From: Labrys monachus
GTDB taxonomy: Bacteria > Pseudomonadota > Alphaproteobacteria > Rhizobiales > Labraceae
DNA: 64,000 nt
Assembly (NCBI RefSeq): GCF_030814655.1
Contig: NZ_JAUSVK010000001.1
Coordinates: forward strand, 4,099,001-4,163,000
Direction: 5' to 3'
Part shown: one piece after another, positions 1-64,000 of the stretch
Layout of the letters: each line of letters begins with the position of its first letter
Numbering within the stretch: the first letter of the stretch is position 1
Notes under the pieces: generated by a model
What the model was told of the DNA's origin: nothing
The model's database searches: none
What the model saw: only the letters and a program-made list of their open reading frames with translations
Made by a program: the position numbers and the translations under genes

Positions 1-593
1 TGTCGAAGGACGAGGAGGTCGAGCACCTGTTCGAGGATGTCAGGACCCATCTCGGCGGGCTCGACGTGCTGGTGAACAATGCCGGCATCGCCGGGCCGAC
101 GGGCGGCGTGGAAGCGATCGATCCGGCGCAATGGCGCCGCACCATCGACATCTGCCTGACCGGCCAGTTCCTCTGCACCCACCACGCCGTGCCCCTGCTG
201 AAGGCGGCGGGCGGCGGCTCCATCATCAATCTCTCCTCCGCGGCCGGGCGCTTCGGCTATGCCTACAGGACGCCTTACGCTGCGGCGAAATGGGGGGTGA
301 TCGGCTTTACCCAGAGCCTCGCCAAGGAGCTCGGCCCCTCCGACATCCGCGTCAACGCGATTCTGCCCGGCATCGTCGAGGGCCCGCGCATGGAGGGGGT
401 GATCCGCGACCGCGCCGCCGAGGTCGGTGTCACCTATGAGGAGATGGAGCACCGTTATCTGGAGAACGTCTCCCTCCGACGCATGGTGACGGGGCAGGAC
501 GTGGCGGCGGCGGTGCTCTTCCTCGTCTCGCCGGCCGGCCGCAACGTCTCCGGGCAGTCCATGAATGTCTGCGGCAATGTCGAGCGGCTCTGA
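1..593 (+). CDS. SDR family NAD(P)-dependent oxidoreductase (5' end missing)
   Basis: The reading frame is open from the window edge, so only about the last 196 residues are present. The SDR hallmarks are the NNAG structural motif, the catalytic Ser in INLSSAAG, and the YAAAK Tyr/Lys pair. The cofactor-binding TGxxxGIG motif lies outside the window. The family interconverts alcohols and ketones with NAD(P). It is followed 47 bp later by another dehydrogenase and then by a beta-keto acid cleavage enzyme and two lactonases, so it probably oxidises a sugar or hydroxy acid in the same route. The substrate cannot be read from the sequence. Confidence 0.9.
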   Translation, partial: SKDEEVEHLFEDVRTHLGGLDVLVNNAGIAGPTGGVEAIDPAQWRRTIDICLTGQFLCTHHAVPLLKAAGGGSIINLSSAAGRFGYAYRTPYAAAKWGVIGFTQSLAKELGPSDIRVNAILPGIVEGPRMEGVIRDRAAEVGVTYEEMEHRYLENVSLRRMVTGQDVAAAVLFLVSPAGRNVSGQSMNVCGNVERL

Positions 594-640
594 GCGGCCG
601 ACGCCGCGGCTGCCCGCCCTCGATTCGGAAAGAGAGTGAC

Positions 641-1588
641 ATGGCCACCATCGCCATCATCGGAAGCGGATTCATCGGCCGGGCCTGGGCGATCAGTTTC
701 GCGCGCGCCGGCCACCGGGTCCGGCTGTGGGACGCAGCCGCGGACGCGCCACAGGCGGCGCTCGACTATATCGCCGGCATCCTGCCCGACCTCGCCGCCA
801 ACGACCTGCTCGAAGGCGCCACGCCGGACGCGCTGATGGCCCGCATCACGCCGGCCGCCACCCTGGCGGAGGCGGTGGGGGAAGCCGACCACGTGCAGGA
901 GAACGCACCGGAAGTGCTGGAGACCAAGCGCGCGCTGTTCGCCGAGCTCGACGCGCTCGCGCCGCCCGCCACCGCGCTCGCGAGCTCGACCTCGGCTCTG
1001 CTGCCCTCGGCCTTCACCGACCATCTCGCCGGCCGCGCCCGCTGCCTCGTCGTCCATCCCATCAACCCGCCTTATCTGGTGCCCGCCGCCGAAGTCGTCC
1101 CCTCGCCCTGGACGGACCCGGCGGTGATCGAGCGCACCGCCGCGCTGCTGCGCAGCGCAGGCCACGCGCCCATCGTGATGAAGCGCGAGATCGACGGCTT
1201 CCTGATGAACCGGCTGCAGGGCGCCCTGCTGGAGGAAGCGTTCCGCCTCGTCGCCGACGGCGTCGCCACCGTGGAGGACGTCGATATCGGCATCCGCGAC
1301 GGGCTCGCGCTGCGCTGGTCGTTCATGGGCCCGTTCGAGACGATCGACCTCAACGCCCCCGGCGGGGTGCGCGACTACGTCGTGCGCTACCAGGGCATCT
1401 ATGAACGCATCTTCCCGTCGACGCAGCGGCGCGCCGACTGGGCGGGGCCGGTGCTCGAAACCGTCGAGGGAGAACGCCGGGCGCGCCTGCCGGCGTCCGA
1501 TCTCCCGAAGCGGCAAGCCTGGCGCGATCGCATGCTGATGGCCCTCGCCTCCCACAAGCGCCGCGTCCGCACCGATATCGGTTCCTGA
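641..1588 (+). CDS. 3-hydroxyacyl-CoA dehydrogenase-type NAD enzyme (gulonate/carnitine 3-dehydrogenase-like)
   Basis: This 315-residue protein begins with a Rossmann nucleotide-binding motif (GSGFIG, residues 6-11). It carries the family motifs SSTSAL and HPINPPYLVP, then a helical C-terminal domain. The length matches the single-module subgroup that includes lambda-crystallin/L-gulonate 3-dehydrogenase and carnitine 3-dehydrogenase, which oxidise a 3-hydroxy acid to a 3-keto acid. The next gene is a BKACE enzyme that needs a beta-keto acid, so the two steps fit: this enzyme would make the substrate and the next would cleave it. It lies 47 bp after the SDR gene. Fatty-acid oxidation is less likely, because no hydratase or thiolase is nearby. 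Confidence 0.85.
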   Translation: MATIAIIGSGFIGRAWAISFARAGHRVRLWDAAADAPQAALDYIAGILPDLAANDLLEGATPDALMARITPAATLAEAVGEADHVQENAPEVLETKRALFAELDALAPPATALASSTSALLPSAFTDHLAGRARCLVVHPINPPYLVPAAEVVPSPWTDPAVIERTAALLRSAGHAPIVMKREIDGFLMNRLQGALLEEAFRLVADGVATVEDVDIGIRDGLALRWSFMGPFETIDLNAPGGVRDYVVRYQGIYERIFPSTQRRADWAGPVLETVEGERRARLPASDLPKRQAWRDRMLMALASHKRRVRTDIGS

Positions 1589-1607
1589 TCGCCAGAAGGA
1601 GACATTC

Positions 1608-2552
1608 ATGACCGCTCCCGCCACTCCCACCGGCAAGGTGATCATCAGTTGCGCCGTCACCGGTGCCATCCACACGCCCTCGATGTCGCCATACCTGCCG
1701 GTGACGCCCGACGAGATCATCGCCGACGGCCTGAAGGCGGCCCAGGCCGGCGCCGCCATCCTGCATCTCCATGCCCGCAACCCCGAGACCGGCCGCCCCG
1801 ACCAGACGCCGGAGGCATTCGGCCGCTTCCTCTCCCGCGTGAGGCAGGGCACGAATGCGGTGATCAACGTCACCACCGGCGGCAGCCCGTTCATGAGCGT
1901 GCAGGAGCGCGTCCTGCCGGCGCAGACCTACAAGCCCGAGCTCGCCTCGCTCAACATGGGCTCGATCAATTTCGGGCTGTTCCCGCTGCTGCAGAAATAC
2001 AAGGACCTGAAGCACGACTGGGAACGCCAGCATCTGGAGAACACGCGCGACCTCGTCTTCCGCAATTCGTTCCAGGACATCGAGTTCATCCTGAAGACGC
2101 TGCGCGACAACGGAACGCGCTTCGAATTCGAATGCTACGATATCGCCCATATCTACAATCTCGCCCATTTCGTGGACCGCGGGCTGGTCGAGCCGCCCTT
2201 CTTCGTCCAGTCGGTGTTCGGCATCCTCGGCGGCATCGGCACCCATCCCGAGGACGTGATGCACATGAAGCGGACGGCGGACCGCCTGCTGGGGGACGCC
2301 TATCGCTGGTCGGTGCTCGGCGCCGGCGCCAGCCAGCTGCGCATCGCGGCGATGGCGGCATCGATGGGCGGCAATGTCCGCGTCGGGCTGGAGGACTCGC
2401 TGTGGGCCGGCAAGGGCAAGCTGGCCACCGCCAGCGCCGAGCAGGTGACGATGGTGCGCGGCATCATCGAGGGCCTCGGCCTCGCCGTCGCCACGCCCGA
2501 CGAAGCCCGCGTCCTGCTCGGCCTCAAGGGCGGCGACAAGGTCGAATTCTGA
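1608..2552 (+). CDS. beta-keto acid cleavage enzyme (BKACE, DUF849 family)
   Basis: 314 residues. The BKACE family, founded by 3-keto-5-aminohexanoate cleavage enzyme Kce, condenses a beta-keto acid with acetyl-CoA and releases acetoacetate plus a new CoA thioester. It uses a Zn ion held by two His and one Glu. The HLHAR segment (about residues 46-50) supplies the two His, and the N-terminal ISCAVTGAIHTPSMS segment is typical. A GAGASQ segment near residue 240 fits the TIM-barrel phosphate/CoA side. AAGGAG lies just upstream of the ATG. The preceding 3-hydroxy-acid dehydrogenase could make the keto acid. The actual substrate is open: dehydrocarnitine and 3-keto-aldonates are both possible. 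Confidence 0.9.
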   Translation: MTAPATPTGKVIISCAVTGAIHTPSMSPYLPVTPDEIIADGLKAAQAGAAILHLHARNPETGRPDQTPEAFGRFLSRVRQGTNAVINVTTGGSPFMSVQERVLPAQTYKPELASLNMGSINFGLFPLLQKYKDLKHDWERQHLENTRDLVFRNSFQDIEFILKTLRDNGTRFEFECYDIAHIYNLAHFVDRGLVEPPFFVQSVFGILGGIGTHPEDVMHMKRTADRLLGDAYRWSVLGAGASQLRIAAMAASMGGNVRVGLEDSLWAGKGKLATASAEQVTMVRGIIEGLGLAVATPDEARVLLGLKGGDKVEF

Positions 2553-2578
2553 AGCACGAAAGACGCCCGATAAAGCAT

Positions 2579-2619
2579 TGGAGCAAACCGCGTTTCCTTC
2601 CGAAACGGGTTTTGCTCCA
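2579..2619. repeat. palindromic intergenic repeat (REP-like)
   Basis: Two 18-base arms (2579-2596 and 2602-2619) pair at 16 of 18 positions around a 5-base loop. The outer arm is TGGAGCAAA/TTTGCTCCA. The element sits between the BKACE and first SMP-30 genes of an apparent operon. It has no T-run, so it is more likely a dispersed palindromic repeat or an mRNA processing/stability site than a terminator. Confidence 0.65.
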
Positions 2620-2650
2620 GGAAACGACGGGCCGCCTCGGGGAGAAAGCC

Positions 2651-3529
2651 ATGCTGCGCATCGAACGGCTCGGAGAGGTGACGGCCGAACTCGGCGAGGG
2701 CCCGCTATGGGACGTCGCCGAACAGCGCCTGTATTGGATCGACAGCCTCGGCAGCCTGATCCATGCCTGCGACGCCGATGGCGGCGGTCCCCGGACCTGG
2801 CCGGTTCCCGACCATATCGGCTCGCTGGCGCTGCGCCGGCAGGGCGGCGCGGTGCTGGCACTGCGGGACGGCTTCTACACCTTCGATTTCGGCACCGGCC
2901 TCGCCCGCAAATGGCGGGACCCCGATCCGGGCAAGCCGCGCATCCGGCTCAATGACGGCAAGGTCGACCGGCAGGGGCGCTTCGTCGCCGGCTATATGGA
3001 CTATGAGGAGAGCGAGCCGCTCTGCTCGGTTTTCCGGCTCGACGCCGACGGCGCCGTCGAACGGCTGGACCAGGGCATCGTCTGCTCCAACGGGCCGTGC
3101 TGGAGCCCCGACGGCCGCATCTTCTATTTCGCCGACACCTATACGCGCGACATCTGGGCCTATGACTACGACATCGCGACAGGCAAGGCTTCGAACCGGC
3201 GGGTCTTCGCCTCCTTTCCCGCCTGCGGATTGAAGGGTCTGCCGGACGGGGCGACGGTCGATGCGGACGGCTATGTGTGGAGCGTCTCGGTCTATGAGGG
3301 CAAGCTCGCGCGCTTCGCGCCGGACGGGCGGCTCGAACGCCTCGTCGGTCTGCCGGTGGAGAGCGCGACCAGCCTGAGCTTCGGCGGCCCGGATCTCGAC
3401 ATCGCCTACGTCACCTCCATGGCCCGGCGCGTCAAGGGCGTGCTGCCGCGCGAGAAGGAGGCGGGCGGCCTGTTCGCCGTCCACGGCCTCGGCGTGAAAG
3501 GCCTGCCCGAACCCCGCTTCGCCGGGTGA
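2651..3529 (+). CDS. SMP-30/gluconolactonase family protein (copy 1)
   Basis: 292 residues from the ATG after GGGGAGAAAG; the frame is open further upstream but only this start has a ribosome site. It is a six-bladed propeller lactonase of the SMP-30/regucalcin family, which hydrolyses aldonolactones with one divalent metal. The family blocks are LGEGPLWD (metal-binding Glu), RLNDGKVD, NGPCWSPDG (metal-binding Asn) and DGATVDADG (catalytic Asp). It has no signal peptide, so it is probably cytoplasmic. A second copy follows 52 bp later and aligns along its whole length, so this is a tandem gene duplication. It probably opens a sugar lactone made by the SDR enzyme. Confidence 0.9.
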   Translation: MLRIERLGEVTAELGEGPLWDVAEQRLYWIDSLGSLIHACDADGGGPRTWPVPDHIGSLALRRQGGAVLALRDGFYTFDFGTGLARKWRDPDPGKPRIRLNDGKVDRQGRFVAGYMDYEESEPLCSVFRLDADGAVERLDQGIVCSNGPCWSPDGRIFYFADTYTRDIWAYDYDIATGKASNRRVFASFPACGLKGLPDGATVDADGYVWSVSVYEGKLARFAPDGRLERLVGLPVESATSLSFGGPDLDIAYVTSMARRVKGVLPREKEAGGLFAVHGLGVKGLPEPRFAG

Positions 3530-3581
3530 TCGGGGCCGACGGCGGACGAAGACGAACGCACAAAGGCTTGGGGGAGGAACC

Positions 3582-4457
3582 ATGCGCATCGAGGTCCTGG
3601 TGGACGTGAAGACCATCCTCGGGGAAGGCCCGCTCTGGGACGTGGAGGAGCAGCGCCTCTACTGGATCGACAGCTTCGGCTGCAACGTGTTCCGCGCCAC
3701 GGTGGACGGGTGCGAGGTGCGCGCCTGGGACGTGCCGGCAAAGATCGGCTCCATGGCGCTGCGCAAGCAGGGCGGCGCCGTGCTCTCGCTCCAGACCGGC
3801 TTCCATTTCCTCGATTTCGAGACGGGCGAGACCCGCCTGATCGTCGATCCCGAGCCCGACAAGCCGACGACCCGCCTCAACGACGGCAAGGTCGACCGCA
3901 GGGGGCGCTTCGTCGCCGGATCCATGGACATGATGGAAGCCGGCCCGAACGGCGCGCTCTACCGGCTCGATGCCGATCTGTCGCTGCACAAGCTGGATGA
4001 CGGCATCATCGTCTCCAACGGACCGTGCTGGAGCCCGGACGGCACCGTCTTCTATTTCGCCGACACCTGGTCGGGCGAGATCTGGGCCTACGACTACGAC
4101 CAGGACACCGGCAGCGTCTCCAACCGCCGGACCTTCGCCAAGGTCGACCGCTCCGGCGGCGGCGCGGCGGACGGCTCGACGGTCGACGCGGAGGGGTATC
4201 TGTGGAACGCCCTCGTCTATGACGGCAAGATCGTCCGCTACGCGCCGGATGGTTCGGTCGACAGGGTCATCGACATGCCGGTGAAGAAGGTCACCAGCGT
4301 CATGTTCGGCGGGCCGGATCTCGACATCCTCTTCGTCACCTCGATGGCCAAGCCGCCCCTGCCGCGCTTTCCCGGCGACGGCCGGCAGCGCGGCAGCCTG
4401 TTCGCCGTTCACGGCCTGGGTGTGAGGGGCGTTCCCGAGCCGCGCTTCGCCGGATGA
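3582..4457 (+). CDS. SMP-30/gluconolactonase family protein (copy 2)
   Basis: 291 residues. It has the same blocks as copy 1: LGEGPLWD, RLNDGKVD, NGPCWSPDG and DGSTVDAEG, with all putative metal and catalytic residues kept. The copies differ clearly in several surface stretches (for example around residues 105-120 and in the 195-205 region), so they have diverged and probably handle different lactones. GGGGAGGA precedes the ATG. It is the last gene of the catabolic operon; the next gene is unrelated. Confidence 0.9.
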   Translation: MRIEVLVDVKTILGEGPLWDVEEQRLYWIDSFGCNVFRATVDGCEVRAWDVPAKIGSMALRKQGGAVLSLQTGFHFLDFETGETRLIVDPEPDKPTTRLNDGKVDRRGRFVAGSMDMMEAGPNGALYRLDADLSLHKLDDGIIVSNGPCWSPDGTVFYFADTWSGEIWAYDYDQDTGSVSNRRTFAKVDRSGGGAADGSTVDAEGYLWNALVYDGKIVRYAPDGSVDRVIDMPVKKVTSVMFGGPDLDILFVTSMAKPPLPRFPGDGRQRGSLFAVHGLGVRGVPEPRFAG

Positions 4458-4611
4458 ACGCGGATGCGACCGGCGAAACACCGTCGCGACGGGACGGAGA
4501 CACGCGCGGCGGCACGAGATTTCTCGGCAGCATTACGCGGCGAAAAGCCTTTCTTCACCATCGCGGGCCAATAGTGGCGCCAATGAGTTTGCGTCGTGTT
4601 GGAGTTCGCCC

Positions 4612-5196
4612 ATGTTGCTCGCGAGTAGCGCCGAGGTCGCCGTCGGCTGGTTTTGGCATACGGCCTATCGTGCCCGGTGGCACTGGAAGCTGAAGCGCGA
4701 AGGCGCCCTGATCGCCGCCGCCGTCGTTGCGCTCGCCGGGGCGGTGGACACCGCCCGCACGATCCATCGGAGCCCGCAGGCCTCCGACATCGCCCCCCTC
4801 TCGGCCCCCGTCGCCGCTGCCATGACGCCGGATACCGCCGCCGTCGCCGCCACCATCACGTTGCCCGCCGCCGGCGCGGTTGCCGCCAATCCGCCCGCCA
4901 TCGACGGCACCCAGACGGCGCAGGCGCCCGATGCCGCGCCGAAATTCCCTATCATCCAGGACCAGACCGGCTCGATCGACCAGAACGATCCGATCGAGAC
5001 GATCCTGCCCATGGATTCGAGCGCGCGGAAGGACGACCCGATCGCGCAGAAGATCAACGAACGTTTCGGTGACGCCGCACCGGCGGAGCCGGCACCGAAG
5101 AAAGCGAAGCCGAGGGCGGTGCGCACCGCTTCTGCCAAGCCGGCCAGGATCGCCAGGCCGCCGCGCAAGCCCGCAGACGACAGCTCGATGGACTGA
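4612..5196 (+). CDS. membrane-anchored Ala/Pro-rich hypothetical protein
   Basis: 194 residues, not recognised. The N-terminus has a charged stretch (RARWHWKLKREG) and then one hydrophobic segment (about residues 33-46, ALIAAAVVALAGAV). The rest is low-complexity, rich in Ala, Pro and Asp, with a basic Lys/Arg/Pro tail. This suggests a single-pass inner-membrane protein with a disordered periplasmic or cytoplasmic tail. Codon use in this frame looks normal for the window, and TTGGAG precedes the ATG. It stands alone between the lactonase operon and the helicase. Confidence 0.6.
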   Translation: MLLASSAEVAVGWFWHTAYRARWHWKLKREGALIAAAVVALAGAVDTARTIHRSPQASDIAPLSAPVAAAMTPDTAAVAATITLPAAGAVAANPPAIDGTQTAQAPDAAPKFPIIQDQTGSIDQNDPIETILPMDSSARKDDPIAQKINERFGDAAPAEPAPKKAKPRAVRTASAKPARIARPPRKPADDSSMD

Positions 5197-5330
5197 GGCG
5201 CCGTTCCGAACGCCCGGCCGCATCGCGGGGATGCACAGGCGATCTCCGGCATCCAGCCCGACGCATCGCACCACGCCCGACGCGAAGGACCCCGCCGGTC
5301 TGCGACCACCGGCGGGGCCGACGGCCCAAG

Positions 5331-5372
5331 CCTCTCCTCGCAGAATGAAGCCCTCTCCTCGCAGAATGAAGC
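5331..5372. repeat. 21-bp tandem direct repeat, two copies
   Basis: The unit CCTCTCCTCGCAGAATGAAG plus one C occurs twice head to tail (5331-5351 and 5352-5372) with no mismatch. It lies in non-coding sequence and looks like a recent slippage product. Confidence 0.9.
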
Positions 5373-5542
5373 ACCGCATCCGCCTCTCGCCCGGCCGGAT
5401 GCAGCGCCCCGCGACCGCAACACCGAGACATCGGATCCCGACAAGCTGTATCCCGCTCGCCCGAAATTTCGGAAATGCTGAGGGAATCCGAGATAAACGC
5501 GCGTTTTACACCGGCGGCCCCGGGCTTTCGGCCCCGAAACTA

Positions 5543-5570
5543 TTGACAAAGCCTCGTTCACCCCTATGTT
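5543..5570 (+). promoter_or_regulatory. sigma-70-type promoter of the RNA helicase gene
   Basis: TTGACA (5543-5548) and TATGTT (5565-5570) are separated by 16 bp. The -35 matches the consensus fully and the -10 at four of six positions. It lies about 95 bp before the chosen helicase start. Confidence 0.6.
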
Positions 5571-5663
5571 CGCGGCGTTGGGGCCTCCTTGGCCATGTGC
5601 GGCGATGCGAGCCGCCCTCTGCCGTCCGATCGGGGCGGCCTCTGTTGGTTCGACATTTCCACA

Positions 5664-7166
5664 ATGAGCTTCGCTGAACTCGGTCTTTCGTCAAAGGTTC
5701 TCGCCGCTGTTGAAGCGGCCGGTTATACGACTCCCACTCCCATCCAAACCCAGGCCATTCCGCACGTCCTCCAACGTCGGGACGTGCTCGGTATCGCGCA
5801 GACCGGCACCGGCAAGACGGCGGCGTTCACGCTGCCGATGCTGACGCTGCTGGAAAAGGGCCGCGCCAGGGCGCGCATGCCGCGGACGCTGATCCTTGAG
5901 CCGACCCGCGAGCTCGCGGCACAGGTCGAGGAGAATTTCGATCGCTATGGCGTCAATAGCGGCCTTTCGGTGGCCCTCCTCATCGGCGGCGTCTCCTTCG
6001 GCGACCAGGACACCAAGATCGCCCGGGGCGTCGATGTGCTGATCGCGACGCCGGGCCGCCTGCTCGACCACATCGAGCGCGGCAAGCTGCTGCTCACCGG
6101 CGTGGAGCTGCTCGTCATCGACGAGGCGGACCGCATGCTCGACATGGGCTTCATCCCGGACATCGAGCGCATCTGCAAGCTGGTGCCGTTCACCCGGCAG
6201 ACGCTGTTCTTCACGGCGACGATGCCCTCCGAGATCAAGCGCATCACCGACCAGTTCCTGCACAACCCCGTCCAGGTCGAGGTTTCGCGCCCGGCGACGG
6301 CGGCGACGACCATCACCCAAGCCCTGGTGCATACACAGGCCCCGCCGGCGGAAAAGCGCCAGGTGCTGCGCCGCCTGATCCGCTCGGCCGAAAACCTCCA
6401 GAACGCGATCGTGTTCTGCAACCGGAAGACGGAAGTCGCCCTGCTGCACAAATCGCTGCTGCGCCACGGCTTCGGCGCCGTCGCCCTCCATGGCGACATG
6501 GATCAGCGCTCGCGCATGGCGGCGCTGGAAAGCTTCCGCAACGGCGAGATGCCGCTCCTGATCGCATCCGACGTCGCCGCACGCGGCCTGGACATTCCCG
6601 AAGTCAGCCATGTCTTCAATTTCGACGTGCCGGTCCATGCCGACGACTATATCCACCGTATCGGGCGCACCGGCCGCGCCGGCCGGGCGGGCTGGGCCTT
6701 CACCCTGGTTTCGCCCGCCGACGGCAAGCATGTCGCGGCGATCGAAACGCTGACCGGCTACAAGATCCCCTTCACCGGCGACCCGCTGCCTGTGGAAGAG
6801 GAGGAAGTCGCCGAGCGGCCGCGCCGCGCCCGCCGCGAACGGGGCGAGAAGAAGCCGGGCGGCGAGCACGCCCGCGGCCCCAGAACGCGCGAAGCAACCG
6901 AGGCTCCGAAGGCTGCAACGCCGTCGAAGGCGGCTGAACCGCGCCAGCCGGCCGAGCCGCGCCAGCCCGCCGAGCGCAGGCCGGTCGAGCGCAAGCCGGT
7001 CGAACAGCGCCTGCCTCCGGAACAGCGGGCACCTGCGGAACAGCGCCGGCCGGCGCGCAACGAGCATCACCGGCGCAACGACGATGACGGTCCCACCGTG
7101 ATCGGCCTCGGCGACCACGTCCCCTCCTTCCTGCTCACGCCGATCCGCCGCAAGCCCGCCCGATAG
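5664..7166 (+). CDS. rhlE: DEAD-box ATP-dependent RNA helicase, RhlE type
   Basis: 500 residues from the ATG giving MSFAELGLS, which puts the Q motif (PTPIQTQ) at the usual distance from the N-terminus; the longer frame from 5589 would add 25 unrelated residues and overlap the promoter. Motifs in order: AQTGTGKT (about 44-51), PTRELAAQ, TPGRLLDH, DEAD (about 153), ATM, and HRIGRTGRAGR. It unwinds RNA with ATP during ribosome assembly and RNA turnover. The last ~110 residues are a low-complexity tail of Arg/Pro/Glu units (RQPAEP, RRPVER, RKPVEQ type), probably a disordered RNA- or protein-binding extension. A perfect 18-bp palindrome follows the stop. Confidence 0.93.
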   Translation: MSFAELGLSSKVLAAVEAAGYTTPTPIQTQAIPHVLQRRDVLGIAQTGTGKTAAFTLPMLTLLEKGRARARMPRTLILEPTRELAAQVEENFDRYGVNSGLSVALLIGGVSFGDQDTKIARGVDVLIATPGRLLDHIERGKLLLTGVELLVIDEADRMLDMGFIPDIERICKLVPFTRQTLFFTATMPSEIKRITDQFLHNPVQVEVSRPATAATTITQALVHTQAPPAEKRQVLRRLIRSAENLQNAIVFCNRKTEVALLHKSLLRHGFGAVALHGDMDQRSRMAALESFRNGEMPLLIASDVAARGLDIPEVSHVFNFDVPVHADDYIHRIGRTGRAGRAGWAFTLVSPADGKHVAAIETLTGYKIPFTGDPLPVEEEEVAERPRRARRERGEKKPGGEHARGPRTREATEAPKAATPSKAAEPRQPAEPRQPAERRPVERKPVEQRLPPEQRAPAEQRRPARNEHHRRNDDDGPTVIGLGDHVPSFLLTPIRRKPAR

Positions 7167-7187
7167 AACACCCGCCGATAGGACAAG

Positions 7188-7205
7188 GCCGGTCCGCGGA
7201 CCGGC
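7188..7205. terminator. perfect 18-bp palindrome after the helicase gene
   Basis: The sequence GCCGGTCCGCGGACCGGC is its own reverse complement and lies 21 bp after the helicase stop, between convergent genes. There is only a short T-run 13-16 bases further on, so it is a weak or factor-dependent terminator candidate. Confidence 0.4.
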
Positions 7206-7274
7206 AACCCCCTCTCGCTTTTGTGGGAGGGGCGGCAGCGAGAGGCGAACGGCGCAGCGCGCTGGCCGATGGAT

Positions 7275-7679
7275 CTAAGCCTGCTCCAGTTCTATCAGGG
7301 TTCCCGAAAAATCCTTCGGATGCAGAAACAGCACGGGTTTGCCGTGTGCGCCGATCCGGGGCTCGGCGTCGCCGAGGATGCGCGCTCCGCCGGCCTTCAG
7401 CCGGTCGCGGGCCGCCAGGATGTCGTCCACCTCGTAGCAGACATGGTGCAGGCCGCCATCCGGATTCTTGTCGAGGAAGCGGGCGATCGGCGAAGCCTCC
7501 CCAAGGGGCTGCAGCAATTCGATCTTCGTGTTGGGCAGCGTGACGAACACCACCGTGACGCCATGATCGGGCTGTGCGAGCGGCGCCGATACTGTCGCCC
7601 CCAGCACGTCGCGATACAGCGCAGTGGCCCGATCGAGATCCCGGACGGCGATGGCGACGTGGTTCAGGCGGCCGATCAT
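7275..7679 (-). CDS. mce: methylmalonyl-CoA epimerase
   Basis: 134 residues, the usual family length. It is a vicinal-oxygen-chelate fold protein with two beta-alpha-beta-beta-beta modules: LNHVAIAVRDLDRA near the start and GLHHVCYEVDD in the middle, both supplying metal-binding His, and a closing FLHPKDFSGTLIELEQ with the last Glu ligand. It interconverts (R)- and (S)-methylmalonyl-CoA in propionyl-CoA catabolism. Its ATG overlaps the stop of anmK by 4 bases (ATGA), so the two are translationally coupled. That pairing has no obvious metabolic logic. Methylmalonyl-CoA mutase is not in the window. Confidence 0.92.
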   Translation of the reverse strand: MIGRLNHVAIAVRDLDRATALYRDVLGATVSAPLAQPDHGVTVVFVTLPNTKIELLQPLGEASPIARFLDKNPDGGLHHVCYEVDDILAARDRLKAGGARILGDAEPRIGAHGKPVLFLHPKDFSGTLIELEQA

Positions 7680-8803
7680 GCGCTGAGACGATTGCGGAGC
7701 GGTCTCGCCAGCACGCCGCCCGTCAGCCGGCGGGGAACGCCGGTGCTCGAGGGAAAGGTGAGCGGCAGGCCCTTGAGCGAGCGCACCGCCAGATAGGCAA
7801 AGGCCTGCGCTTCCATCATCGCCGCCGACCAGCCGACATCGTCCGCCGTCCGGACGCCCGCGCCGGTCTCCCGGCGCAGGAAGTCCAGGATGGCCGGGTT
7901 GCGGGCGCCGCCGCCGCAGACCACCCACAATGCCGGCGGCCGCGGCAGCCAGCGCCGGCTCGCCGCGGCGCTCCTGGCGGTGAAGGCGGCCAGCGTCGCC
8001 GCGGCATCCTCGGTGGAAAGCGAGGCCACCGCTTCTCTTGAGAAGGCGTTGCGGTCGAGCGATTTCGGCGGCTTCTCGTCGAAATAGGGATGCGCCATCA
8101 GATGCGCGAGGACTGCTTCGTCCGCATGGCCTGCCAGCGCATAACCGGCGTCCTTGTCCATGGCCGCCCCGGTGCGCTCGAGCATGAGGTCATCGATCAG
8201 CGCATTGGCCGGGCCGGTGTCGAAAGCGATCGGATCCTGGGCGCCGTCGAGATAGGTGACGTTGCCGACGCCGCCGAGATTGAGCACCGCGACCGGCCCG
8301 CCGAGACCGGCGGCTTGCACCAGCGCGTGGTGATAGGCGGGGACCAGCGGCGCGCCCTGCCCGCCGGCCGCGACGTCGGCGGCACGCATGTCGTGAACGA
8401 CGGGAATGCCGATCTCGTCGGCCAGCGCCTGTCCGTCTCCAATCTGCACGGTCAGGCGCAGAAGCGGGCGGTGCAGCACCGTCTGGCCGTGAAAGCCGAC
8501 GATGTCGATATCGTCGGGGGCGAGAGCGTGGGTCCGCAGGAAGTCGCCGACCAGATCCGCATGGCGACGGCCGACCAGCCTCTCGGCAGCCGCGAGGCCG
8601 CCGGGCCGCTCGGTGCGCCTCTCCATGGGCAGGGCGTCGGCCAGAGCCCGCCGCAACAGATCACGCTCGTCATGGCTGTAGGCCAGCGACAGGGATGGCC
8701 CCATCACCACCTGCCCCTCGCCGTCGGTCTCGATCAGGGCGGCGTCGATGCCGTCCATCGAGGTTCCGGACATCAGTCCCAGCGCCGTCATCATCGACTT
8801 CAT
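7676..8803 (-). CDS. anmK: anhydro-N-acetylmuramic acid kinase
   Basis: 375 residues, normal for AnmK. The N-terminal GLMSGTSMDGIDAAL signature is intact, as are NLGGVGNVTYL (about 170-180) and the FDTGPANALIDDL block, with GGGARN (about 305) near the C-terminus. The enzyme cleaves and phosphorylates 1,6-anhydro-MurNAc to MurNAc-6-phosphate in cell-wall recycling. It is divergent from tyrS, with 71 bp between the two starts. It overlaps the downstream epimerase gene by 4 bases. Confidence 0.95.
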   Translation of the reverse strand: MKSMMTALGLMSGTSMDGIDAALIETDGEGQVVMGPSLSLAYSHDERDLLRRALADALPMERRTERPGGLAAAERLVGRRHADLVGDFLRTHALAPDDIDIVGFHGQTVLHRPLLRLTVQIGDGQALADEIGIPVVHDMRAADVAAGGQGAPLVPAYHHALVQAAGLGGPVAVLNLGGVGNVTYLDGAQDPIAFDTGPANALIDDLMLERTGAAMDKDAGYALAGHADEAVLAHLMAHPYFDEKPPKSLDRNAFSREAVASLSTEDAAATLAAFTARSAAASRRWLPRPPALWVVCGGGARNPAILDFLRRETGAGVRTADDVGWSAAMMEAQAFAYLAVRSLKGLPLTFPSSTGVPRRLTGGVLARPLRNRLSA

Positions 8804-8874
8804 GCTTCACTGTACCAAAAGGGCGACAAACCTGATAGACGCGGCGGCAATCTTCGCCGATGAAAGCCTCTATC

Positions 8875-10116
8875 ATGACTGCGTTAAAATCCGATTTCCT
8901 GCGCATCCTCACCGAGCGCGGATATATCCACCAATGCTCTGATATCGAGGGGCTGGACGAAGCGGCGTCCAAGGGCCGGCTGACGGCCTATGTCGGCTAT
9001 GACTGCACGGCGGGCTCGCTCCATATCGGCTCGCTGATCTCCATCATGATGCTGCACTGGTTCCAGCAGACGGGCCATCGGCCGATCACCCTGATGGGCG
9101 GCGGCACGACGCGGGTGGGCGATCCGTCGGGGCGGGACGAGACGCGGCGGATCCTGTCGCTCGACCAGATCGAGGAGAACAAGCGCGGCATCCAGAAGGT
9201 GTTCGAGAAGTTCGTCCGGTTCGACGGCGGCGAGGCCGTCATGGTCGACAACGCCGAGTGGCTGACCAAGCTCAATTATATCGAGATGCTGCGCGACATC
9301 GGCCGTCATTTCTCGGTCAACCGCATGCTCTCCTTCGATTCGGTGAAGATGCGGCTCGAACGCGAGCAGGAACTCTCCTTCATCGAGTTCAACTACATGA
9401 TCCTGCAGGCCTATGATTTCGTGGAGCTTTCGCGGCGCTACGACTGCGTGCTGCAGATGGGCGGCTCGGACCAGTGGGGCAACATCGTCAACGGCATCGA
9501 TCTCGGCCGCCGCATGGGAACGCCGCAGCTCTACGCCCTCACCTGCCCGCTCCTGACCACCTCCTCCGGCGCCAAAATGGGCAAGACCGCCTCCGGCGCC
9601 GTCTGGCTCAACGAGGAGATGCTCTCGGCCTACGACTACTGGCAGTACTGGCGCAACACCGAGGATGCCGACGTCGAGCGCTTCCTCAGGCTGTTCACCA
9701 CGCTGCCGCTCGACGAGGTCGCGCGGCTGGCGGCGCTGGGCGGCTCGGAGATCAACGAAGCCAAGAAGCGCCTCGCCACCGAGGCGACGGCACTGGTTCA
9801 TGGCCGGGACAAGGCGCTGGCCGCCGAGGAGACGGCGCGCAAGACCTTCGAGGAAGGCGCGCTGGCCGAAGACCTGCCGAGCTTCATACTCACCGATCTG
9901 ACAACGGGCATGAGTGCAAATACAGCTTTTGTAATGGTTGGCTTAGTGAATTCGACAAGCGAGGCGCGGCGGCAAATTGCCAATGGCGGCCTCAAGATCA
10001 ACGATCAAATCGTAACCGATCCCAAGGCCACGCTCACCTTGGAAGACTTGACTGGTAGCGGAGTGATCAAGCTCTCGCTTGGGAGGAAGCGTCACGTGTT
10101 GGTTCGGCCCGCGTGA
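8875..10116 (+). CDS. tyrS: tyrosyl-tRNA synthetase
   Basis: 413 residues from the ATG giving MTALKSDFL, which matches the usual N-terminus; an in-frame ATG at 8860 would add five residues. It has the class I signature as SLHIGSL (HIGH-type), and KMGKT in place of KMSKS near residue 233. Tyr-binding [10 protein letters not shown] is intact. The C-terminal S4-like RNA-binding domain (about residues 345-413) ends in [12 protein letters not shown]. The last ~210 bases are visibly AT-richer, with codons rare elsewhere in the gene (AAT, ACA, TTT, TTA, GTA). The protein still looks complete. An insertion sequence begins about 80 bp after the stop. Confidence 0.95.
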
Positions 10117-10193
10117 TAGGCGTGACTCATTTCCGCAGTCATGCGGACGTTCTCGGACACGGGTGCCGAGTCAACAGAAAATGGCACGATATT

Positions 10194-11807
10194 CCTTCTC
10201 CCGAGCCAGGCTGTGCGAGAACTCCGCGCAGTCTTGGATTGTGTCCGGAACCTGTGGGCGAGGAAGATTGATTTCATAGTGGATTTGCTTTGAGGGCTTC
10301 CAGGAGGGCTGGAATGCCCAGGATTGCGGTAACCCGCTTGAGATTGAAGCCCAGGACGGCGAGAGCCAGTTCAGCTTTTGCCTTCTGGAGGCCTCGCAGC
10401 AGGAAGCGGGGATAGCCCAGCATCCATTTGATGGTGCCGAAGGGATGCTCTGCCAGTTGGCGCCGCTGCTTCATCAGGGTCGGGTTCTCGATGGTGCGCC
10501 GATGCATGGCCTGGCGAGCGTCCTCATAAAGGTGGCGCGTGATCTGCCGGCTCTGAGCCTTGGTGCATTTGGGTTTCAGGGCACAGCCGCCGCAGGCTGT
10601 GGTCGAGTAGCGCTTCTCCTGCTCGGTCTGGGAGATGCAACGAAGCGAGAGGATCTCTCCCGCGGGACAGGTCCAGCTGTCGCTGGCCGCATCATAGGAG
10701 AAGGCCTCGCGGCTGAAGAGGTCGCCATTCCTGGCATTGACGGTCTTTTGGCGAGGAACCGCAGCCGTGATGCCCGCCGATGCGCAGGCCTCGCCCTGCT
10801 CGCCATTGGAATAGCCGGTATCGGCGACCACGGCGAGGCTTTCCACCTCCAGCGCCTCCTTGGCCGCCTGAGCCATCGGCAGGAGCTGGGCCTGATCGTT
10901 GCAATCGTTGATCAAGTCGAACTGCGCAATCAGGCCATGCTTGTCATCCACGACGCTCTGGGCATTGTAGGCAACCTGATGGCCGTGGCGGGCTGTCTTC
11001 ATCAGGCGTGCCTCGTCCTCGCCGATCACCTTCTGGCTGAGCCCCGCGGCAGCCAGATCCCGGGCCTGGGCCTGGATCTCCTCGCGTCGCACACGCAGGC
11101 TCGCAAGGGCTTTGGCGACATCCTCCGGTCTGGTTTGAGCCTCGGCCGCGGCCTCCTCGCGATCGGCTTGATCCATCGCCTTCAGATGATCGGCAATCCG
11201 AGCGTCGAGCTTGGCCATCCGCTTCTCCAGTTCCTTGGGCGTGATCACCTTCTTGCGACTGGCAACGGCTTCGATCTTGGTTCCGTCTAGAGCTACCAGC
11301 TCTCCACCATACAGGGACTGGCCACGGCAGAACCGGATGAAGGATCGGCACACCCCTATGATCGCCTCGACATGCTCCTTGCGGAAATCGGCAATCGTCT
11401 TGAAGGAAGGCGTCACGCGGTTGACCAACCATTGTACCTCGATATTGCGCACGGCTTCCCGTTCGAGGCTGCGGCTGGAGCGTATACGGTTCAGGTAACC
11501 ATAGACGTACAGCTTCAGTAGATCGGCAGGCCGATAGGGCGGCCGGCCTGTTGCTTCGGCTTCGACTTTCGAAAATTTCAGCCCATTCAAATCAAGGCCA
11601 TCGACAAAGGCATCGATGACACGCACCGGATGATCACCACAAACAATCTCATCAAGGCTCGAAGCCACCAGAGATCGTTGATAGCGCGATTCTCCAACAA
11701 CATGTGCCATAATGATCCTCCGATACTGTAGAATAACATTACAGCATATTCTAAGTACTTTGGGAATCGCTCGGACGGGTTTTCACACAGCCTGGAGCGG
11801 GAGAAGG
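10194..11807. mobile_element. IS1182-type insertion sequence with terminal inverted repeats
   Basis: The element carries one transposase gene. Its ends are inverted repeats 10206-10222 and 11779-11795 (CCAGG... and ...CCTGG outward), and the match continues outward through CCTTCTCCC (10194-10202) and GGGAGAAGG (11799-11807), giving 25 of 29 identical positions. The inner pair probably marks the element proper (about 1.6 kb) and the outer pair a palindromic target. The true borders cannot be fixed without an empty site. No clear target duplication is visible. It lies between tyrS and pssA and breaks no recognisable gene. Confidence 0.8.
10274..11710 (-). CDS. IS1182 family transposase
   Basis: 478 residues, full length for the family. 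The N-terminal DUF772-type domain contains GRPPYRPADLLKLYVYGYL. The DDE residues are probably in LVALDGTKIEA, VVADTGYSNGE and AEHPFGTIKWMLG. A Cys-rich stretch (TCPAGE ... CGGCALKPKC, about residues 345-390) precedes the last catalytic block, as is usual. The middle (about 155-230) is Glu/Ala/Arg-rich and probably coiled. No frameshift or stop is seen, so it may be active. It transposes the flanking inverted repeats. Confidence 0.95.
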   Translation of the reverse strand: MAHVVGESRYQRSLVASSLDEIVCGDHPVRVIDAFVDGLDLNGLKFSKVEAEATGRPPYRPADLLKLYVYGYLNRIRSSRSLEREAVRNIEVQWLVNRVTPSFKTIADFRKEHVEAIIGVCRSFIRFCRGQSLYGGELVALDGTKIEAVASRKKVITPKELEKRMAKLDARIADHLKAMDQADREEAAAEAQTRPEDVAKALASLRVRREEIQAQARDLAAAGLSQKVIGEDEARLMKTARHGHQVAYNAQSVVDDKHGLIAQFDLINDCNDQAQLLPMAQAAKEALEVESLAVVADTGYSNGEQGEACASAGITAAVPRQKTVNARNGDLFSREAFSYDAASDSWTCPAGEILSLRCISQTEQEKRYSTTACGGCALKPKCTKAQSRQITRHLYEDARQAMHRRTIENPTLMKQRRQLAEHPFGTIKWMLGYPRFLLRGLQKAKAELALAVLGFNLKRVTAILGIPALLEALKANPL

Positions 11808-11929
11808 TGGCACGAAGTGCCGGATGAGGGTCTGGAGCTCAACAATTTGGGCGAAGTTTCGTCGAGCTTTGTTCACTAAGGCTTAGACCCTCATCCGCCT
11901 GCCGGCACCTTCTCCCAAACGGGAGAAGG
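11798..11929. repeat. palindromic REP/RIME-like element next to the insertion sequence
   Basis: Arm 1 (11798-11833) and arm 2 (11885-11916) pair through GGGAGAAGGTG and CGGATGAGGGTCT, which are identical in reverse complement. A second small perfect hairpin, CCTTCTCCC-aaac-GGGAGAAGG, closes the element at 11908-11929. Elements of this look are common between genes in Hyphomicrobiales. Confidence 0.8.
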
Positions 11930-11983
11930 AAGCTTAGCCGTCTTTCCCAACCCCTTCTGAACGAAACGTCCGCGCCCCCGGGT

Positions 11984-12814
11984 TTACTCTTCCGCCGGAT
12001 GCTCCGCCCGATAAGCTCGCGCCAGGCGCCGGTAATGGAGAACGCCGAAGGGGATCGTGGCGAGATAGATCGCCGTGATCGCGGTCAGCGTCTCCCAGGG
12101 GTAGAAGGCGAGGAGCATCACCAGGGCGACGGCGGCCACGAAGATCGGCAGCACCCACTCCCGGGGCACGCGGGTGCCGAGCTTCTTGCCGGAGAAGGTG
12201 GGGATGGTCGACACCATCAGGAAGGCGATCAGGAAGACATAGGCGAGTTCGAGCGGCGCGAAGACCCGCTCGTGATGCAGGCCGAGGAAATCGAGATAGA
12301 TCGGCAGCAGCACGGTGCACGCGCCCGCCGGCGCCGGCATGCCGGTGAAGAAGTTGGTCTGATAGGCCGGCCGGTTCGGATCGTTGATGGTCACGTTGAA
12401 GCGCGCGAGGCGCAGCACCATGCAGATGGCGAAGACGAGCGAGCCGATCCAGCCGAGCGATTTGAGGTCGTGCAGGCCCCAGAAATACAGGACCAGCGCC
12501 GGCACCACGCCGAAATTCACGAAGTCGGCGAGGGAATCGAGCTCGGCGCCGAAGCGGGACGTCCCCTTCAGGTAGCGCGCCACCCGGCCGTCGACGCCGT
12601 CCAGCAGGGCCGCCACCACGATGCAGCCGACGGCGAGTTCGAGCCGCTCTTCGATCGCCAGGCGGATCGCCGTCATGCCCGCGCACAGCGCGATCAGGGT
12701 AATGACGTTGGGAATGAGGACGCGCAGCGGGATGGCGCGGAACCTCGTTCCCCTCGGGTCCGGCTTGTCGGGCTGGAATGGCGGAAACAGCGGGTCCATC
12801 ATGGCCGTCGTCAA
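11984..12814 (-). CDS. pssA: CDP-diacylglycerol--serine O-phosphatidyltransferase
   Basis: 276 residues. The CDP-alcohol phosphatidyltransferase motif D-G-x2-A-R-x8-G-x3-D-x3-D is complete at residues 75-97. About six to eight hydrophobic membrane segments follow. It makes phosphatidylserine from CDP-diacylglycerol and serine at the inner membrane. Its ATG overlaps the stop of psd (ATGA), so the next enzyme of the same pathway is co-translated. The C-terminus lies beside the palindromic repeat and insertion sequence, which do not disturb it. Confidence 0.95.
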
Positions 12815-13512
12815 CCGACGCGATGGGTGAGTTGCGGAATGACCGACTGGGCGTCGGCCAGGATGGTTTCGCCCGCCACCGTCTTCTGCCCGATGCCGAC
12901 GAGCGGCCTGACGCCCTCCGGCAGGTAGACGTCGACACGCGAGCCGAAGCGGATCATTCCCAGCCTCTGGCCCACCACGACGCTTTCGCCCTGGCTGGTC
13001 CAGCAGACGATGCGGCGCGCGACCAAGCCGGCGATCTGGACGACGCCGTAGCGGCTGGCGCCGGTCTCGATGATGAAGCCGTTGCGCTCATTGTCGTCGC
13101 TCGCCTTGTCGAGGTCGGCGCTCAGGAACTTGCCGGGCTTGTAGGCGATGCGGGTGATGGTGCCCGTCACCGGGCTGCGGTTCACGTGGCAATCGAAGAC
13201 GTTCATGAAGATCGAGACGCGCAGCAGCGCGTGACCGGCCAGGCCGAGCTCGGGCGGCGGCAAGGCATGGGCGATCTGGCTGACGATACCGTCGGCCGGC
13301 GCGACCACGAGGCCCGCCCGTACCGGCGTCACCCGCGCGGGATCGCGGAAGAAATAGGCGACCCACACCGTGATGATGAGGAACGGCCAGAAGACCCACC
13401 CCGGCAGCCAGATCAGCGCGATCAGCGTGGCGACCGCAGCGATCGCCAGGAAGGGATACCCTTCGCGGTTGATCGGGACGAGGATTTTCCGGACGGAAGA
13501 AACTATCGACAT
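12811..13512 (-). CDS. psd: phosphatidylserine decarboxylase proenzyme, short soluble-loop type
   Basis: 233 residues from the ATG giving MSIVSSVRK; the frame runs 29 codons further upstream, but those residues are atypical. An N-terminal membrane segment (about residues 18-50) is followed by the decarboxylase domain, with [24 protein letters not shown] and the self-cleavage site FGS (about Gly190-Ser191), where Ser becomes the pyruvoyl group. It decarboxylates phosphatidylserine to phosphatidylethanolamine. It is co-translated with pssA through a 4-base overlap, the usual alphaproteobacterial arrangement. Confidence 0.95.
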
Positions 13513-13700
13513 AGACACATCTCGCTGGCACTGCAGCGGTAGCCCAAACAGCGCGTAAAGGCCAGAGCGCGACGGAACTGAGAACAATGTTGCCTGCATC
13601 TTGTGCGATCCAAAATGGCTGCTACAGTTCGAGGCAGGCGGGCGGCCGACGGATGAGGATCTGAATGCGTGACGGAGCCGTGCAGGACGGAGCCAATCGG

Positions 13701-14465
13701 ATGCCCGTCGTCGAGCTCGACGATATCCACAAGAGGTTCGGCCTGCTGGAGGTGCTGAAAGGCGTCTCGCTCACGGCCCATGAGGGCGACGTCATCGCCC
13801 TGATCGGCGCTTCGGGTTCGGGCAAAAGCACGCTGCTGCGCTGCACCAACCTGCTGGAAATTCCCAATTCCGGCCGGATTCTCATCGGGAACGAAGAAAT
13901 CAGGCTGAACCGTACGTCGGATGGCACGATGCAGGTGGCGGACCAGCGCCAGCTCCAGCGCATCCGCAGCCGCCTCGGCATGGTCTTCCAGAGCTTCAAC
14001 CTGTGGGCGCACCGCACGGTCCTCGAAAACGTGATCGAGGCGCCGGTGCATGTGCTTGGCCAGCCCAGGGCCGAGGCGATCGCCCGCGGCGAGGAATTGC
14101 TCAGGAAGGTCGGCCTCTACGCCAAGAAGGACGTCTACCCCGCCTTCCTGTCGGGCGGCCAGCAGCAGCGTGCGGCAATTGCCCGCGCGCTGGCGATCGA
14201 GCCCAGGGTCATGCTGTTCGACGAGCCGACTTCGGCGCTGGATCCCGAACTCGTCGGCGAGGTGCTGCGCGTCATCCGCGACCTGGCCGCCGAAGGCCGC
14301 ACCATGATCGTGGTGACGCATGAGATGGCGTTCGCCCGCGATGTCGCCAACCATGTGATGTTCCTGCACAACGGCACAGTCGAGGAGGAAGGCACGCCGC
14401 AGAAGGTATTCGGCTCTCCCGAAAGCGAGAGATGCCGCCAATTCGTGAGGCCACGCGACCATTGA
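13701..14465 (+). CDS. polar amino-acid ABC transporter ATP-binding protein (HisP/OccP type)
   Basis: About 254 residues from the ATG giving MPVVELDDI; an in-frame ATG at 13665 would add 12 unusual residues. Walker A is GASGSGKST, the signature is [15 protein letters not shown], Walker B is [14 protein letters not shown], and the switch His is in VVTHEMAF. The Q-loop and the [12 protein letters not shown] segment are typical of the histidine/octopine/lysine-arginine-ornithine group. It powers uptake by the two permeases downstream. It is the first gene of a four-gene operon with its binding protein 77 bp later. Confidence 0.92.
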
Positions 14466-14542
14466 GGCCGCACGGGACGACCCGGAAGGCGCAGAAGCGC
14501 CGAATCAAGAATAACGACCAACCAACCGCAGGGGACCTGCAA

Positions 14543-15319
14543 ATGAAGTTTCTCGATGCCAAATTGCTGGCAGCCGCCGCGATCCTGTTCGGATCGGCGC
14601 TCGCGAGCGCGCATGCCGATCCGATCAAGGTCAGCGTCGCCGCCGAGCCCTATCCGCCCTTCGCCTCGAAGGGGGCCGACGGCACATGGGCCGGCTTCGA
14701 AGTCGATCTCGCCAGGGCCGTGTGCAAGGCCGCGCAGCTCGACTGCGAGATCGTCGCCACCGCCTGGGACGGCATCATTCCCGCGCTGCAGTCCAAGAAG
14801 ATCGACGTGATCTGGGCCTCGATGACGATCACGCCCGAACGCGCGCAGCAGATCCTGTTCACCATCCCGTATTACAACACACCGGCGGAATTCATCGCCA
14901 ACAAGGACGACACGTTCGACTTCAGCCCCGGCGGCCTCAAGGGCAAGGCCATCGGCGTGCAGGTGAGCACGATCCACGCGACCTATGTCCAGAAGGCCTA
15001 TCCCGACGCGAACATCAAGACCTACGCCACGCAGGACGCCGCCAATGCCGACCTCGCGGCCGGGCGCCTCGATCTCGTGCTCGCCGATGCCGCGGCCCTC
15101 GACGACTTCCTCGCCGGCAATGACGGCAAGTGCTGCGAGACCAAGAACTTTCCGAAGGACCCGATCTTCGAGGGCGGCGTGGGCGGCGGCGTCCGCAAGG
15201 AAGACACCGCGCTGAAGGCCAAGCTCGATACCGGCATCACCGCCGTCTACAAGAGCGGCGAATATGCGACGATCGAGAAGAAGTACTTCAAATACGAGGT
15301 CGGCACCCCGCCGAAATGA
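14543..15319 (+). CDS. periplasmic polar amino-acid-binding protein
   Basis: 258 residues from the ATG after GGGGACCTGC. A signal peptide (about residues 1-25, ending ASAHA-D) precedes a type II periplasmic binding domain. PYPPF near the N-terminus, the GFEVDLARAVCKAA block, IWASMTITPERAQQILFT and GVQVSTIHATYV are family motifs for His/Arg/Lys/octopine binders. Two Cys pairs are possible (about positions 60/68 and 196-197). The neighbouring dimethylarginine-hydrolase-type gene makes an arginine-like ligand plausible, but ligand residues cannot be assigned here. Confidence 0.9.
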   Translation: MKFLDAKLLAAAAILFGSALASAHADPIKVSVAAEPYPPFASKGADGTWAGFEVDLARAVCKAAQLDCEIVATAWDGIIPALQSKKIDVIWASMTITPERAQQILFTIPYYNTPAEFIANKDDTFDFSPGGLKGKAIGVQVSTIHATYVQKAYPDANIKTYATQDAANADLAAGRLDLVLADAAALDDFLAGNDGKCCETKNFPKDPIFEGGVGGGVRKEDTALKAKLDTGITAVYKSGEYATIEKKYFKYEVGTPPK

Positions 15320-15462
15320 GCTGGCATGATCGAGCCGGCGCCGGCGCGCATCCATGCGCGTGCCGGCAGCCGGGCTCCCCGGGCCGTTCCGTCGCCGGGA
15401 CGGGCCCGGCATGCGTCGTCCCGTCTTCCGGCGGGACGATCCCTCGATAGGCGGGAGCCGGC

Positions 15463-16167
15463 GTGAACACATTTCTGGGCCAATTGCAGGCCGGCTGGGG
15501 CGTCGCGCTGCTCGGCGGCCTCGTCATCACCCTCCAGATCTCGATCGGCGGCTACATCACCGGCCTTGCCATCGGCGGGCTTGTGGCCTGGACGAAACTC
15601 CGCGGCCTGCGCTGGGCCGTGCTCCTCGCCAACGCCTATTCGACCATCTGCCGGGCCGTCCCGGAAGTGCTCCTCATCCTGATCCTGTTCTATGCCGGCC
15701 AGACGGCCCTCAATGCGCTGATGGATCGGCTCGGCTGGAGCACGGTCGACATCTCCGGCAAATTCGCCGCCATCGCCGTGCTGGGCATCGTGCTCGGCGC
15801 CTATGCCTCGGAGATCCTGCGCGGTGCCGTGCTCGCTTTGCCCAAGGGCCAGATCGAGGCGGCGAGGGCCTATGGCCTGCACGGCTTCAGCCTTTTCCGC
15901 CGCATCATCCTTCCTCTGATCGTGCCCTACGCCCTGCCCGGGCTGACCAATCTGTGGATGTCGATCCTCAAGGATTCCGCGCTGATCTTCGCGGTCGGCT
16001 ACAGCGAGCTGACCTTCACCGCCATGCAGGCGGCAGGCTCAACCAAGCTCTATTTTCCGTTCCTGATGCTGTGCGGCGCCATGTATTACGTCGTCACCCA
16101 GGTCTCGAACATCTTCTTCAAGGCCATCGAAGCCCGTATACGCCGCTGGATGCCGAGGTTGGGATGA
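15463..16167 (+). CDS. polar amino-acid ABC transporter permease (HisQ type)
   Basis: 234 residues starting at GTG. It has about five membrane segments. The EAA loop is EAARAYGLHGFSLFRRIILP (about residues 129-148), which couples to the ATPase. Its stop overlaps the start of the second permease by 4 bases (ATGA). It forms the inner-membrane channel together with that second permease. A 143-bp gap separates it from the binding-protein gene. Confidence 0.92.
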   Translation: MNTFLGQLQAGWGVALLGGLVITLQISIGGYITGLAIGGLVAWTKLRGLRWAVLLANAYSTICRAVPEVLLILILFYAGQTALNALMDRLGWSTVDISGKFAAIAVLGIVLGAYASEILRGAVLALPKGQIEAARAYGLHGFSLFRRIILPLIVPYALPGLTNLWMSILKDSALIFAVGYSELTFTAMQAAGSTKLYFPFLMLCGAMYYVVTQVSNIFFKAIEARIRRWMPRLG

Positions 16168-16901
16168 GCATGCCGATCGATCTGTCGACCTGGTTCTTCG
16201 GCAATTTCGGCTGGATCGGGAAATACTGGTTCAGCAACATCGTTCCCGGCTTCATCACCACGCTGCAGCTGCTGTTCTTCTCGCTGCTGTTCGGCTATCC
16301 CTTCGCGATCCTCGTCGGCTTCGGGCGGGTCTCGCGCAACAGGTTCGTCTACGCGGTCTCGACGGCCTTCGTTTCGATCATCCGCGGTACGCCGCTGCTC
16401 GTGCAGATGTTCATCTATTATGTCGGCCTGGGCTCGCTGTTTCCGGCCATTCCCGGCATCCGCCACAGCTTCATCTGGCCGTTCCTGCGGGAAGGCTATT
16501 ATTACGTGATCTTCGCCCTCGTCGTTAGCGTCGGCGCCTATGTCGGCGAGGTGATGCGGGGGGCCCTGCTGTCGGTGCCGCGCGGCGAACTCGAGGCGGC
16601 CCGCGCCTTCGGCTTCCGCGGCTTCAGCCTCGTGCGCCGCATCTGGCTGCCCCGCGCCATGCAGGCGATGATGCCGACTTTCGCGGGCGAGACCGTGCTG
16701 TGCCTGAAATCGACGGCACTCGCCTATCTGGTGACGGTGCAGGACCTGCTCGGCCAGATCAACATCATCCGCTCGCGGGAAGCGATCACCTATACCCCGC
16801 TGCTGACCGTCGCCGTCGGCTATCTCCTCACCACGCTGGTGATCGAGGCGGCCTTCCGGCGCTTCGAAGCCTCCTTCGCCAAGACGAGCCGCGCGCCCTG
16901 A
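16164..16901 (+). CDS. polar amino-acid ABC transporter permease (HisM type)
   Basis: 245 residues from the ATG that overlaps the upstream stop; the frame is open far upstream but coupling decides the start. About five membrane segments. The IRGTPLLVQMFIYY segment and an EAA loop (EAARAFGFRGFSLVRRIWLP) are typical of the HisM side of the heterodimer. It is the last gene of the operon. A strong inverted repeat follows the stop and faces the convergent hydrolase gene. Confidence 0.93.
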   Translation: MSMPIDLSTWFFGNFGWIGKYWFSNIVPGFITTLQLLFFSLLFGYPFAILVGFGRVSRNRFVYAVSTAFVSIIRGTPLLVQMFIYYVGLGSLFPAIPGIRHSFIWPFLREGYYYVIFALVVSVGAYVGEVMRGALLSVPRGELEAARAFGFRGFSLVRRIWLPRAMQAMMPTFAGETVLCLKSTALAYLVTVQDLLGQINIIRSREAITYTPLLTVAVGYLLTTLVIEAAFRRFEASFAKTSRAP

Positions 16902-16917
16902 CGGGTGCCTGTGGAGC

Positions 16918-16987
16918 GGCGATCACCGATCGCCCGTCTCGGTGACCCCGAGAGCAGGGGAAAGGAAGAGGGCGACCGGTGATCGCC
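16918..16987. terminator. long stem-loop between convergent operons
   Basis: An 18-base arm (16918-16935) pairs with 16970-16987 at 17 of 18 positions. Inside lies a smaller hairpin TCTCGG/CCGAGA (16937-16953), so the whole folds as a nested stem-loop. There is no clear T-run. It lies 17 bp after the permease stop and probably ends transcription from one or both sides. Confidence 0.55.
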
Positions 16988-17013
16988 CTTCCCGTCGCAT
17001 CGGTCTCTGCGCA

Positions 17014-17038
17014 CTGGGGCGGGACGGTCCCGCCCCAG
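17014..17038 (-). terminator. perfect hairpin directly after the hydrolase gene
   Basis: CTGGGGCGGGA (17014-17024) and its exact reverse complement (17028-17038) enclose a 3-base loop, one base beyond the hydrolase stop codon. An 11-bp GC-rich stem without a T-run suggests a terminator or mRNA 3'-end stabiliser. Confidence 0.55.
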
Positions 17039-17039
17039 A

Positions 17040-17831
17040 TCAAGCGTGCCAGCGCAGCGACATGCAGGAGAGGCCGGCGTCGATCCTGGCGATCTGCGAC
17101 GTCGGCAGCCGCACCACGCTGAAGCCCTCCGCCTCGAGCAGGGCCGCCGTGCGCGGATAGTCCTCGCCGACGAGGACGCGCTCGTTGACGCGCAGGGCGT
17201 TCGCGCCGGCCTCCTCGCCCTCCGGCGTGTGGAGGACGCGCAGGCCGGCGAAGACGCCGGACGCGGCGAGCCTGGCCGTCGACAGCATGGTGCCCTCGTC
17301 GAGCAGCGAGCAATCCGACTTGAAGTGCAGGACGCCGGGCGGCGTGGTGACGATCTCGCCGCGGCGGCCGAGTTCGGCCAGGCACGCGACCAACGCTTCG
17401 GCGCCCTGCCGGTCGGTGCGGTCGGAAAGACCGATCATCACCGCCTGCAGCGTCACCAGGACATCGCCGCCATCGGCGAAGCCGGGCCCGGGCAGCGACA
17501 GCACCCGCTCGAAGCGGCGCCGCAGCACCGGCTCGATCGCCGCCGTCTCGCCGAAACGGCTGGGCGCGCCGGGACGCAGCAGGATGGCGCCTTCGGCGAA
17601 GACCAGCGCGGGATCCTCGACGAAGATCGAATCCGGAAAGGCCTCCAGCGCCGGGAGGATCTCGACCTCGACGCCCGCCAGCCTGAGGGCCTCGACATAG
17701 GCCCGATGCTCGGCGCCGACCCCCTCATGGGTCGGGGCGCCGCGGTCCTCGGCGCGCAGGCCCTGCACGACGCTCGTCGCCGGCAGGCGGACGATGGCGT
17801 TGTCGAAGGCGTAGACCGGAAAAGCCGACAT
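17040..17831 (-). CDS. dimethylarginine dimethylaminohydrolase-type amidinotransferase-superfamily enzyme
   Basis: 263 residues. The arginine deiminase superfamily features are SIFVEDPALV (about 66-76), the GFADGGDVLV segment, LHFKSDCSLLD with the catalytic His, and the C-terminal catalytic Cys in GLSCMSLRW (about Cys256). The length matches DDAH, which hydrolyses N-omega-methylated arginines to citrulline and a methylamine. It faces an arginine-type ABC importer, so it could process what that system brings in. Arginine deiminase itself is longer. Some DDAH-like proteins use other guanidino compounds. Confidence 0.85.
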   Translation of the reverse strand: MSAFPVYAFDNAIVRLPATSVVQGLRAEDRGAPTHEGVGAEHRAYVEALRLAGVEVEILPALEAFPDSIFVEDPALVFAEGAILLRPGAPSRFGETAAIEPVLRRRFERVLSLPGPGFADGGDVLVTLQAVMIGLSDRTDRQGAEALVACLAELGRRGEIVTTPPGVLHFKSDCSLLDEGTMLSTARLAASGVFAGLRVLHTPEGEEAGANALRVNERVLVGEDYPRTAALLEAEGFSVVRLPTSQIARIDAGLSCMSLRWHA

Positions 17832-17876
17832 GGAACGTCCCCCGAGATCAGCGGAAATGGCGTCCGGCAGGACCGC

Positions 17877-18068
17877 CTACCCTTCCGGGGGGCGATAGCG
17901 GACGATGTAGATCCAGGCGCCATAGGCGGCAATGATGCCGAACAGGCTGCCCCACATCTGGTTGCCGTGCCACAATTCGCCGGCCGCCCAGGCGGCGGGC
18001 GCCAGGCAGAGGGCGAGCCGCACCCAGAGCGGCCGCATCCAGTTCGGCGTTTCGGGTGCCGGCATCAT
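17877..18068 (-). CDS. small two-helix membrane protein (DUF3329-like)
   Basis: 63 residues. It has two hydrophobic segments (about residues 16-30 and 40-56), separated by a short ELWHGNQMWG loop, and a basic C-terminus. It resembles the small DUF3329-type proteins by its PLWxR N-terminus and helix-loop-helix plan, but that is recognition by eye. The ATG lies 3 bp after the alaS stop on the same strand, so it is co-transcribed with alaS. Function is unknown. Confidence 0.6.
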   Translation of the reverse strand: MMPAPETPNWMRPLWVRLALCLAPAAWAAGELWHGNQMWGSLFGIIAAYGAWIYIVRYRPPEG

Positions 18069-18071
18069 GCC

Positions 18072-20723
<2,652 letters not shown>

Positions 20724-21030
20724 TGCTCGATATGCCTGTTCCCGCTGGCCGGATCCCGCCGGGAGCCAGCATCAATATGGTGGTGGCGCGTTGTAGCGAT
20801 GCCGTACCGGCCTGTCGAGCAGAGTAAACGTCAAAAACCCGTCCGGCGAGGCTGCCGGACGGGTTTTTGGCTCGCCTTCGCTGGCAAAAGCCTCCTGCGG
20901 CCGCTTGATTGGCCTGGACCGCCAGGCCGATGCCGCGCCATGCCGCCGAAGCACGATCCGCCGGGGCCGGAACCCACGCCCCGACAGGCGCGATCGCGCG
21001 TCTGCCCGCCCCCTCGAATAAGGCTGCGCC
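20724..21030. other. 307-bp intergenic region between recA and alaS
   Basis: No gene seen. It contains the recA terminator (20833-20868) and, between that and the alaS start, the space for the alaS promoter, for which no clear -35/-10 pair was found. Confidence 0.6.
20833..20868 (-). terminator. rho-independent terminator of recA
   Basis: The arms AAAAACCCGTCCGGC (20833-20847) and GCCGGACGGGTTTTT (20854-20868) are exact reverse complements around a 6-base loop. The stem is 10 bp of mainly GC pairs flanked by five A on one side and five T on the other, so it works on either strand. It lies 163 bp after the recA stop. Confidence 0.9.
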
Positions 21031-22104
21031 CTACTCCTCGTCCGCCTCGGCCGGGTCGATATTGTCGAGGATGCGCTCGGCGATCAGGCCGGCATTCTGG
21101 CGAATCGAACTCTCGATCTTGTTGGCGACGTCCGGATTGTCCTTCAGGAACTGCTTGGCATTCTCGCGTCCCTGCCCGAGCCGCTGGCTCTCATGGCTGA
21201 ACCAGGCGCCGGACTTCTCGACCACGCCGGCCTTGACGCCGAGATCGACGAGCTCGCCGACCTTAGAGATGCCCTCGCCATACATGATGTCGAACTCGAT
21301 CTGCTTGAAGGGCGGCGCGACCTTGTTCTTGACCACCTTGACGCGGGTCTGGTTGCCGACGACCTCCTCCCGGTCCTTGATCGCGCCGATACGGCGGATG
21401 TCGAGGCGCACGGAGGCATAGAATTTCAGCGCGTTGCCGCCCGTCGTCGTCTCCGGGCTGCCATACATCACGCCGATCTTCATGCGGATCTGGTTGATGA
21501 AGATGACCATGGAATTGGAGCGGCCGATCGAGGCCGTCAGCTTGCGCAGAGCCTGGCTCATCAGGCGCGCTTGCAGGCCGGGCTGGACATCGCCCATCTC
21601 GCCTTCGATCTCGGCCTTCGGCGTCAGCGCCGCCACCGAGTCGATGACGATGACGTCGATGGCGCCGGAGCGCACCAGCGTGTCGCAGATCTCGAGCGCC
21701 TGCTCGCCGGTGTCGGGCTGCGAAATCAGGAGGTCGTCGAGATTGACGCCGAGCTTGCGGGCATAGATCGGGTCGAGCGCATGCTCGGCATCGATGAAGG
21801 CGCAGACGCCGCCCTTCTTCTGCGCTTCGGCGACGCTGTGCAGCGCCAGGGTGGTCTTGCCGGAGGATTCCGGCCCGTAGATCTCGATCACCCGCCCCTT
21901 GGGCAGGCCGCCGACGCCGAGCGCGATGTCGAGGCCGAGCGAACCGGTCGGGATCGCCTCCACTTCCATCGACTTGGTGTTCTTGCCGAGCCGCATGATC
22001 GAACCCTTGCCGAAGGCACGTTCGATCTGGGAAAGGGCGGCGTCGAGCGCCTTCGTCTTGTCCATGGAAGTTCCTTCGACCAAGCGCAACTGCGTCTGAC
22101 TCAT
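21031..22104 (-). CDS. recA: recombinase A
   Basis: 357 residues. Walker A is GPESSGKT (77-84), Walker B is [12 protein letters not shown], and the L2/MAW segments ([38 protein letters not shown]) are as in all RecA. The C-terminus is acidic ([11 protein letters not shown]). It forms filaments on single-stranded DNA, pairs homologous strands and stimulates LexA cleavage. Two LexA boxes lie 134-175 bp upstream. An in-frame ATG 13 codons in (MDKTKAL) could be an alternative start. Confidence 0.98.
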
Positions 22105-22237
22105 GTGCCCTGTTCCCTACCAAGCGAGAATGGATTCGTCACCTCGGCCGGGCCGCCCCGCAACTGTCGAACGGGGAACGAACCGTGCTGATGCCGAACT
22201 GAAAGGAATCATCCGCTCACCCGGCACATGGGAACAT

Positions 22238-22252
22238 GTACACTTTTTGTTC
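22238..22252 (-). promoter_or_regulatory. LexA (SOS) box, proximal, variant
   Basis: GTAC-N7-GTTC, one base off the alphaproteobacterial consensus GTTC-N7-GTTC. It is 134 bp upstream of the recA ATG, and its start is 27 bp from that of the second box. Confidence 0.55.
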
Positions 22253-22264
22253 TTGTCAGAGCAA

Positions 22265-22279
22265 GTTCTATTTTTGTTC
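22265..22279 (-). promoter_or_regulatory. LexA (SOS) box, distal, consensus
   Basis: GTTC-N7-GTTC with TATTTTT as spacer, a full match to the alphaproteobacterial LexA site. Read on the recA strand it is GAAC-N7-GAAC. It should place recA under SOS control. Confidence 0.8.
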
Positions 22280-22476
22280 TCCCCATGAGATGCGACGACC
22301 TTCCTCCGGAGTCAAGCGCCGAACGCCGGCATCCGGAGAGACGAGGACCGAGACGATTGCGGCGATCCCGCCCCTGCGGGTTTCAACGGCCCGCAAATGG
22401 CGCGATTTCTCCTGCTCCCGCACGGGCGAGAAGGATGCCGGCCCATCCGCGCGCCGGCGCTCCGTTGCCCCTGCCC

Positions 22477-22953
22477 TCACGCCTCGATCGTCACCGGCTC
22501 CGGCAGCGGTACGAATTGCTCGTCCGTCTCGGTGCCGTCGACGAAGGTGAGCACCACGAAGCGCGACGGGCCGTCGAGGGCGGTCAGCGGGTGGTGCCAG
22601 GTGTCAGCGCGGTAGTTGACGCCGACATCGCCCGGAAAGCGGAAGGCCCTGAGGCCCGACACGTCCGGCAGGCCGTCGGCGCCGTGCGGCGCCACCAGCA
22701 CCAAAAAGCCCTGGCCATCATAGGGAATGAAGGCCTGCGAGGAGAACACATGGCGTTCCATCTCCACCGCGGTGAGCGGCAGCGCCTTCGGCGCGACGGC
22801 GGCGAGGCTGAGGCGGGCCTTGCCGGTATCGCGCAGATTCTGCAGCTCCTCGATCAGCTCGAGGCGCGGCTCGCCGGTCTGGCGGGCGGGCAGGATCTGC
22901 CCGAACGGCGCGAAGGCTTCCGCCGTGACCGGCTCGAGCTTGAGGACGGGCAT
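22477..22953 (-). CDS. allA: ureidoglycolate lyase
   Basis: 158 residues from the ATG that shares one base with the puuE stop (TGATG); the frame is open upstream, but that part is the puuE shadow. Features are the cupin-like AllA fold with MPVLKLEPVTAEAFAPFG at the N-terminus, the VMERHVFSSQAF-type block (EMERHVFSSQAF here), and YRADTWHHPL (about 114-123), which holds the conserved His residues. The reaction splits ureidoglycolate into glyoxylate and urea, a late step of purine/allantoin breakdown. It is the last gene of the operon reading leftwards. Confidence 0.92.
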   Translation of the reverse strand: MPVLKLEPVTAEAFAPFGQILPARQTGEPRLELIEELQNLRDTGKARLSLAAVAPKALPLTAVEMERHVFSSQAFIPYDGQGFLVLVAPHGADGLPDVSGLRAFRFPGDVGVNYRADTWHHPLTALDGPSRFVVLTFVDGTETDEQFVPLPEPVTIEA

Positions 22954-23870
22954 CAGGCGCTCTCCTTGTAGGGGTGGTTTTCCAGCCAGTGGTGGGCGAG
23001 GTCGAGCCGCTTGCAGACCCACACGTCCGGCTTCGACTTGACGTAGTCGAGGAAGCGCATCAGCCCGGAGGCCCGGCCGGGATGGCCGAGCAGGCGCATA
23101 TGCATGCCGACATTCATCATCTTCGGCGCCGTCCGGCCTTCGTCGTAGAGGACATCGAAGCTCTCGCGCAGATAGGTGAAGAAATCCTCGCCGGTGCCGA
23201 AATTCGCCGTGCCCCATTTCACGTCGTTGTTGGTCAGCGTGTAGGGCACGACGAGCTGCGGCTTGCCTTCGGCCAGCACGTAATAGGGCAACTCGTCATT
23301 GTAGCTGTCGCTGTCATAGAGGAAGCCGCCCTCCTCCATCAGCAGCCTGCGGGTGTTGACGCTCGGTCCGTAGCGGCAATACCAGCCGAGGGGCCGTCCG
23401 CCGACGGTCCGCTCCAGGCTTTCGATCGCCAGCCGGATATGCTCGCGCTCCTCAGCCTCCGAGAGCTTGAAATGCTCGATCCAGCGCCAGCCATGGCAGC
23501 AGATGTCGTGCTCCGCCGCACGGATGGCGTCGGCCGCCGGCTGGTTGCGCTCCAGTGCGAGGGCGCAGGCATAGATCGTCATCGGCAGGTCGCGCTCGGC
23601 GAAGATGCGCATCAGCCGCCAGAAGCCGACGCGGCTGCCATATTCGAACATGGATTCGGCGGCGAGATCGCGTTCGCCCCGCGTCACCGGCGAGCCCGGC
23701 ATCTCGACGAGGCCGGAATCGGTGAGCCCGTCGCCGTCGCCGATGCTGTATTCGGAGCCTTCCTCGAAATTCAGGACGAAGTTGAGCGCGAGGCGGGCGC
23801 CGTTCGGCCATTTGGGGTCGGGCGGGTGCGCGCCATAGCCGATGAGGTCGCGTTCGAGCGAGATTGCCAT
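22953..23870 (-). CDS. puuE: PuuE-type allantoinase (polysaccharide deacetylase fold)
   Basis: 305 residues. The NodB-like domain has LNFVLNFEEGSEYSIGDGD (metal Asp/Glu region), HDICCHGWRWIEH, and CRYGPSVNTRRLL, which are characteristic of PuuE, a metal-independent allantoinase unrelated to AllB. It converts allantoin to allantoate. It is followed directly by ureidoglycolate lyase and preceded by an ABC importer on the same strand. The steps between allantoate and ureidoglycolate are not encoded in the window. Confidence 0.93.
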   Translation of the reverse strand: MAISLERDLIGYGAHPPDPKWPNGARLALNFVLNFEEGSEYSIGDGDGLTDSGLVEMPGSPVTRGERDLAAESMFEYGSRVGFWRLMRIFAERDLPMTIYACALALERNQPAADAIRAAEHDICCHGWRWIEHFKLSEAEEREHIRLAIESLERTVGGRPLGWYCRYGPSVNTRRLLMEEGGFLYDSDSYNDELPYYVLAEGKPQLVVPYTLTNNDVKWGTANFGTGEDFFTYLRESFDVLYDEGRTAPKMMNVGMHMRLLGHPGRASGLMRFLDYVKSKPDVWVCKRLDLAHHWLENHPYKESA

Positions 23871-23911
23871 CCTGGCCTCCGATGATCAGGGATTTCTTGG
23901 ATGCAGGCGGA

Positions 23912-24937
23912 TCAGAACTGCTGCTCCTGCCGCCCGCGGACGAGCTGCGACAGCGTCACCGCTACCACCAGGGCCCCGCCGTAGAACATCTCCTGGATGA
24001 AGGAGCTGAAGCCGAGGAAGACGAGGCCGGTGATGCCGGTGACGAGGAAATAGACCGCGACCGTCGTGCCCCAGGGATTGAAGCGGCCCGGCACGATGCA
24101 GGTGGAGCCGAGGAAGGCGGCGGCGAAGGCGGGCAATTGATAGGACACGCCGGAGACCGGGTCCGCCGCGCCCTGCGTGCCCGTATAGAGCACGCCGGCG
24201 AGCGCACCGAGAAAGCCCGAGGCGGCGAGGCAAGCGATGCGCACCCGATCGGTGTTGATGCCGGACAGGCGCGCCACTTCGCGCCCGCGCCCGACGAAGA
24301 GGATGCGGCGGCCGGGGGCCGTATATTCGAGCCCGTACCAGATGATCAGCGCGATGGCGATCGCGTAGTAGAATTCGAGCGGGATGCCGAACAGGCGCTG
24401 CACGATGACGGCATTGATGAGGATGTTCGAAACCCCCGATATCGTCATCGAATCGCTCATCCATAGCGTCATGCCGTGCAGGAAGGTGCCGACGCCGAGC
24501 GTAACGATGAGCGAGTGGATGCGGAAGACGGTAATCAGCACTCCGTTGACGAGGCCGATCACGATGCCGGCAAGAAGCGCGGCGGCGACCGCCCAGCCGA
24601 TGCCGATGCCCATATTGACGTTCATCACCGCGATGAGCATGGACGACATGGTCATCGTATAGGCGATCGACAGGTCGAAATCATTGGCGGTGAGCGGGAT
24701 CAGGAGGCCGAGCGTCACCACGACCAGCACCGCCTGCGAGCCGAGGATGGTGGAGAAATTGGCCCAGGTGAGGAAGGTGTCGGGCTGGAGATAGCCGAAC
24801 ACGGCGATCATCAGCAGCCAGACCACGATGAGGCCGAACTGCTCGACCCTGCCGAAGAAGCGTCTCCTGCCGGCCCCGTCCGCTTTGGCGGACACCGCTT
24901 CGCTCTGGGCTGTATTGGACATGGACGGGCCTTTCAT
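23912..24937 (-). CDS. ABC transporter permease, ribose/xylose (RbsC) type
   Basis: About 341 residues from the ATG that overlaps the ATPase stop (ATGA); an internal ATG five codons on (MSNTAQ) is an alternative. Nine to ten membrane segments make up the BPD_transp_2 domain. Family blocks are PLTANDFDLSIAYTMTMSS and GRGREVARLSGINTDRVRIACLAASGFLGALAGVLYT. It is the single permease of this importer and probably dimerises. It lies 41 bp before puuE, so the solute is probably a purine-derived ureide rather than a sugar (inference from position). Confidence 0.88.
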   Translation of the reverse strand: MKGPSMSNTAQSEAVSAKADGAGRRRFFGRVEQFGLIVVWLLMIAVFGYLQPDTFLTWANFSTILGSQAVLVVVTLGLLIPLTANDFDLSIAYTMTMSSMLIAVMNVNMGIGIGWAVAAALLAGIVIGLVNGVLITVFRIHSLIVTLGVGTFLHGMTLWMSDSMTISGVSNILINAVIVQRLFGIPLEFYYAIAIALIIWYGLEYTAPGRRILFVGRGREVARLSGINTDRVRIACLAASGFLGALAGVLYTGTQGAADPVSGVSYQLPAFAAAFLGSTCIVPGRFNPWGTTVAVYFLVTGITGLVFLGFSSFIQEMFYGGALVVAVTLSQLVRGRQEQQF

Positions 24938-26523
24938 CGCGCCGCGGCGCCGAGGCTTCGCTCCGCGATCGCCTCCTTGGTTATGTCGCTTCCGGTCAGG
25001 GTGGCGACGACGCGCCCCTCGGAAAAGATCAGCACGCGGCTGCAGATGGCGGCGAGCTGTTCGTAGTCGGAGCTGGCGCAGAGCACGGTCGCACCGGCGG
25101 CGGCCGCATCGGCGATATGGCGGAACACCGTCTGGCGCGCTCCGATGTCGACGCCCTGGGTCGGCTCGTCGAGGAGCACGAGACGGGGCGCCTGCTGCAG
25201 CCACTTGGCCAGAAGCACCTTCTGCTGGTTGCCGCCGCTGAGGGCCGCCATCGGCAGCAGCGGATTGGGCGGCCGCACGTCGAAGCGCTCGCCCAGCTCC
25301 CGCGCGAGGCGCACCATGCCGCCGCGGTCGAGCCGCCAGCCCCGGAAGCGCGTGCCGAGGACGGGCATCGTCACATTGTCGGACACCGGCAGCACGCCGA
25401 TCGCGCCGGCATTCGGGCGGTCGCCGGGGATGAGGACGACGCCGCGGGCCATGGCCTCGCGCGGCGAGAAGCCGGCGAGGCCGAAATCGTCGCCGCCGAG
25501 CCGGAGGGCGCCCGCCGCCGGCCGCGCGCCATAGAGCAGATACGGAATTTCGTCATAGCCCGAGCCGATGAGGCCGGTGAGCCCGACGACCTCGCCTTCG
25601 GCCGCAGTGAGGTCCAGCCCGGCGATGGTGCCGCCCGAAAGCCCCGTCACCGTCAGGAGCGGCGCGGCAGCCGCGGGCGGCGCAGGCGGGCGCTCGGCCA
25701 GTGCGAGACGGCGGCCGACGATCGCCTCGATGAAATCCTGCTTGGAGGAGCGCGCCGTGACCAGCCGCCCGGCCACCCGGCCGTCGCGCAGCACGGTCGC
25801 CCGGTCGGTGATCTCCAGCACCTCGTCGACGTCGTGCGAAACGAAGATGACGCTGGCGCCCCCGGCGACCACCGCCCGCACCACGCGGAAAAGCTGGTCG
25901 ACGTCCCGGCGCGGCAGGAAGGGCGTGGGTTCGTCGAGGATCAGCAGGCCATTGCCTTCGCCCTCCCCGCCCTGCATCTCCTCCGTGGCGCGCATGATGG
26001 CGAGCAAGGCGCGCTGCACCGGCGAAAGATCGGCGAGGGTCGCGCCGGGATCGAGCGGCACGCCGTAGGATTCGAAGCGCGCCGCCGCCGCGCGGCGCTC
26101 GCGGCCCCAGTTGATCGCCAGGGAGCGGCTGTGCGCCAGCCGGCCGATCAGCATGTTCTCCAGCACGGTCAGGCTCGGGATGAGGCCCAGATGCTGGTGC
26201 ACGAAGCTGATGCGGTGGCGCCGGAAGGCGCCGGGGGCGAGCGGCATCGGTACGTCAGTGCCGCAGATCGTCAGGCGTCCGCCCGGGTCGGGCGCGTGAA
26301 AGCCCGCCAGCACCTTGATGAGGGTCGACTTGCCGGAGCCGTTCTGCCCCAGCAGGCCGTGGACCTCGCCCTGGGCGACCTCCAGCGAGGCGTCGTCCAG
26401 GGCGCGCTGTCCGCCGAAGGTCTTGGTGAGGCCGGTCAGGAGCAGCGCCAGGGGCAGCCCCTGGGGGCGGGCGGCCGGCCTGGCGGGCTCACCTCCGACG
26501 GCCTCGCTCACTTCAGCTGCCAC
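24934..26523 (-). CDS. ABC transporter ATP-binding protein with two nucleotide-binding domains (RbsA type)
   Basis: 529 residues. Domain 1 (about 30-270) has Walker A GQNGSGKST and Walker B LLILDEPTPF, but its signature reads LSPVQRALLAIM, a variant of LSxGQ. Domain 2 (about 290-525) has a degenerate Walker A (GLIGSGYDE) but a full signature LSGGNQQKVLLAKWL and Walker B LVLLDEPTQGVD. One degenerate site is usual for sugar-type CUT2 ATPases. It overlaps the binding-protein gene by 16 bases and the permease gene by 4. Confidence 0.9.
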   Translation of the reverse strand: MAAEVSEAVGGEPARPAARPQGLPLALLLTGLTKTFGGQRALDDASLEVAQGEVHGLLGQNGSGKSTLIKVLAGFHAPDPGGRLTICGTDVPMPLAPGAFRRHRISFVHQHLGLIPSLTVLENMLIGRLAHSRSLAINWGRERRAAAARFESYGVPLDPGATLADLSPVQRALLAIMRATEEMQGGEGEGNGLLILDEPTPFLPRRDVDQLFRVVRAVVAGGASVIFVSHDVDEVLEITDRATVLRDGRVAGRLVTARSSKQDFIEAIVGRRLALAERPPAPPAAAAPLLTVTGLSGGTIAGLDLTAAEGEVVGLTGLIGSGYDEIPYLLYGARPAAGALRLGGDDFGLAGFSPREAMARGVVLIPGDRPNAGAIGVLPVSDNVTMPVLGTRFRGWRLDRGGMVRLARELGERFDVRPPNPLLPMAALSGGNQQKVLLAKWLQQAPRLVLLDEPTQGVDIGARQTVFRHIADAAAAGATVLCASSDYEQLAAICSRVLIFSEGRVVATLTGSDITKEAIAERSLGAAAR

Positions 26524-27623
26524 AGATCGTGGAAACCCTTGACATAGGCGTCGCCATAGCCCTGCGAGAGCTGGGGCGGCGTGCCGGCATCCTTGGCATT
26601 GTCCTTGGTGAACATCAGGAAGGGGATCTTGGGGTCCGAGACCAGCGGCAGGCCGCAGACCCGGCGCATTTCCGAATCGAGGATCGAATGGCCGATCCAG
26701 TCGAGATTCTCGCCGATATCCATCTCGACCTGGCCGGCCTGGACGAGGCCGAGCACGAAGGGCGTGCCGTTGAAGGCATCGACCTTCACGCGATCCTGCG
26801 AGCCGGTGATGGTGATGGCGGGAACCACGAACTGCGCCATGCTGTCATAGATGACGATGACGTAGTTGATGGTCGGATCGGCGAGGAGCGCGGCCTGCAC
26901 GCCCGGGGTGATGCGGGTGCCCCAGTCCGGCACGGTGTAGTTGAGCGTCTTGGTCTTGCAGCCGTCGCAATGCTTGAGCTCGGCATTGATGCCGGCAACC
27001 ATGGAATCGGTCGAGAGCGGGCCGCTGGCGATCAGCACGAGCGCGTTCAGCTTGCCCTTGGTGCTCACCATCGCCCAGTCGACGAGGAGCGAGCCGGCCT
27101 TGAAATAGTCGATCGGCACGTCGCCGTCGGCGAAGCCGTTGACGATCGACGTCTGCTCGACGCCATTGTAGTGGGAGGCGATGACGGGGATCTTGGCGGC
27201 CTGCGCCGCCTTCACCTGCGGCACGAGGACGCGCGGGTCGGAGCCGGCGAGCAGATCGATCAGGCTGACCTTCTGGTTAAGGGCGGTGTCCATGCCCTGG
27301 ACCCATTGCGAGCTCTGGCCCTGGTTCTCCCAGGTCGTGAACTTGAAGCCGACATCCTTGGCGACGGCCTGCATCGCCTTCTCGATATTCGCCGTGAAGG
27401 GATTGGCGCTGGAGACGGGGATACTGAGGATCGACTTGCCCTTCATGCAGTTCGGCGCATCGAAGCTCGGCCCCGGCGCCACGAAGGAGGGCTTGGCGCG
27501 ATAGGGCTCGAGCTGCTTCTCGAAATAGGACAGATCGTCGGCCATGACCGGCGAGGAACCCGCGATCAGGCCGAAACTGCCTGCGACGATCGAAGCCGCC
27601 AGAGCGACCGAGGCGTATTTCAT
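26508..27623 (-). CDS. periplasmic substrate-binding protein of a sugar-type ABC importer
   Basis: 371 residues from the ATG giving MKYASVALA; a nine-residue longer frame exists. Signal peptide is about residues 1-28 (SSPVMA-D). The mature protein is a Peripla_BP_4-type two-domain fold with GKSILSIPVSSANPF and LIDLLAGSDPRVLVPQVKAAQAAKIPVI. A CDGC pair (about 200) may form a disulfide. It is longer than typical ribose binders and not close to any sugar binder recognised by eye. Gene order binding protein-ATPase-permease-puuE-allA suggests a purine or ureide ligand. Confidence 0.85.
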   Translation of the reverse strand: MKYASVALAASIVAGSFGLIAGSSPVMADDLSYFEKQLEPYRAKPSFVAPGPSFDAPNCMKGKSILSIPVSSANPFTANIEKAMQAVAKDVGFKFTTWENQGQSSQWVQGMDTALNQKVSLIDLLAGSDPRVLVPQVKAAQAAKIPVIASHYNGVEQTSIVNGFADGDVPIDYFKAGSLLVDWAMVSTKGKLNALVLIASGPLSTDSMVAGINAELKHCDGCKTKTLNYTVPDWGTRITPGVQAALLADPTINYVIVIYDSMAQFVVPAITITGSQDRVKVDAFNGTPFVLGLVQAGQVEMDIGENLDWIGHSILDSEMRRVCGLPLVSDPKIPFLMFTKDNAKDAGTPPQLSQGYGDAYVKGFHDLWQLK

Positions 27624-28030
27624 CCGTATCCCCTTGCATAATGAATTCAAAATTCAGGGGAAAGCAAATTATGTGCCAGGGTGGCGCGGCGATGGAGCGG
27701 CGCTTTTCCATCGTCGGTATGGCAATGCTTTTCGGCGGCCATTGCGCTGATGAATTTGGAGGCCAAACCGATAGGCACTTGCCCAATCGGCAGGCTCCTC
27801 CCGGCTGCGGGGACATCCCGTCCAGAGGTGCTGAGATAGGAGGAGGAGGCAGAATTTGTCCTACCCGGGCCTGTCCCGGATATCCAGACTTCGTGCGGCA
27901 TGACGGCTGGCGTCCCGGCTGGATTGCCGGGACAAGCCCGGCAATGACATATCCTGAACTGTTATGGGCCGAAAATCGCCTTATCTCGGCCCCCAACGGA
28001 CGGGACGTCCGCGCCAGCCGGGGTTCTGCT
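27624..28030. other. 407-bp intergenic region with a dispersed palindromic element
   Basis: No gene is supported. AT-rich start near 27640-27670, then a GC-rich palindromic repeat at about 27855-27945. The promoter of the importer operon should lie near 27640-27760, but no clear pair of hexamers was found. Confidence 0.5.
27855..27945. repeat. REP-like element with stem ATTGCCGGG/CCCGGCAAT
   Basis: The right part (27923-27945) is a perfect 9-bp hairpin with a 5-base loop. The left part (CCCGGGCCTGTCCCGG, starting about 27866) has the related sequence of the family that reads CCGGGACAAGCCCGG in many Hyphomicrobiales intergenic regions. Function is unknown. Confidence 0.65.
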
Positions 28031-29614
28031 TCAGTGCGCCGCGACAGCCCCGGCCTGGCCCTTGCGGGCGAGGAGAAGCGACAGGGCGGCGATCGCCAGC
28101 ATGACGCCGATGACGGCGAAGGTGTCGCTGAAACTCATCACGAGCGCCTGCCGCTTGACGGTGCTGCCGAGCGCGGCGATGGCCTCGCGATGCGCCAGCG
28201 CCGGATCCGAGACGCCGTGCGCCGTGAAATAGCCGGTCATCGCCGTGATCCTGTCGCGCACCTCCTGCCGGTAGAGCGTGACGGACTGGCCGATGATATT
28301 GGAATGGAACTGCTCGCGCTTGGTGATGATGGTCGCCAGCGTCGCCGTGCCGACGGCGCCGGCGAGATTGCGCAGCATGTTGAACAGGCCGGAAGCGTTG
28401 GCGGCATCCTTGGGCGCGATGTCGAGCGTCGCGATCGCCGTCAGGGGTGTGATGATCATCGCCTGCCCGATGGCGCGCACGATGTTCGGCCAGAAGAACT
28501 GGTCGCCGGAATAGTCGAGCGACATGCCGATATTCATGAAGCAACTGGCGGCGAAGAGGGCGACGCCGACGAAGCCGATATAGCGGATGTCGAACGTCTT
28601 CATCAGGCGCGGCACCAGCGGGATCAGCACGATCTGCGGCAGGCCCGTCCAGGCCAGCACCTCGCCGATCTGTTCGGCATTGTAGCCCTGCACCTGCGCC
28701 AGATATTGCGGCAGCACATAGACGGTGCCGAACAGGGCAAAGCCCACCAGCGCGTTGGCGAGGGTGCCGATGCCGAAATTGCGGCCGCGCAGCAGTCGGA
28801 GGTCGACCAGCGGCTTCTTCACCGTGAGCTCGATCCAGATGAACGCGGTGAGGAAGACCGCGGCGATGACGGCGAGGCGAACGATGAAGGCCGAGGCGAA
28901 CCAGTCGTCCTGGTTGCCCTCCTCGAGCAGCGTCTGCAGCGAGGAGAGCCCGATGGTCATGGTGGCGATGCCCGCCCAGTCGCCCTCCTTCAGGAGGCCG
29001 AGGCGCATCGGCTCGCGTTCCAGTGTCATCAGCAGCGCCACGATCATGACGAGGCTGGGCACGGTGTTGATGAAGAAGATCGCTTGCCAGCCGTAATTTT
29101 CGGTCAGATAACCGCCGATGGTCGGGCCGATGGCGGGCGCGAAGGTCACGGCCAGCGCGAACATGGCGAGACCGAGCGGCTGCTGGGGCTTGGGCAGGCG
29201 GGTGACGACCATGGTGAAGGCCATCGGGATCAGCACGCCGCCGGCGAAGCCCTGCAGGCCGCGCATGGCGATCATGGTGCCGAGGTCATGGGCGAAGGCG
29301 CACGCCATCGAGAACAGCGCGAAGAAGAAGGTGCTGCCGATGATGTAGCGGCGGAAGGACAGGACCTGGCTGAGATAGCCGGTGAGCGGGATGACCACGA
29401 TCTCGCCGATGAGATAGGAGGTCGACACCCAGGCGCCGTTGTCGACGCCGGTGCCGATGCCGCCCTCGATGTCGAGGAGGGAGGCATTGGTGATCTGGAT
29501 GTTCAGGATCGCCATGAAGGCGCCGATCATGCCGGCGAGCACGGCGATCCATGTCGCCAGGCTGGCCTTGTCGGCGGACGGTGAAGCAGCTTGGACAGAA
29601 CGGGACATCGCCAT
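28031..29614 (-). CDS. emrB: DHA2 family multidrug efflux transporter (EmrB/QacA type)
   Basis: 527 residues, about 14 membrane segments. The DHA2 motif is AIGPTIGGYLTENYGWQAIFFIN (about residues 150-170), and motif A-type DLGTMIAMRGLQGFAGG precedes it. It exports drugs or hydrophobic acids using the proton gradient, in complex with the membrane-fusion protein encoded 48 bp upstream. The pair is divergent from a TetR regulator. No outer-membrane TolC gene is adjacent, so a TolC from elsewhere would be used. Confidence 0.92.
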   Translation of the reverse strand: MAMSRSVQAASPSADKASLATWIAVLAGMIGAFMAILNIQITNASLLDIEGGIGTGVDNGAWVSTSYLIGEIVVIPLTGYLSQVLSFRRYIIGSTFFFALFSMACAFAHDLGTMIAMRGLQGFAGGVLIPMAFTMVVTRLPKPQQPLGLAMFALAVTFAPAIGPTIGGYLTENYGWQAIFFINTVPSLVMIVALLMTLEREPMRLGLLKEGDWAGIATMTIGLSSLQTLLEEGNQDDWFASAFIVRLAVIAAVFLTAFIWIELTVKKPLVDLRLLRGRNFGIGTLANALVGFALFGTVYVLPQYLAQVQGYNAEQIGEVLAWTGLPQIVLIPLVPRLMKTFDIRYIGFVGVALFAASCFMNIGMSLDYSGDQFFWPNIVRAIGQAMIITPLTAIATLDIAPKDAANASGLFNMLRNLAGAVGTATLATIITKREQFHSNIIGQSVTLYRQEVRDRITAMTGYFTAHGVSDPALAHREAIAALGSTVKRQALVMSFSDTFAVIGVMLAIAALSLLLARKGQAGAVAAH

Positions 29615-29662
29615 GCCCTCCGGAGGTTGTGATGTTCGAATGTCAGGGACGGGCCTCGATCC

Positions 29663-30856
29663 TCAGGACCGGGCCCCGGTCTCGATCGTCGGATAGACCG
29701 ACATGCCGGGCCGCAGCCCGCCGGCGAGCGGATTGCCGGCATCGAGGACGATCTTGACGGGAATGCGCTGGACGACCTTGGTGAAGTTGCCCGTCGCGTT
29801 GTCGGGCGGCAGCAGCGCGAATTCCTGCCCGCTCGCCGGCGCGATGCTGTCGACATGGCCATGGAAGGTCACGCCCGGGAACATGTCGACGTCGATGTCG
29901 GCGGCCTGGCCGGGACGGACGCCGGTCAGCTGCGTCTCCTTGTAGTTGGCGACGACATAGGCGGCCGCCAGCGGCACCACCGCCATCAGCTGCGTGCCGG
30001 CCTGCACATATTGCCCAACGCGCAGCGTGCGGTTGCCGACGACGCCGTCCACCGGCGCGACGACGTTGGTATAGGAGAGGTTCAGCTCGGCCTGGTCCTG
30101 CACCGCCTCGTCATGGGCGAGCGTCGCCTGCGCCTGCGCGAGTTGGGCCTTCAGGAGGTCGACCTGCTTGGTCGCGTTGACGAGGGAGGCCGTATCCCGC
30201 TCCACGGCGGCGCGCCCGGCAGCGATGCGGGCCGAAGCCTGCTGAGCGTTCTGCACGCTGCCGAAACCGTTCGAGGCCAGCGCCGAATAGCGCCGGTCAT
30301 CCTGCTGGGCGAAGGTCAGGTTGGCCTGGTCGACGGTGACGGTGGCCTTCGCCGCCTCGATGAGCGACTGCTGCGCATCGAGGGAGGCCTGCTTGCTGGC
30401 GATCGCCGCACGGGCTGCGGCCACATCGGCCTTGGCCTGGTCGAGGGCGACCCGGAAATCGCGGTCGTCGATACGGGCCAGCACCTGGCCGGCCTTCACC
30501 GGCTGGTTGTCGCCGACGAGGACGGCGGCGATATAGCCGGAGACCTTGGGGGCGATCGTCGTGTTGTCCGCCTGGATATAGGCGTCATCCGTGGAGATCT
30601 GGAAACGCCCGACCGTCCAGTATTGCCAGCCGAACCAGGCTGCGCCCGTTGCCGCGGCGATGCCTGCGGCGGCGAGCAGCGCCGGACGCAGCCGGCCTTT
30701 CCTCGCCGGGGGAGCGACCACGGCCGCCTCGCCGGCAAGCGCCGGCGCCTGCCGTCCCTCGCCCTTGCCGCGCAGAAGCGGCTGCTGCAGGGACGGAGCG
30801 GCCTCTGTCGCGGATATCCGCCGTTCGATCTCCAGGGAGGTTGAATGCTTTGTCAT
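29663..30856 (-). CDS. emrA: HlyD/EmrA family membrane fusion protein
   Basis: 397 residues from the ATG giving MTKHSTSL; the frame is open 19 codons further. Cytoplasmic N-terminus (about 1-55) with Gln/Pro/Gly linker, one membrane segment (about 56-74), then a lipoyl half-motif (STDDAYIQADNTTIAPKVSG), a long coiled-coil hairpin (about 130-235) and a second lipoyl half (VVAPVDGVVGNRTLRVGQYV). It links EmrB to an outer-membrane channel. The start lies near a TTGACA-16-TATTTT promoter that overlaps a palindrome, the likely TetR operator. Confidence 0.92.
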   Translation of the reverse strand: MTKHSTSLEIERRISATEAAPSLQQPLLRGKGEGRQAPALAGEAAVVAPPARKGRLRPALLAAAGIAAATGAAWFGWQYWTVGRFQISTDDAYIQADNTTIAPKVSGYIAAVLVGDNQPVKAGQVLARIDDRDFRVALDQAKADVAAARAAIASKQASLDAQQSLIEAAKATVTVDQANLTFAQQDDRRYSALASNGFGSVQNAQQASARIAAGRAAVERDTASLVNATKQVDLLKAQLAQAQATLAHDEAVQDQAELNLSYTNVVAPVDGVVGNRTLRVGQYVQAGTQLMAVVPLAAAYVVANYKETQLTGVRPGQAADIDVDMFPGVTFHGHVDSIAPASGQEFALLPPDNATGNFTKVVQRIPVKIVLDAGNPLAGGLRPGMSVYPTIETGARS

Positions 30857-30942
30857 CGTCTCGGCTCCCGGCCGCCTCGCCCGGCTCGAAGCCAAATCGG
30901 CGCATCGGCTCAATGATCTACAAAAACCAGAATTAAGGAAAC

Positions 30943-30971
30943 TTGATATTTTCTAAAATAACCGCTAGATC
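30943..30971 (+). promoter_or_regulatory. candidate promoter of the tetR gene
   Basis: TTGATA (30943-30948) and TAGATC (30966-30971) are 17 bp apart. It lies in the unusually AT-rich divergent region. The -10 is weak (four of six). Confidence 0.4.
30947..30960. promoter_or_regulatory. 14-bp palindrome, candidate TetR operator
   Basis: TATTTT-CT-AAAATA is a perfect inverted repeat. It covers the -10 of the emrA promoter and sits inside the tetR promoter, where a repressor would block both genes. Confidence 0.45.
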
Positions 30972-30982
30972 TGGACTGTCAA
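30955..30982 (-). promoter_or_regulatory. sigma-70-type promoter of emrAB
   Basis: On the minus strand TTGACA (30977-30982) and TATTTT (30955-30960) are 16 bp apart. The -35 is consensus and the -10 matches four of six. It is about 100 bp from the emrA start. Confidence 0.6.
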
Positions 30983-30996
30983 CGATAATTTGGAAA

Positions 30997-31650
30997 ATGA
31001 TTATGCGACAAATTCAGGCGGTGGCGGCGCGCCCAAGAGGGCGGCCGCAGCTGCGGTGCGACGAGGACACCCGCCACCTCCTCGTCGAAGCCGCGGCATG
31101 CGAATTCCAGAAGAGCGGCTATGCCGGAACCAGCATGGCGACGGTGGCGCAGCGGGCCGGCATCTCGACCAAGACGATGTACCGCCTCATCCCCACCAAG
31201 GCGGATCTCTTCACCGCCGTCGTCGCCGACAGGATCGGACTGTTCATGCTGGCGATCGACGACGAAACCCTGGAGGCGACCGATCTGGAGGAGGCGCTCG
31301 GGCGCATCCTCGCCGCCTATGGCAGGCTGACGCTCAGCCCCGAGACGATCGCCATCAACCGTCTCGTCATCGGGGAAAGCGACCGTTTCCCCGAGATCTC
31401 CAACGCTTTCTACGATACCGCGGTGCTGCGCACGAGCCTGGCCATGGAACGATGGCTCCGGCGCCAATGCGATCGCGGACTGATGAGGCTGGACGATCCA
31501 GCCCTCGCCGTGGGCATGCTGCGGGGCATGATGATCATGGAGCCGCAGCGCAACGTCATGCTGGGCCGCGCGCCGGCACCCTCGGGCGAGGAAATCCTCC
31601 GGCGTGCAAGGGTTTGCGCACGGTTGTTCCTGCAAGGCTGCAGGATTTGA
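30997..31650 (+). CDS. TetR/AcrR family transcriptional regulator
   Basis: About 217 residues from the ATG giving MIMRQIQ; the upstream in-frame start at 30943 lies inside the promoter. The helix-turn-helix is residues about 30-75 (ACEFQKSGYAGTSMATVAQRAGISTKTMYRLIPTKADLFTAVV). The C-terminal all-helical part binds an unknown ligand. It is divergent from emrAB, whose promoter holds a palindrome, so it is the likely local repressor. The N-terminal ARPRGRPQ is typical of basic tails in this family. Confidence 0.9.
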   Translation: MIMRQIQAVAARPRGRPQLRCDEDTRHLLVEAAACEFQKSGYAGTSMATVAQRAGISTKTMYRLIPTKADLFTAVVADRIGLFMLAIDDETLEATDLEEALGRILAAYGRLTLSPETIAINRLVIGESDRFPEISNAFYDTAVLRTSLAMERWLRRQCDRGLMRLDDPALAVGMLRGMMIMEPQRNVMLGRAPAPSGEEILRRARVCARLFLQGCRI

Positions 31651-31676
31651 AGGACCGGCATCGATCGGCCGGCCTT
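31650..31676. terminator. weak terminator hairpin between tetR and gpt
   Basis: AAGG-a-CCGGC pairs with GCCGGCCTT (nine pairs, one bulged A), followed by a short T-run. It overlaps the last base of the tetR stop and separates convergent genes. Confidence 0.4.
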
Positions 31677-31746
31677 TTGCCGCTTTGCGTTTCCAGGACG
31701 GGCGACCGGTGACGGGCTCGGCGGTTCAACCTGAAACCGCTGCGCT

Positions 31747-32247
31747 CTAGCCGTTGTTCTCCTGCGCGATCGGCGGCTGGAAGGCGAGGCCCATGTCCCA
31801 GGGGAAATAGATCCAGGTATCCTGGCTGACTTCGGTGACGAAGGTGTCCACCAGCGGCCGGCCCAGTGGCTTGGCGTAGACGGTGGCGAAATGCGCCTTC
31901 GGCAGCCGCTCGCGCACGACGCGCGCCGTCTTGCCGGTATCGACGAGATCGTCGACCACCAGGATGCCCTCGCCGCCGTTCACCGCGAGCTTGTCGTCGA
32001 CATCCTTGAGCACCATCAGGCCGCTCTGCGTCTTGTAGTCGTGGTAGCTGGCGATGCACACCGTCTCGATCAGGCGGATGCCGAGTTCCCGCGAGATGAT
32101 CGCCGCCGGCACGAGGCCGCCGCGCGTGATGCAGACGATGGCGTTGAACGGACCATTGCCCGACAGCCGCCAGGCGAGCGCCCGCGCATCGCGATGGAAC
32201 TGGTCCCAGGAAACGGGGAAGGCCTTGTCGGGCTTGGGCGAGCTCAT
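31747..32247 (-). CDS. gpt: xanthine(-guanine) phosphoribosyltransferase
   Basis: 166 residues from the ATG giving [10 protein letters not shown]; the frame is open 17 codons upstream. The PRPP-binding loop is [16 protein letters not shown] (about 97-112), and [18 protein letters not shown] is the other PRTase block. The C-terminal [11 protein letters not shown] carries the base-specificity loop. It turns xanthine, guanine or hypoxanthine plus PRPP into nucleotides (purine salvage). It lies on the same strand as the CinA-like gene 91 bp upstream. Confidence 0.92.
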
Positions 32248-32338
32248 GGTCCGATCCTTGTTCGCGGGCGGTCCTTCATACCCGCGAAATCGGCGCAATC
32301 AAGCCCGCACACGCCGGATAGGCCGGAGCGGCCGGATT

Positions 32339-33097
32339 CTATCGCCGGAGCCCCGTCACCATCGCCTCGATATCGGCCTTGGCCGCGGCGACCTTCGCCG
32401 CATCCTTGCCGCGGATCACCAGCTGGGTCTGGAAGCCGGCCGGGCCGAAGGAAGGATAGGAGCCGATCGACACCTCGGGATGGCCGGCGGCGATGGCGGC
32501 CAGCGGCTCGGCGATCATGCCCTCGCCGATGCCCGGCCCGGGCGACACGCTGTCGGACAGGGTCACGGAGCCGGTGCGCAGCTTCAGCGCGGCATTGTCG
32601 AGCATGCGCTGCATGATGTGCGGCACGCCCGCCATCACGACGACATTGCCGAGCATGAAGCCCGGCGCCGCCGAAACCGGGTTGTCCACGAGTTCGGCGC
32701 CCGCCGGAATGCGGGCCATGCGCAGGCGCGCCGGCGTGAGGTGCTCGGAGCCGCCGTAATGGGCCGTCATCACCGCCACCGCACGCGGGTCGACGTCGAT
32801 GGCGACGCCGAAGGCCTTGGCCACCGCATCGGCGGTGATGTCGTCATGGGTCGGGCCGATGCCGCCGGTGGTGAACACATAGTCGTACCGGCCGCGAAGC
32901 GCATCGAGCGCTTCGATGATGCGATCCTCCTCGTCCGGAACCACCCGCACTTCCTTGACGTCGATGCCGACGCCGGTGAGGAACTCGGCGATATAGCCGA
33001 TATTCTTGTCCTTGGTGCGCCCCGACAGGATCTCGTCGCCGATGACGAGGATCGCCGCCCTCACCGTGGCGGAGGAAGACTGGCCGCTGCTTTCCAT
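32339..33097 (-). CDS. CinA-like molybdopterin-binding domain protein
   Basis: 252 residues from the ATG giving MESSGQSSS. It is a single MoCF-type domain with IGDEILSGRTKDKN and FTTGGIGPTHDDIT (about 72-85), like the N-terminal domain of CinA; the C-terminal nicotinamide-nucleotide amidase domain is absent. Stand-alone proteins of this type are widespread and of uncertain role (competence/damage-inducible protein family). Despite the name there is no LexA site upstream. It lies 71 bp after mrp. Confidence 0.85.
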   Translation of the reverse strand: MESSGQSSSATVRAAILVIGDEILSGRTKDKNIGYIAEFLTGVGIDVKEVRVVPDEEDRIIEALDALRGRYDYVFTTGGIGPTHDDITADAVAKAFGVAIDVDPRAVAVMTAHYGGSEHLTPARLRMARIPAGAELVDNPVSAAPGFMLGNVVVMAGVPHIMQRMLDNAALKLRTGSVTLSDSVSPGPGIGEGMIAEPLAAIAAGHPEVSIGSYPSFGPAGFQTQLVIRGKDAAKVAAAKADIEAMVTGLRR

Positions 33098-33168
33098 CTG
33101 CTTTTTCCCAACCGATTGCTTCTTCAGTCTCGTTGCGGTTCCGCCGGCGGCGCGGCGGCCCCCCGTCC

Positions 33169-34284
33169 CTATTCGATGACGATCCGCGGCGGGGCGCGTC
33201 GATCCGGCCCGCCGCCGGACAAGGTCGCCCATACGGAGGCGGCCATCTGGCGGTAGATGCCCGCTTCGGCACTGTCGGGAAGCGTCGCGGCGACCGGCCT
33301 GCCGCTGTCGGAACGCTCGCGCACCTCCAGCGACAGCGGCAATTCGCCGAGGAAAGGCACGCCGAGCCGTTCCGCCTCGCGCCGCGCACCGCCATGGCCG
33401 AACAGATGCGAGACGTGGCCGCAGTTCGGGCAGGAGAAAGTCGACATGTTCTCGACGATGCCGAGCACCGGCACGCTCACCTTCTGGAACATCGCTACGC
33501 CGCGTCGGGCATCGATCAGCGCCAGGTCCTGCGGTGTCGAGACGATGACGGCGCCGGCCAGCGGCGTGTGCTGCGCCATGGTCAATTGCGCATCGCCGGT
33601 GCCGGGCGGCATGTCGACGACGAGGACGTCGAGCTCGCCCCAGCGCACTTCGCGCAAAAGCTGCGTGAGGGCCGACATCACCATCGGGCCTCGCCAGATC
33701 ATCGGCGTCTCCTCGTCGACGAGGAAGCCGATCGACATCACCTTCACGCCATAGGCTTCGAGCGGCTTCATGATCCGCCCCTCCACCACTTCGGGCTTTC
33801 CGCGCAGGCCGAACAGCTTGGGAATCGACGGACCGAAGATGTCGGCATCGAGCAGGCCGACGCGCAGCCCCGTCTGGGCCAGGCAGATGGCGAGGTTGCA
33901 GGCGGTGGTCGACTTGCCGACGCCGCCCTTGCCGGAGGCGACGGCGATCACCTTGTCGATGCCGGGCAGGCCGACCGGGCGCTGCTGCGCCGCCTGCGCG
34001 CGCGGCCCGGGCTCGGTGCGGCGCGCCTCGCCCGCCGGCCTGTCCGCCGTGAGGCCGACGAGGACGTTGGCGACGCCGGGCAGGCCGCGCACGGCGCTCT
34101 CGGCCGCCGCGCGTACGGGTTCCATCGCACGCGCCTCGGTCGGATCGATGGCGATGGCGAACATCACCTTGGCTCCGTCGATGCGGATCTCGGTCAGGCG
34201 GCCCGAAGCCGGCAGGGATTGGCCGCTCGCCGGCAGTTTGACGAGTTCGAGCGCGCGGCGGACATCGGCAGGCGTCAGGGACAA
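33169..34284 (-). CDS. mrp: Mrp/ApbC iron-sulfur cluster carrier
   Basis: 371 residues. The N-terminal DUF59-like domain is about 1-80. The deviant Walker A GKGGVGKST is at 118-126, and the C-terminal FSCPNCGH CxxC binds the cluster between two monomers. It receives an Fe-S cluster and delivers it to client proteins, with ATP hydrolysis. The window has several Fe-S clients, among them the CoxS protein. Divergent from the oxygenase gene. A TTGACA (34372-34377, minus strand) is a possible -35. Confidence 0.93.
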   Translation of the reverse strand: MSLTPADVRRALELVKLPASGQSLPASGRLTEIRIDGAKVMFAIAIDPTEARAMEPVRAAAESAVRGLPGVANVLVGLTADRPAGEARRTEPGPRAQAAQQRPVGLPGIDKVIAVASGKGGVGKSTTACNLAICLAQTGLRVGLLDADIFGPSIPKLFGLRGKPEVVEGRIMKPLEAYGVKVMSIGFLVDEETPMIWRGPMVMSALTQLLREVRWGELDVLVVDMPPGTGDAQLTMAQHTPLAGAVIVSTPQDLALIDARRGVAMFQKVSVPVLGIVENMSTFSCPNCGHVSHLFGHGGARREAERLGVPFLGELPLSLEVRERSDSGRPVAATLPDSAEAGIYRQMAASVWATLSGGGPDRRAPPRIVIE

Positions 34285-34675
34285 AGGCTGATCCTCGCAC
34301 AGGCATTGGCACGCCGCATGGGCGGCTCAGCCAGAATTGGGGTAGGAGAGAACACCGATCAAGCAGCCCCTTGTCAAATCGCAAGCGAGCAGGATGCCGG
34401 ATTTTCCAATGCCGCCTGTCACTCGCCCGCAGGCGCGCGGCCACCGCCTCTCTCAGCGGCAGGCCGGCGGGCCGCGAGCCCCCCGCCCGGATCCAGCTTG
34501 ACGCTGCTTGAAAAGGTCACGAAAATGACAACGGTTGAGACGGTGGGCCGGTTCCTGCCGGACTGTGGATTCGTTGAGCAGCGCCGACGGTATCATCACC
34601 GTGCGGCCCGTGGGAAAATCGACTGACATCGTCGTCGTTTCATACTATAGCCCGCCCAGTGCGTGGAGGTGTCGC
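34285..34675. other. 391-bp divergent intergenic region
   Basis: No gene is supported. It separates mrp (leftwards) from the oxygenase gene (rightwards), and should hold both promoters. TTGACA on the minus strand at 34372-34377 is the only consensus-like hexamer noted, with a poor -10 partner. Confidence 0.45.
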
Positions 34676-35305
34676 GTGAACACAAACATCATCAATCTCG
34701 ACGTCATCCGGGCAGCCGAGGTTCATACCCAGCCCTACCGATACATCGTCGGGGACGGTTTCCTGAACGAGGAGAAGATCCCCCAGTTGCGGCAGGACTT
34801 CCCCAAGATCGAAAAGCCCGGCTTCCTGACCGTCGAGGAAGTGGACCAGCGCGGAACCTTCAAGCAGCTGATCGACGAGCTCGAAAGCTCCGACATGGCC
34901 GAAGCCCTCTCGTCCAAGCTCGGCCTCGACCTCGATCCGCATCCGCGCCTGACCACGGTACGGCGCCTGTCGCAGCTCAAGGACGGCCGGATCCATACCG
35001 ACAGCGAAAGCAAGCTCGCCACCTTCCTCGTCTACATGAACGACGCCTGGAACGACGACGGCGCCGGCCGCCTGCGCGTCCTCAAAGGTCCGGACGATTT
35101 CGATTCGATGACGGCCGAGATCCCGCCGGTGATGGGAACCTGCTTCGGCTTCCGCCGCGCCGACAATTCCTGGCACGGCCACAAGCCCTTCGCCGGCGAG
35201 CGCCGCGTCGTGCAGATCACCTGGCTGAAGGACGCCGCGGAACTCGAGCGCAAGAAGAAGCGCAATACCATGGCGCAGTTCTTCAAGGGCATTTTCGGAC
35301 GGTAA
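34676..35305 (+). CDS. 2OG-Fe(II) oxygenase (prolyl 4-hydroxylase-like)
   Basis: 209 residues starting at GTG, with GGAGG seven bases before it; an ATG in another frame at 34663 does not fit. The Fe ligands are HTD (about 103-105) and a distal His in WHGHKPF (about 165), with the 2-oxoglutarate Arg in RRVVQITW (about 175). The family hydroxylates protein or small-molecule substrates with O2 and 2-oxoglutarate. The C-terminus is short, basic and Phe-rich. No neighbour hints at the substrate. Confidence 0.82.
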   Translation: MNTNIINLDVIRAAEVHTQPYRYIVGDGFLNEEKIPQLRQDFPKIEKPGFLTVEEVDQRGTFKQLIDELESSDMAEALSSKLGLDLDPHPRLTTVRRLSQLKDGRIHTDSESKLATFLVYMNDAWNDDGAGRLRVLKGPDDFDSMTAEIPPVMGTCFGFRRADNSWHGHKPFAGERRVVQITWLKDAAELERKKKRNTMAQFFKGIFGR

Positions 35306-35440
35306 CCCCGGACGGCCGGACATCCCGTTCCGATGCGGGATTTGCAGGGTCGATCGCCGATCGACCCGCTCCTTGGCGCAGGTCTTCCATTTACGAGGGC
35401 GATTCGATGATCGTCCCCTCCCCGGCGTTTCGCCTCGGGA

Positions 35441-36286
35441 TCATGTCGCGTCTGGAAGCTCGAAAGCGACGTTGCGCAGGCTGATCGTGATGCTCCTGTA
35501 GCCGTGGTCGAGCAGGAGGATGCCGACGTCCTTGTGCCATCGCCCCTCGATGTTCTCCACCAGCAGGAGCCTCGGCCACAACGATTTCGGCGCGTCGCGC
35601 AGGAAGGGCTCCATGATCAGGTCCTCGGCGCCCTCGACATCGAGCTTGGCGGCGTCGACATGGGTGAGTTCTTCCTCGCGCAGCAGGGAAAGCAGCGACT
35701 TTGCGGGCACCTTGATCATGCCGCCTGAGGATTGCTCGCTCGCGACCAGCTTCACGCTGGCCTGGCCGCGGTTCTCGCAGTTGAGGAAGAGCGTGAGCTC
35801 GCCGTCGTGATCGGCGACGGCGCAGGCAACCGCCTTGATGGTACCGAACGGGTTCTGGGCGATGTTGTAGGCGAGGCGCTCGAAGATCTGCGGCTGCGGC
35901 TCGAAGGCGATGATGCGGGCTTGCGGACCGGCGAAGGCCGCCACTGCCAGCGAATAGCCGCCGATATTGGCACCGACGTCGAGAAAGACGAAGTCGGGCC
36001 TCAGGCGCGAGCGGATGAAGTCGCGCTCGACCGGATCGAAGAATTGCGGCGTGAACAGGATCTTCTTCTCGCAGACATTGGTGAAGGGGTAGAGGCGGAA
36101 CCGCGCCCCCATCGCTTCGGTGTCGACCGGCCCGGTCAGCTGGCTCCTGGCATAGCTGCGAAGGGCATAGGCGATGCGCCGTCCCAGCCAATTGTCGGGT
36201 TGGCGCCGCGTCACTCCCATGATCCGCGCCACTGCGGCCGAAGGCGCCCGTTCGCCATAGGGGCTCTGGTCCAGTTCGTCCAACAT
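35441..36286 (-). CDS. FkbM family methyltransferase
   Basis: 281 residues from the ATG giving MLDELDQSPYG; the frame runs 24 codons upstream but those residues lie in the AT-rich promoter region. The SAM motif I is FLDVGANIGGYS (about residues 99-110), followed by AFEPQPQIFERL and KLDVEGAEDLIMEPF, all typical of FkbM. It O-methylates a sugar or polyketide-type hydroxyl. There is no glycan or polyketide cluster nearby, so the substrate is unknown. It is divergent from map. Confidence 0.85.
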   Translation of the reverse strand: MLDELDQSPYGERAPSAAVARIMGVTRRQPDNWLGRRIAYALRSYARSQLTGPVDTEAMGARFRLYPFTNVCEKKILFTPQFFDPVERDFIRSRLRPDFVFLDVGANIGGYSLAVAAFAGPQARIIAFEPQPQIFERLAYNIAQNPFGTIKAVACAVADHDGELTLFLNCENRGQASVKLVASEQSSGGMIKVPAKSLLSLLREEELTHVDAAKLDVEGAEDLIMEPFLRDAPKSLWPRLLLVENIEGRWHKDVGILLLDHGYRSITISLRNVAFELPDAT

Positions 36287-36429
36287 CAAGTCCGTCTCGC
36301 TTGCGTTCGACGCGCACGAATGAAGCCGAACAGACGCAAGCGCAAGTCCGTCATGCAAATTTCAAAATTCTCTTTCCTGTTCGCATACCCAAATGGCATA
36401 AGAATTCGGCAAACGCCCCGGAAGGTTTC

Positions 36430-37260
36430 ATGAGCTTCATCGACGCGGAACTGTCACCTCAGCGCAAGAACGGCCAGATCAAGATCCATGGCCCGGAAGC
36501 GTTCGAAGGCATGCGGGCTGCCGGACGTCTGGCGGCGCAGGCTCTCGACCTGATGGCGGATGCCGTGCGCCCGGGCGTGACCACCGAGGCGATCGACAAG
36601 CTCGCCTTCGAGTTCGCGATGGACAACAAGGCCTATCCGGCCACGCTCTATTATCGCGGCTACCCCAAATCGAGCTGCATCTCGCTCAATCACGTCGTCT
36701 GCCACGGCATCCCCAACGACAAGCCGCTGCGCGACGGCGATATCCTGAACATCGACTACACCGTCGTCCTCGACGGCTGGCACGGCGATTCCAGCCGCAT
36801 GTACACGGCGGGCGAGGTGTCGCGCCGGGCCGAGCGCCTGATCGAGGTCACCTACGAGGCGATGATGCGTGGCATCGAGGTGATCCGCCCCGGCGCCACC
36901 ACCGGCGACATCGGCCATGCGATCCAGGTCTTCGCGGAGGGCGAGCGCTGCTCGGTGGTGCGCGACTTCTGCGGCCACGGTCTCGGCCGGCTGTTCCACG
37001 ACGAGCCGAACATCCTGCATTACGGCCGCCGCGGCGAAGGAATCGTGCTCAAGCCCGGCATGTTCTTCACCGTGGAGCCGATGATCAATCTCGGCCGGCC
37101 GGACGTGAAGATTCTCAGCGACGGCTGGACGGCGGTCACCCGTGACCGGTCGCTCTCCGCCCAGTTCGAGCACTCCGTCGCCGTCACCGAAACGGGATAC
37201 GAGATCTTCACGCTGTCGCCCGGCAAGCTCGACAAGCCCCCCTATGGCGACGCCGCCTGA
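36430..37260 (+). CDS. map: type I methionine aminopeptidase
   Basis: 276 residues from the ATG giving MSFIDAEL. The two-metal site is complete: NIDYT (Asp), HGDSS (Asp), [13 protein letters not shown] (His), TVEPM (Glu) and FEHSV (Glu). His in CHGIPN is the substrate-gating residue. It removes the initiator Met from new proteins. It overlaps radC by 17 bases, so the two are co-transcribed, an arrangement common in this order. Confidence 0.96.
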
Positions 37261-38002
37261 CGCCGGGAAGCGCCGGAAGGGTTCCACGGCTGCGCCGCTT
37301 CTCGAACTCGGCGAGGCGGCCATCTCCGCGCCGGAGCCGCATTTCCACGGCCACCGCGAGCGCCTGCGCGAGCGCTTCGCCGAAACCGGCGGCAGGCTCC
37401 CGGACTATGAGCTGCTCGAACTGATCCTGTTCCGCTCGATCCCGCGCCGGGACGTCAAGCCGCTCGCCAAGACGCTCATCGCCCGCTTCGGCTCGCTGGC
37501 CGAAGTGCTCGGCGCGCCGCTCGCCCGCCTCAAGGAGGTCGAGGGGATCAGCGACAACGTCGCGGGGGACCTCAAGATCATCGAGGCGGCCGGCCACCGG
37601 CTCGCCAAGGGGGATCTCGCCAAGCGCCCGGTGCTGAGTTCCTCGGCGAGCCTCATCGACTATTGCCGGAGCACCATGGCCTTCGCCGAGCGCGAGATCT
37701 TCCGCATCCTCTTTCTCGACACGCGCAACGGCCTGATCGCCGACGAAATCCAGCAGACCGGCACCGTCAATCACACGCCCGTCTACCCGCGCGAGATCGT
37801 CAAGCGGGCGCTCGAACTGTCGGCGACCGCGCTGATTCTCGTGCACAACCACCCCTCGGGAGATCCCTCCCCCTCCGCCGCCGACATCACGATGACGCGC
37901 ACCATCGCCGATGTCGCCAAGCCGCTCGGCATCGTCCTGCACGACCATCTCATCATCGGCCGCAACGGCCATGCGAGCCTGCGCGGCCTGCAGCTGATCT
38001 GA
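37244..38002 (+). CDS. radC: RadC/JAB-domain DNA repair family protein
   Basis: 252 residues from the ATG giving MATPPDAG, overlapping map by 17 bases. The N-terminal helix-hairpin-helix part ([17 protein letters not shown]) is followed by the MPN/JAB1 metalloprotease-like domain with [14 protein letters not shown] (about 206-219), whose two His and Asp bind Zn. The family is called RadC but its activity is unproven. It is a single full-length copy, not the short plasmid-type. Confidence 0.93.
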
Positions 38003-38049
38003 CCGCGTCAGGCAGAGCCGCCGACCGGCAGACTCGATGGGCGTGAAGC

Positions 38050-38070
38050 GAACGATCGCTCACTTTGCTG
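38050..38070. repeat. inverted repeat upstream of the ATP-grasp gene (position corrected: arms at 38150-38170)
   Basis: The arms TTTGCC (38150-38155) and GGCAAA (38165-38170) enclose TAGAAGAAA. They lie about 105 bp upstream of the ATP-grasp gene, in a locally AT-richer stretch, and could be an operator or a small hairpin. The entry coordinates should be read as 38150-38170. Confidence 0.2.
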
Positions 38071-38273
38071 CCCCATTCGCCCGTCCAGCGCACCCCATCG
38101 CACCGGGAAGCCGCTTTATCGGGCTGATTTGCGGGACAAAGAGAGGCAATTTGCCTAGAAGAAAGGCAAATATCGCCACTTTTTCATTGCGGACGCCTCC
38201 ATCGCACATTGATCCCTTGCCGGCCCCATCGAACTCCCTCAGAGTGTGCGCAGGCGGGAATCCGGAGGCATGT

Positions 38274-39689
38274 ATGGTGGCGTTTGACGAGATGACCTTG
38301 AGCGACGGCACGATTCGACCTGCCTATGCCGATCTCGCCCACTGGCTCGCCACGACACCCAAGGAATTGCTGACGCACCGACGAAACGAGGCGGAACTCC
38401 TGTTCCGGCGCATCGGCATCACCTTCGCGGTCTATGGCGACAAGGACGGCGCCGAACGCCTCATTCCCTTCGACATCATTCCGCGCATTCTCGCGGCGAA
38501 GGAATGGGCATCGCTCAAGCGCGGCCTCGAGCAGCGCGTGCGCGCGCTCAACATGTATATCCGCGACGTCTACGGCAAGCGCGAGGTGGTGCGCGCCGGC
38601 GTCGTGCCGGAAGACCTCATCTTCAACAATCCTGCGTTCCGGCCGGAAATGGCCGGCCAGAGCGTGCCGCACGACGTCTACGTCCATATCGCCGGCATCG
38701 ACATCGTGCGGATGGACGCCGACACCTTCTATGTCCTGGAAGACAATGCGCGCACTCCTTCGGGCGTCTCCTACATGCTGGAGAACCGCGAAGTGACGAT
38801 GCGCCTCTTCCCCGAGGTGGTGGCGCGGCATCGCATCGCGCCGGTCGAGAACTACACCGACGAGTTGCTGGCGACGCTGCGCTCGATCGCCCCGCGCTCG
38901 GCCTCGTCGGAGCCGGTGGTCGTGCTGCTCACGCCGGGCATGTATAATTCGGCCTATTACGAGCATTCCTTCCTCGCCGACCGGCTCGGCATCGAGATCG
39001 TCGAAGGGCGCGATCTCTTCGTCCGCGACGAGATCGTCTATATGCGCACCACCGAGGGGCCGCGGCGCGTCGACGTGATCTATCGCCGCATCGACGACGA
39101 ATTCCTCGACCCCCTCGTCTTCCGGCCCGATTCGGCACTCGGCGTCCCCGGGCTGATGACCGCCTATCTGGCCGGAAACGTCACGCTCACCAACGCGGTG
39201 GGCACCGGCGTCGCCGACGACAAGGCGGTCTACTCCTATATGCCGGAGATCGTGCGCTTCTTCCTCGGCGAGGAGCCGATCCTCCACAATGTGCCGACAT
39301 GGCGCTGCAGGGAACCCGACGCCCTCGCCTATGTCGTCGATCACCTGTCGGACCTGGTGGTGAAGGAAGTGTCGGGATCGGGTGGCTACGGCATGCTGAT
39401 CGGCCCGCACGCGACCAAGGAGCAGATCGCCGAATTCCGCACCCGGCTGGAGGCCCATCCCTTCAACTATATCGCCCAGCCGACGCTGGCCCTGTCGACA
39501 TGCCCCTGCTATGTCGACGAGGGGCTGGCGCCGCGCCACGTCGACCTGCGCCCCTTCGTGCTCACGGGCTCGGACAAGATCCGCATCGTTCCGGGAGGCC
39601 TGACCCGCGTCGCATTGAAGGAGGGATCCCTGGTGGTCAATTCCAGCCAGGGCGGCGGCACGAAGGATACGTGGATCCTCGATCGATGA
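38274..39689 (+). CDS. circularly permuted ATP-grasp protein (Anbu cluster)
   Basis: 471 residues from the ATG after CCGGAGG; the longer frame from 38037 lacks a ribosome site and runs through non-coding sequence. It belongs to the DUF404/DUF407 family of circularly permuted ATP-grasp ligases. FYVLEDNARTPSGVSYMLENR and KEVSGSGGYGMLIGP (about 363-378) are the nucleotide-binding blocks, and NSSQGGGTKDTWIL closes the protein. Such enzymes are predicted to make a carboxylate-amine bond through an acyl phosphate. It is the first gene of the conserved group with alpha-E, transglutaminase and Anbu peptidase. Product unknown. Confidence 0.88.
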   Translation: MVAFDEMTLSDGTIRPAYADLAHWLATTPKELLTHRRNEAELLFRRIGITFAVYGDKDGAERLIPFDIIPRILAAKEWASLKRGLEQRVRALNMYIRDVYGKREVVRAGVVPEDLIFNNPAFRPEMAGQSVPHDVYVHIAGIDIVRMDADTFYVLEDNARTPSGVSYMLENREVTMRLFPEVVARHRIAPVENYTDELLATLRSIAPRSASSEPVVVLLTPGMYNSAYYEHSFLADRLGIEIVEGRDLFVRDEIVYMRTTEGPRRVDVIYRRIDDEFLDPLVFRPDSALGVPGLMTAYLAGNVTLTNAVGTGVADDKAVYSYMPEIVRFFLGEEPILHNVPTWRCREPDALAYVVDHLSDLVVKEVSGSGGYGMLIGPHATKEQIAEFRTRLEAHPFNYIAQPTLALSTCPCYVDEGLAPRHVDLRPFVLTGSDKIRIVPGGLTRVALKEGSLVVNSSQGGGTKDTWILDR

Positions 39690-39743
39690 CCCGCATCCCG
39701 CACGCCTGCCTCCCGCCTTCCATGCCTCTTCGGACTGACCACC

Positions 39744-40685
39744 ATGCTTTCACGTACCGCCGATAATCTCTTCTGGCTGGCTCGCTACGTGGAACGGGCC
39801 GAATATCTCGCCCGCATTCTCGATGCCGCCTATCGGCTCTCCTCCCTGCCCGCATCCTATGGCGGCGTCACCACCGAATGGGAAAGCGCCGTGGAAACGG
39901 CGGGCTGCGGGCCGGCCTTTTCGGCCTGCTACGACGAAGCCAACGAACGCACCGTGATGGAATTCCTGGCGTTCTCGCCCGCCAACCCCTCCTCGATCCG
40001 CAATTGCTTCGAACTGGCGCGCTCCAACGCCCGCGGGATCCGGACGGCGCTGACGACCGAGATGTGGTCGACCATCAACGATGCCTGGCTGCAGCTCAAG
40101 AACTACGATCCCTCGCGCATGAGCCGCGAGGAGGTGTCGCGCTTCCTCGAATGGGTGAAGGGCGTCTCCTTGATGTTCGACGGCTCGGCCTACCGGACGA
40201 TGCTGCGCAACGACGCCTATGCCTTCGCGCGAATCGGCCTCTTCCTGGAGCGGGCCGACAACACCGCCCGCATCCTCGACGTGAAATACCACGTTCTCCT
40301 CCCCCCTTCGGAAAGCGTTGGCGGCAGCCTCGATTATTTCCAGTGGACCGCGATCCTCAGGGCCGTTTCCGCGCTCACGGCCTATCACTGGGTCTACAAG
40401 GAGAGCCTCAAGCCGTGGCTGGTGGCCGACCTCCTGACGCTCAACCTGCAGATGCCGCGTTCGCTGGCGTCATGCTACGAGAATGTGAGCCATCATCTCG
40501 ACGAACTCGCGCAGGTCTATGGCCGGCAGGGTCCCTCCCAGCGCCTTGCCCGGGTAACCCAGTCCCGCCTGCGCAATCTGAGCATCGAGGAGGTGTTCCA
40601 GTCCGGACTGCATGATTTCGTGACGGACTTCATCACCGACAACAACAATCTGAGCGCGGCGATTGCCGAACAATATCTCATCTGA
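39744..40685 (+). CDS. alpha-E domain protein (DUF403, Anbu cluster)
   Basis: 313 residues, almost wholly helical. The N-terminal MLSRTADNLFWLARYVERAEYLARILDAAYRL is the family hallmark. ARSNARGIRTALTTEMW and LERADNTARILDVKYHVLLP are later conserved blocks. No catalytic role is known; it is thought to be the partner of the ATP-grasp protein. It begins 54 bp after that gene and ends 20 bp before the transglutaminase. Confidence 0.9.
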   Translation: MLSRTADNLFWLARYVERAEYLARILDAAYRLSSLPASYGGVTTEWESAVETAGCGPAFSACYDEANERTVMEFLAFSPANPSSIRNCFELARSNARGIRTALTTEMWSTINDAWLQLKNYDPSRMSREEVSRFLEWVKGVSLMFDGSAYRTMLRNDAYAFARIGLFLERADNTARILDVKYHVLLPPSESVGGSLDYFQWTAILRAVSALTAYHWVYKESLKPWLVADLLTLNLQMPRSLASCYENVSHHLDELAQVYGRQGPSQRLARVTQSRLRNLSIEEVFQSGLHDFVTDFITDNNNLSAAIAEQYLI

Positions 40686-40705
40686 GGCCGGCAAGGAGGC
40701 ATGAC

Positions 40706-41551
40706 ATGCGCATCCGCGTCGCTCACGATACGCTCTATCGCTACGAGCGCCCCGCAAAATCGGTGATTCAGACCCTGCGGCTCACGCCGCGCTCGCATGA
40801 CGGCCAGCATATCGTGCGCTGGCGCATCACTGTCGACCAGGACGTGCGGCTGTCCGAATCGGAGGATGCCTTCGGCAACGTCACCCATGTGTTCTCCGCC
40901 GCGGGCACCATCGAAGAGATGCATGTGCGGGTCGAGGGCGAAGTCGAGACCCATGACAGGGCGGGCGTGGTTCGCGGCGTGATCGAGCGCTTCCCCGTTT
41001 CGCTCTATCTGCGCGAGACTGCCCTCACCCAGGCGGACGAGGCGATCCGGGATTTCGCCCAGGCCGTCGCCGGCAATGAAGGCAGCCCTCTCGGGGCCGC
41101 CCATGCGCTGATGCAGGCCATCCACGAACGCGTCGCATTCGTCAGCGATCCCAAGCAGGCGGCCACGACCATCACCGAGGCGTTCGGCGCCGGACGGGGC
41201 ATCTGCCAGGATATGGCCCACCTGTTCATCGCCTGCGCGCGCCAGCTCGGCATTCCCGCCCGCTATGTCAGCGGCCTGCTCTACCGCCCCGGCGGCGAAG
41301 AGGCGAGCGCCAATGCCAATCATGCCTGGGCGGAAGCCCATATCGACGGCCTCGGCTGGATCGGCTTCGACCCCTCGCTCGAGCTGTGTCCAATGGAGTG
41401 CCATATCCGCGTCGCCGCCGCGCTCGACTATCTCGGTGCGGCGCCGATGCGCGGGGCCTATTATGGCGGCGACGGCGAGAAGCTCGACGTCAAATTCGAG
41501 ATCAGCGAAAGGTCGCCGCGATCGCAGGCCCAGCACCAGTCGCAGGGCTGA
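40706..41551 (+). CDS. transglutaminase-like protein (Anbu cluster)
   Basis: 281 residues, AAGGAGG before the ATG. The N-terminal beta-rich domain (about 1-80, MRIRVAHDTLYRYERPAKSV) is the bacterial transglutaminase N-domain. The papain-like triad is Cys in GRGICQDMAHLF (about 171), His in NHAWAEAHI (about 210) and Asp in GWIGFDPS (about 225). Such proteins may hydrolyse or transfer amide bonds. In the cluster it may act on the product of the ATP-grasp enzyme. Confidence 0.92.
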   Translation: MRIRVAHDTLYRYERPAKSVIQTLRLTPRSHDGQHIVRWRITVDQDVRLSESEDAFGNVTHVFSAAGTIEEMHVRVEGEVETHDRAGVVRGVIERFPVSLYLRETALTQADEAIRDFAQAVAGNEGSPLGAAHALMQAIHERVAFVSDPKQAATTITEAFGAGRGICQDMAHLFIACARQLGIPARYVSGLLYRPGGEEASANANHAWAEAHIDGLGWIGFDPSLELCPMECHIRVAAALDYLGAAPMRGAYYGGDGEKLDVKFEISERSPRSQAQHQSQG

Positions 41552-41687
41552 CCGCCCTCGCGCAGCGCGCCTGCCGCAATTGCCGGTTTGCGCGCATGCC
41601 GTCTTGCTCTAAAGGGACGCCTTGGGGGTGGCCGGCGGCGCGAAGTCGCGGCGCCTGGTTTCGTGGCTTGCGCCGGGAGTGGAGTCG

Positions 41688-42455
41688 ATGACCTATTGCG
41701 TCGGAATTTCGGTGCGTGACGGCCTCGTGATGATCGCGGATACGCGCACCAATGCGGGCATCGACAACATCGCCACCTTCCGCAAGCTCCATGTCTTCGA
41801 GGAGCCCGGCGAGCGCATCATGGCCATGTGCACCTCCGGCAATCTCTCGGTCAGCCAGGCCGTGCTGAACTACGTCCAGGAAGGCATGGAGAATACCGAG
41901 ACGGGCGTCGTCGATACGCTGATGACGATGCCGAGCATGTTCAAGGCGGCGCAGCTCATCGGGCGCGCCATCCGCACGGTATATGAAACCGACGGCCGCA
42001 GCCTCGAGGAGCACAACAGCCGCTTCGATGTCGCCATCCTCTTCGGCGGCCAGATCCGGGGCGGCAAGATGCGGCTCTTCATGATCTATTCCGCCGGCAA
42101 TTTCATTGAGGTGACCGCCGACACCCCCTATCTCCAGATCGGCGAGCACAAATATGGCAAGCCCATCCTCGACCGGGCGGTCAACTTCAACACGGATATT
42201 CCGGACGCTCTCAAGATCGGCCTGATCTCGATGGACTCGACCATGCGCTCCAATCTGGGCGTCGGCATGCCCATCGACATCATGGTCGCCCATCGCGACG
42301 CGCTGAAGGCCGACATCAACTACCGGATCGAGCCGGGGGAACCTTATTATCACGACCTGCGCGAGCGCTGGTCGGCCGCGCTGCGGGCGGCCCACATCGC
42401 CATCCCCCGCCCGCCCTATGCGACGGGCAAGAACGGCGTGCTCGATGCGGGCTGA
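41688..42455 (+). CDS. Anbu proteasome-like peptidase (BPH)
   Basis: 255 residues from the ATG giving MTYCVGISV; the frame upstream carries no typical residues. After Met removal, Thr at position 1 would be the N-terminal nucleophile, with Asp in ADTRTNAG (about 17) and Lys in FRKLHVF (about 33). This is the ancestral-beta-subunit family related to proteasome beta subunits and HslV, which assembles into helical or ring oligomers. Proteolytic activity on known substrates has been hard to show. It ends the four-gene cluster, 136 bp after the transglutaminase. Confidence 0.93.
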   Translation: MTYCVGISVRDGLVMIADTRTNAGIDNIATFRKLHVFEEPGERIMAMCTSGNLSVSQAVLNYVQEGMENTETGVVDTLMTMPSMFKAAQLIGRAIRTVYETDGRSLEEHNSRFDVAILFGGQIRGGKMRLFMIYSAGNFIEVTADTPYLQIGEHKYGKPILDRAVNFNTDIPDALKIGLISMDSTMRSNLGVGMPIDIMVAHRDALKADINYRIEPGEPYYHDLRERWSAALRAAHIAIPRPPYATGKNGVLDAG

Positions 42456-42497
42456 GGCAAGCCATGCGACCGAAGCCTTGAAACGCGACATGGGCCT

Positions 42498-42527
42498 GCT
42501 CCCTTCCGCCGCGAAGAGGAAGGGAGC
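42498..42527. terminator. perfect 10-bp hairpin between convergent genes
   Basis: GCTCCCTTCC (42498-42507) and GGAAGGGAGC (42518-42527) are exact reverse complements around a 10-base loop, 43 bp after the Anbu stop. There is no T-run, so it may be a factor-dependent terminator for either gene. Confidence 0.45.
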
Positions 42528-42546
42528 CCGGGGCTTCGGGCAACCC

Positions 42547-44673
42547 TCAAGGGTTTGACAAGATGCCGTCGTCGGTCTCCCAGCCGATCGCGCGCCGCAG
42601 GAAAGCGTGGCCGAGGGCGATGAAGGAAGCCCGCTCGCTGTTGTCCTTGCCGTAGCCGTGCCCGCCGGCCTCCGGCTCGTAGAAGGAAGCTTCATAGCCC
42701 AGATCCTGGAGCTTGGCCGCCATCTTGCGGGCATGGCCGGGATGGACACGGTCATCCCGGCGGGTGGTCGCGATCAGAATCGGCGGATAGGGGCGATCGG
42801 CTTCGGCGCGATGATAGGCCGAGATGTCGCGGAGGAACGCCCAGTCGGCCGGCCGGTCCGGATCGCCATATTCGTCGATCCAGCTGGCGCCGGCGAGGAG
42901 CTTCGAATAGCGGCGCATGTCGATCAACGGGATGGTGCAGAACAGGGCGCCGAAGCGTTCGGGATATCGCGTCAGCATGTTGGCGATCAGAAGACCCCCG
43001 TTCGAGCCGCCCTCGGCGGCGATTCGGCCGGGCCGCGTCACGCCGCGCTTGACCAGATCCCGGGCCACGGCCGCGAAGTCGTCATGGGAGAGCCGCTTGC
43101 CCTCCCGGCGCCCGGCATCGTGCCAGCGCGAGCCGAACTCACCGCCGCCACGAATATTGGCGATGACGCTGGTGCCGCCGCGTTCGAGCCACAGCTTGCC
43201 GACGGCCGAGCCGTAATGAGGCTCGACCGTGACACCGAAGCCGCCATAGCCGGTCATGTGAACGGGCGCCTCGCCGGTGACGGCGGCCGGCCCCACCTGG
43301 ACATAGGGAATCGCCTCGCCGTCGATCGAGACGGCGCTGTGGCGGGTGACGACCAGCCCCGAGGCGTCGAACGACGCCGGGCTGCGTTTCAGCAGCATCG
43401 GCGCACGGGGCTCGGCGGCCCCTTCGGCGATGTCGAGCAGGAGAATCTGCGGCGGCGTGACCGGATCTTCCACGGCGACGAGAAGCTCGCCATTGCTCTC
43501 GCTTTCATCCTCGTCGAGCGACCACAGGCTGACGACGCCCTTCCCGGGCAGATTGTCGATCGGATGCCGCTCCCAGCCATGACCTTCCGGAAACGCCGGC
43601 TCGGCGGGGACAGCGATCTCGAAGACGGGTTCGAGATTGTCCATGACCGACAGGACCAGGCGTCCGGCATTCCAGAAGAAGGCCTTCAGCACCCGCCGCT
43701 CGCCCGGCTCGAACAGCGTCGCGAACCGACGCTCCCCGGCGAGGAAGGCGAACAAGGAGATGCCGAGCAGCGTGTCGGCCGCATGGGTCGCCCCGCCGAC
43801 CGTCCATGCCTTGCGCGGCTTCACGGCCAGCCAATCGCCGAAGACGTTCCAGGCGGCATCGAGCGGCAGGTCGAGGCGCTGGCGGGGCCCGCTCCGGTCG
43901 CCGACCCAGCCGATCGTATCGAAAAAGGCCGGTTTTTCCAGAAACCAGAGCCTTTCGCCGCCGGCCGTCCGATCGACCTCCGCCCACACGCTCATCGCAT
44001 CGGCCGTGGTCTCGAAGATCACCGGCGCCGCGAGCGGATCGGCGCCGCGCCGCCACAGGCGTATGGTGCGCGCATAGCCCGAGCGGGTCGCCATGCCTTC
44101 GCCGAGGCTGCTCGCCATCGCGACGGTATCCCGGTCGATCCATGCCAGGCCTCCCTTGGCCTCCGGCAGGACGAAGCCGCCGGCGACGAAGCGGCGCTCC
44201 TCCAGGTCGAACTCGCGATGCATGGCGGCATCGCTGCCGCCGCGCGACAGCCTCGCCAGGGCACGCTGTGGCCGGGCACCCGCCTCGACCGCGGCGCCCG
44301 CCCAGATCCAGTCCTCCCCCTCGGTGCAAGCGAGGGCATCGAGGTCGAGCAGCACTTCCCATTGCGGCTGCGCCTGGGCATAGGAGGCCAGGGTGGTGCG
44401 CCGCCACAGGCCGCGCGGATTCCCGGCATCCTTCCAGACATTGTAGACATGGCATCCGTGGCGGGTGACGAGCGGGATCCTGTCGGGCCGGTCGAGGATG
44501 GCGGCGAGGGTGTCGCGATCCTGTTCGAAGCCTGTGCCGCCGAAGCGCCGCAGGGTTGCCGCATTCTGGCGGGAGACCCAGGCGATGGCTTCGCTGCCCT
44601 CGACGGCCTCGAGCCAGAGGCGGGGGTCGTCGTCAGGGTCGGCGATGGTCGGACGGGAGTCGCGCTGCGTCAT
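42547..44673 (-). CDS. S9 family prolyl oligopeptidase-type peptidase
   Basis: 708 residues from the ATG giving MTQRDSRPTI; an in-frame ATG 11 codons upstream is less likely. The N-terminal beta-propeller (about 50-410) begins with DPRLWLEAVEG. The catalytic domain has Ser in EGGSNGG (about 554), Asp in RRDDRVHPGH (about 641) and His in GGHGYGKDN (about 677). It cleaves after Pro in short peptides, probably in the cytoplasm, as there is no signal peptide. It converges on the Anbu cluster. A link to that system is only positional. Confidence 0.9.
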   Translation of the reverse strand: MTQRDSRPTIADPDDDPRLWLEAVEGSEAIAWVSRQNAATLRRFGGTGFEQDRDTLAAILDRPDRIPLVTRHGCHVYNVWKDAGNPRGLWRRTTLASYAQAQPQWEVLLDLDALACTEGEDWIWAGAAVEAGARPQRALARLSRGGSDAAMHREFDLEERRFVAGGFVLPEAKGGLAWIDRDTVAMASSLGEGMATRSGYARTIRLWRRGADPLAAPVIFETTADAMSVWAEVDRTAGGERLWFLEKPAFFDTIGWVGDRSGPRQRLDLPLDAAWNVFGDWLAVKPRKAWTVGGATHAADTLLGISLFAFLAGERRFATLFEPGERRVLKAFFWNAGRLVLSVMDNLEPVFEIAVPAEPAFPEGHGWERHPIDNLPGKGVVSLWSLDEDESESNGELLVAVEDPVTPPQILLLDIAEGAAEPRAPMLLKRSPASFDASGLVVTRHSAVSIDGEAIPYVQVGPAAVTGEAPVHMTGYGGFGVTVEPHYGSAVGKLWLERGGTSVIANIRGGGEFGSRWHDAGRREGKRLSHDDFAAVARDLVKRGVTRPGRIAAEGGSNGGLLIANMLTRYPERFGALFCTIPLIDMRRYSKLLAGASWIDEYGDPDRPADWAFLRDISAYHRAEADRPYPPILIATTRRDDRVHPGHARKMAAKLQDLGYEASFYEPEAGGHGYGKDNSERASFIALGHAFLRRAIGWETDDGILSNP

Positions 44674-45045
44674 GGAATGTCTCGCATCGTGTCGTGTGGC
44701 GGCCACAATAGCCGCCTTTCGGCCGCCGGTGCCAAGCCCGGAGAGCCCGGGGAACGCGGGAGCGAATCGGAGCCTTCGGGTGGTTGCGGCAAAAGGCTGA
44801 TCGACATTGACAAAGTATGGCGGTATTTGTTCGACGAATCGGAAGGAACAACCGGTTCCCGCCGCGATCGTGTTGCCGAAACCATCCGGTCGGCACCGCG
44901 ATTCCGGTGCAGTTCAGCAACAATATCCGGAAAATAGCGCGCGTGATGCCGATTTCCGCGCGGCCTCGTTCTTCTGGCCGTGGATATCCGCATCGGGATG
45001 GAAATACCAAGCGCACCCTGCGGTACGAATTGTCGGACTTGAAGA
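44674..45045. other. 372-bp divergent intergenic region
   Basis: No gene is supported. AT-richer than its surroundings in the right half. TTGACA occurs at 44807-44812 without a convincing -10 partner. It should contain promoters for the peptidase (leftwards) and the DUF930-like gene (rightwards). Confidence 0.45.
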
Positions 45046-45441
45046 ATGAAAAGAATACTTCTCATCGCAGCTCTCGCCGTGGTGTCGGTCGCCCCTGCGA
45101 CTGCCCGCAACAACAACAAGACGGAGGCGAGCCTCGCCAAGCTTGCGCCGTCGGACCGCTTCCAGCAGGTCTGCGACATCGCCCTCATGGAGAAGTTGCG
45201 CCACGAGAAGCGCGCCTACCGCCCAGACAGCGTCATCGCCTATGCGCTGGATGACCCGAGCATTTCAGGCGACACGCTGCACGGCGATGGCGGCGCCTTT
45301 CGCAGCCATGGCGTCTGGTATCAATATTCCTTCACCTGCGCCGCGACTCCCGACCGCATGCGCGTCCTCTCGCTGGAGTACACGGTCGGCGAGGCGGTCC
45401 CGAGGAACGAATGGGACGCGCACGGATTATCGATCCATTGA
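45046..45441 (+). CDS. DUF930-like secreted protein with duplicated 3' end
   Basis: 131 residues. A signal peptide (about 1-20, ending ATA-R) precedes a small domain with LAPSDRFQQVCDIALMEKL and DGGAFRSHGVWYQYSFTC, which fits DUF930. Two Cys (about 43 and 102) may pair in the periplasm. The last 19 codons lie in a 69-bp tandem duplication; the stop is inside the first copy, so the protein is unchanged and the second copy is untranslated. Function is unknown. Confidence 0.75.
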   Translation: MKRILLIAALAVVSVAPATARNNNKTEASLAKLAPSDRFQQVCDIALMEKLRHEKRAYRPDSVIAYALDDPSISGDTLHGDGGAFRSHGVWYQYSFTCAATPDRMRVLSLEYTVGEAVPRNEWDAHGLSIH

Positions 45442-45523
45442 TCGGCCGGACGCTTCGGCGAGGCGGTCCCGAGGAACGAATGGGACGCGCACGGATTATC
45501 GATCCATTGATCGGCCGGACGCT
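45386..45523. repeat. 69-bp tandem duplication at the end of the DUF930-like gene
   Basis: Copy 1 (45386-45454) contains the last codons and stop, and copy 2 (45455-45523) repeats it exactly. The unit length is 23 codons, so the same reading frame recurs after the stop. The identity of the copies means a recent event. Confidence 0.9.
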
Positions 45524-45567
45524 TTCGTCCTTCCCCTCGATCCGGCGCGTCAGGAGCGTCAGGAGCG

Positions 45568-46170
45568 TCAGAAGATCGCAAGCGCGCCCTGGAAGATGAG
45601 CCATCCGAGGCCGGCGGTGATCAGCAATCCGATGCCGGTGGCGACGTAGCCGGCAAGAATGATGGCGCCGTCGCGCTCGACCAGGCCAAGGCCGAGGATG
45701 CAGATGGGTATGCCGAGCGGCACGTTGCCGATGATGGGAATCGGCAGGAGCAAGGCGAGGCCGAGAATCAGGCCGACGATACCCACGATGCGCCGGGCGC
45801 GCGCATCGGCGAAAAGAGGCAGCCGCGGCTTGGCGAAGCGCTCGACCCAGCGGATCGACGGGTCGGCCTTCTTGACGATTCGTCGCAGGTCGACCCTGGA
45901 AAAGCTCCGCTTGGCGAGCCATTGCGGCAGCCAGAGATTATCGCGGCCCATGATCATCTGCGCAGCGATGAGCGCGATGATGATGCCGCAGATCACCGGA
46001 ATTCCGGGCGGCATGGGGATGCAATTGGGAATGCCGAAGAGCAGGAAAAGGATGCCGAAGGCACGGTTGCGCATCGCGGCGGTGAGGTCGCCGAAATAGA
46101 TTCGATCCTCCCCGTCCGCTGACGCTATCGCCGCAAGGAGTTCGGACGTTCGAGGGTTACGCGGTTCCAA
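45568..46170 (-). CDS. ExoD-like exopolysaccharide synthesis family protein
   Basis: 200 residues. It has the ExoD plan: a short polar N-terminus (SELLAAIASADGEDRIYFGDLTAAM), then three to five membrane segments, with PMPPGIPVICGIIIALIAAQM and GLILGLALLLPIPIIGNVPLGIPICILGLGLVERDG as conserved hydrophobic blocks. ExoD is linked to exopolysaccharide production and alkaline tolerance in rhizobia, by an unknown mechanism. No polysaccharide genes are near. It is convergent with the DUF930-like gene. Confidence 0.85.
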   Translation of the reverse strand: MEPRNPRTSELLAAIASADGEDRIYFGDLTAAMRNRAFGILFLLFGIPNCIPMPPGIPVICGIIIALIAAQMIMGRDNLWLPQWLAKRSFSRVDLRRIVKKADPSIRWVERFAKPRLPLFADARARRIVGIVGLILGLALLLPIPIIGNVPLGIPICILGLGLVERDGAIILAGYVATGIGLLITAGLGWLIFQGALAIF

Positions 46171-46543
46171 AATTGGGCCAAACTCGAGGTATCATCGACC
46201 CGGCTTATAGCTGGGGTCTGCGACAATTTCGAGATGAATGAACGCTTTCTGCGGAGGAGGCCAATAAAATTGAACAAATCCTGTGCACCTGTTGTCGTTT
46301 TGCCGCAGTTTGGTGCTCGTCGACTCATGGCCGGGGCCGCTGCCGCAGCAGGGACGGGATGCGCCGGGAGCCGGCGCGACGATTGTCCGGAAAGTTTCCG
46401 GCTTCCGTCTTGACCGTCGAAAATCGGGGGTCCAGATTGAAATCGTTCTGACCTGCTTCATGAGAGTCCTCTGTCCGCCGGCGCGGAAATCACCGCCGGA
46501 GGAACGGAGGGCAACAGGTCGCGAACCGGTTTTGGAGGACCCC
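46171..46543. other. 373-bp region upstream of coxS
   Basis: No gene is supported; an open frame on the minus strand here (to 46767) runs antisense into coxS and is not credible. It is AT-richer at 46160-46300. It should hold the promoter of the molybdenum hydroxylase operon and of exoD. Confidence 0.45.
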
Positions 46544-47041
<498 letters not shown>

Positions 47042-47154
47042 GCCCCTATGCCTTCGCGTGATGCCCCGCATACGCCTTCGGCGGAAGTTCGTTCGCCGAA
47101 GAGAACAAGGCCGCCTTCGAAGCGGCTCCGTCCAGCATAATGGGAGAGAACGCC

Positions 47155-49524
<2,370 letters not shown>

Positions 49525-49530
49525 TCGAGG

Positions 49531-49558
49531 CGGGCATGCCTCTTGCATGCCCGTTTTT
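49531..49558 (+). terminator. rho-independent terminator/attenuator between coxL and coxM
   Basis: CGGGCATGC (49531-49539) and GCATGCCCG (49545-49553) form a perfect 9-bp stem with a 5-base loop, followed by TTTTT. It starts six bases after the coxL stop, inside what should be one operon. Confidence 0.8.
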
Positions 49559-49613
49559 CAGTTTCGGCAGGAGCTCGCCCGAGCGCCTGCCTTCATCGGG
49601 AGATGAATGAACC

Positions 49614-50411
49614 ATGTACCCCTTCACCTATCAGCGCCCCACCTCCATCCAGGACGCGGTCGCCGCCTTCGCCGCGGCCGAGGACGCCAAGCTGATCGCC
49701 GGCGGCCACACGCTGCTGCCGACCATGAAGCTGCGCCTCGCCAGCCCGGCCACGCTGATCGACCTCAACAAGGTCGAGGGCCTGTCCGGCATCGAGATCC
49801 AGGGCGACGACGTCGTGATCGGCGCCATGACGCGCCATGCCGACGTCGCGACCAGCGCGGCGGTGGGCGAGGCCATTCCGGCCCTGGCGGCGCTGGCCGG
49901 CCTGATCGGCGACCCGGCGGTGCGCTCGCGCGGCACCATCGGCGGCTCGATCGCCAACAACGACCCGGCCGCCGATTACCCGGCCGCGGCCCTGGCGCTC
50001 GGCGCCAGCATCATCACGGACCGGCGGACGATCGCGGCGGATGATTTCTTCACCGGGATGTTCGACACCGCCCTCGAAGAGGGCGAGATCGTCACCAAGG
50101 TCTCCTTCCCCATCCCGGGCCGGGCGGCTTATGAGAAATTCCGCAATCCGGCGTCGCGCTACGCGCTGGTCGGCGTCTTCGTCGCCGAAAAGGACGGTGC
50201 CGTACGCGTGGCAATCACCGGTGCCGGCTCGAACGGCGCGTTCCGCCACGCAGCGGCCGAGGAAGCGCTGTCGGGCCGCTTCGACGCCGCGGCTCTCGAC
50301 GGCGTCACCGTGTCGGCCGACGAACTCAACGGCGATATCCATGCCAGCGCGGAATATCGTGCCCATCTGATCGGTGTGCTGACCCGCAGGGCCGTCGCCG
50401 CGGCACAGTGA
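49614..50411 (+). CDS. coxM: molybdenum hydroxylase medium subunit, FAD-binding (CoxM type)
   Basis: 265 residues. The first FAD motif is AGGHTLLP (about 25-32, family AGGHSLLP) and the second is TIGGSIANNDPAADYPAAA (about 110-128), both near full. The C-terminal CO_deh_flav_C domain follows. It takes electrons from the Fe-S clusters of CoxS. Start at ATG after a weak AGATGAATGAACC region. It lies 89 bp after coxL, with a terminator hairpin between, so its expression may be lower or conditional. Confidence 0.93.
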   Translation: MYPFTYQRPTSIQDAVAAFAAAEDAKLIAGGHTLLPTMKLRLASPATLIDLNKVEGLSGIEIQGDDVVIGAMTRHADVATSAAVGEAIPALAALAGLIGDPAVRSRGTIGGSIANNDPAADYPAAALALGASIITDRRTIAADDFFTGMFDTALEEGEIVTKVSFPIPGRAAYEKFRNPASRYALVGVFVAEKDGAVRVAITGAGSNGAFRHAAAEEALSGRFDAAALDGVTVSADELNGDIHASAEYRAHLIGVLTRRAVAAAQ

Positions 50412-50860
50412 TCCCCACGTCGCGAAGGCGGCGGACATAGGCTCCCATGCGCCGGCCCCCCCTCCGAGGCCGGCGCGCGTCCGTGATGTCCGCCGCTTCC
50501 CTGCCGATACCCCGGCCCTGCCCCGCGCCGGCAGGCGGCGCCGTTCTTCCCGGCCAAGCCCCCCAGCCTACAGCGGGGCGGCTGCAAGCGCAGCACTCCG
50601 TTCCCCCCACGCCGAATCGCCCCCGTCCCGCCGGCGCACGCGCCCTGCCCCATTCGAGGGCCCTGCCGCGGCGTGACGGCGCCGACGCGCCGATCAGCCC
50701 GGTCCATGCGGCGACAGGACACAGTTCCGACCCGTCCGGCGCCGGTGCGGCGTGGTCGGGCTCCTTCGCAGCGCGGTTTCGCGCCTGGATCGCGCGATAA
50801 GGTTTTGCTACGCCCCGGCCAGACTTATCCTATAGTGGGCCGTGCACTCAGGAGATCATT
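50412..50860. other. 449-bp intergenic region, no credible gene
   Basis: Very GC-rich and Pro/Arg/Ala-coding in all frames; the 117-codon frame at 50447-50800 has no ribosome site or domain and is rejected. A TATAGT at 50831-50836 could be a -10 for the coxD gene, but the nearest -35-like TTGCTA lies 20 bp away. Confidence 0.45.
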
Positions 50861-51775
50861 TTGCCTTCTCTCCCCACCTCGATCGACGAGACCGCTTCGC
50901 TCCTCGCCAAGGCCGATTATGTCGCCGGACGCGATCTTTCCACCGTCCTGTTCCTGGCGCTGCGCATGGGTCGGCCGCTTTTCCTCGAAGGCGAGGCCGG
51001 GGTCGGCAAGACCGAGATCGCCAAGGTGCTGTCCGCCACGCTCGGCCGGCCGCTGATCCGCCTGCAATGCTATGAGGGGCTCGACATCGCATCCGCCGTC
51101 TATGAGTGGAACACCATGGCGCAGATGGTCGAGATCCGCTTGGCCGAGGCGACCGGGGACATCGATCGGGCAAGCCTCGGTTCGGACCTGTTCTCGGAGC
51201 GCTTTCTCATCGCCCGGCCGATCCTGGAGGCCGTGCGTCCACAGGTGGGCGGCGCCCCCATCCTGCTGATCGACGAGCTCGACCGCACGGACGAAGCCTT
51301 CGAGGCCTATCTGCTCGAAGTGCTTTCCGACTTCCAGGTCACCATACCCGAGTTCGGTACCATCAAGGCGGGCGAACCGCCCATCGTCATCATCACCTCG
51401 AACCGTACCCGCGAGATCCACGACGCCCTGAAGCGGCGCTGCCTCTATCATTGGGTCGATTATCCGAGCGCCGGCAACGAACTCGAAATCCTGCGCCGCA
51501 AGGTGCCGCATGTGCCGGAGAAGCTGTCGCGCGAGATCGTCGCCTTCGTCCAGGCCCTGCGCGGCGAGGACCTGTTCAAGGCGCCCGGCGTCGCCGAGAC
51601 GCTGGACTGGGCGACCGCGCTCACCGAGCTCGACGCCGTCGCGCTCGATCCTGCCCTCGTCTCCGACACGCTCGGCGTGCTCCTCAAATACCAGGACGAT
51701 ATCGCGCGGCTGTCGGGCAGCGAGGCCAAGCGGATCATCGACAACGTCAGGGCGGGCGTCGATGCCGCCACCTGA
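50861..51775 (+). CDS. coxD: MoxR-type AAA+ ATPase (CoxD)
   Basis: 304 residues from a TTG start with AGGAGA five bases before it. Walker A is GEAGVGKTEI (about 45-54), Walker B is LLIDELDR (about 139-146), and sensor 1 is ITSNRTR. MoxR proteins work with VWA-domain partners; CoxD is needed for full assembly of the Mo active site in CO dehydrogenase. It overlaps the VWA gene by 14 bases, so the two are co-translated. Confidence 0.92.
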   Translation: MPSLPTSIDETASLLAKADYVAGRDLSTVLFLALRMGRPLFLEGEAGVGKTEIAKVLSATLGRPLIRLQCYEGLDIASAVYEWNTMAQMVEIRLAEATGDIDRASLGSDLFSERFLIARPILEAVRPQVGGAPILLIDELDRTDEAFEAYLLEVLSDFQVTIPEFGTIKAGEPPIVIITSNRTREIHDALKRRCLYHWVDYPSAGNELEILRRKVPHVPEKLSREIVAFVQALRGEDLFKAPGVAETLDWATALTELDAVALDPALVSDTLGVLLKYQDDIARLSGSEAKRIIDNVRAGVDAAT

Positions 51776-52976
51776 CGACCTCCAGCCGGGACGGCTCGCC
51801 GACAATATCGCCTATTTCGCCCGATGCCTGCGCGAGGTCGGCATGCCGATCGGCCCCGCCTCGGTGCTCGATGCCATCCGGGCCGTCGAGGCAGCGGGGC
51901 TGGGCGCCAGGGAGGATTTCTACTGGACGCTGCATTGCGTCTTCGTCACCCGGCACGAGCAATCGCTGCTGTTCCGCCAGGCCTTCGACCTGTTCTGGCG
52001 CAAGCGTGCCTTGACGGAGAAGCTGATCGCCATGATGTCGCCGGTGGCGGCGTCGCTGAAGGAGAAGGACAAGCCGAAGGCCGGTTCGCAACGCGTCAAC
52101 GACGCCTTCTACAAGGAGCCTCCGCGCCAGCGGGAGGAGGAGCGGCTGGTCGAATTCGACGCCAAGCTGACGATGTCCGAACGCGAGGTCCTCAAGGACA
52201 AGGACTTCGCGCAGATGACGTCAGCCGAAATCGCCGCCGCCCAGCGCGAAATGGCGCGGCTGCGCTTGCCTTTCGACCAGGTGCGCACCCGCCGCCTCGT
52301 CGCCGGCGGCGACACCGTCATCGATCTGAGGCGCACCTTGCGGGCCAGCATGCGCAGCGGCGGCAACCTCATCGACATCGCCTGCCGCCGCCCGGGCCAA
52401 AAGCACCCGCCCATCGTCGCCCTGTGCGACATTTCGGGTTCGATGGCGGATTATTCACGGCTTTTCCTGCATTTCCTCCATGCGATCTCCGAGAAGGGCC
52501 GCCGGGTCCACGCCTTCGTGTTCGCGACGCGGCTGACCGACATCACCCGCGCCCTGCGCGCCCGCGATCCCGACGAGGCGCTGGAGCGCGCCGCCAGGGA
52601 CGTGAAGGACTGGGACGGCGGCACGCGCATCTCCCATTGCCTCGAACGCTTCAACAAGGATTGGTCCCGGCGCGTGCTCGGCCAGGGCGCCCTGGTGCTG
52701 CTGATCACCGATGGGCTCGAACGGCAGGTCGACACCGTGCTCGCCCGCGAGCTCGACCGGCTGCACCGCTCCTGCCGGCGGCTGATCTGGCTCAATCCGC
52801 TCCTGCGCTTCGACGCGTTCGAGGCGCGGGCCGCCGGCATCAAGGCGATGCTGCCCCATGTTGACGAATTCAGGACGATCCACAATCTCAGGAGCATGGG
52901 CGATCTGGTGAAGGCACTGGATCGCAGCGCCGATGCCGCGGCCGATCCGCGGGCATGGCTCAGAAAGGCTGGATAG
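51762..52976 (+). CDS. coxE: VWA-domain protein (CoxE)
   Basis: 404 residues from the ATG giving MPPPDDLQ, overlapping coxD by 14 bases. The long N-terminal part (about 1-220) is helical. The VWA domain carries the MIDAS residues in CDISGSMADYS (about 222-232), then Thr in GGTRI (about 287) and Asp in ITDGLER. It is the usual partner of MoxR-type CoxD in Cox enzyme maturation. It is followed directly by the XdhC-type genes. Confidence 0.93.
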   Translation: MPPPDDLQPGRLADNIAYFARCLREVGMPIGPASVLDAIRAVEAAGLGAREDFYWTLHCVFVTRHEQSLLFRQAFDLFWRKRALTEKLIAMMSPVAASLKEKDKPKAGSQRVNDAFYKEPPRQREEERLVEFDAKLTMSEREVLKDKDFAQMTSAEIAAAQREMARLRLPFDQVRTRRLVAGGDTVIDLRRTLRASMRSGGNLIDIACRRPGQKHPPIVALCDISGSMADYSRLFLHFLHAISEKGRRVHAFVFATRLTDITRALRARDPDEALERAARDVKDWDGGTRISHCLERFNKDWSRRVLGQGALVLLITDGLERQVDTVLARELDRLHRSCRRLIWLNPLLRFDAFEARAAGIKAMLPHVDEFRTIHNLRSMGDLVKALDRSADAAADPRAWLRKAG

Positions 52977-52978
52977 AC

Positions 52979-53335
52979 ATGATTCCCGCATCCCCCGACT
53001 CTCCCGGCGGATCCCTCGCATCCGACCAGGAAATCCTCCAGCGCGCCCAGGACTGGCGCGAGCAGGGCAAGGGCGTCGCGCTCGCCACCGTGGTCGAGAC
53101 ATGGGGCTCGGCCCCCCGCCCGACGGGCTCCAACCTAGTGATCGACGAGGACGGCAATTTCCTCGGCTCGGTCTCCGGCGGCTGCGTCGAAGGCGCGGTG
53201 GTGACCGAAGCGCTCGACGTCATCAGCGATGGCAAGCCGAAAATGCTCGAATTCGGCGTGGCCGACGAGACCGCGTGGCGGGTCGGCCTGTCCTGCGGCG
53301 GCACTATCCGCGTCTATGTCGAGAAACTGGACTGA
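52979..53335 (+). CDS. XdhC/CoxI N-terminal domain protein
   Basis: 118 residues from the ATG 3 bp after coxE; an earlier in-frame ATG at 52955 overlaps coxE. It contains the XdhC/CoxI N-domain only: LATVVETWGSAPRPTGSNLVI and GSVSGGCVEGAVV (about 62-74), with a Cys in LSCGGTIRVYVE. This domain binds and hands over molybdenum cofactor. Its partner domain is the next gene, so XdhC is split here into two proteins. Confidence 0.9.
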   Translation: MIPASPDSPGGSLASDQEILQRAQDWREQGKGVALATVVETWGSAPRPTGSNLVIDEDGNFLGSVSGGCVEGAVVTEALDVISDGKPKMLEFGVADETAWRVGLSCGGTIRVYVEKLD

Positions 53336-53338
53336 ACC

Positions 53339-54046
53339 ATGAAACTCGCCACCCTTCAGGCGCTCAACCGCGCACGGCAGGACCGCCGGGCCGTGGCCCT
53401 GGTGACCGATCTCGACAGCGGCGAGGAACGGCTCGTCGCCGAATCCGCCATCGCCAGCGATCCGCTCGGCGCGCTCCTCGCCGTCCAGATGCGGCAGGGC
53501 AAGTCCGCCCGCGTCGAGCAGGACGGCCGGTCCTATTTCGTGACGGTGCATGTGCCGCCGGTGAAGCTGGTGATGACCGGCGCCGTGCATATCAGCCAGG
53601 CCCTCGTCCCCCTCGCCCGGCTCCTGGGCTATGATCCGGTCGTCGTCGATCCCCGCACCGCCTTCGCTTCGCCCGAGCGGTTTCCGGATGTGCGCCTCGT
53701 GGCCGACTGGCCGGACGTCGCCCTGCCCCCGCTCGGCATCGACCGCTACACCGCCTTCGTCGCCCTGACCCACGACCCCAAGATCGACGATCCCGCGCTC
53801 GCGCACGCCCTGGCGCGCGACTGCTTCTATATCGGCGCCCTCGGCTCGCGGAAGACCCATGCCCGGCGCCTGGAGCGCCTGCGCGCCGAAGGCATTTCCG
53901 ACCAGGCGCTCGCCCGGATCCGCGCTCCGATCGGCCTCGACATCGGCGCCATCAGTCCGGCCGAGATCGCCGTCGCGATCATCGCCGAGATCACTTCCGC
54001 GCTCAGGCTCGAAAGCGGCGAGAAGAAGCCGCGGCTTCCGGCCTGA
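53339..54046 (+). CDS. XdhC Rossmann-domain protein (molybdenum cofactor insertion)
   Basis: 235 residues, starting 3 bp after the previous stop (TGA-acc-ATG). The first ~75 residues are a second half of the N-domain type, then the Rossmann XdhC_C domain with MTGAVHISQALVPLARLLGY (about 80-99) and FYIGALGSRKTHARRLERL (about 162-180), and PIGLDIGAISPAEIAVAIIAEI at the end. XdhC protects and sulfurates Mo cofactor and inserts it into xanthine-oxidase-type enzymes. Confidence 0.92.
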   Translation: MKLATLQALNRARQDRRAVALVTDLDSGEERLVAESAIASDPLGALLAVQMRQGKSARVEQDGRSYFVTVHVPPVKLVMTGAVHISQALVPLARLLGYDPVVVDPRTAFASPERFPDVRLVADWPDVALPPLGIDRYTAFVALTHDPKIDDPALAHALARDCFYIGALGSRKTHARRLERLRAEGISDQALARIRAPIGLDIGAISPAEIAVAIIAEITSALRLESGEKKPRLPA

Positions 54047-54077
54047 GGTCACACTCTTTCTTCCGAAGATCCTCCCG

Positions 54078-54113
54078 CAAGACTTCTCCCATTCGCAAGA
54101 CTTCTCTCATTCG
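54078..54113. repeat. 18-bp tandem repeat before the MoeA/MocA fusion gene
   Basis: CAAGACTTCTCCCATTCG (54078-54095) is followed by a copy with one change (54096-54113). It ends 12 bp before the ATG, where a ribosome site would be expected but is not obvious. Confidence 0.85.
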
Positions 54114-54125
54114 ATTGTCACAACG

Positions 54126-55748
54126 ATGTTCTTTGGCGACGTTCCCATCGAGGAAGCCCTGGAAGGCGTGGCGGTGCATTCCATCCGCAAGGGGGCGCTC
54201 GTCCTGAAGAAGGGCACGCGCGTCCGGGCGGCCGAAATCGCCGCCCTCCGCCGCGAGGGCATTGCGCGCATCGTGATCGCGCGCCTCGATCCGACCGATG
54301 TCGGAGAGGATGCCGCAGCCGAACGCGTCGCCCAGGCGCTCAGCGGCGACGAGGTCCGCGTCGAGGACGCCTTCACCGGACGGGCCAACCTGTTCGCCCG
54401 GCGGGCCGGCGTCCTCGTTCTCGACCGCGCGGTCATCGACGCCCTCAACGCCGTCGATGAGAGCATCACCTTCGCGACCTTGCCGGCCTTCAGCGCGGTG
54501 AAGGCGGGCGAGATGATCGGCACGGTCAAGATCATTCCCTTTGCGGTCGACGAGACGGTGCTGGCGCGTGCGCTCGCCCTCCTCGCCCGGCCGGTGATCC
54601 GCGTGGCGCCGTTCCGGCCGCTTCGCGTCGCCGCCATTTCGACCGTTCTTCCCGGTCTCAAGGACAGCGTCATCGCCCGCACGCTGCAGGTCCTGAGGGA
54701 TCGCCTGGCGCCGGCCGGGGCCAGCCTGATTCTCGACGAGCGCGTGCCGCACGAGGCCTCGGCCCTGAGCGCCGCCCTGACGCGGGCCGAGGCCGCCGGT
54801 GCCGATCTCGGCATCATCTTCGGCGCCTCCGCCATCGCCGACCGGCGGGACGTCATCCCCGCAGCGATCGAGGCGGCGGGCGGGCAGGTCCGGCATTTCG
54901 GCATGCCGGTCGATCCGGGCAACCTCCTCCTGCTCGGACAGCGAGGCGCCATGTCGGTTCTCGGCGCGCCGGGATGCGCCCGTTCGCCCAAGGAGAACGG
55001 CTTCGACTGGATCCTCCAGCGCCTGCTGGCGGGCGTGCCGGTCACACGCGCCGACATCATCGGCCTGGGCGTGGGCGGGCTGCTGATGGAGATCGTGTCC
55101 CGTCCCCAGCCGCGCACGAATGCGCAGATCGAGGCCGAGACGCGTCCCACCGTCGCGGCGGTCGTCCTCGCGGCCGGCCGTTCCACCCGCATGGGCGGGC
55201 CGAACAAGCTGCTGGCGGACTATCGCGGCAAGCCCCTCGTTCGCCACGCCGTGGAGGCCGCGCTCGCCTCGAAGGCCTCCGGCGTCACCGTGGTGACCGG
55301 TCACCAGGCGGAGGACGTCCGCGCCGCCCTCGCCGGCCTCGCGGTCGCCTTCGTGCACAATCCGGATTTCGCCGAGGGGCTCTCCACCTCGGTTCGCGCC
55401 GGCGTCGGAGCCCTGCCGCCGCACTGCGACGCGGCGCTGATCTCGCTGGCCGACATGCCCCTCGTCGACGCCGCGCTGATCGACCGCCTGATCGACGCCT
55501 TCGAGCCGGCCAAGGGGGCGCTCGTGGTGCTGCCCATGGTCGATGGCCGGCGCGGCAACCCCGTGATCTGGGCACGGCGCTTCTTCGGCGATCTCGCCGG
55601 CCTGCAAGGCGACGCCGGCGCGCGGCAGATCCTTGCCGCCAATGCCGACGCCGTCGTCGAGCTGCCCGTCGAGACGCAGGGCGCATCGATCGACATCGAC
55701 ACCCCGGAAGCCCTGGAAACATTGCGCGGCCAAGCAAAGCCGATCTGA
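54126..55748 (+). CDS. MoeA-like/MocA-like fusion: molybdopterin-binding and MCD cytidylyltransferase
   Basis: 540 residues from the first usable ATG; no other start codon lies between it and the previous gene. Residues about 1-335 resemble the molybdopterin-binding protein family (GTRVRAAEIAALRREGI; LGAPGCARSPKENGFDWILQRLLAG). Residues about 340-540 are a MobA/MocA nucleotidyltransferase with VLAAGRSTRMGGPNKLLADYRGKPL (family LAAGxSxRMGxxKLL), SLADMPLVD and GNPVIW. It should make molybdopterin cytosine dinucleotide for CoxL. The fusion makes sense in this operon and fixes the cofactor type as MCD. Confidence 0.88.
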   Translation: MFFGDVPIEEALEGVAVHSIRKGALVLKKGTRVRAAEIAALRREGIARIVIARLDPTDVGEDAAAERVAQALSGDEVRVEDAFTGRANLFARRAGVLVLDRAVIDALNAVDESITFATLPAFSAVKAGEMIGTVKIIPFAVDETVLARALALLARPVIRVAPFRPLRVAAISTVLPGLKDSVIARTLQVLRDRLAPAGASLILDERVPHEASALSAALTRAEAAGADLGIIFGASAIADRRDVIPAAIEAAGGQVRHFGMPVDPGNLLLLGQRGAMSVLGAPGCARSPKENGFDWILQRLLAGVPVTRADIIGLGVGGLLMEIVSRPQPRTNAQIEAETRPTVAAVVLAAGRSTRMGGPNKLLADYRGKPLVRHAVEAALASKASGVTVVTGHQAEDVRAALAGLAVAFVHNPDFAEGLSTSVRAGVGALPPHCDAALISLADMPLVDAALIDRLIDAFEPAKGALVVLPMVDGRRGNPVIWARRFFGDLAGLQGDAGARQILAANADAVVELPVETQGASIDIDTPEALETLRGQAKPI

Positions 55749-56180
55749 CGATAATCTATATTTCTACGGGCAATCTCTGCTTGTGGTTTGAACCATTCCA
55801 CGTTGGATTTCGACTTCGATTGCTGGATGCCGAATTTTTGATCGGGAATAGAGAGATTCGTCAAAAGTTGGAGAGCCATTCCGGCCCGTTCCCCGCCGGC
55901 GCGCCACGGCCGAGGCCGAAATCGGTGGCGATCAGGCTGGTTTGACGCGTTTTCCGCCATTTAATGCCCAGAAATTGCCCTTCTGCCCAAAAAATTCGTG
56001 AATTCCACAATCTTGCCGCCATGATCGCGCCAGTCGATTGTCAGGTTCCATTCCCCTTGCTATGAACAGGATACGTCGATTGACTGCCTGTCTCTTAGGC
56101 ACAAGCTCCGCCGGATTCTTGCGGAGACCGTGTCGGAGAAAGAACAAAGGCGGCGACGGCAAAGGGGAAGTTCATAGACG
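55749..56180. other. 432-bp AT-richer intergenic region upstream of livH
   Basis: No open frame with gene-like codon use. The base composition is clearly richer in AT than the rest of the window. A small hairpin CTCCGC/GCGGAG lies near 56105-56126. It probably carries the promoter of the liv operon, but no -35/-10 pair stands out. An undetected small RNA is possible. Confidence 0.5.
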
Positions 56181-57098
<918 letters not shown>

Positions 57099-57102
57099 GC
57101 AC

Positions 57103-58491
57103 ATGGCGAGCAGCAATAAGACGGGCACGTCGCTGACGGGCGCCATCGCCGATATTCTGTTGTGGGGCGTGATCGCCATCGGCCTGTTCGGCCCGATCAT
57201 CGGCTTCCAGACCATTTCCGACAACACGACCCAGAGCACGATCCTCCAGTCGCGCTGGACGGCCTTGGCCGGCATGGTGGTGGCCGTCATGGTCATCCGC
57301 GCGCTGATCATGCTCTACCAGGCCGGCAAGGGCCGGGAGAGCGGACATTCGAGGCTCGCCGCCGTCGGCGGCGTGCTCGCCCGCTGGGGCACCTCGCGCG
57401 TGCCGCTCTTCCTCGGCCTCGGTTTCGCGATCGTGTTTCCGATCCTGACGATCCTCGGCCTCGGCCCGAACGCGTCGATGAAGTGGATCAGCAATTACGG
57501 CATCATCATCCTGATCTACATCATGCTGGGATGGGGCCTCAACATCGTGGTCGGCCTCGCCGGCCTGCTCGATCTGGGCTATGTCGCGTTCTACGCGGTG
57601 GGCGCCTACACCTATGCGATCCTGTCGACGCGTTTCGGGCTATCCTTCTGGATCCTCCTGCCTCTCGGCGGCATCCTCGCCGCGTTCTGGGGCATCATCC
57701 TCGGATTTCCGGTGCTGCGCCTGCGCGGTGACTATCTGGCCATCGTCACGCTGGCCTTCGGCGAGATCATCCGCATCGTGCTGATCAACTGGGAGCCGGT
57801 GACCGGCGGCCCGGCCGGCATCAACGACATCCCCCAGCCCAGCATCCCCGGCATCCCCTTCGACGCGTCGCCGCACGGCTTCGCGGCGACGTTCGGCCTG
57901 CCGAATACGCGCTTCCTGTCGGGCTTCGTCTATCCGAACGTCGCGCTCTATTATGTCGTCCTGGTCCTCGTGCTGATCACCGCCGTGGTGTCCTCGCGCC
58001 TGCGCCGGCTGCCGGTCGGGCGCGCCTGGGAAGCCCTGCGCGAGGACGAGATCGCCTGCCGCTCCCTCGGCGTCGACACCACCAAGACCAAGCTCGCCGC
58101 CTTCGCCACCGGCGCGATGTTCGGCGGCCTCGCCGGGGTGTGCTTCGCGGCCCGCCAAACCTCCGTCAGCCCGGAAAGCTTCGTGTTCATGGAGTCGGTG
58201 ATGGTTCTGTCCATCGTCGTGCTCGGCGGCAGCGGCAGCCTTCTCGGTGTGGTCATCGCCGCGATCGCCATGCAGGGCGGCCTCGAGCTCCTGCGCGAGC
58301 TCACCTTCCTCAAGCATATATTCGGTCAGGATTTCGATCCCGACCAATACCGCTACCTCATCTTCGGCCTCGCCATGGTGCTGATGATGCTGTGGCGACC
58401 GCGCGGCCTGATCTCGAGCCGCAGCCCGACAGCCTTCCTCAGGGAACGCCGCGCCGTCTCGGGTGACCTCGTGAAGGAGGGCCACGGATGA
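57103..58491 (+). CDS. livM: branched-chain amino-acid-type ABC permease LivM
   Basis: 462 residues, longer than most LivM because of an extra N-terminal part (about 1-110) with two additional membrane segments. The core has IMLGWGLNIVVGLAGLLDLGYVAFYAVGAYTYAIL and GRAWEALREDEIACRSLGVDTTKTKLAAFATGAMFGGLAG (about 306-345), the EAA-like block. It overlaps livG by 4 bases. Extended LivM proteins of this type are usual in alphaproteobacteria. Confidence 0.94.
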   Translation: MASSNKTGTSLTGAIADILLWGVIAIGLFGPIIGFQTISDNTTQSTILQSRWTALAGMVVAVMVIRALIMLYQAGKGRESGHSRLAAVGGVLARWGTSRVPLFLGLGFAIVFPILTILGLGPNASMKWISNYGIIILIYIMLGWGLNIVVGLAGLLDLGYVAFYAVGAYTYAILSTRFGLSFWILLPLGGILAAFWGIILGFPVLRLRGDYLAIVTLAFGEIIRIVLINWEPVTGGPAGINDIPQPSIPGIPFDASPHGFAATFGLPNTRFLSGFVYPNVALYYVVLVLVLITAVVSSRLRRLPVGRAWEALREDEIACRSLGVDTTKTKLAAFATGAMFGGLAGVCFAARQTSVSPESFVFMESVMVLSIVVLGGSGSLLGVVIAAIAMQGGLELLRELTFLKHIFGQDFDPDQYRYLIFGLAMVLMMLWRPRGLISSRSPTAFLRERRAVSGDLVKEGHG

Positions 58492-59402
58492 ACCATCGCT
58501 GGATCGACGATCCCATCCTGAAGATCGAAAACGTCACGATGCGCTTCGGCGGCCTGACGGCCGTCAGGAATCTCACCTTCGAGGCCGGCAAGGGCGACAT
58601 CACGGCGCTCATCGGGCCGAACGGGGCGGGCAAGACCACGGTCTTCAATTGCATCACCGGCTTCTACAAGCCCAGCGAAGGCCGCATCGCCTTGCGGCAC
58701 GGCTCGGCGGCGGCTTGGGACCAGATGGAGGCGCTGACGGCGAGCGCGCGCCAGAGCTCCTCCGCCGGGGACAACAAGCTGTTCCTGCTGGAGCGGATGC
58801 CGAATTTCGAAGTCAACCAGAAGGCCCGGATGGCGCGGACGTTCCAGAACATCCGCCTGTTTTCGGGCATGACGGTCCTGGAGAACCTGCTGGTGGCCCA
58901 GCACAACGTGCTGATGCGCCAGTCGGGCTATTCGATCTTCGGCCTTCTCGGCCTGCCCTCTTATGCGCGTGCCGAGAAAGCGGCGATGGAGAAGGCGAAA
59001 TACTGGCTGGAGAAGACGAAATTGACGCCACGTGCCGACGACCCTGCCGGCGACCTGCCCTATGGCGACCAGCGGCGCCTCGAGATCGCGCGAGCGATGT
59101 GCACGGATCCGGTGGTGCTCTGCCTCGACGAGCCGGCGGCGGGCCTCAATCCGCGTGAAAGCCTCGAGCTCAACCTGCTGCTGCGTTCGATCCGCGACGA
59201 GCACGACACGTCCCTTCTCCTCATCGAACACGACATGTCCGTGGTGATGGAAATCTCGGATCACGTGGTGGTGCTCGACTATGGCGTGAAGATCGCCGAC
59301 GGCACGCCGGACGAGGTCCGCAACGACCCCAAGGTGATCGCCGCCTATCTCGGTGTCGATGACGACGAGGTCGAGCAGGCCGAAGCGGAGGTGGGCCTAT
59401 GA
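58488..59402 (+). CDS. livG: branched-chain amino-acid-type ABC ATPase LivG
   Basis: 304 residues. Walker A is GPNGAGKTT (about 44-52), signature is reduced to LPYGDQRRLEIARAM (usual LSYGxQRRLEIARAL in this group), and Walker B is VVLCLDEPAAGLNP. A ~45-residue insertion (about 65-110, rich in Ser/Ala) lies between Walker A and the Q-loop ARTFQNIRLF, longer than in E. coli LivG. It overlaps livM and livF by 4 bases each, so translation is coupled. Confidence 0.94.
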   Translation: MNHRWIDDPILKIENVTMRFGGLTAVRNLTFEAGKGDITALIGPNGAGKTTVFNCITGFYKPSEGRIALRHGSAAAWDQMEALTASARQSSSAGDNKLFLLERMPNFEVNQKARMARTFQNIRLFSGMTVLENLLVAQHNVLMRQSGYSIFGLLGLPSYARAEKAAMEKAKYWLEKTKLTPRADDPAGDLPYGDQRRLEIARAMCTDPVVLCLDEPAAGLNPRESLELNLLLRSIRDEHDTSLLLIEHDMSVVMEISDHVVVLDYGVKIADGTPDEVRNDPKVIAAYLGVDDDEVEQAEAEVGL

Positions 59403-60121
59403 GTTCTCCCCTCCTCGCCGTCCGCGGCGTCAACACGTTCTACGGCAAGATCCAGGCGCTCAGGGGCGTCGATGTCGAGATCAACCAGGGCGAGATCGTC
59501 ACGATCATCGGCGCCAACGGTGCCGGCAAATCGACCCTGATGATGACGGTATTCGGCTCGCCCCGCGCCCGTGAGGGACAGGTCTGGTTCGACGGCAAGG
59601 ACATCACCAGGCTGCCGATCCACGACATCGCACGGCTGAGGATCGCGCAATCGCCGGAAGGCCGCCGCATCTTCCCGCGCATGACGGTCTATGAAAACCT
59701 CCAGATGGGCGCGTCCATCGACGGCTACGCCCATTTCGCCGAGGACCTGGAGAAGATGTTCACGCTCTTTCCCCGATTGAAGGAAAGAGCGGCGCAGCGC
59801 GGCGGGACACTTTCGGGCGGTGAGCAGCAGATGCTCGCCATCGCCCGGGCCCTGATGAGCCGGCCGAGGCTCCTCATGCTGGACGAGCCCTCGCTGGGTC
59901 TCGCCCCGCTGATCGTCAAGCAGATCTTCGGCGCCATTCATGACCTCAACGCCCAGCAGGGCCTGACGGTCTTCCTCGTCGAGCAGAATGCCTTCCATGC
60001 CCTGAAGCTGGCCCATCGCGGCTATGTCATGGTCAATGGGGTCATCACCATGTCGGGGACGGGCAGGGAATTGCTCGCCCGCCCGGAGGTCCGAGCAGCC
60101 TATCTGGAAGGAGGACACTGA
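59399..60121 (+). CDS. livF: branched-chain amino-acid-type ABC ATPase LivF
   Basis: 240 residues. Walker A is GANGAGKST (about 37-45), signature LSGGEQQMLAIARALM, and Walker B RLLMLDEPSLGLAP. The N-terminus LLAVRGVNTFYGKIQALRGVDVEI is typical. It forms the second half of the ATPase pair with LivG. A small membrane protein gene follows 2 bp after its stop, within the operon. Confidence 0.95.
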   Translation: MSSPLLAVRGVNTFYGKIQALRGVDVEINQGEIVTIIGANGAGKSTLMMTVFGSPRAREGQVWFDGKDITRLPIHDIARLRIAQSPEGRRIFPRMTVYENLQMGASIDGYAHFAEDLEKMFTLFPRLKERAAQRGGTLSGGEQQMLAIARALMSRPRLLMLDEPSLGLAPLIVKQIFGAIHDLNAQQGLTVFLVEQNAFHALKLAHRGYVMVNGVITMSGTGRELLARPEVRAAYLEGGH

Positions 60122-60123
60122 CG

Positions 60124-60468
60124 ATGCAAGGCATCATCTACGAAGATACCGTCTTCCACTTCCTCCTCATCACCCTGATCATGGGGGGGGCCGCCGCCTG
60201 GATGTCGGGCAGGGCCTGTGCCTTGACCTGGCGGCCCCGTACGGTCCTGGTAGCCTATCTGCTCATCCTCGCCGCGGCCGTGCGATACATCCACTTCGCC
60301 CCCTTCGGCGGGACGCTGATATCGCTTCACTATTATCTCGTCGATCTCTGCATCATCCTGGTCATCGGCTTTCTGGGCTATCGCCATACGCGGGCCCGCC
60401 AGATGACGACGCGTTATGCCTGGCGATTCGAGTCCACGGGTCCCCTGAGCTGGAAATCGAGAGGCTGA
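60124..60468 (+). CDS. small membrane protein of the liv operon (DUF6867-like)
   Basis: 114 residues with three hydrophobic segments (about 10-28, 40-54 and 70-85) and a basic C-terminal tail (RHTRARQMTTRYAWRFE). It fits the small DUF6867-type proteins that sit beside liv genes in alphaproteobacteria (recognised by eye and by place). It starts 2 bp after livF and precedes livK by 150 bp. It might be an accessory subunit or regulator of the importer. Function is unknown. Confidence 0.75.
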   Translation: MQGIIYEDTVFHFLLITLIMGGAAAWMSGRACALTWRPRTVLVAYLLILAAAVRYIHFAPFGGTLISLHYYLVDLCIILVIGFLGYRHTRARQMTTRYAWRFESTGPLSWKSRG

Positions 60469-60618
60469 GGGGTATTCGTATTTGAGATTTCGCGGCCGGG
60501 AGAGCCGTCGAAAGCGGGTGACAATCACGGCAAACTGAGCAGAATGTCCTCAGGCGGCGTGATTGTTTCAGCCGATACCGGCTTCTTACGGAAGCCGTTC
60601 ATCCACAGGGAGAACCAC

Positions 60619-61737
60619 ATGAAGAAAATCTTGTTGACGAGCGTGGCGCTGGCTGCCGGCCTTGCGTTCGCCGGCACCGCCAGCGCCCAGATCAAGATGG
60701 GTGTTGCCGGTCCCATGACCGGCCCCAACGCCACCTTCGGCGCGCAGCTCTTCAACGGCACCAAGCAGGCCGTCGAGGACATCAACGCCGCGGGCGGCAT
60801 TCTCGGCCAGAAGATCGAGCTCGAAGTCGGCGACGACGTGTCCGATCCGAAGCAGGGCGTCGACGTCGCCAACAAGTTCGTCGGCGACAGCGTCACCATG
60901 GTCGTCGGGCACTTCAACTCCGGCGTGACCATTCCCGCCTCGAACGTCTACGACAAGGCCGGCATCCTGTTCATCACGCCCTCGGCGACGAACGTCGCCG
61001 TCACCGGCCGTGGCCTGTGGAATGCGTTCCGTACCTGCGGCACGGACGACCAGCAGGGCCGGGTGTGGGCCGATTACGTGCTCGCCCATTTCAAGGGCAA
61101 GAAGGTCGCCATCCTTCATGACAAGACCCCCTATGGCAAGGGCCTGGCCGACTTCGCCAAGGCGGACCTCAACGCCGACGGCGTGAAGGAAGTCGTCTAT
61201 GAAGGCATCACGACGGGTGAGAAGGACTATTCGGCCGTCGTCACCAAGATCAAGTCGGCCGGCGCCGATGTGCTCCTCTGGGGCGGCCTGCAGACCGAAG
61301 GCGGCCTCATCGTCAAGCAGATGCGTGAGCAAGGCCTGAAGACGGTCATGCTCTCGGGCGACGGCATCACCACCGCCGAATTCGCCACCATCGGCGGCGA
61401 TGCCGTCATCGGCACCCTGATGTCCTACGGTCCGGATCCGAAGAAGAACCCGGCTGCCGCCGAGGTCATCAAGGAATTCAAGACCTACAATCCGGAAGCC
61501 TACACGCTCTATGCCTACGCGGCCGTGCAGATCTTCAAGCAGGCCGCCGAAGCAGCCAAGTCCGTCGACACCCAGAAGATGGCTGACGTGATGCATTCCG
61601 GCATGGCGTTCCACACCGTGCTCGGCGACATCTCCTACGACAAGAAGGGTGACCGCACGAGCCTCGACTACGTGATGTACACGTGGAAGAAGGGCCCCGA
61701 CGGCCAGATCTCCTACTTCCAGAACGAGACCAACTGA
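60619..61737 (+). CDS. livK: branched-chain amino-acid-type periplasmic binding protein LivK
   Basis: 372 residues from the ATG after AGGGAGAA; the frame upstream is non-coding. Signal peptide is about 1-23 (ending ASA-Q). The mature protein has the Peripla_BP_6 fold with IKMGVAGPMTGPNATFGAQLFNGTKQAVEDINAAGGILG and VVGHFNSGVTIPASNVYDKAGILFITPSATN, the Leu/Ile/Val-binding blocks. One Cys pair seems absent. It ends the operon; a strong terminator follows 39 bp after the stop. Confidence 0.95.
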   Translation: MKKILLTSVALAAGLAFAGTASAQIKMGVAGPMTGPNATFGAQLFNGTKQAVEDINAAGGILGQKIELEVGDDVSDPKQGVDVANKFVGDSVTMVVGHFNSGVTIPASNVYDKAGILFITPSATNVAVTGRGLWNAFRTCGTDDQQGRVWADYVLAHFKGKKVAILHDKTPYGKGLADFAKADLNADGVKEVVYEGITTGEKDYSAVVTKIKSAGADVLLWGGLQTEGGLIVKQMREQGLKTVMLSGDGITTAEFATIGGDAVIGTLMSYGPDPKKNPAAAEVIKEFKTYNPEAYTLYAYAAVQIFKQAAEAAKSVDTQKMADVMHSGMAFHTVLGDISYDKKGDRTSLDYVMYTWKKGPDGQISYFQNETN

Positions 61738-61776
61738 GCGAGCCTCTCGCTCCGGCGCCTCGAACAAGCAGCACTC

Positions 61777-61806
61777 ACGCCCCGGTTCGCCGGGGCGTTT
61801 CTTTTG
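61777..61806 (+). terminator. rho-independent terminator of the liv operon
   Basis: ACGCCCCGG (61777-61785) and CCGGGGCGT (61790-61798) pair perfectly around a TTCG tetraloop, followed by TTTCTTTT. The convergent ccdA gene ends three bases further on, so only a right-reading T-run is present. Confidence 0.93.
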
Positions 61807-61808
61807 TG

Positions 61809-62612
61809 TCAGCCCAGCCTCGTCAGCACCGGAAAGGTGCTCTGCAGCCAGATCGAGACATCGGCCATGCCGCCGGTGAGGAAGGCCAGGCCGGCCACCA
61901 CGAGAAGGCCGCCCATCACTTTCTCGACCGTGCCGACATGCGTGCGGAAGCGGCGCAGGAAGCGCATGAACGGGTTCATCGCAAGGGCGGCGACGACGAA
62001 GGGCAGGCCGAGGCCCGCGGTATAGATACCCAGGAGAAAGGCGCCGTAGCCGACGCTCGCCTCCCGCCCGGCGACGGCCAGCACGGTCGCCAGCACCGGC
62101 CCGATGCAGGGCGTCCAGCCGAAGGCGAAGGCAAGGCCCATCACATAGGCGCCCCAGGGCCCCGGCGTGGCGCGGCTGTGGAAGCGGGCGTGGCGATACA
62201 GCATCGCGATGCGAAAGACGCCGAGGAAATGCAGGCCCATCGCAATGATGATGACGCCGGCGACCAGGGCGAAGGGATCGACCGACACCGCCCAGCTCAT
62301 CGGCAGGACACCGGCATCCGCCGCATGCATGAGCCAGCCGGCAAGCACGCGCCGGGCCGAGACCAGCAGCGAGCCCACCAGTGACGCGCTGGCCCCCAGC
62401 GAAATGAAGATGGTGGCGAGACCCGCCATGAAGAACACCGCGCAGATCACCACCCGCCGCCGCACGACGCGGTCGACCGTCTCGCCGGTGATCTCGTCGA
62501 TGGTGGCCCCGGCGAGATAGGTGAGATAAGGCGGCACCAGGGGAAGCACGCAGGGCGACAGGAACGAAGCGAGGCCCGCGAGGAACACTGCGGGCAGGGT
62601 TATGTCGGCCAT
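61809..62612 (-). CDS. ccdA: CcdA-type cytochrome c biogenesis/thiol-electron transporter
   Basis: 267 residues, six or seven membrane segments. The two redox Cys are in FLSPCVLPLVPPYLTY (about 21) and GWTPCIGPVLA (about 166), each in a membrane helix. CcdA moves electrons from cytoplasmic thioredoxin to periplasmic thiol proteins for cytochrome c maturation. It has no DsbD periplasmic domains. Convergent with livK and divergent from the P1 peptidase gene. Confidence 0.93.
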   Translation of the reverse strand: MADITLPAVFLAGLASFLSPCVLPLVPPYLTYLAGATIDEITGETVDRVVRRRVVICAVFFMAGLATIFISLGASASLVGSLLVSARRVLAGWLMHAADAGVLPMSWAVSVDPFALVAGVIIIAMGLHFLGVFRIAMLYRHARFHSRATPGPWGAYVMGLAFAFGWTPCIGPVLATVLAVAGREASVGYGAFLLGIYTAGLGLPFVVAALAMNPFMRFLRRFRTHVGTVEKVMGGLLVVAGLAFLTGGMADVSIWLQSTFPVLTRLG

Positions 62613-62821
62613 CGATGCATCCGTGCGTGCGTGAACGATCGGGCGCCCCGCTCGGCCGAGCCGGGCGTACCGCTTTCTGCTCTACAGCGCCATGCGCCGC
62701 CGCCCAAGTCCGTTTGCACCGCGATCATGCGGTCGTGATCGGCGGCGATGTCGCAGCGGGTGTTGACAAGGCGGGCGGGAGGCTCAGGGTGGAGCCCCTC
62801 GTAATCTGCCGGAGGCCCCCT

Positions 62822-63820
62822 TTGCAGAACCTCATCACCGATGTCGAGGGCATCGCCGTGGGCAACGCCCGGGACCTCGCCCTGGGATCGGGGACGACCG
62901 CGATCCTCTTCGACGAGCCCACCATCGCCGCCGTGGATGTGCGGGGCGGAGCGCCCGGCACGCGCGAGACCGATCTCCTCGGGCTCGAAAGGACGGTGGA
63001 GCGTGTCGACGCCATCGTCCTCTCCGGCGGATCGGCCTTCGGCCTGGAGGCGGCGGGCGGCGTCATGGCCTTCCTGGCGCAGCATGGACGCGGCTTCCGC
63101 GTCGGCGACGCCTGCGTGCCGATCGTGCCGGGGGCGATCCTGTTCGACCTGCTCAATGGCGGCGACAAGGCATGGGGCCTGCATTCGCCCTATCGCGACC
63201 TCGGACTCGAAGCCGCGGGCCGGGCCGGCCCGGCGTTCCTGCTCGGCACCGAAGGCGCCGGCACAGGCGCGACGACGGCCTCGCTCAAGGGCGGCCTCGG
63301 CTCTGCCTCGGCGCGCATCGGCCCCTTCACCGTCGGCGCGCTGGTGGCGGTGAACGCCCTCGGCAGCGTCACCATCGGCGACGGGCCGCATTTCTGGTCT
63401 GCTCCCTATGAGAGGGATGCCGAATATGGCGGCCTCGGCCTGCCGCATCCCTGGCCGGCGGACGCGCTGGCGCTGCGCTACAAGGGGGTGCGGCCGGAGA
63501 ATACCACGATCGCCGTCGTCGCCACCGATGCCCGCCTCTCCAAGGCGCAGGCCAGGCATTTCGCCGTCATGGCGCAGGATGGCCTTTCGCGTGCCATCCA
63601 CCCGGTGCATACGCCACTCGACGGCGACACGGTGTTCGCGGCGGCGACCGGCAAGGTCGGCATTGCCGATCCCGTGGCGGACCTGATCGGGCTCGGCACG
63701 ACGGCGGCCCATGTGCTCGCCCGCGCCTGCGCCCGCGGCATCTATGAGGCGTCGTCCCTGCCCTACGCACCGGCCTTGCCCGCGTGGCGCGAACGGTTCG
63801 GCCATTTGCAAAGCGCGTAA
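62822..63820 (+). CDS. P1 family (DmpA-like) N-terminal-nucleophile peptidase
   Basis: 332 residues from a TTG start with GGAGG (62811-62815) six bases before it; the frame is open to 62615, but no better ribosome site is seen. The P1/S58 fold is shown by [15 protein letters not shown] at the start, [20 protein letters not shown] (about 70-89), [22 protein letters not shown] (about 142-163) and [13 protein letters not shown] (about 172-184), near which self-cleavage generates the nucleophile. Family members are aminopeptidases or amidases acting on D- or beta-amino acids or oligomers. Substrate unknown. Confidence 0.85.
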
Positions 63821-63884
63821 GGCTCTGGCACGACACGGGCGAACCGATACGTCATCTCGTCATCCATCCCCGGCAGGAGCCCTC

Positions 63885-64000
63885 ATGCCCCGTCCCATCG
63901 TCATCGCCCCGTCCATCCTTTCCGCGGATTTCGCCAGCCTCGGCGCCGAAATAAAGGCCATCGAGGATGCTGGCGCGGACTGGGTGCATTTCGACGTGAT
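63885..64000 (+). CDS. rpe: ribulose-phosphate 3-epimerase (3' end missing)
   Basis: Only the first 38 codons lie in the window. They read [20 protein letters not shown], then [17 protein letters not shown], the characteristic N-terminus of Rpe, including the SILSADF motif and the metal-binding His-Phe-Asp (HFDV). AGGAG precedes the ATG. It interconverts ribulose 5-phosphate and xylulose 5-phosphate in the pentose phosphate or Calvin cycle. Confidence 0.93.

Follow-up and report, generated by a model that had tools for sequence, protein, structure and literature searches.

The four-gene operon in which Anbu, a proteasome-like Ntn hydrolase, follows genes for an ATP-grasp ligase, an alpha-E protein and a transglutaminase-like protein has already been published with the gene order found here (PMC6376114, PMC5666114), and a system of peptide synthesis or modification combined with a hydrolase was proposed for it (Iyer 2009, as cited in these two papers). 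Crystal structures of Anbu are in print (PMC5666114, 2017; PMC6376114); the accessible parts of these papers give no substrate or activity. Purified Anbu cleaved none of the tested peptides, no specific binding between it and the three co-encoded proteins was detected, and tagging is named as one hypothesis for the system (PMC6376114, accessible text). Connectase, a relative of Anbu, is a ligase (PMC8665760).

A separate line of work concerns nitrogen control. S. meliloti NtrC binds a site of the TGC-N11-GCA type, as demonstrated by EMSA and footprinting (PMC10746234). In a B. cenocepacia ntrC mutant the DUF404/407, DUF403, transglutaminase and large transglutaminase genes were down 6.0 to 9.4-fold, and these genes are among the common targets of sigma-54 and NtrC (PMC5491218). 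P. putida PP_2686-2688 were up 11 to 37-fold under nitrogen limitation and Anbu itself just 1.1 to 4.8-fold; the induction occurred in all three strains studied, one of which was an rpoN mutant, which speaks against a strict dependence on sigma-54 (PMC7801951). Marine metagenomes link the domains of this system with urea metabolism domains (PMC3597751). Our literature search, with most subscription papers outside its reach, found no paper naming both Anbu and NtrC, and the accessible part of the Caulobacter NtrC paper names no Anbu gene. We put aside work on P. aeruginosa Rlo as well as a paper on membrane vesicles; their accessible text concerns different ATP-grasp or transglutaminase genes.

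The window, i.e. the whole stretch of 64,000 nt that was analysed, is from Labrys monachus (GCF_030814655.1, NZ_JAUSVK010000001.1, 4,099,001-4,163,000, forward strand). It contains a normal copy of the known four-gene cluster (Table 1), and what our analysis adds is its regulation. The order of the genes, all on a single strand, is the same in 62 of 80 other loci, and the intergenic gaps of 54, 20 and 136 bp, as read from the ORF coordinates, would be compatible with a single transcription unit. The ATP-grasp frame stays open upstream to an ATG at 38037 in the ORF list; 38274 was chosen as the start because the homologues start there. A preliminary description of this DNA had reported the four families, their order and strand, the gaps, the Thr after the initiator Met of Anbu, the Cys-His-Asp triad of the transglutaminase-like protein and a converging prolyl-oligopeptidase-family gene, all of which we found again in the ORFs, the Pfam matches and the sequence itself. 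Its interpretation as a complete Anbu cluster stands, and the peptide synthesis/modification plus protease system that it mentioned as proposed from genomics matches the proposal already in print (Iyer 2009 via PMC6376114, PMC5666114). The importance it gave to the converging gene does not stand, and it missed the split of the cluster in congeners, a second cluster without Anbu and the nitrogen-type site upstream of both.

Table 1. Coordinates of the features in the window
Feature	Position	Strand	Remark
Inverted repeat TTGCCT-N7-AGGCAA, predicted NtrC-type TGC-N11-GCA site	38151..38169 (TGC-N11-GCA 38152-38168)		104 bp before ATP-grasp ATG
Circularly permuted ATP-grasp ligase, 471 aa	38274..39689	+	Pfam PF14403, E 2.2e-167
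Alpha-E protein, 313 aa	39744..40685	+	Pfam PF04168, E 9.9e-96
Transglutaminase-like protein, 281 aa	40706..41551	+	Pfam PF08379 1e-21, PF01841 1e-23
Anbu, proteasome-like Ntn hydrolase, 255 aa, Met-Thr start	41688..42455	+	Pfam PF00227, E 3.5e-8
S9 prolyl-oligopeptidase-family gene, converging, outside the system	42547..44706	-	PF00326 5e-39, PF02897
Second TGCCT-N7-AGGCA in window	56085..56101		79 bp before branched-chain-amino-acid-type ABC permease gene (56181; PF02653)

In their four families, order, catalytic residues and the lack of an AAA+ partner in the cluster the genes resemble the published operon (PMC5666114, PMC6376114; Valas and Bourne 2008 and Iyer 2009 as cited there), and no difference was found in the proteins; new here are the description of a promoter and a split of the cluster seen in four congeneric species. 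A solved relative of the ATP-grasp protein is 3n6x (phmmer 2e-206), to which its AlphaFold2 model (pLDDT 81.7) aligns with TM 0.87, the next structural matches being glutathione synthetases (TM about 0.5 to 0.6). The alpha-E model is all helical (pLDDT 92.1, pTM 0.90). For alpha-E a sequence search returned no solved relative below E 0.4, and Foldseek against the PDB, which easily misses all-helical folds, gave no match at E<=0.001; therefore no function was assigned to it by fold. The triad of the transglutaminase-like protein consists of Cys167, His206 and Asp222; among 23 sequences D222 is invariant, C167 and H206 are present in at least 90%. The Anbu protein matches PF00227, and its nearest solved relatives are Anbu structures (5loy 4e-80, 5nyj 6e-70, 5lox 3e-67; the top five are Anbu entries or labelled 'Peptidase'), which places it in the proteasome-beta-like family. 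Its Thr2, Asp18 and Lys33 (Thr1, Asp17 and Lys32/33 after Met removal) do not vary among the 24 Anbu sequences aligned, and residue 2 is Thr in 56 of 56 relatives when the start codon is set by projection.

The DNA upstream of the cluster likely holds a nitrogen-starvation control site, to judge from an inverted repeat of the same TGC-N11-GCA type as in NtrC-controlled rhizobial promoters (PMC10746234). In the 6.9-Mb genome exact TTGCCT-N7-AGGCAA has two copies, one before the Anbu cluster and one 39 bp ahead of the second cluster. The motif was counted in relatives, with the ATP-grasp starts set by tblastn projection. From 148 loci (window and L037-L183) 139 gave an upstream region; nine were left out for having no ATP-grasp match at 1e-100 (including the diverged one of L093) or less than 300 bp upstream. 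Two loci with neither signal described here (L236, L237) were added, making 141. For comparison we took 2092 regions preceding other long high-GC3 ORFs in these loci; a part of these control regions may be coding. TGC-N11-GCA was present within 250 bp upstream of ATP-grasp in 68 of the 141 loci and in 137 of the 2092 controls (Fisher 4e-37), and among the 139 regions N11 was found in 49% compared to 4 to 19% for the other spacings from N4 to N18. Because the loci are related (four of the 141 nearly duplicate other loci), we also counted one locus per named label (19/51) and, in the relatives set, one per family (18/35). A word count of the upstream regions considered words that occurred in 8 or more of them.

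The TGGC-N7-TTGC pattern of sigma-54 (-24/-12) was likewise frequent upstream of ATP-grasp (55 of 141 loci vs. 13 of 2092 controls; for other spacings between N3 and N13, 0 to 3 of 139), and the two signals stood together in 27/141 regions vs. 3/2092 controls. Most Bradyrhizobium loci carry N11 sites as well as the -24/-12 pattern. Of the 51 named labels 18, including two Caulobacterales MAGs, Brevundimonas and Dokdonella, showed neither signal. All five members of the window's own genus carry the N11 site upstream of ATP-grasp, and all five genomes encode NtrC (TIGR01818 over the cut-off, GAFTGA present); at least two TGC-N11-GCA sites lie upstream of glnII in three congeners and upstream of amtB in three congeners, as counted without a formal test. 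The -24/-12 pattern, often seen in relatives, was absent upstream of ATP-grasp in the genus (0/5) and at the glnII loci of four congeners, thus the sigma-54 element of NtrC-type control is not found in the window's genus, where the promoter differs in this respect from the rhizobial ones and its NtrC site is a predicted one. Across the whole genome the sites are hardly more numerous than matches to the reversed pattern, used as a control (9 vs. 7 when one mismatch is tolerated, 6 vs. 5 for the exact core); it is their positions alone that are telling.

The second ATP-grasp/alpha-E/transglutaminase cluster of the genome (C1:934751 to about C1:940631) shares the three enzyme families and, in the genus, the upstream inverted repeat with the cluster in the window. 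It differs from it by the absence of Anbu, by an added DUF2126 domain and, in this genome, by having ATP-grasp and alpha-E in one frame; the domains of B. cenocepacia I35_5080-83 are like those of this type of cluster. Outside the genus the N11 signal before the second cluster was weak (8/31, other spacings up to 6/31) and the sigma-54 pattern was found in 0 of 36; the regions came from 36 of 39 loci, two being without a DUF2126 gene and one cut. The Anbu cluster itself is split in all four congeneric species examined. Anbu was present in 57 of 100 genomes (own included), all of which also have alpha-E and ATP-grasp, and was not found in 10 of the 67 genomes bearing alpha-E, one of which (G028) is truncated at the end of a contig. 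Upstream of the separated Anbu genes neither the N11 site (1/23) nor the sigma-54 pattern (0/23) rises above chance.

We think it probable, on the strength of these sequence comparisons and of the published NtrC and nitrogen-limitation data (PMC10746234, PMC5491218, PMC7801951), that the locus is a standard Anbu cluster belonging to the nitrogen-starvation response, with an NtrC site followed by ligase and hydrolase steps. Nitrogen scarcity would lead to phosphorylated NtrC on the upstream TGC-N11-GCA site, which would switch on the ATP-grasp, alpha-E and transglutaminase genes together with the Anbu-less cluster carrying the same site. The ATP-grasp protein, with its glutathione-synthetase-like fold, and alpha-E may activate a carboxylate with ATP and couple it to an amine. 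The resulting amide may be shifted or cleaved by the transglutaminase-like protein with its Cys-His-Asp triad, and Anbu, through its Thr1, may trim or remove the product; as an overall outcome amide nitrogen or amino acids would be re-used. We infer that NtrC is the binder in Labrys, and likewise each of the reactions and what the system serves in the cell. The RimK/RimB pair belongs to another hydrolase family and another ATP-grasp group than the Anbu cluster. It provides an analogy only, that of an ATP-grasp ligase opposed by a hydrolase (PMC12239564). We read Anbu as a loosely attached partner of a nitrogen-starvation amide-bond module. A more specific version, which we hold tentatively, is that the centre of the operon is not Anbu but the nitrogen-controlled core, present twice in the genome with a shared NtrC-type site, which would make or remodel an amide product and thereby spare nitrogen or use it again; Anbu would be an optional end-processing hydrolase or ligase with its own expression, and alpha-E a new helical fold serving the ligase.

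An alternative that we consider possible but somewhat doubtful is that ATP-grasp and alpha-E build a small molecule, a glutathione-like or amine-capped peptide serving as nitrogen reserve or carrier, with Anbu or the transglutaminase-like protein as its amidase. The ATP-grasp model resembles glutathione synthetases and glutathionylspermidine synthetase (TM about 0.4 to 0.6), the core is found without Anbu, and the metagenomic tie to urea metabolism domains (PMC3597751) points in the same direction, but fold alone cannot decide between a small-molecule and a protein substrate. Mycobacterial pupylation serves amino-acid recycling during starvation. A Pup-proteasome-like arrangement, in which the ligase pair tags proteins in nitrogen starvation and Anbu degrades them for recycling of the amino acids, would suit a ligase adjoining a proteasome-like subunit behind a nitrogen-type promoter and is among the published hypotheses (PMC6376114). 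We regard it as unlikely, since the cluster contains no AAA+ unfoldase, no peptidase activity of Anbu and no specific interaction were detected (PMC6376114, accessible text), alpha-E-bearing genomes occur in which Anbu was not found, unlinked Anbu lacks the nitrogen signal, and Anbu of P. putida rose so little (PMC7801951).

Another regulator might bind the inverted repeat, the nitrogen link being an accident of similar geometry, as the missing sigma-54 pattern in the genus and the near-control number of sites in the genome could suggest. This seems quite improbable in view of the N11-specific signal across many families, its co-occurrence with the sigma-54 pattern, the occurrence of such sites upstream of congeners' glnII and amtB genes and the published NtrC dependence of the Burkholderia cluster (PMC5491218). 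That the S9 peptidase acts together with the cluster, for which its convergence on Anbu within the window would speak, we consider hardly credible. The preliminary description had proposed checking whether the gene is a conserved neighbour: none of the stretches from 56 relatives holds a homologue (tblastn 1e-5; most stretches 20 kb, some shorter, that of the congener G002 extending just 0.7 kb past Anbu), and of 80 further loci one does (L140, upstream, on the opposite strand), which refutes the gene as a conserved neighbour, and in the congeners G003 and G001 a DoxX-type ORF and then DUF930, and no S9 gene, lie 3' of Anbu.

The promoter signature, occurring in many families of Alphaproteobacteria, suggests that the system is on in nitrogen starvation, and the predicted site common to both clusters suggests when their function should be sought. 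It points to the ATP-grasp, alpha-E and transglutaminase genes as the first targets for deletion, where the effect of deleting a single copy may be hidden by the second cluster, without Anbu, that the cell also carries. Judged by gene position, promoter signal and, in one P. putida table (PMC7801951), expression, Anbu has the loosest connection to the core of all members, which is perhaps why studies of Anbu alone did not reveal an activity.

Other neighbours were also considered. A functional link to the upstream methionine aminopeptidase (MAP) and RadC genes, by way of Thr1 exposure, was dropped: of the stretches from 56 relatives 15 contain a MAP and 17 a RadC homologue, and the two lie less than 1 kb apart also in 36 of 43 relatives without Anbu, so their proximity is ordinary gene order. 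A fifth cluster gene was sought in the window and the stretches of 56 relatives, 57 in all, where no other family approached the frequency of the four; the commonest were an ABC-ATPase class (18), Usg-like (14), MAP (14), phosphoribosyltransferase (12), SfsA (11), RadC (11) and a MoCF-type gene (10), the Usg-like gene converging on Anbu at a median of about 1 kb downstream. The gap between transglutaminase and Anbu exceeds 600 bp in 16 loci, in three of which ATP-grasp and alpha-E sit inside it; the recurrent genes in these 16 gaps were of two kinds, in Bradyrhizobium-type loci, and none was wider spread. Congeners carry a 10-kb insert with an ABC transporter, an oxidase and LysR; a polyamine link was dropped because the insert was seen in congeners only. 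Predicted terminators and sigma-70 promoters were not above shuffles, and two terminator-like matches on the minus strand overlap the inverted repeat itself. The second TGCCT-N7-AGGCA of the window (Table 1) is a sequence expected 0.07 times per 64 kb.

The preliminary description had placed an ATP-grasp, an alpha-E, a transglutaminase-like and an Anbu gene in one cluster on one strand. The coordinates were confirmed, and direct readout of the window gave the named residues and the intergenic gaps of 54, 20 and 136 bp; the sighting is correct, and the cluster is of a known kind. What the analysis adds is a regulatory signature common to two clusters of the same genome (6.92 Mb, single contig), and at the core, i.e. 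the ATP-grasp, alpha-E and transglutaminase genes, this signature extends well past the genus.

Genes of the cluster and its neighbourhood (window positions, unless a locus is named)
Feature	Position	Strand	Basis
ATP-grasp	38274-39689	+	ORF and Pfam
alpha-E	39744-40685	+	ORF and Pfam
Transglutaminase-like	40706-41551	+	ORF and Pfam
Anbu	41688-42455	+	ORF and Pfam
S9 peptidase, converging on the cluster	42547-44706	-	Pfam
Usg-like gene, example from another genome	L041 13302-13694		PF06233

The half sites AGGCAA and TTGCCT lie upstream of the ATP-grasp gene of the window, and this pair had the lowest p among the six-letter words tested in the 200 bp upstream of ATP-grasp at 139 loci (50/139 vs. 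130/1631). The exact repeat TTGCCT-N7-AGGCAA has two copies in the L. monachus genome, at 38151-38169 of the window and at C1:934693-934711. The latter stands 39 bp before the first gene (predicted TTG start) of a second, Anbu-less cluster, where a frame of 1109 aa, containing DUF2126 and a transglutaminase domain, is followed by a frame uniting alpha-E and ATP-grasp. This is the only further alpha-E of the genome, and the Anbu search of the genome yielded no second Anbu. All five species of the genus carry the repeat (up to two mismatches) at the second cluster, and the distance from the start of the repeat to the first gene downstream is 58 to 61 bp. The repeat is hardly in excess in the genome (nine copies with one mismatch allowed vs. 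seven in the reversed-pattern control; six exact TGCCT-N7-AGGCA cores vs. five), it is the locations and not the counts that carry the information. Four of the six cores are upstream of genes, namely both clusters, a branched-chain-amino-acid-type transporter operon (56085 of the window) and a gene for an amino-acid-type binding protein beside a LysR gene, and the remaining two fall within long open frames; the names of the genes around the cores were assigned by eye.

The transporter copy (56085-56101) and the LivH-type ABC permease gene that follows it (56181) are 79 bp apart, and the same element precedes this gene in two congeners (L245, L248). Two congeners have a one-mismatch copy of the repeat (L246 2067-2085, L247 2013-2031) flanked on one side by a BadF-type ATPase/amidohydrolase pair and on the other by a carbohydrate phosphorylase gene.

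The TTGC-N11-GCAA contained in the repeat matches TGC-N11-GCA, the NtrC geometry; binding of S. meliloti NtrC to a site of this form is documented by EMSA and footprinting in PMC10746234. Of 141 loci, 68 had such a site in the 250 bp preceding ATP-grasp, vs. 137 of 2092 control regions, and all other spacings from N4 to N18 occurred in 4 to 19% of the ATP-grasp upstream regions. With one locus per named label the N11 site was found in 19/51, vs. 1 to 8/51 at other spacings from 5 to 17, and with one per family in the set of relatives in 18/35. The sigma-54 pattern TGGC-N7-TTGC preceded ATP-grasp in 55/141 loci vs. 13/2092 controls (20/51 with one per label, 5/35 with one per family; other spacings, 0 to 3 of 139 regions), and both signals occurred together in 27/141 vs. 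3/2092. Upstream of the second cluster the N11 site was seen in 12/36 loci, including 4/5 in the genus and 8/31 outside it (p 7e-4; other spacings up to 6/31), and the sigma-54 pattern in 0/36.

Anbu genes themselves showed little of this. Where Anbu was separated from the transglutaminase gene, or the stretch had no such gene, the N11 site preceded it in 1/23 cases, near the control rate, and the sigma-54 pattern in 0/23; for Anbu linked to the transglutaminase gene the figures were 10/97 and 0/97, likewise near the control rate. Published expression data bear on the same genes. In the table of PMC7801951, P. putida PP_2686 to PP_2688 are 11 to 37-fold up and the proteasome-like gene PP_2685 is 1.12, 4.81 and 1.45-fold up; from the operon we infer that alpha-E corresponds to PP_2687 and ATP-grasp to PP_2688. 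In B. cenocepacia the DUF404/407, DUF403, transglutaminase and large transglutaminase genes are 8.2, 9.4, 9.4 and 6.0-fold down in an ntrC mutant (PMC5491218), and the parts of that paper covered here name no Anbu gene alongside them.

On the basis of the promoter signature we place the core, as a candidate, in the nitrogen-starvation response, with Anbu as a looser partner. The NtrC of the genus has the GAFTGA motif, and by inspection at least two TGC-N11-GCA sites were found upstream of both glnII and amtB in three congeners (G001, G002, G003). In L. monachus amtB has one such site, about 0.7 kb upstream, and glnII had no match at 1e-40. A pattern search for the expected glnK gene gave no match. 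The nitrogen reading is weakened because the sigma-54 pattern is missing from the cluster promoter in the genus (0/5; also from four glnII loci), because 18 of 51 named labels have neither signal, and because the P. putida genes were up in all three strains studied, an rpoN mutant among them (PMC7801951).

Anbu is also the loosest member of the cluster in gene arrangement. Among the best 80 of at least 591 confirmed stretches found with an alpha-E profile, 62 had the same four genes in order on one strand, 12 lacked Anbu, four had only ATP-grasp and alpha-E, and two had these plus Anbu; some of the 80 end at contig ends, and Anbu was present in 47 of the 58 whose flanks were complete. The ATP-grasp to alpha-E gap was at most 1 kb throughout these best 80, and the transglutaminase to Anbu gap exceeded 1 kb in eight of the 62. 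Among 100 genomes (L. monachus and relatives) Anbu was found in 57, alpha-E in 67 and ATP-grasp in 67; all 57 Anbu-bearing genomes had both others (Fisher 6.5e-18, uncorrected for kinship), and ten had both with no Anbu match, of which G028 has a contig ending within the transglutaminase gene and G091 only the fused type. None of the four other species of the genus examined has the cluster undivided: in G001, G002 and G003 the core is together with Anbu about 10 kb off, and G004 is rearranged. In one congener locus (L038 6820-17269) the transglutaminase gene is separated from Anbu by roughly 10 kb with genes for an FAD-linked oxidase, a 551-aa frame with no Pfam match, a LysR regulator, an ABC ATPase, a binding protein and a permease.

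The S9 peptidase gene, raised earlier as a possible conserved neighbour, drops out as a partner: a homologue was found in 0/56 relatives' stretches around Anbu (most 20 kb, a few shorter, G002 reaching only 0.7 kb past Anbu) and in one of 80 named loci, where it lies upstream on the opposite strand. Downstream of Anbu, G003 and G001 have a DoxX-type ORF, then DUF930, and no S9 gene. Commoner than S9 in the relatives is a Usg-like gene, which in 14 of their stretches lies downstream of Anbu (median about 1 kb) and is oriented towards it.

The closest solved structures of Anbu are Anbu structures, and the transglutaminase-like protein has a distant solved relative, 3isr. For ATP-grasp there is a single near relative of solved structure, 3n6x, which is also the first match of the ATP-grasp model (pLDDT 81.7), followed by glutathione/homoglutathione synthetases and glutathionylspermidine synthetase; these model matches support a carboxylate-amine ligase of the glutathione-synthetase-type class. 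Alpha-E had no solved relative by sequence with E < 0.4, and its all-helical model (pLDDT 92.1, pTM 0.90) no PDB match by Foldseek with E<=0.001, it may represent a new helical fold. Many arginines are among the invariant residues of alpha-E, as is the ER motif (R14, E17, R18, R93, R97, R100, E169, R170, R176, R206, R239), and our guess is that it might bind an acidic ligand.

Elsewhere in the window, a perfect 69-bp tandem duplication (2.0 copies, 45386-45524) spans the end of the DUF930 gene, and a DDE transposase gene (10274-11710; PF13751, PF05598) likely marks an insertion sequence. The region 46283-52976 holds genes of CO/xanthine-dehydrogenase type, followed downstream by ones for MoxR-like AAA and CoxE-like proteins, and several genes of this region have homologues in 4 to 8 stretches around Anbu, the window included.
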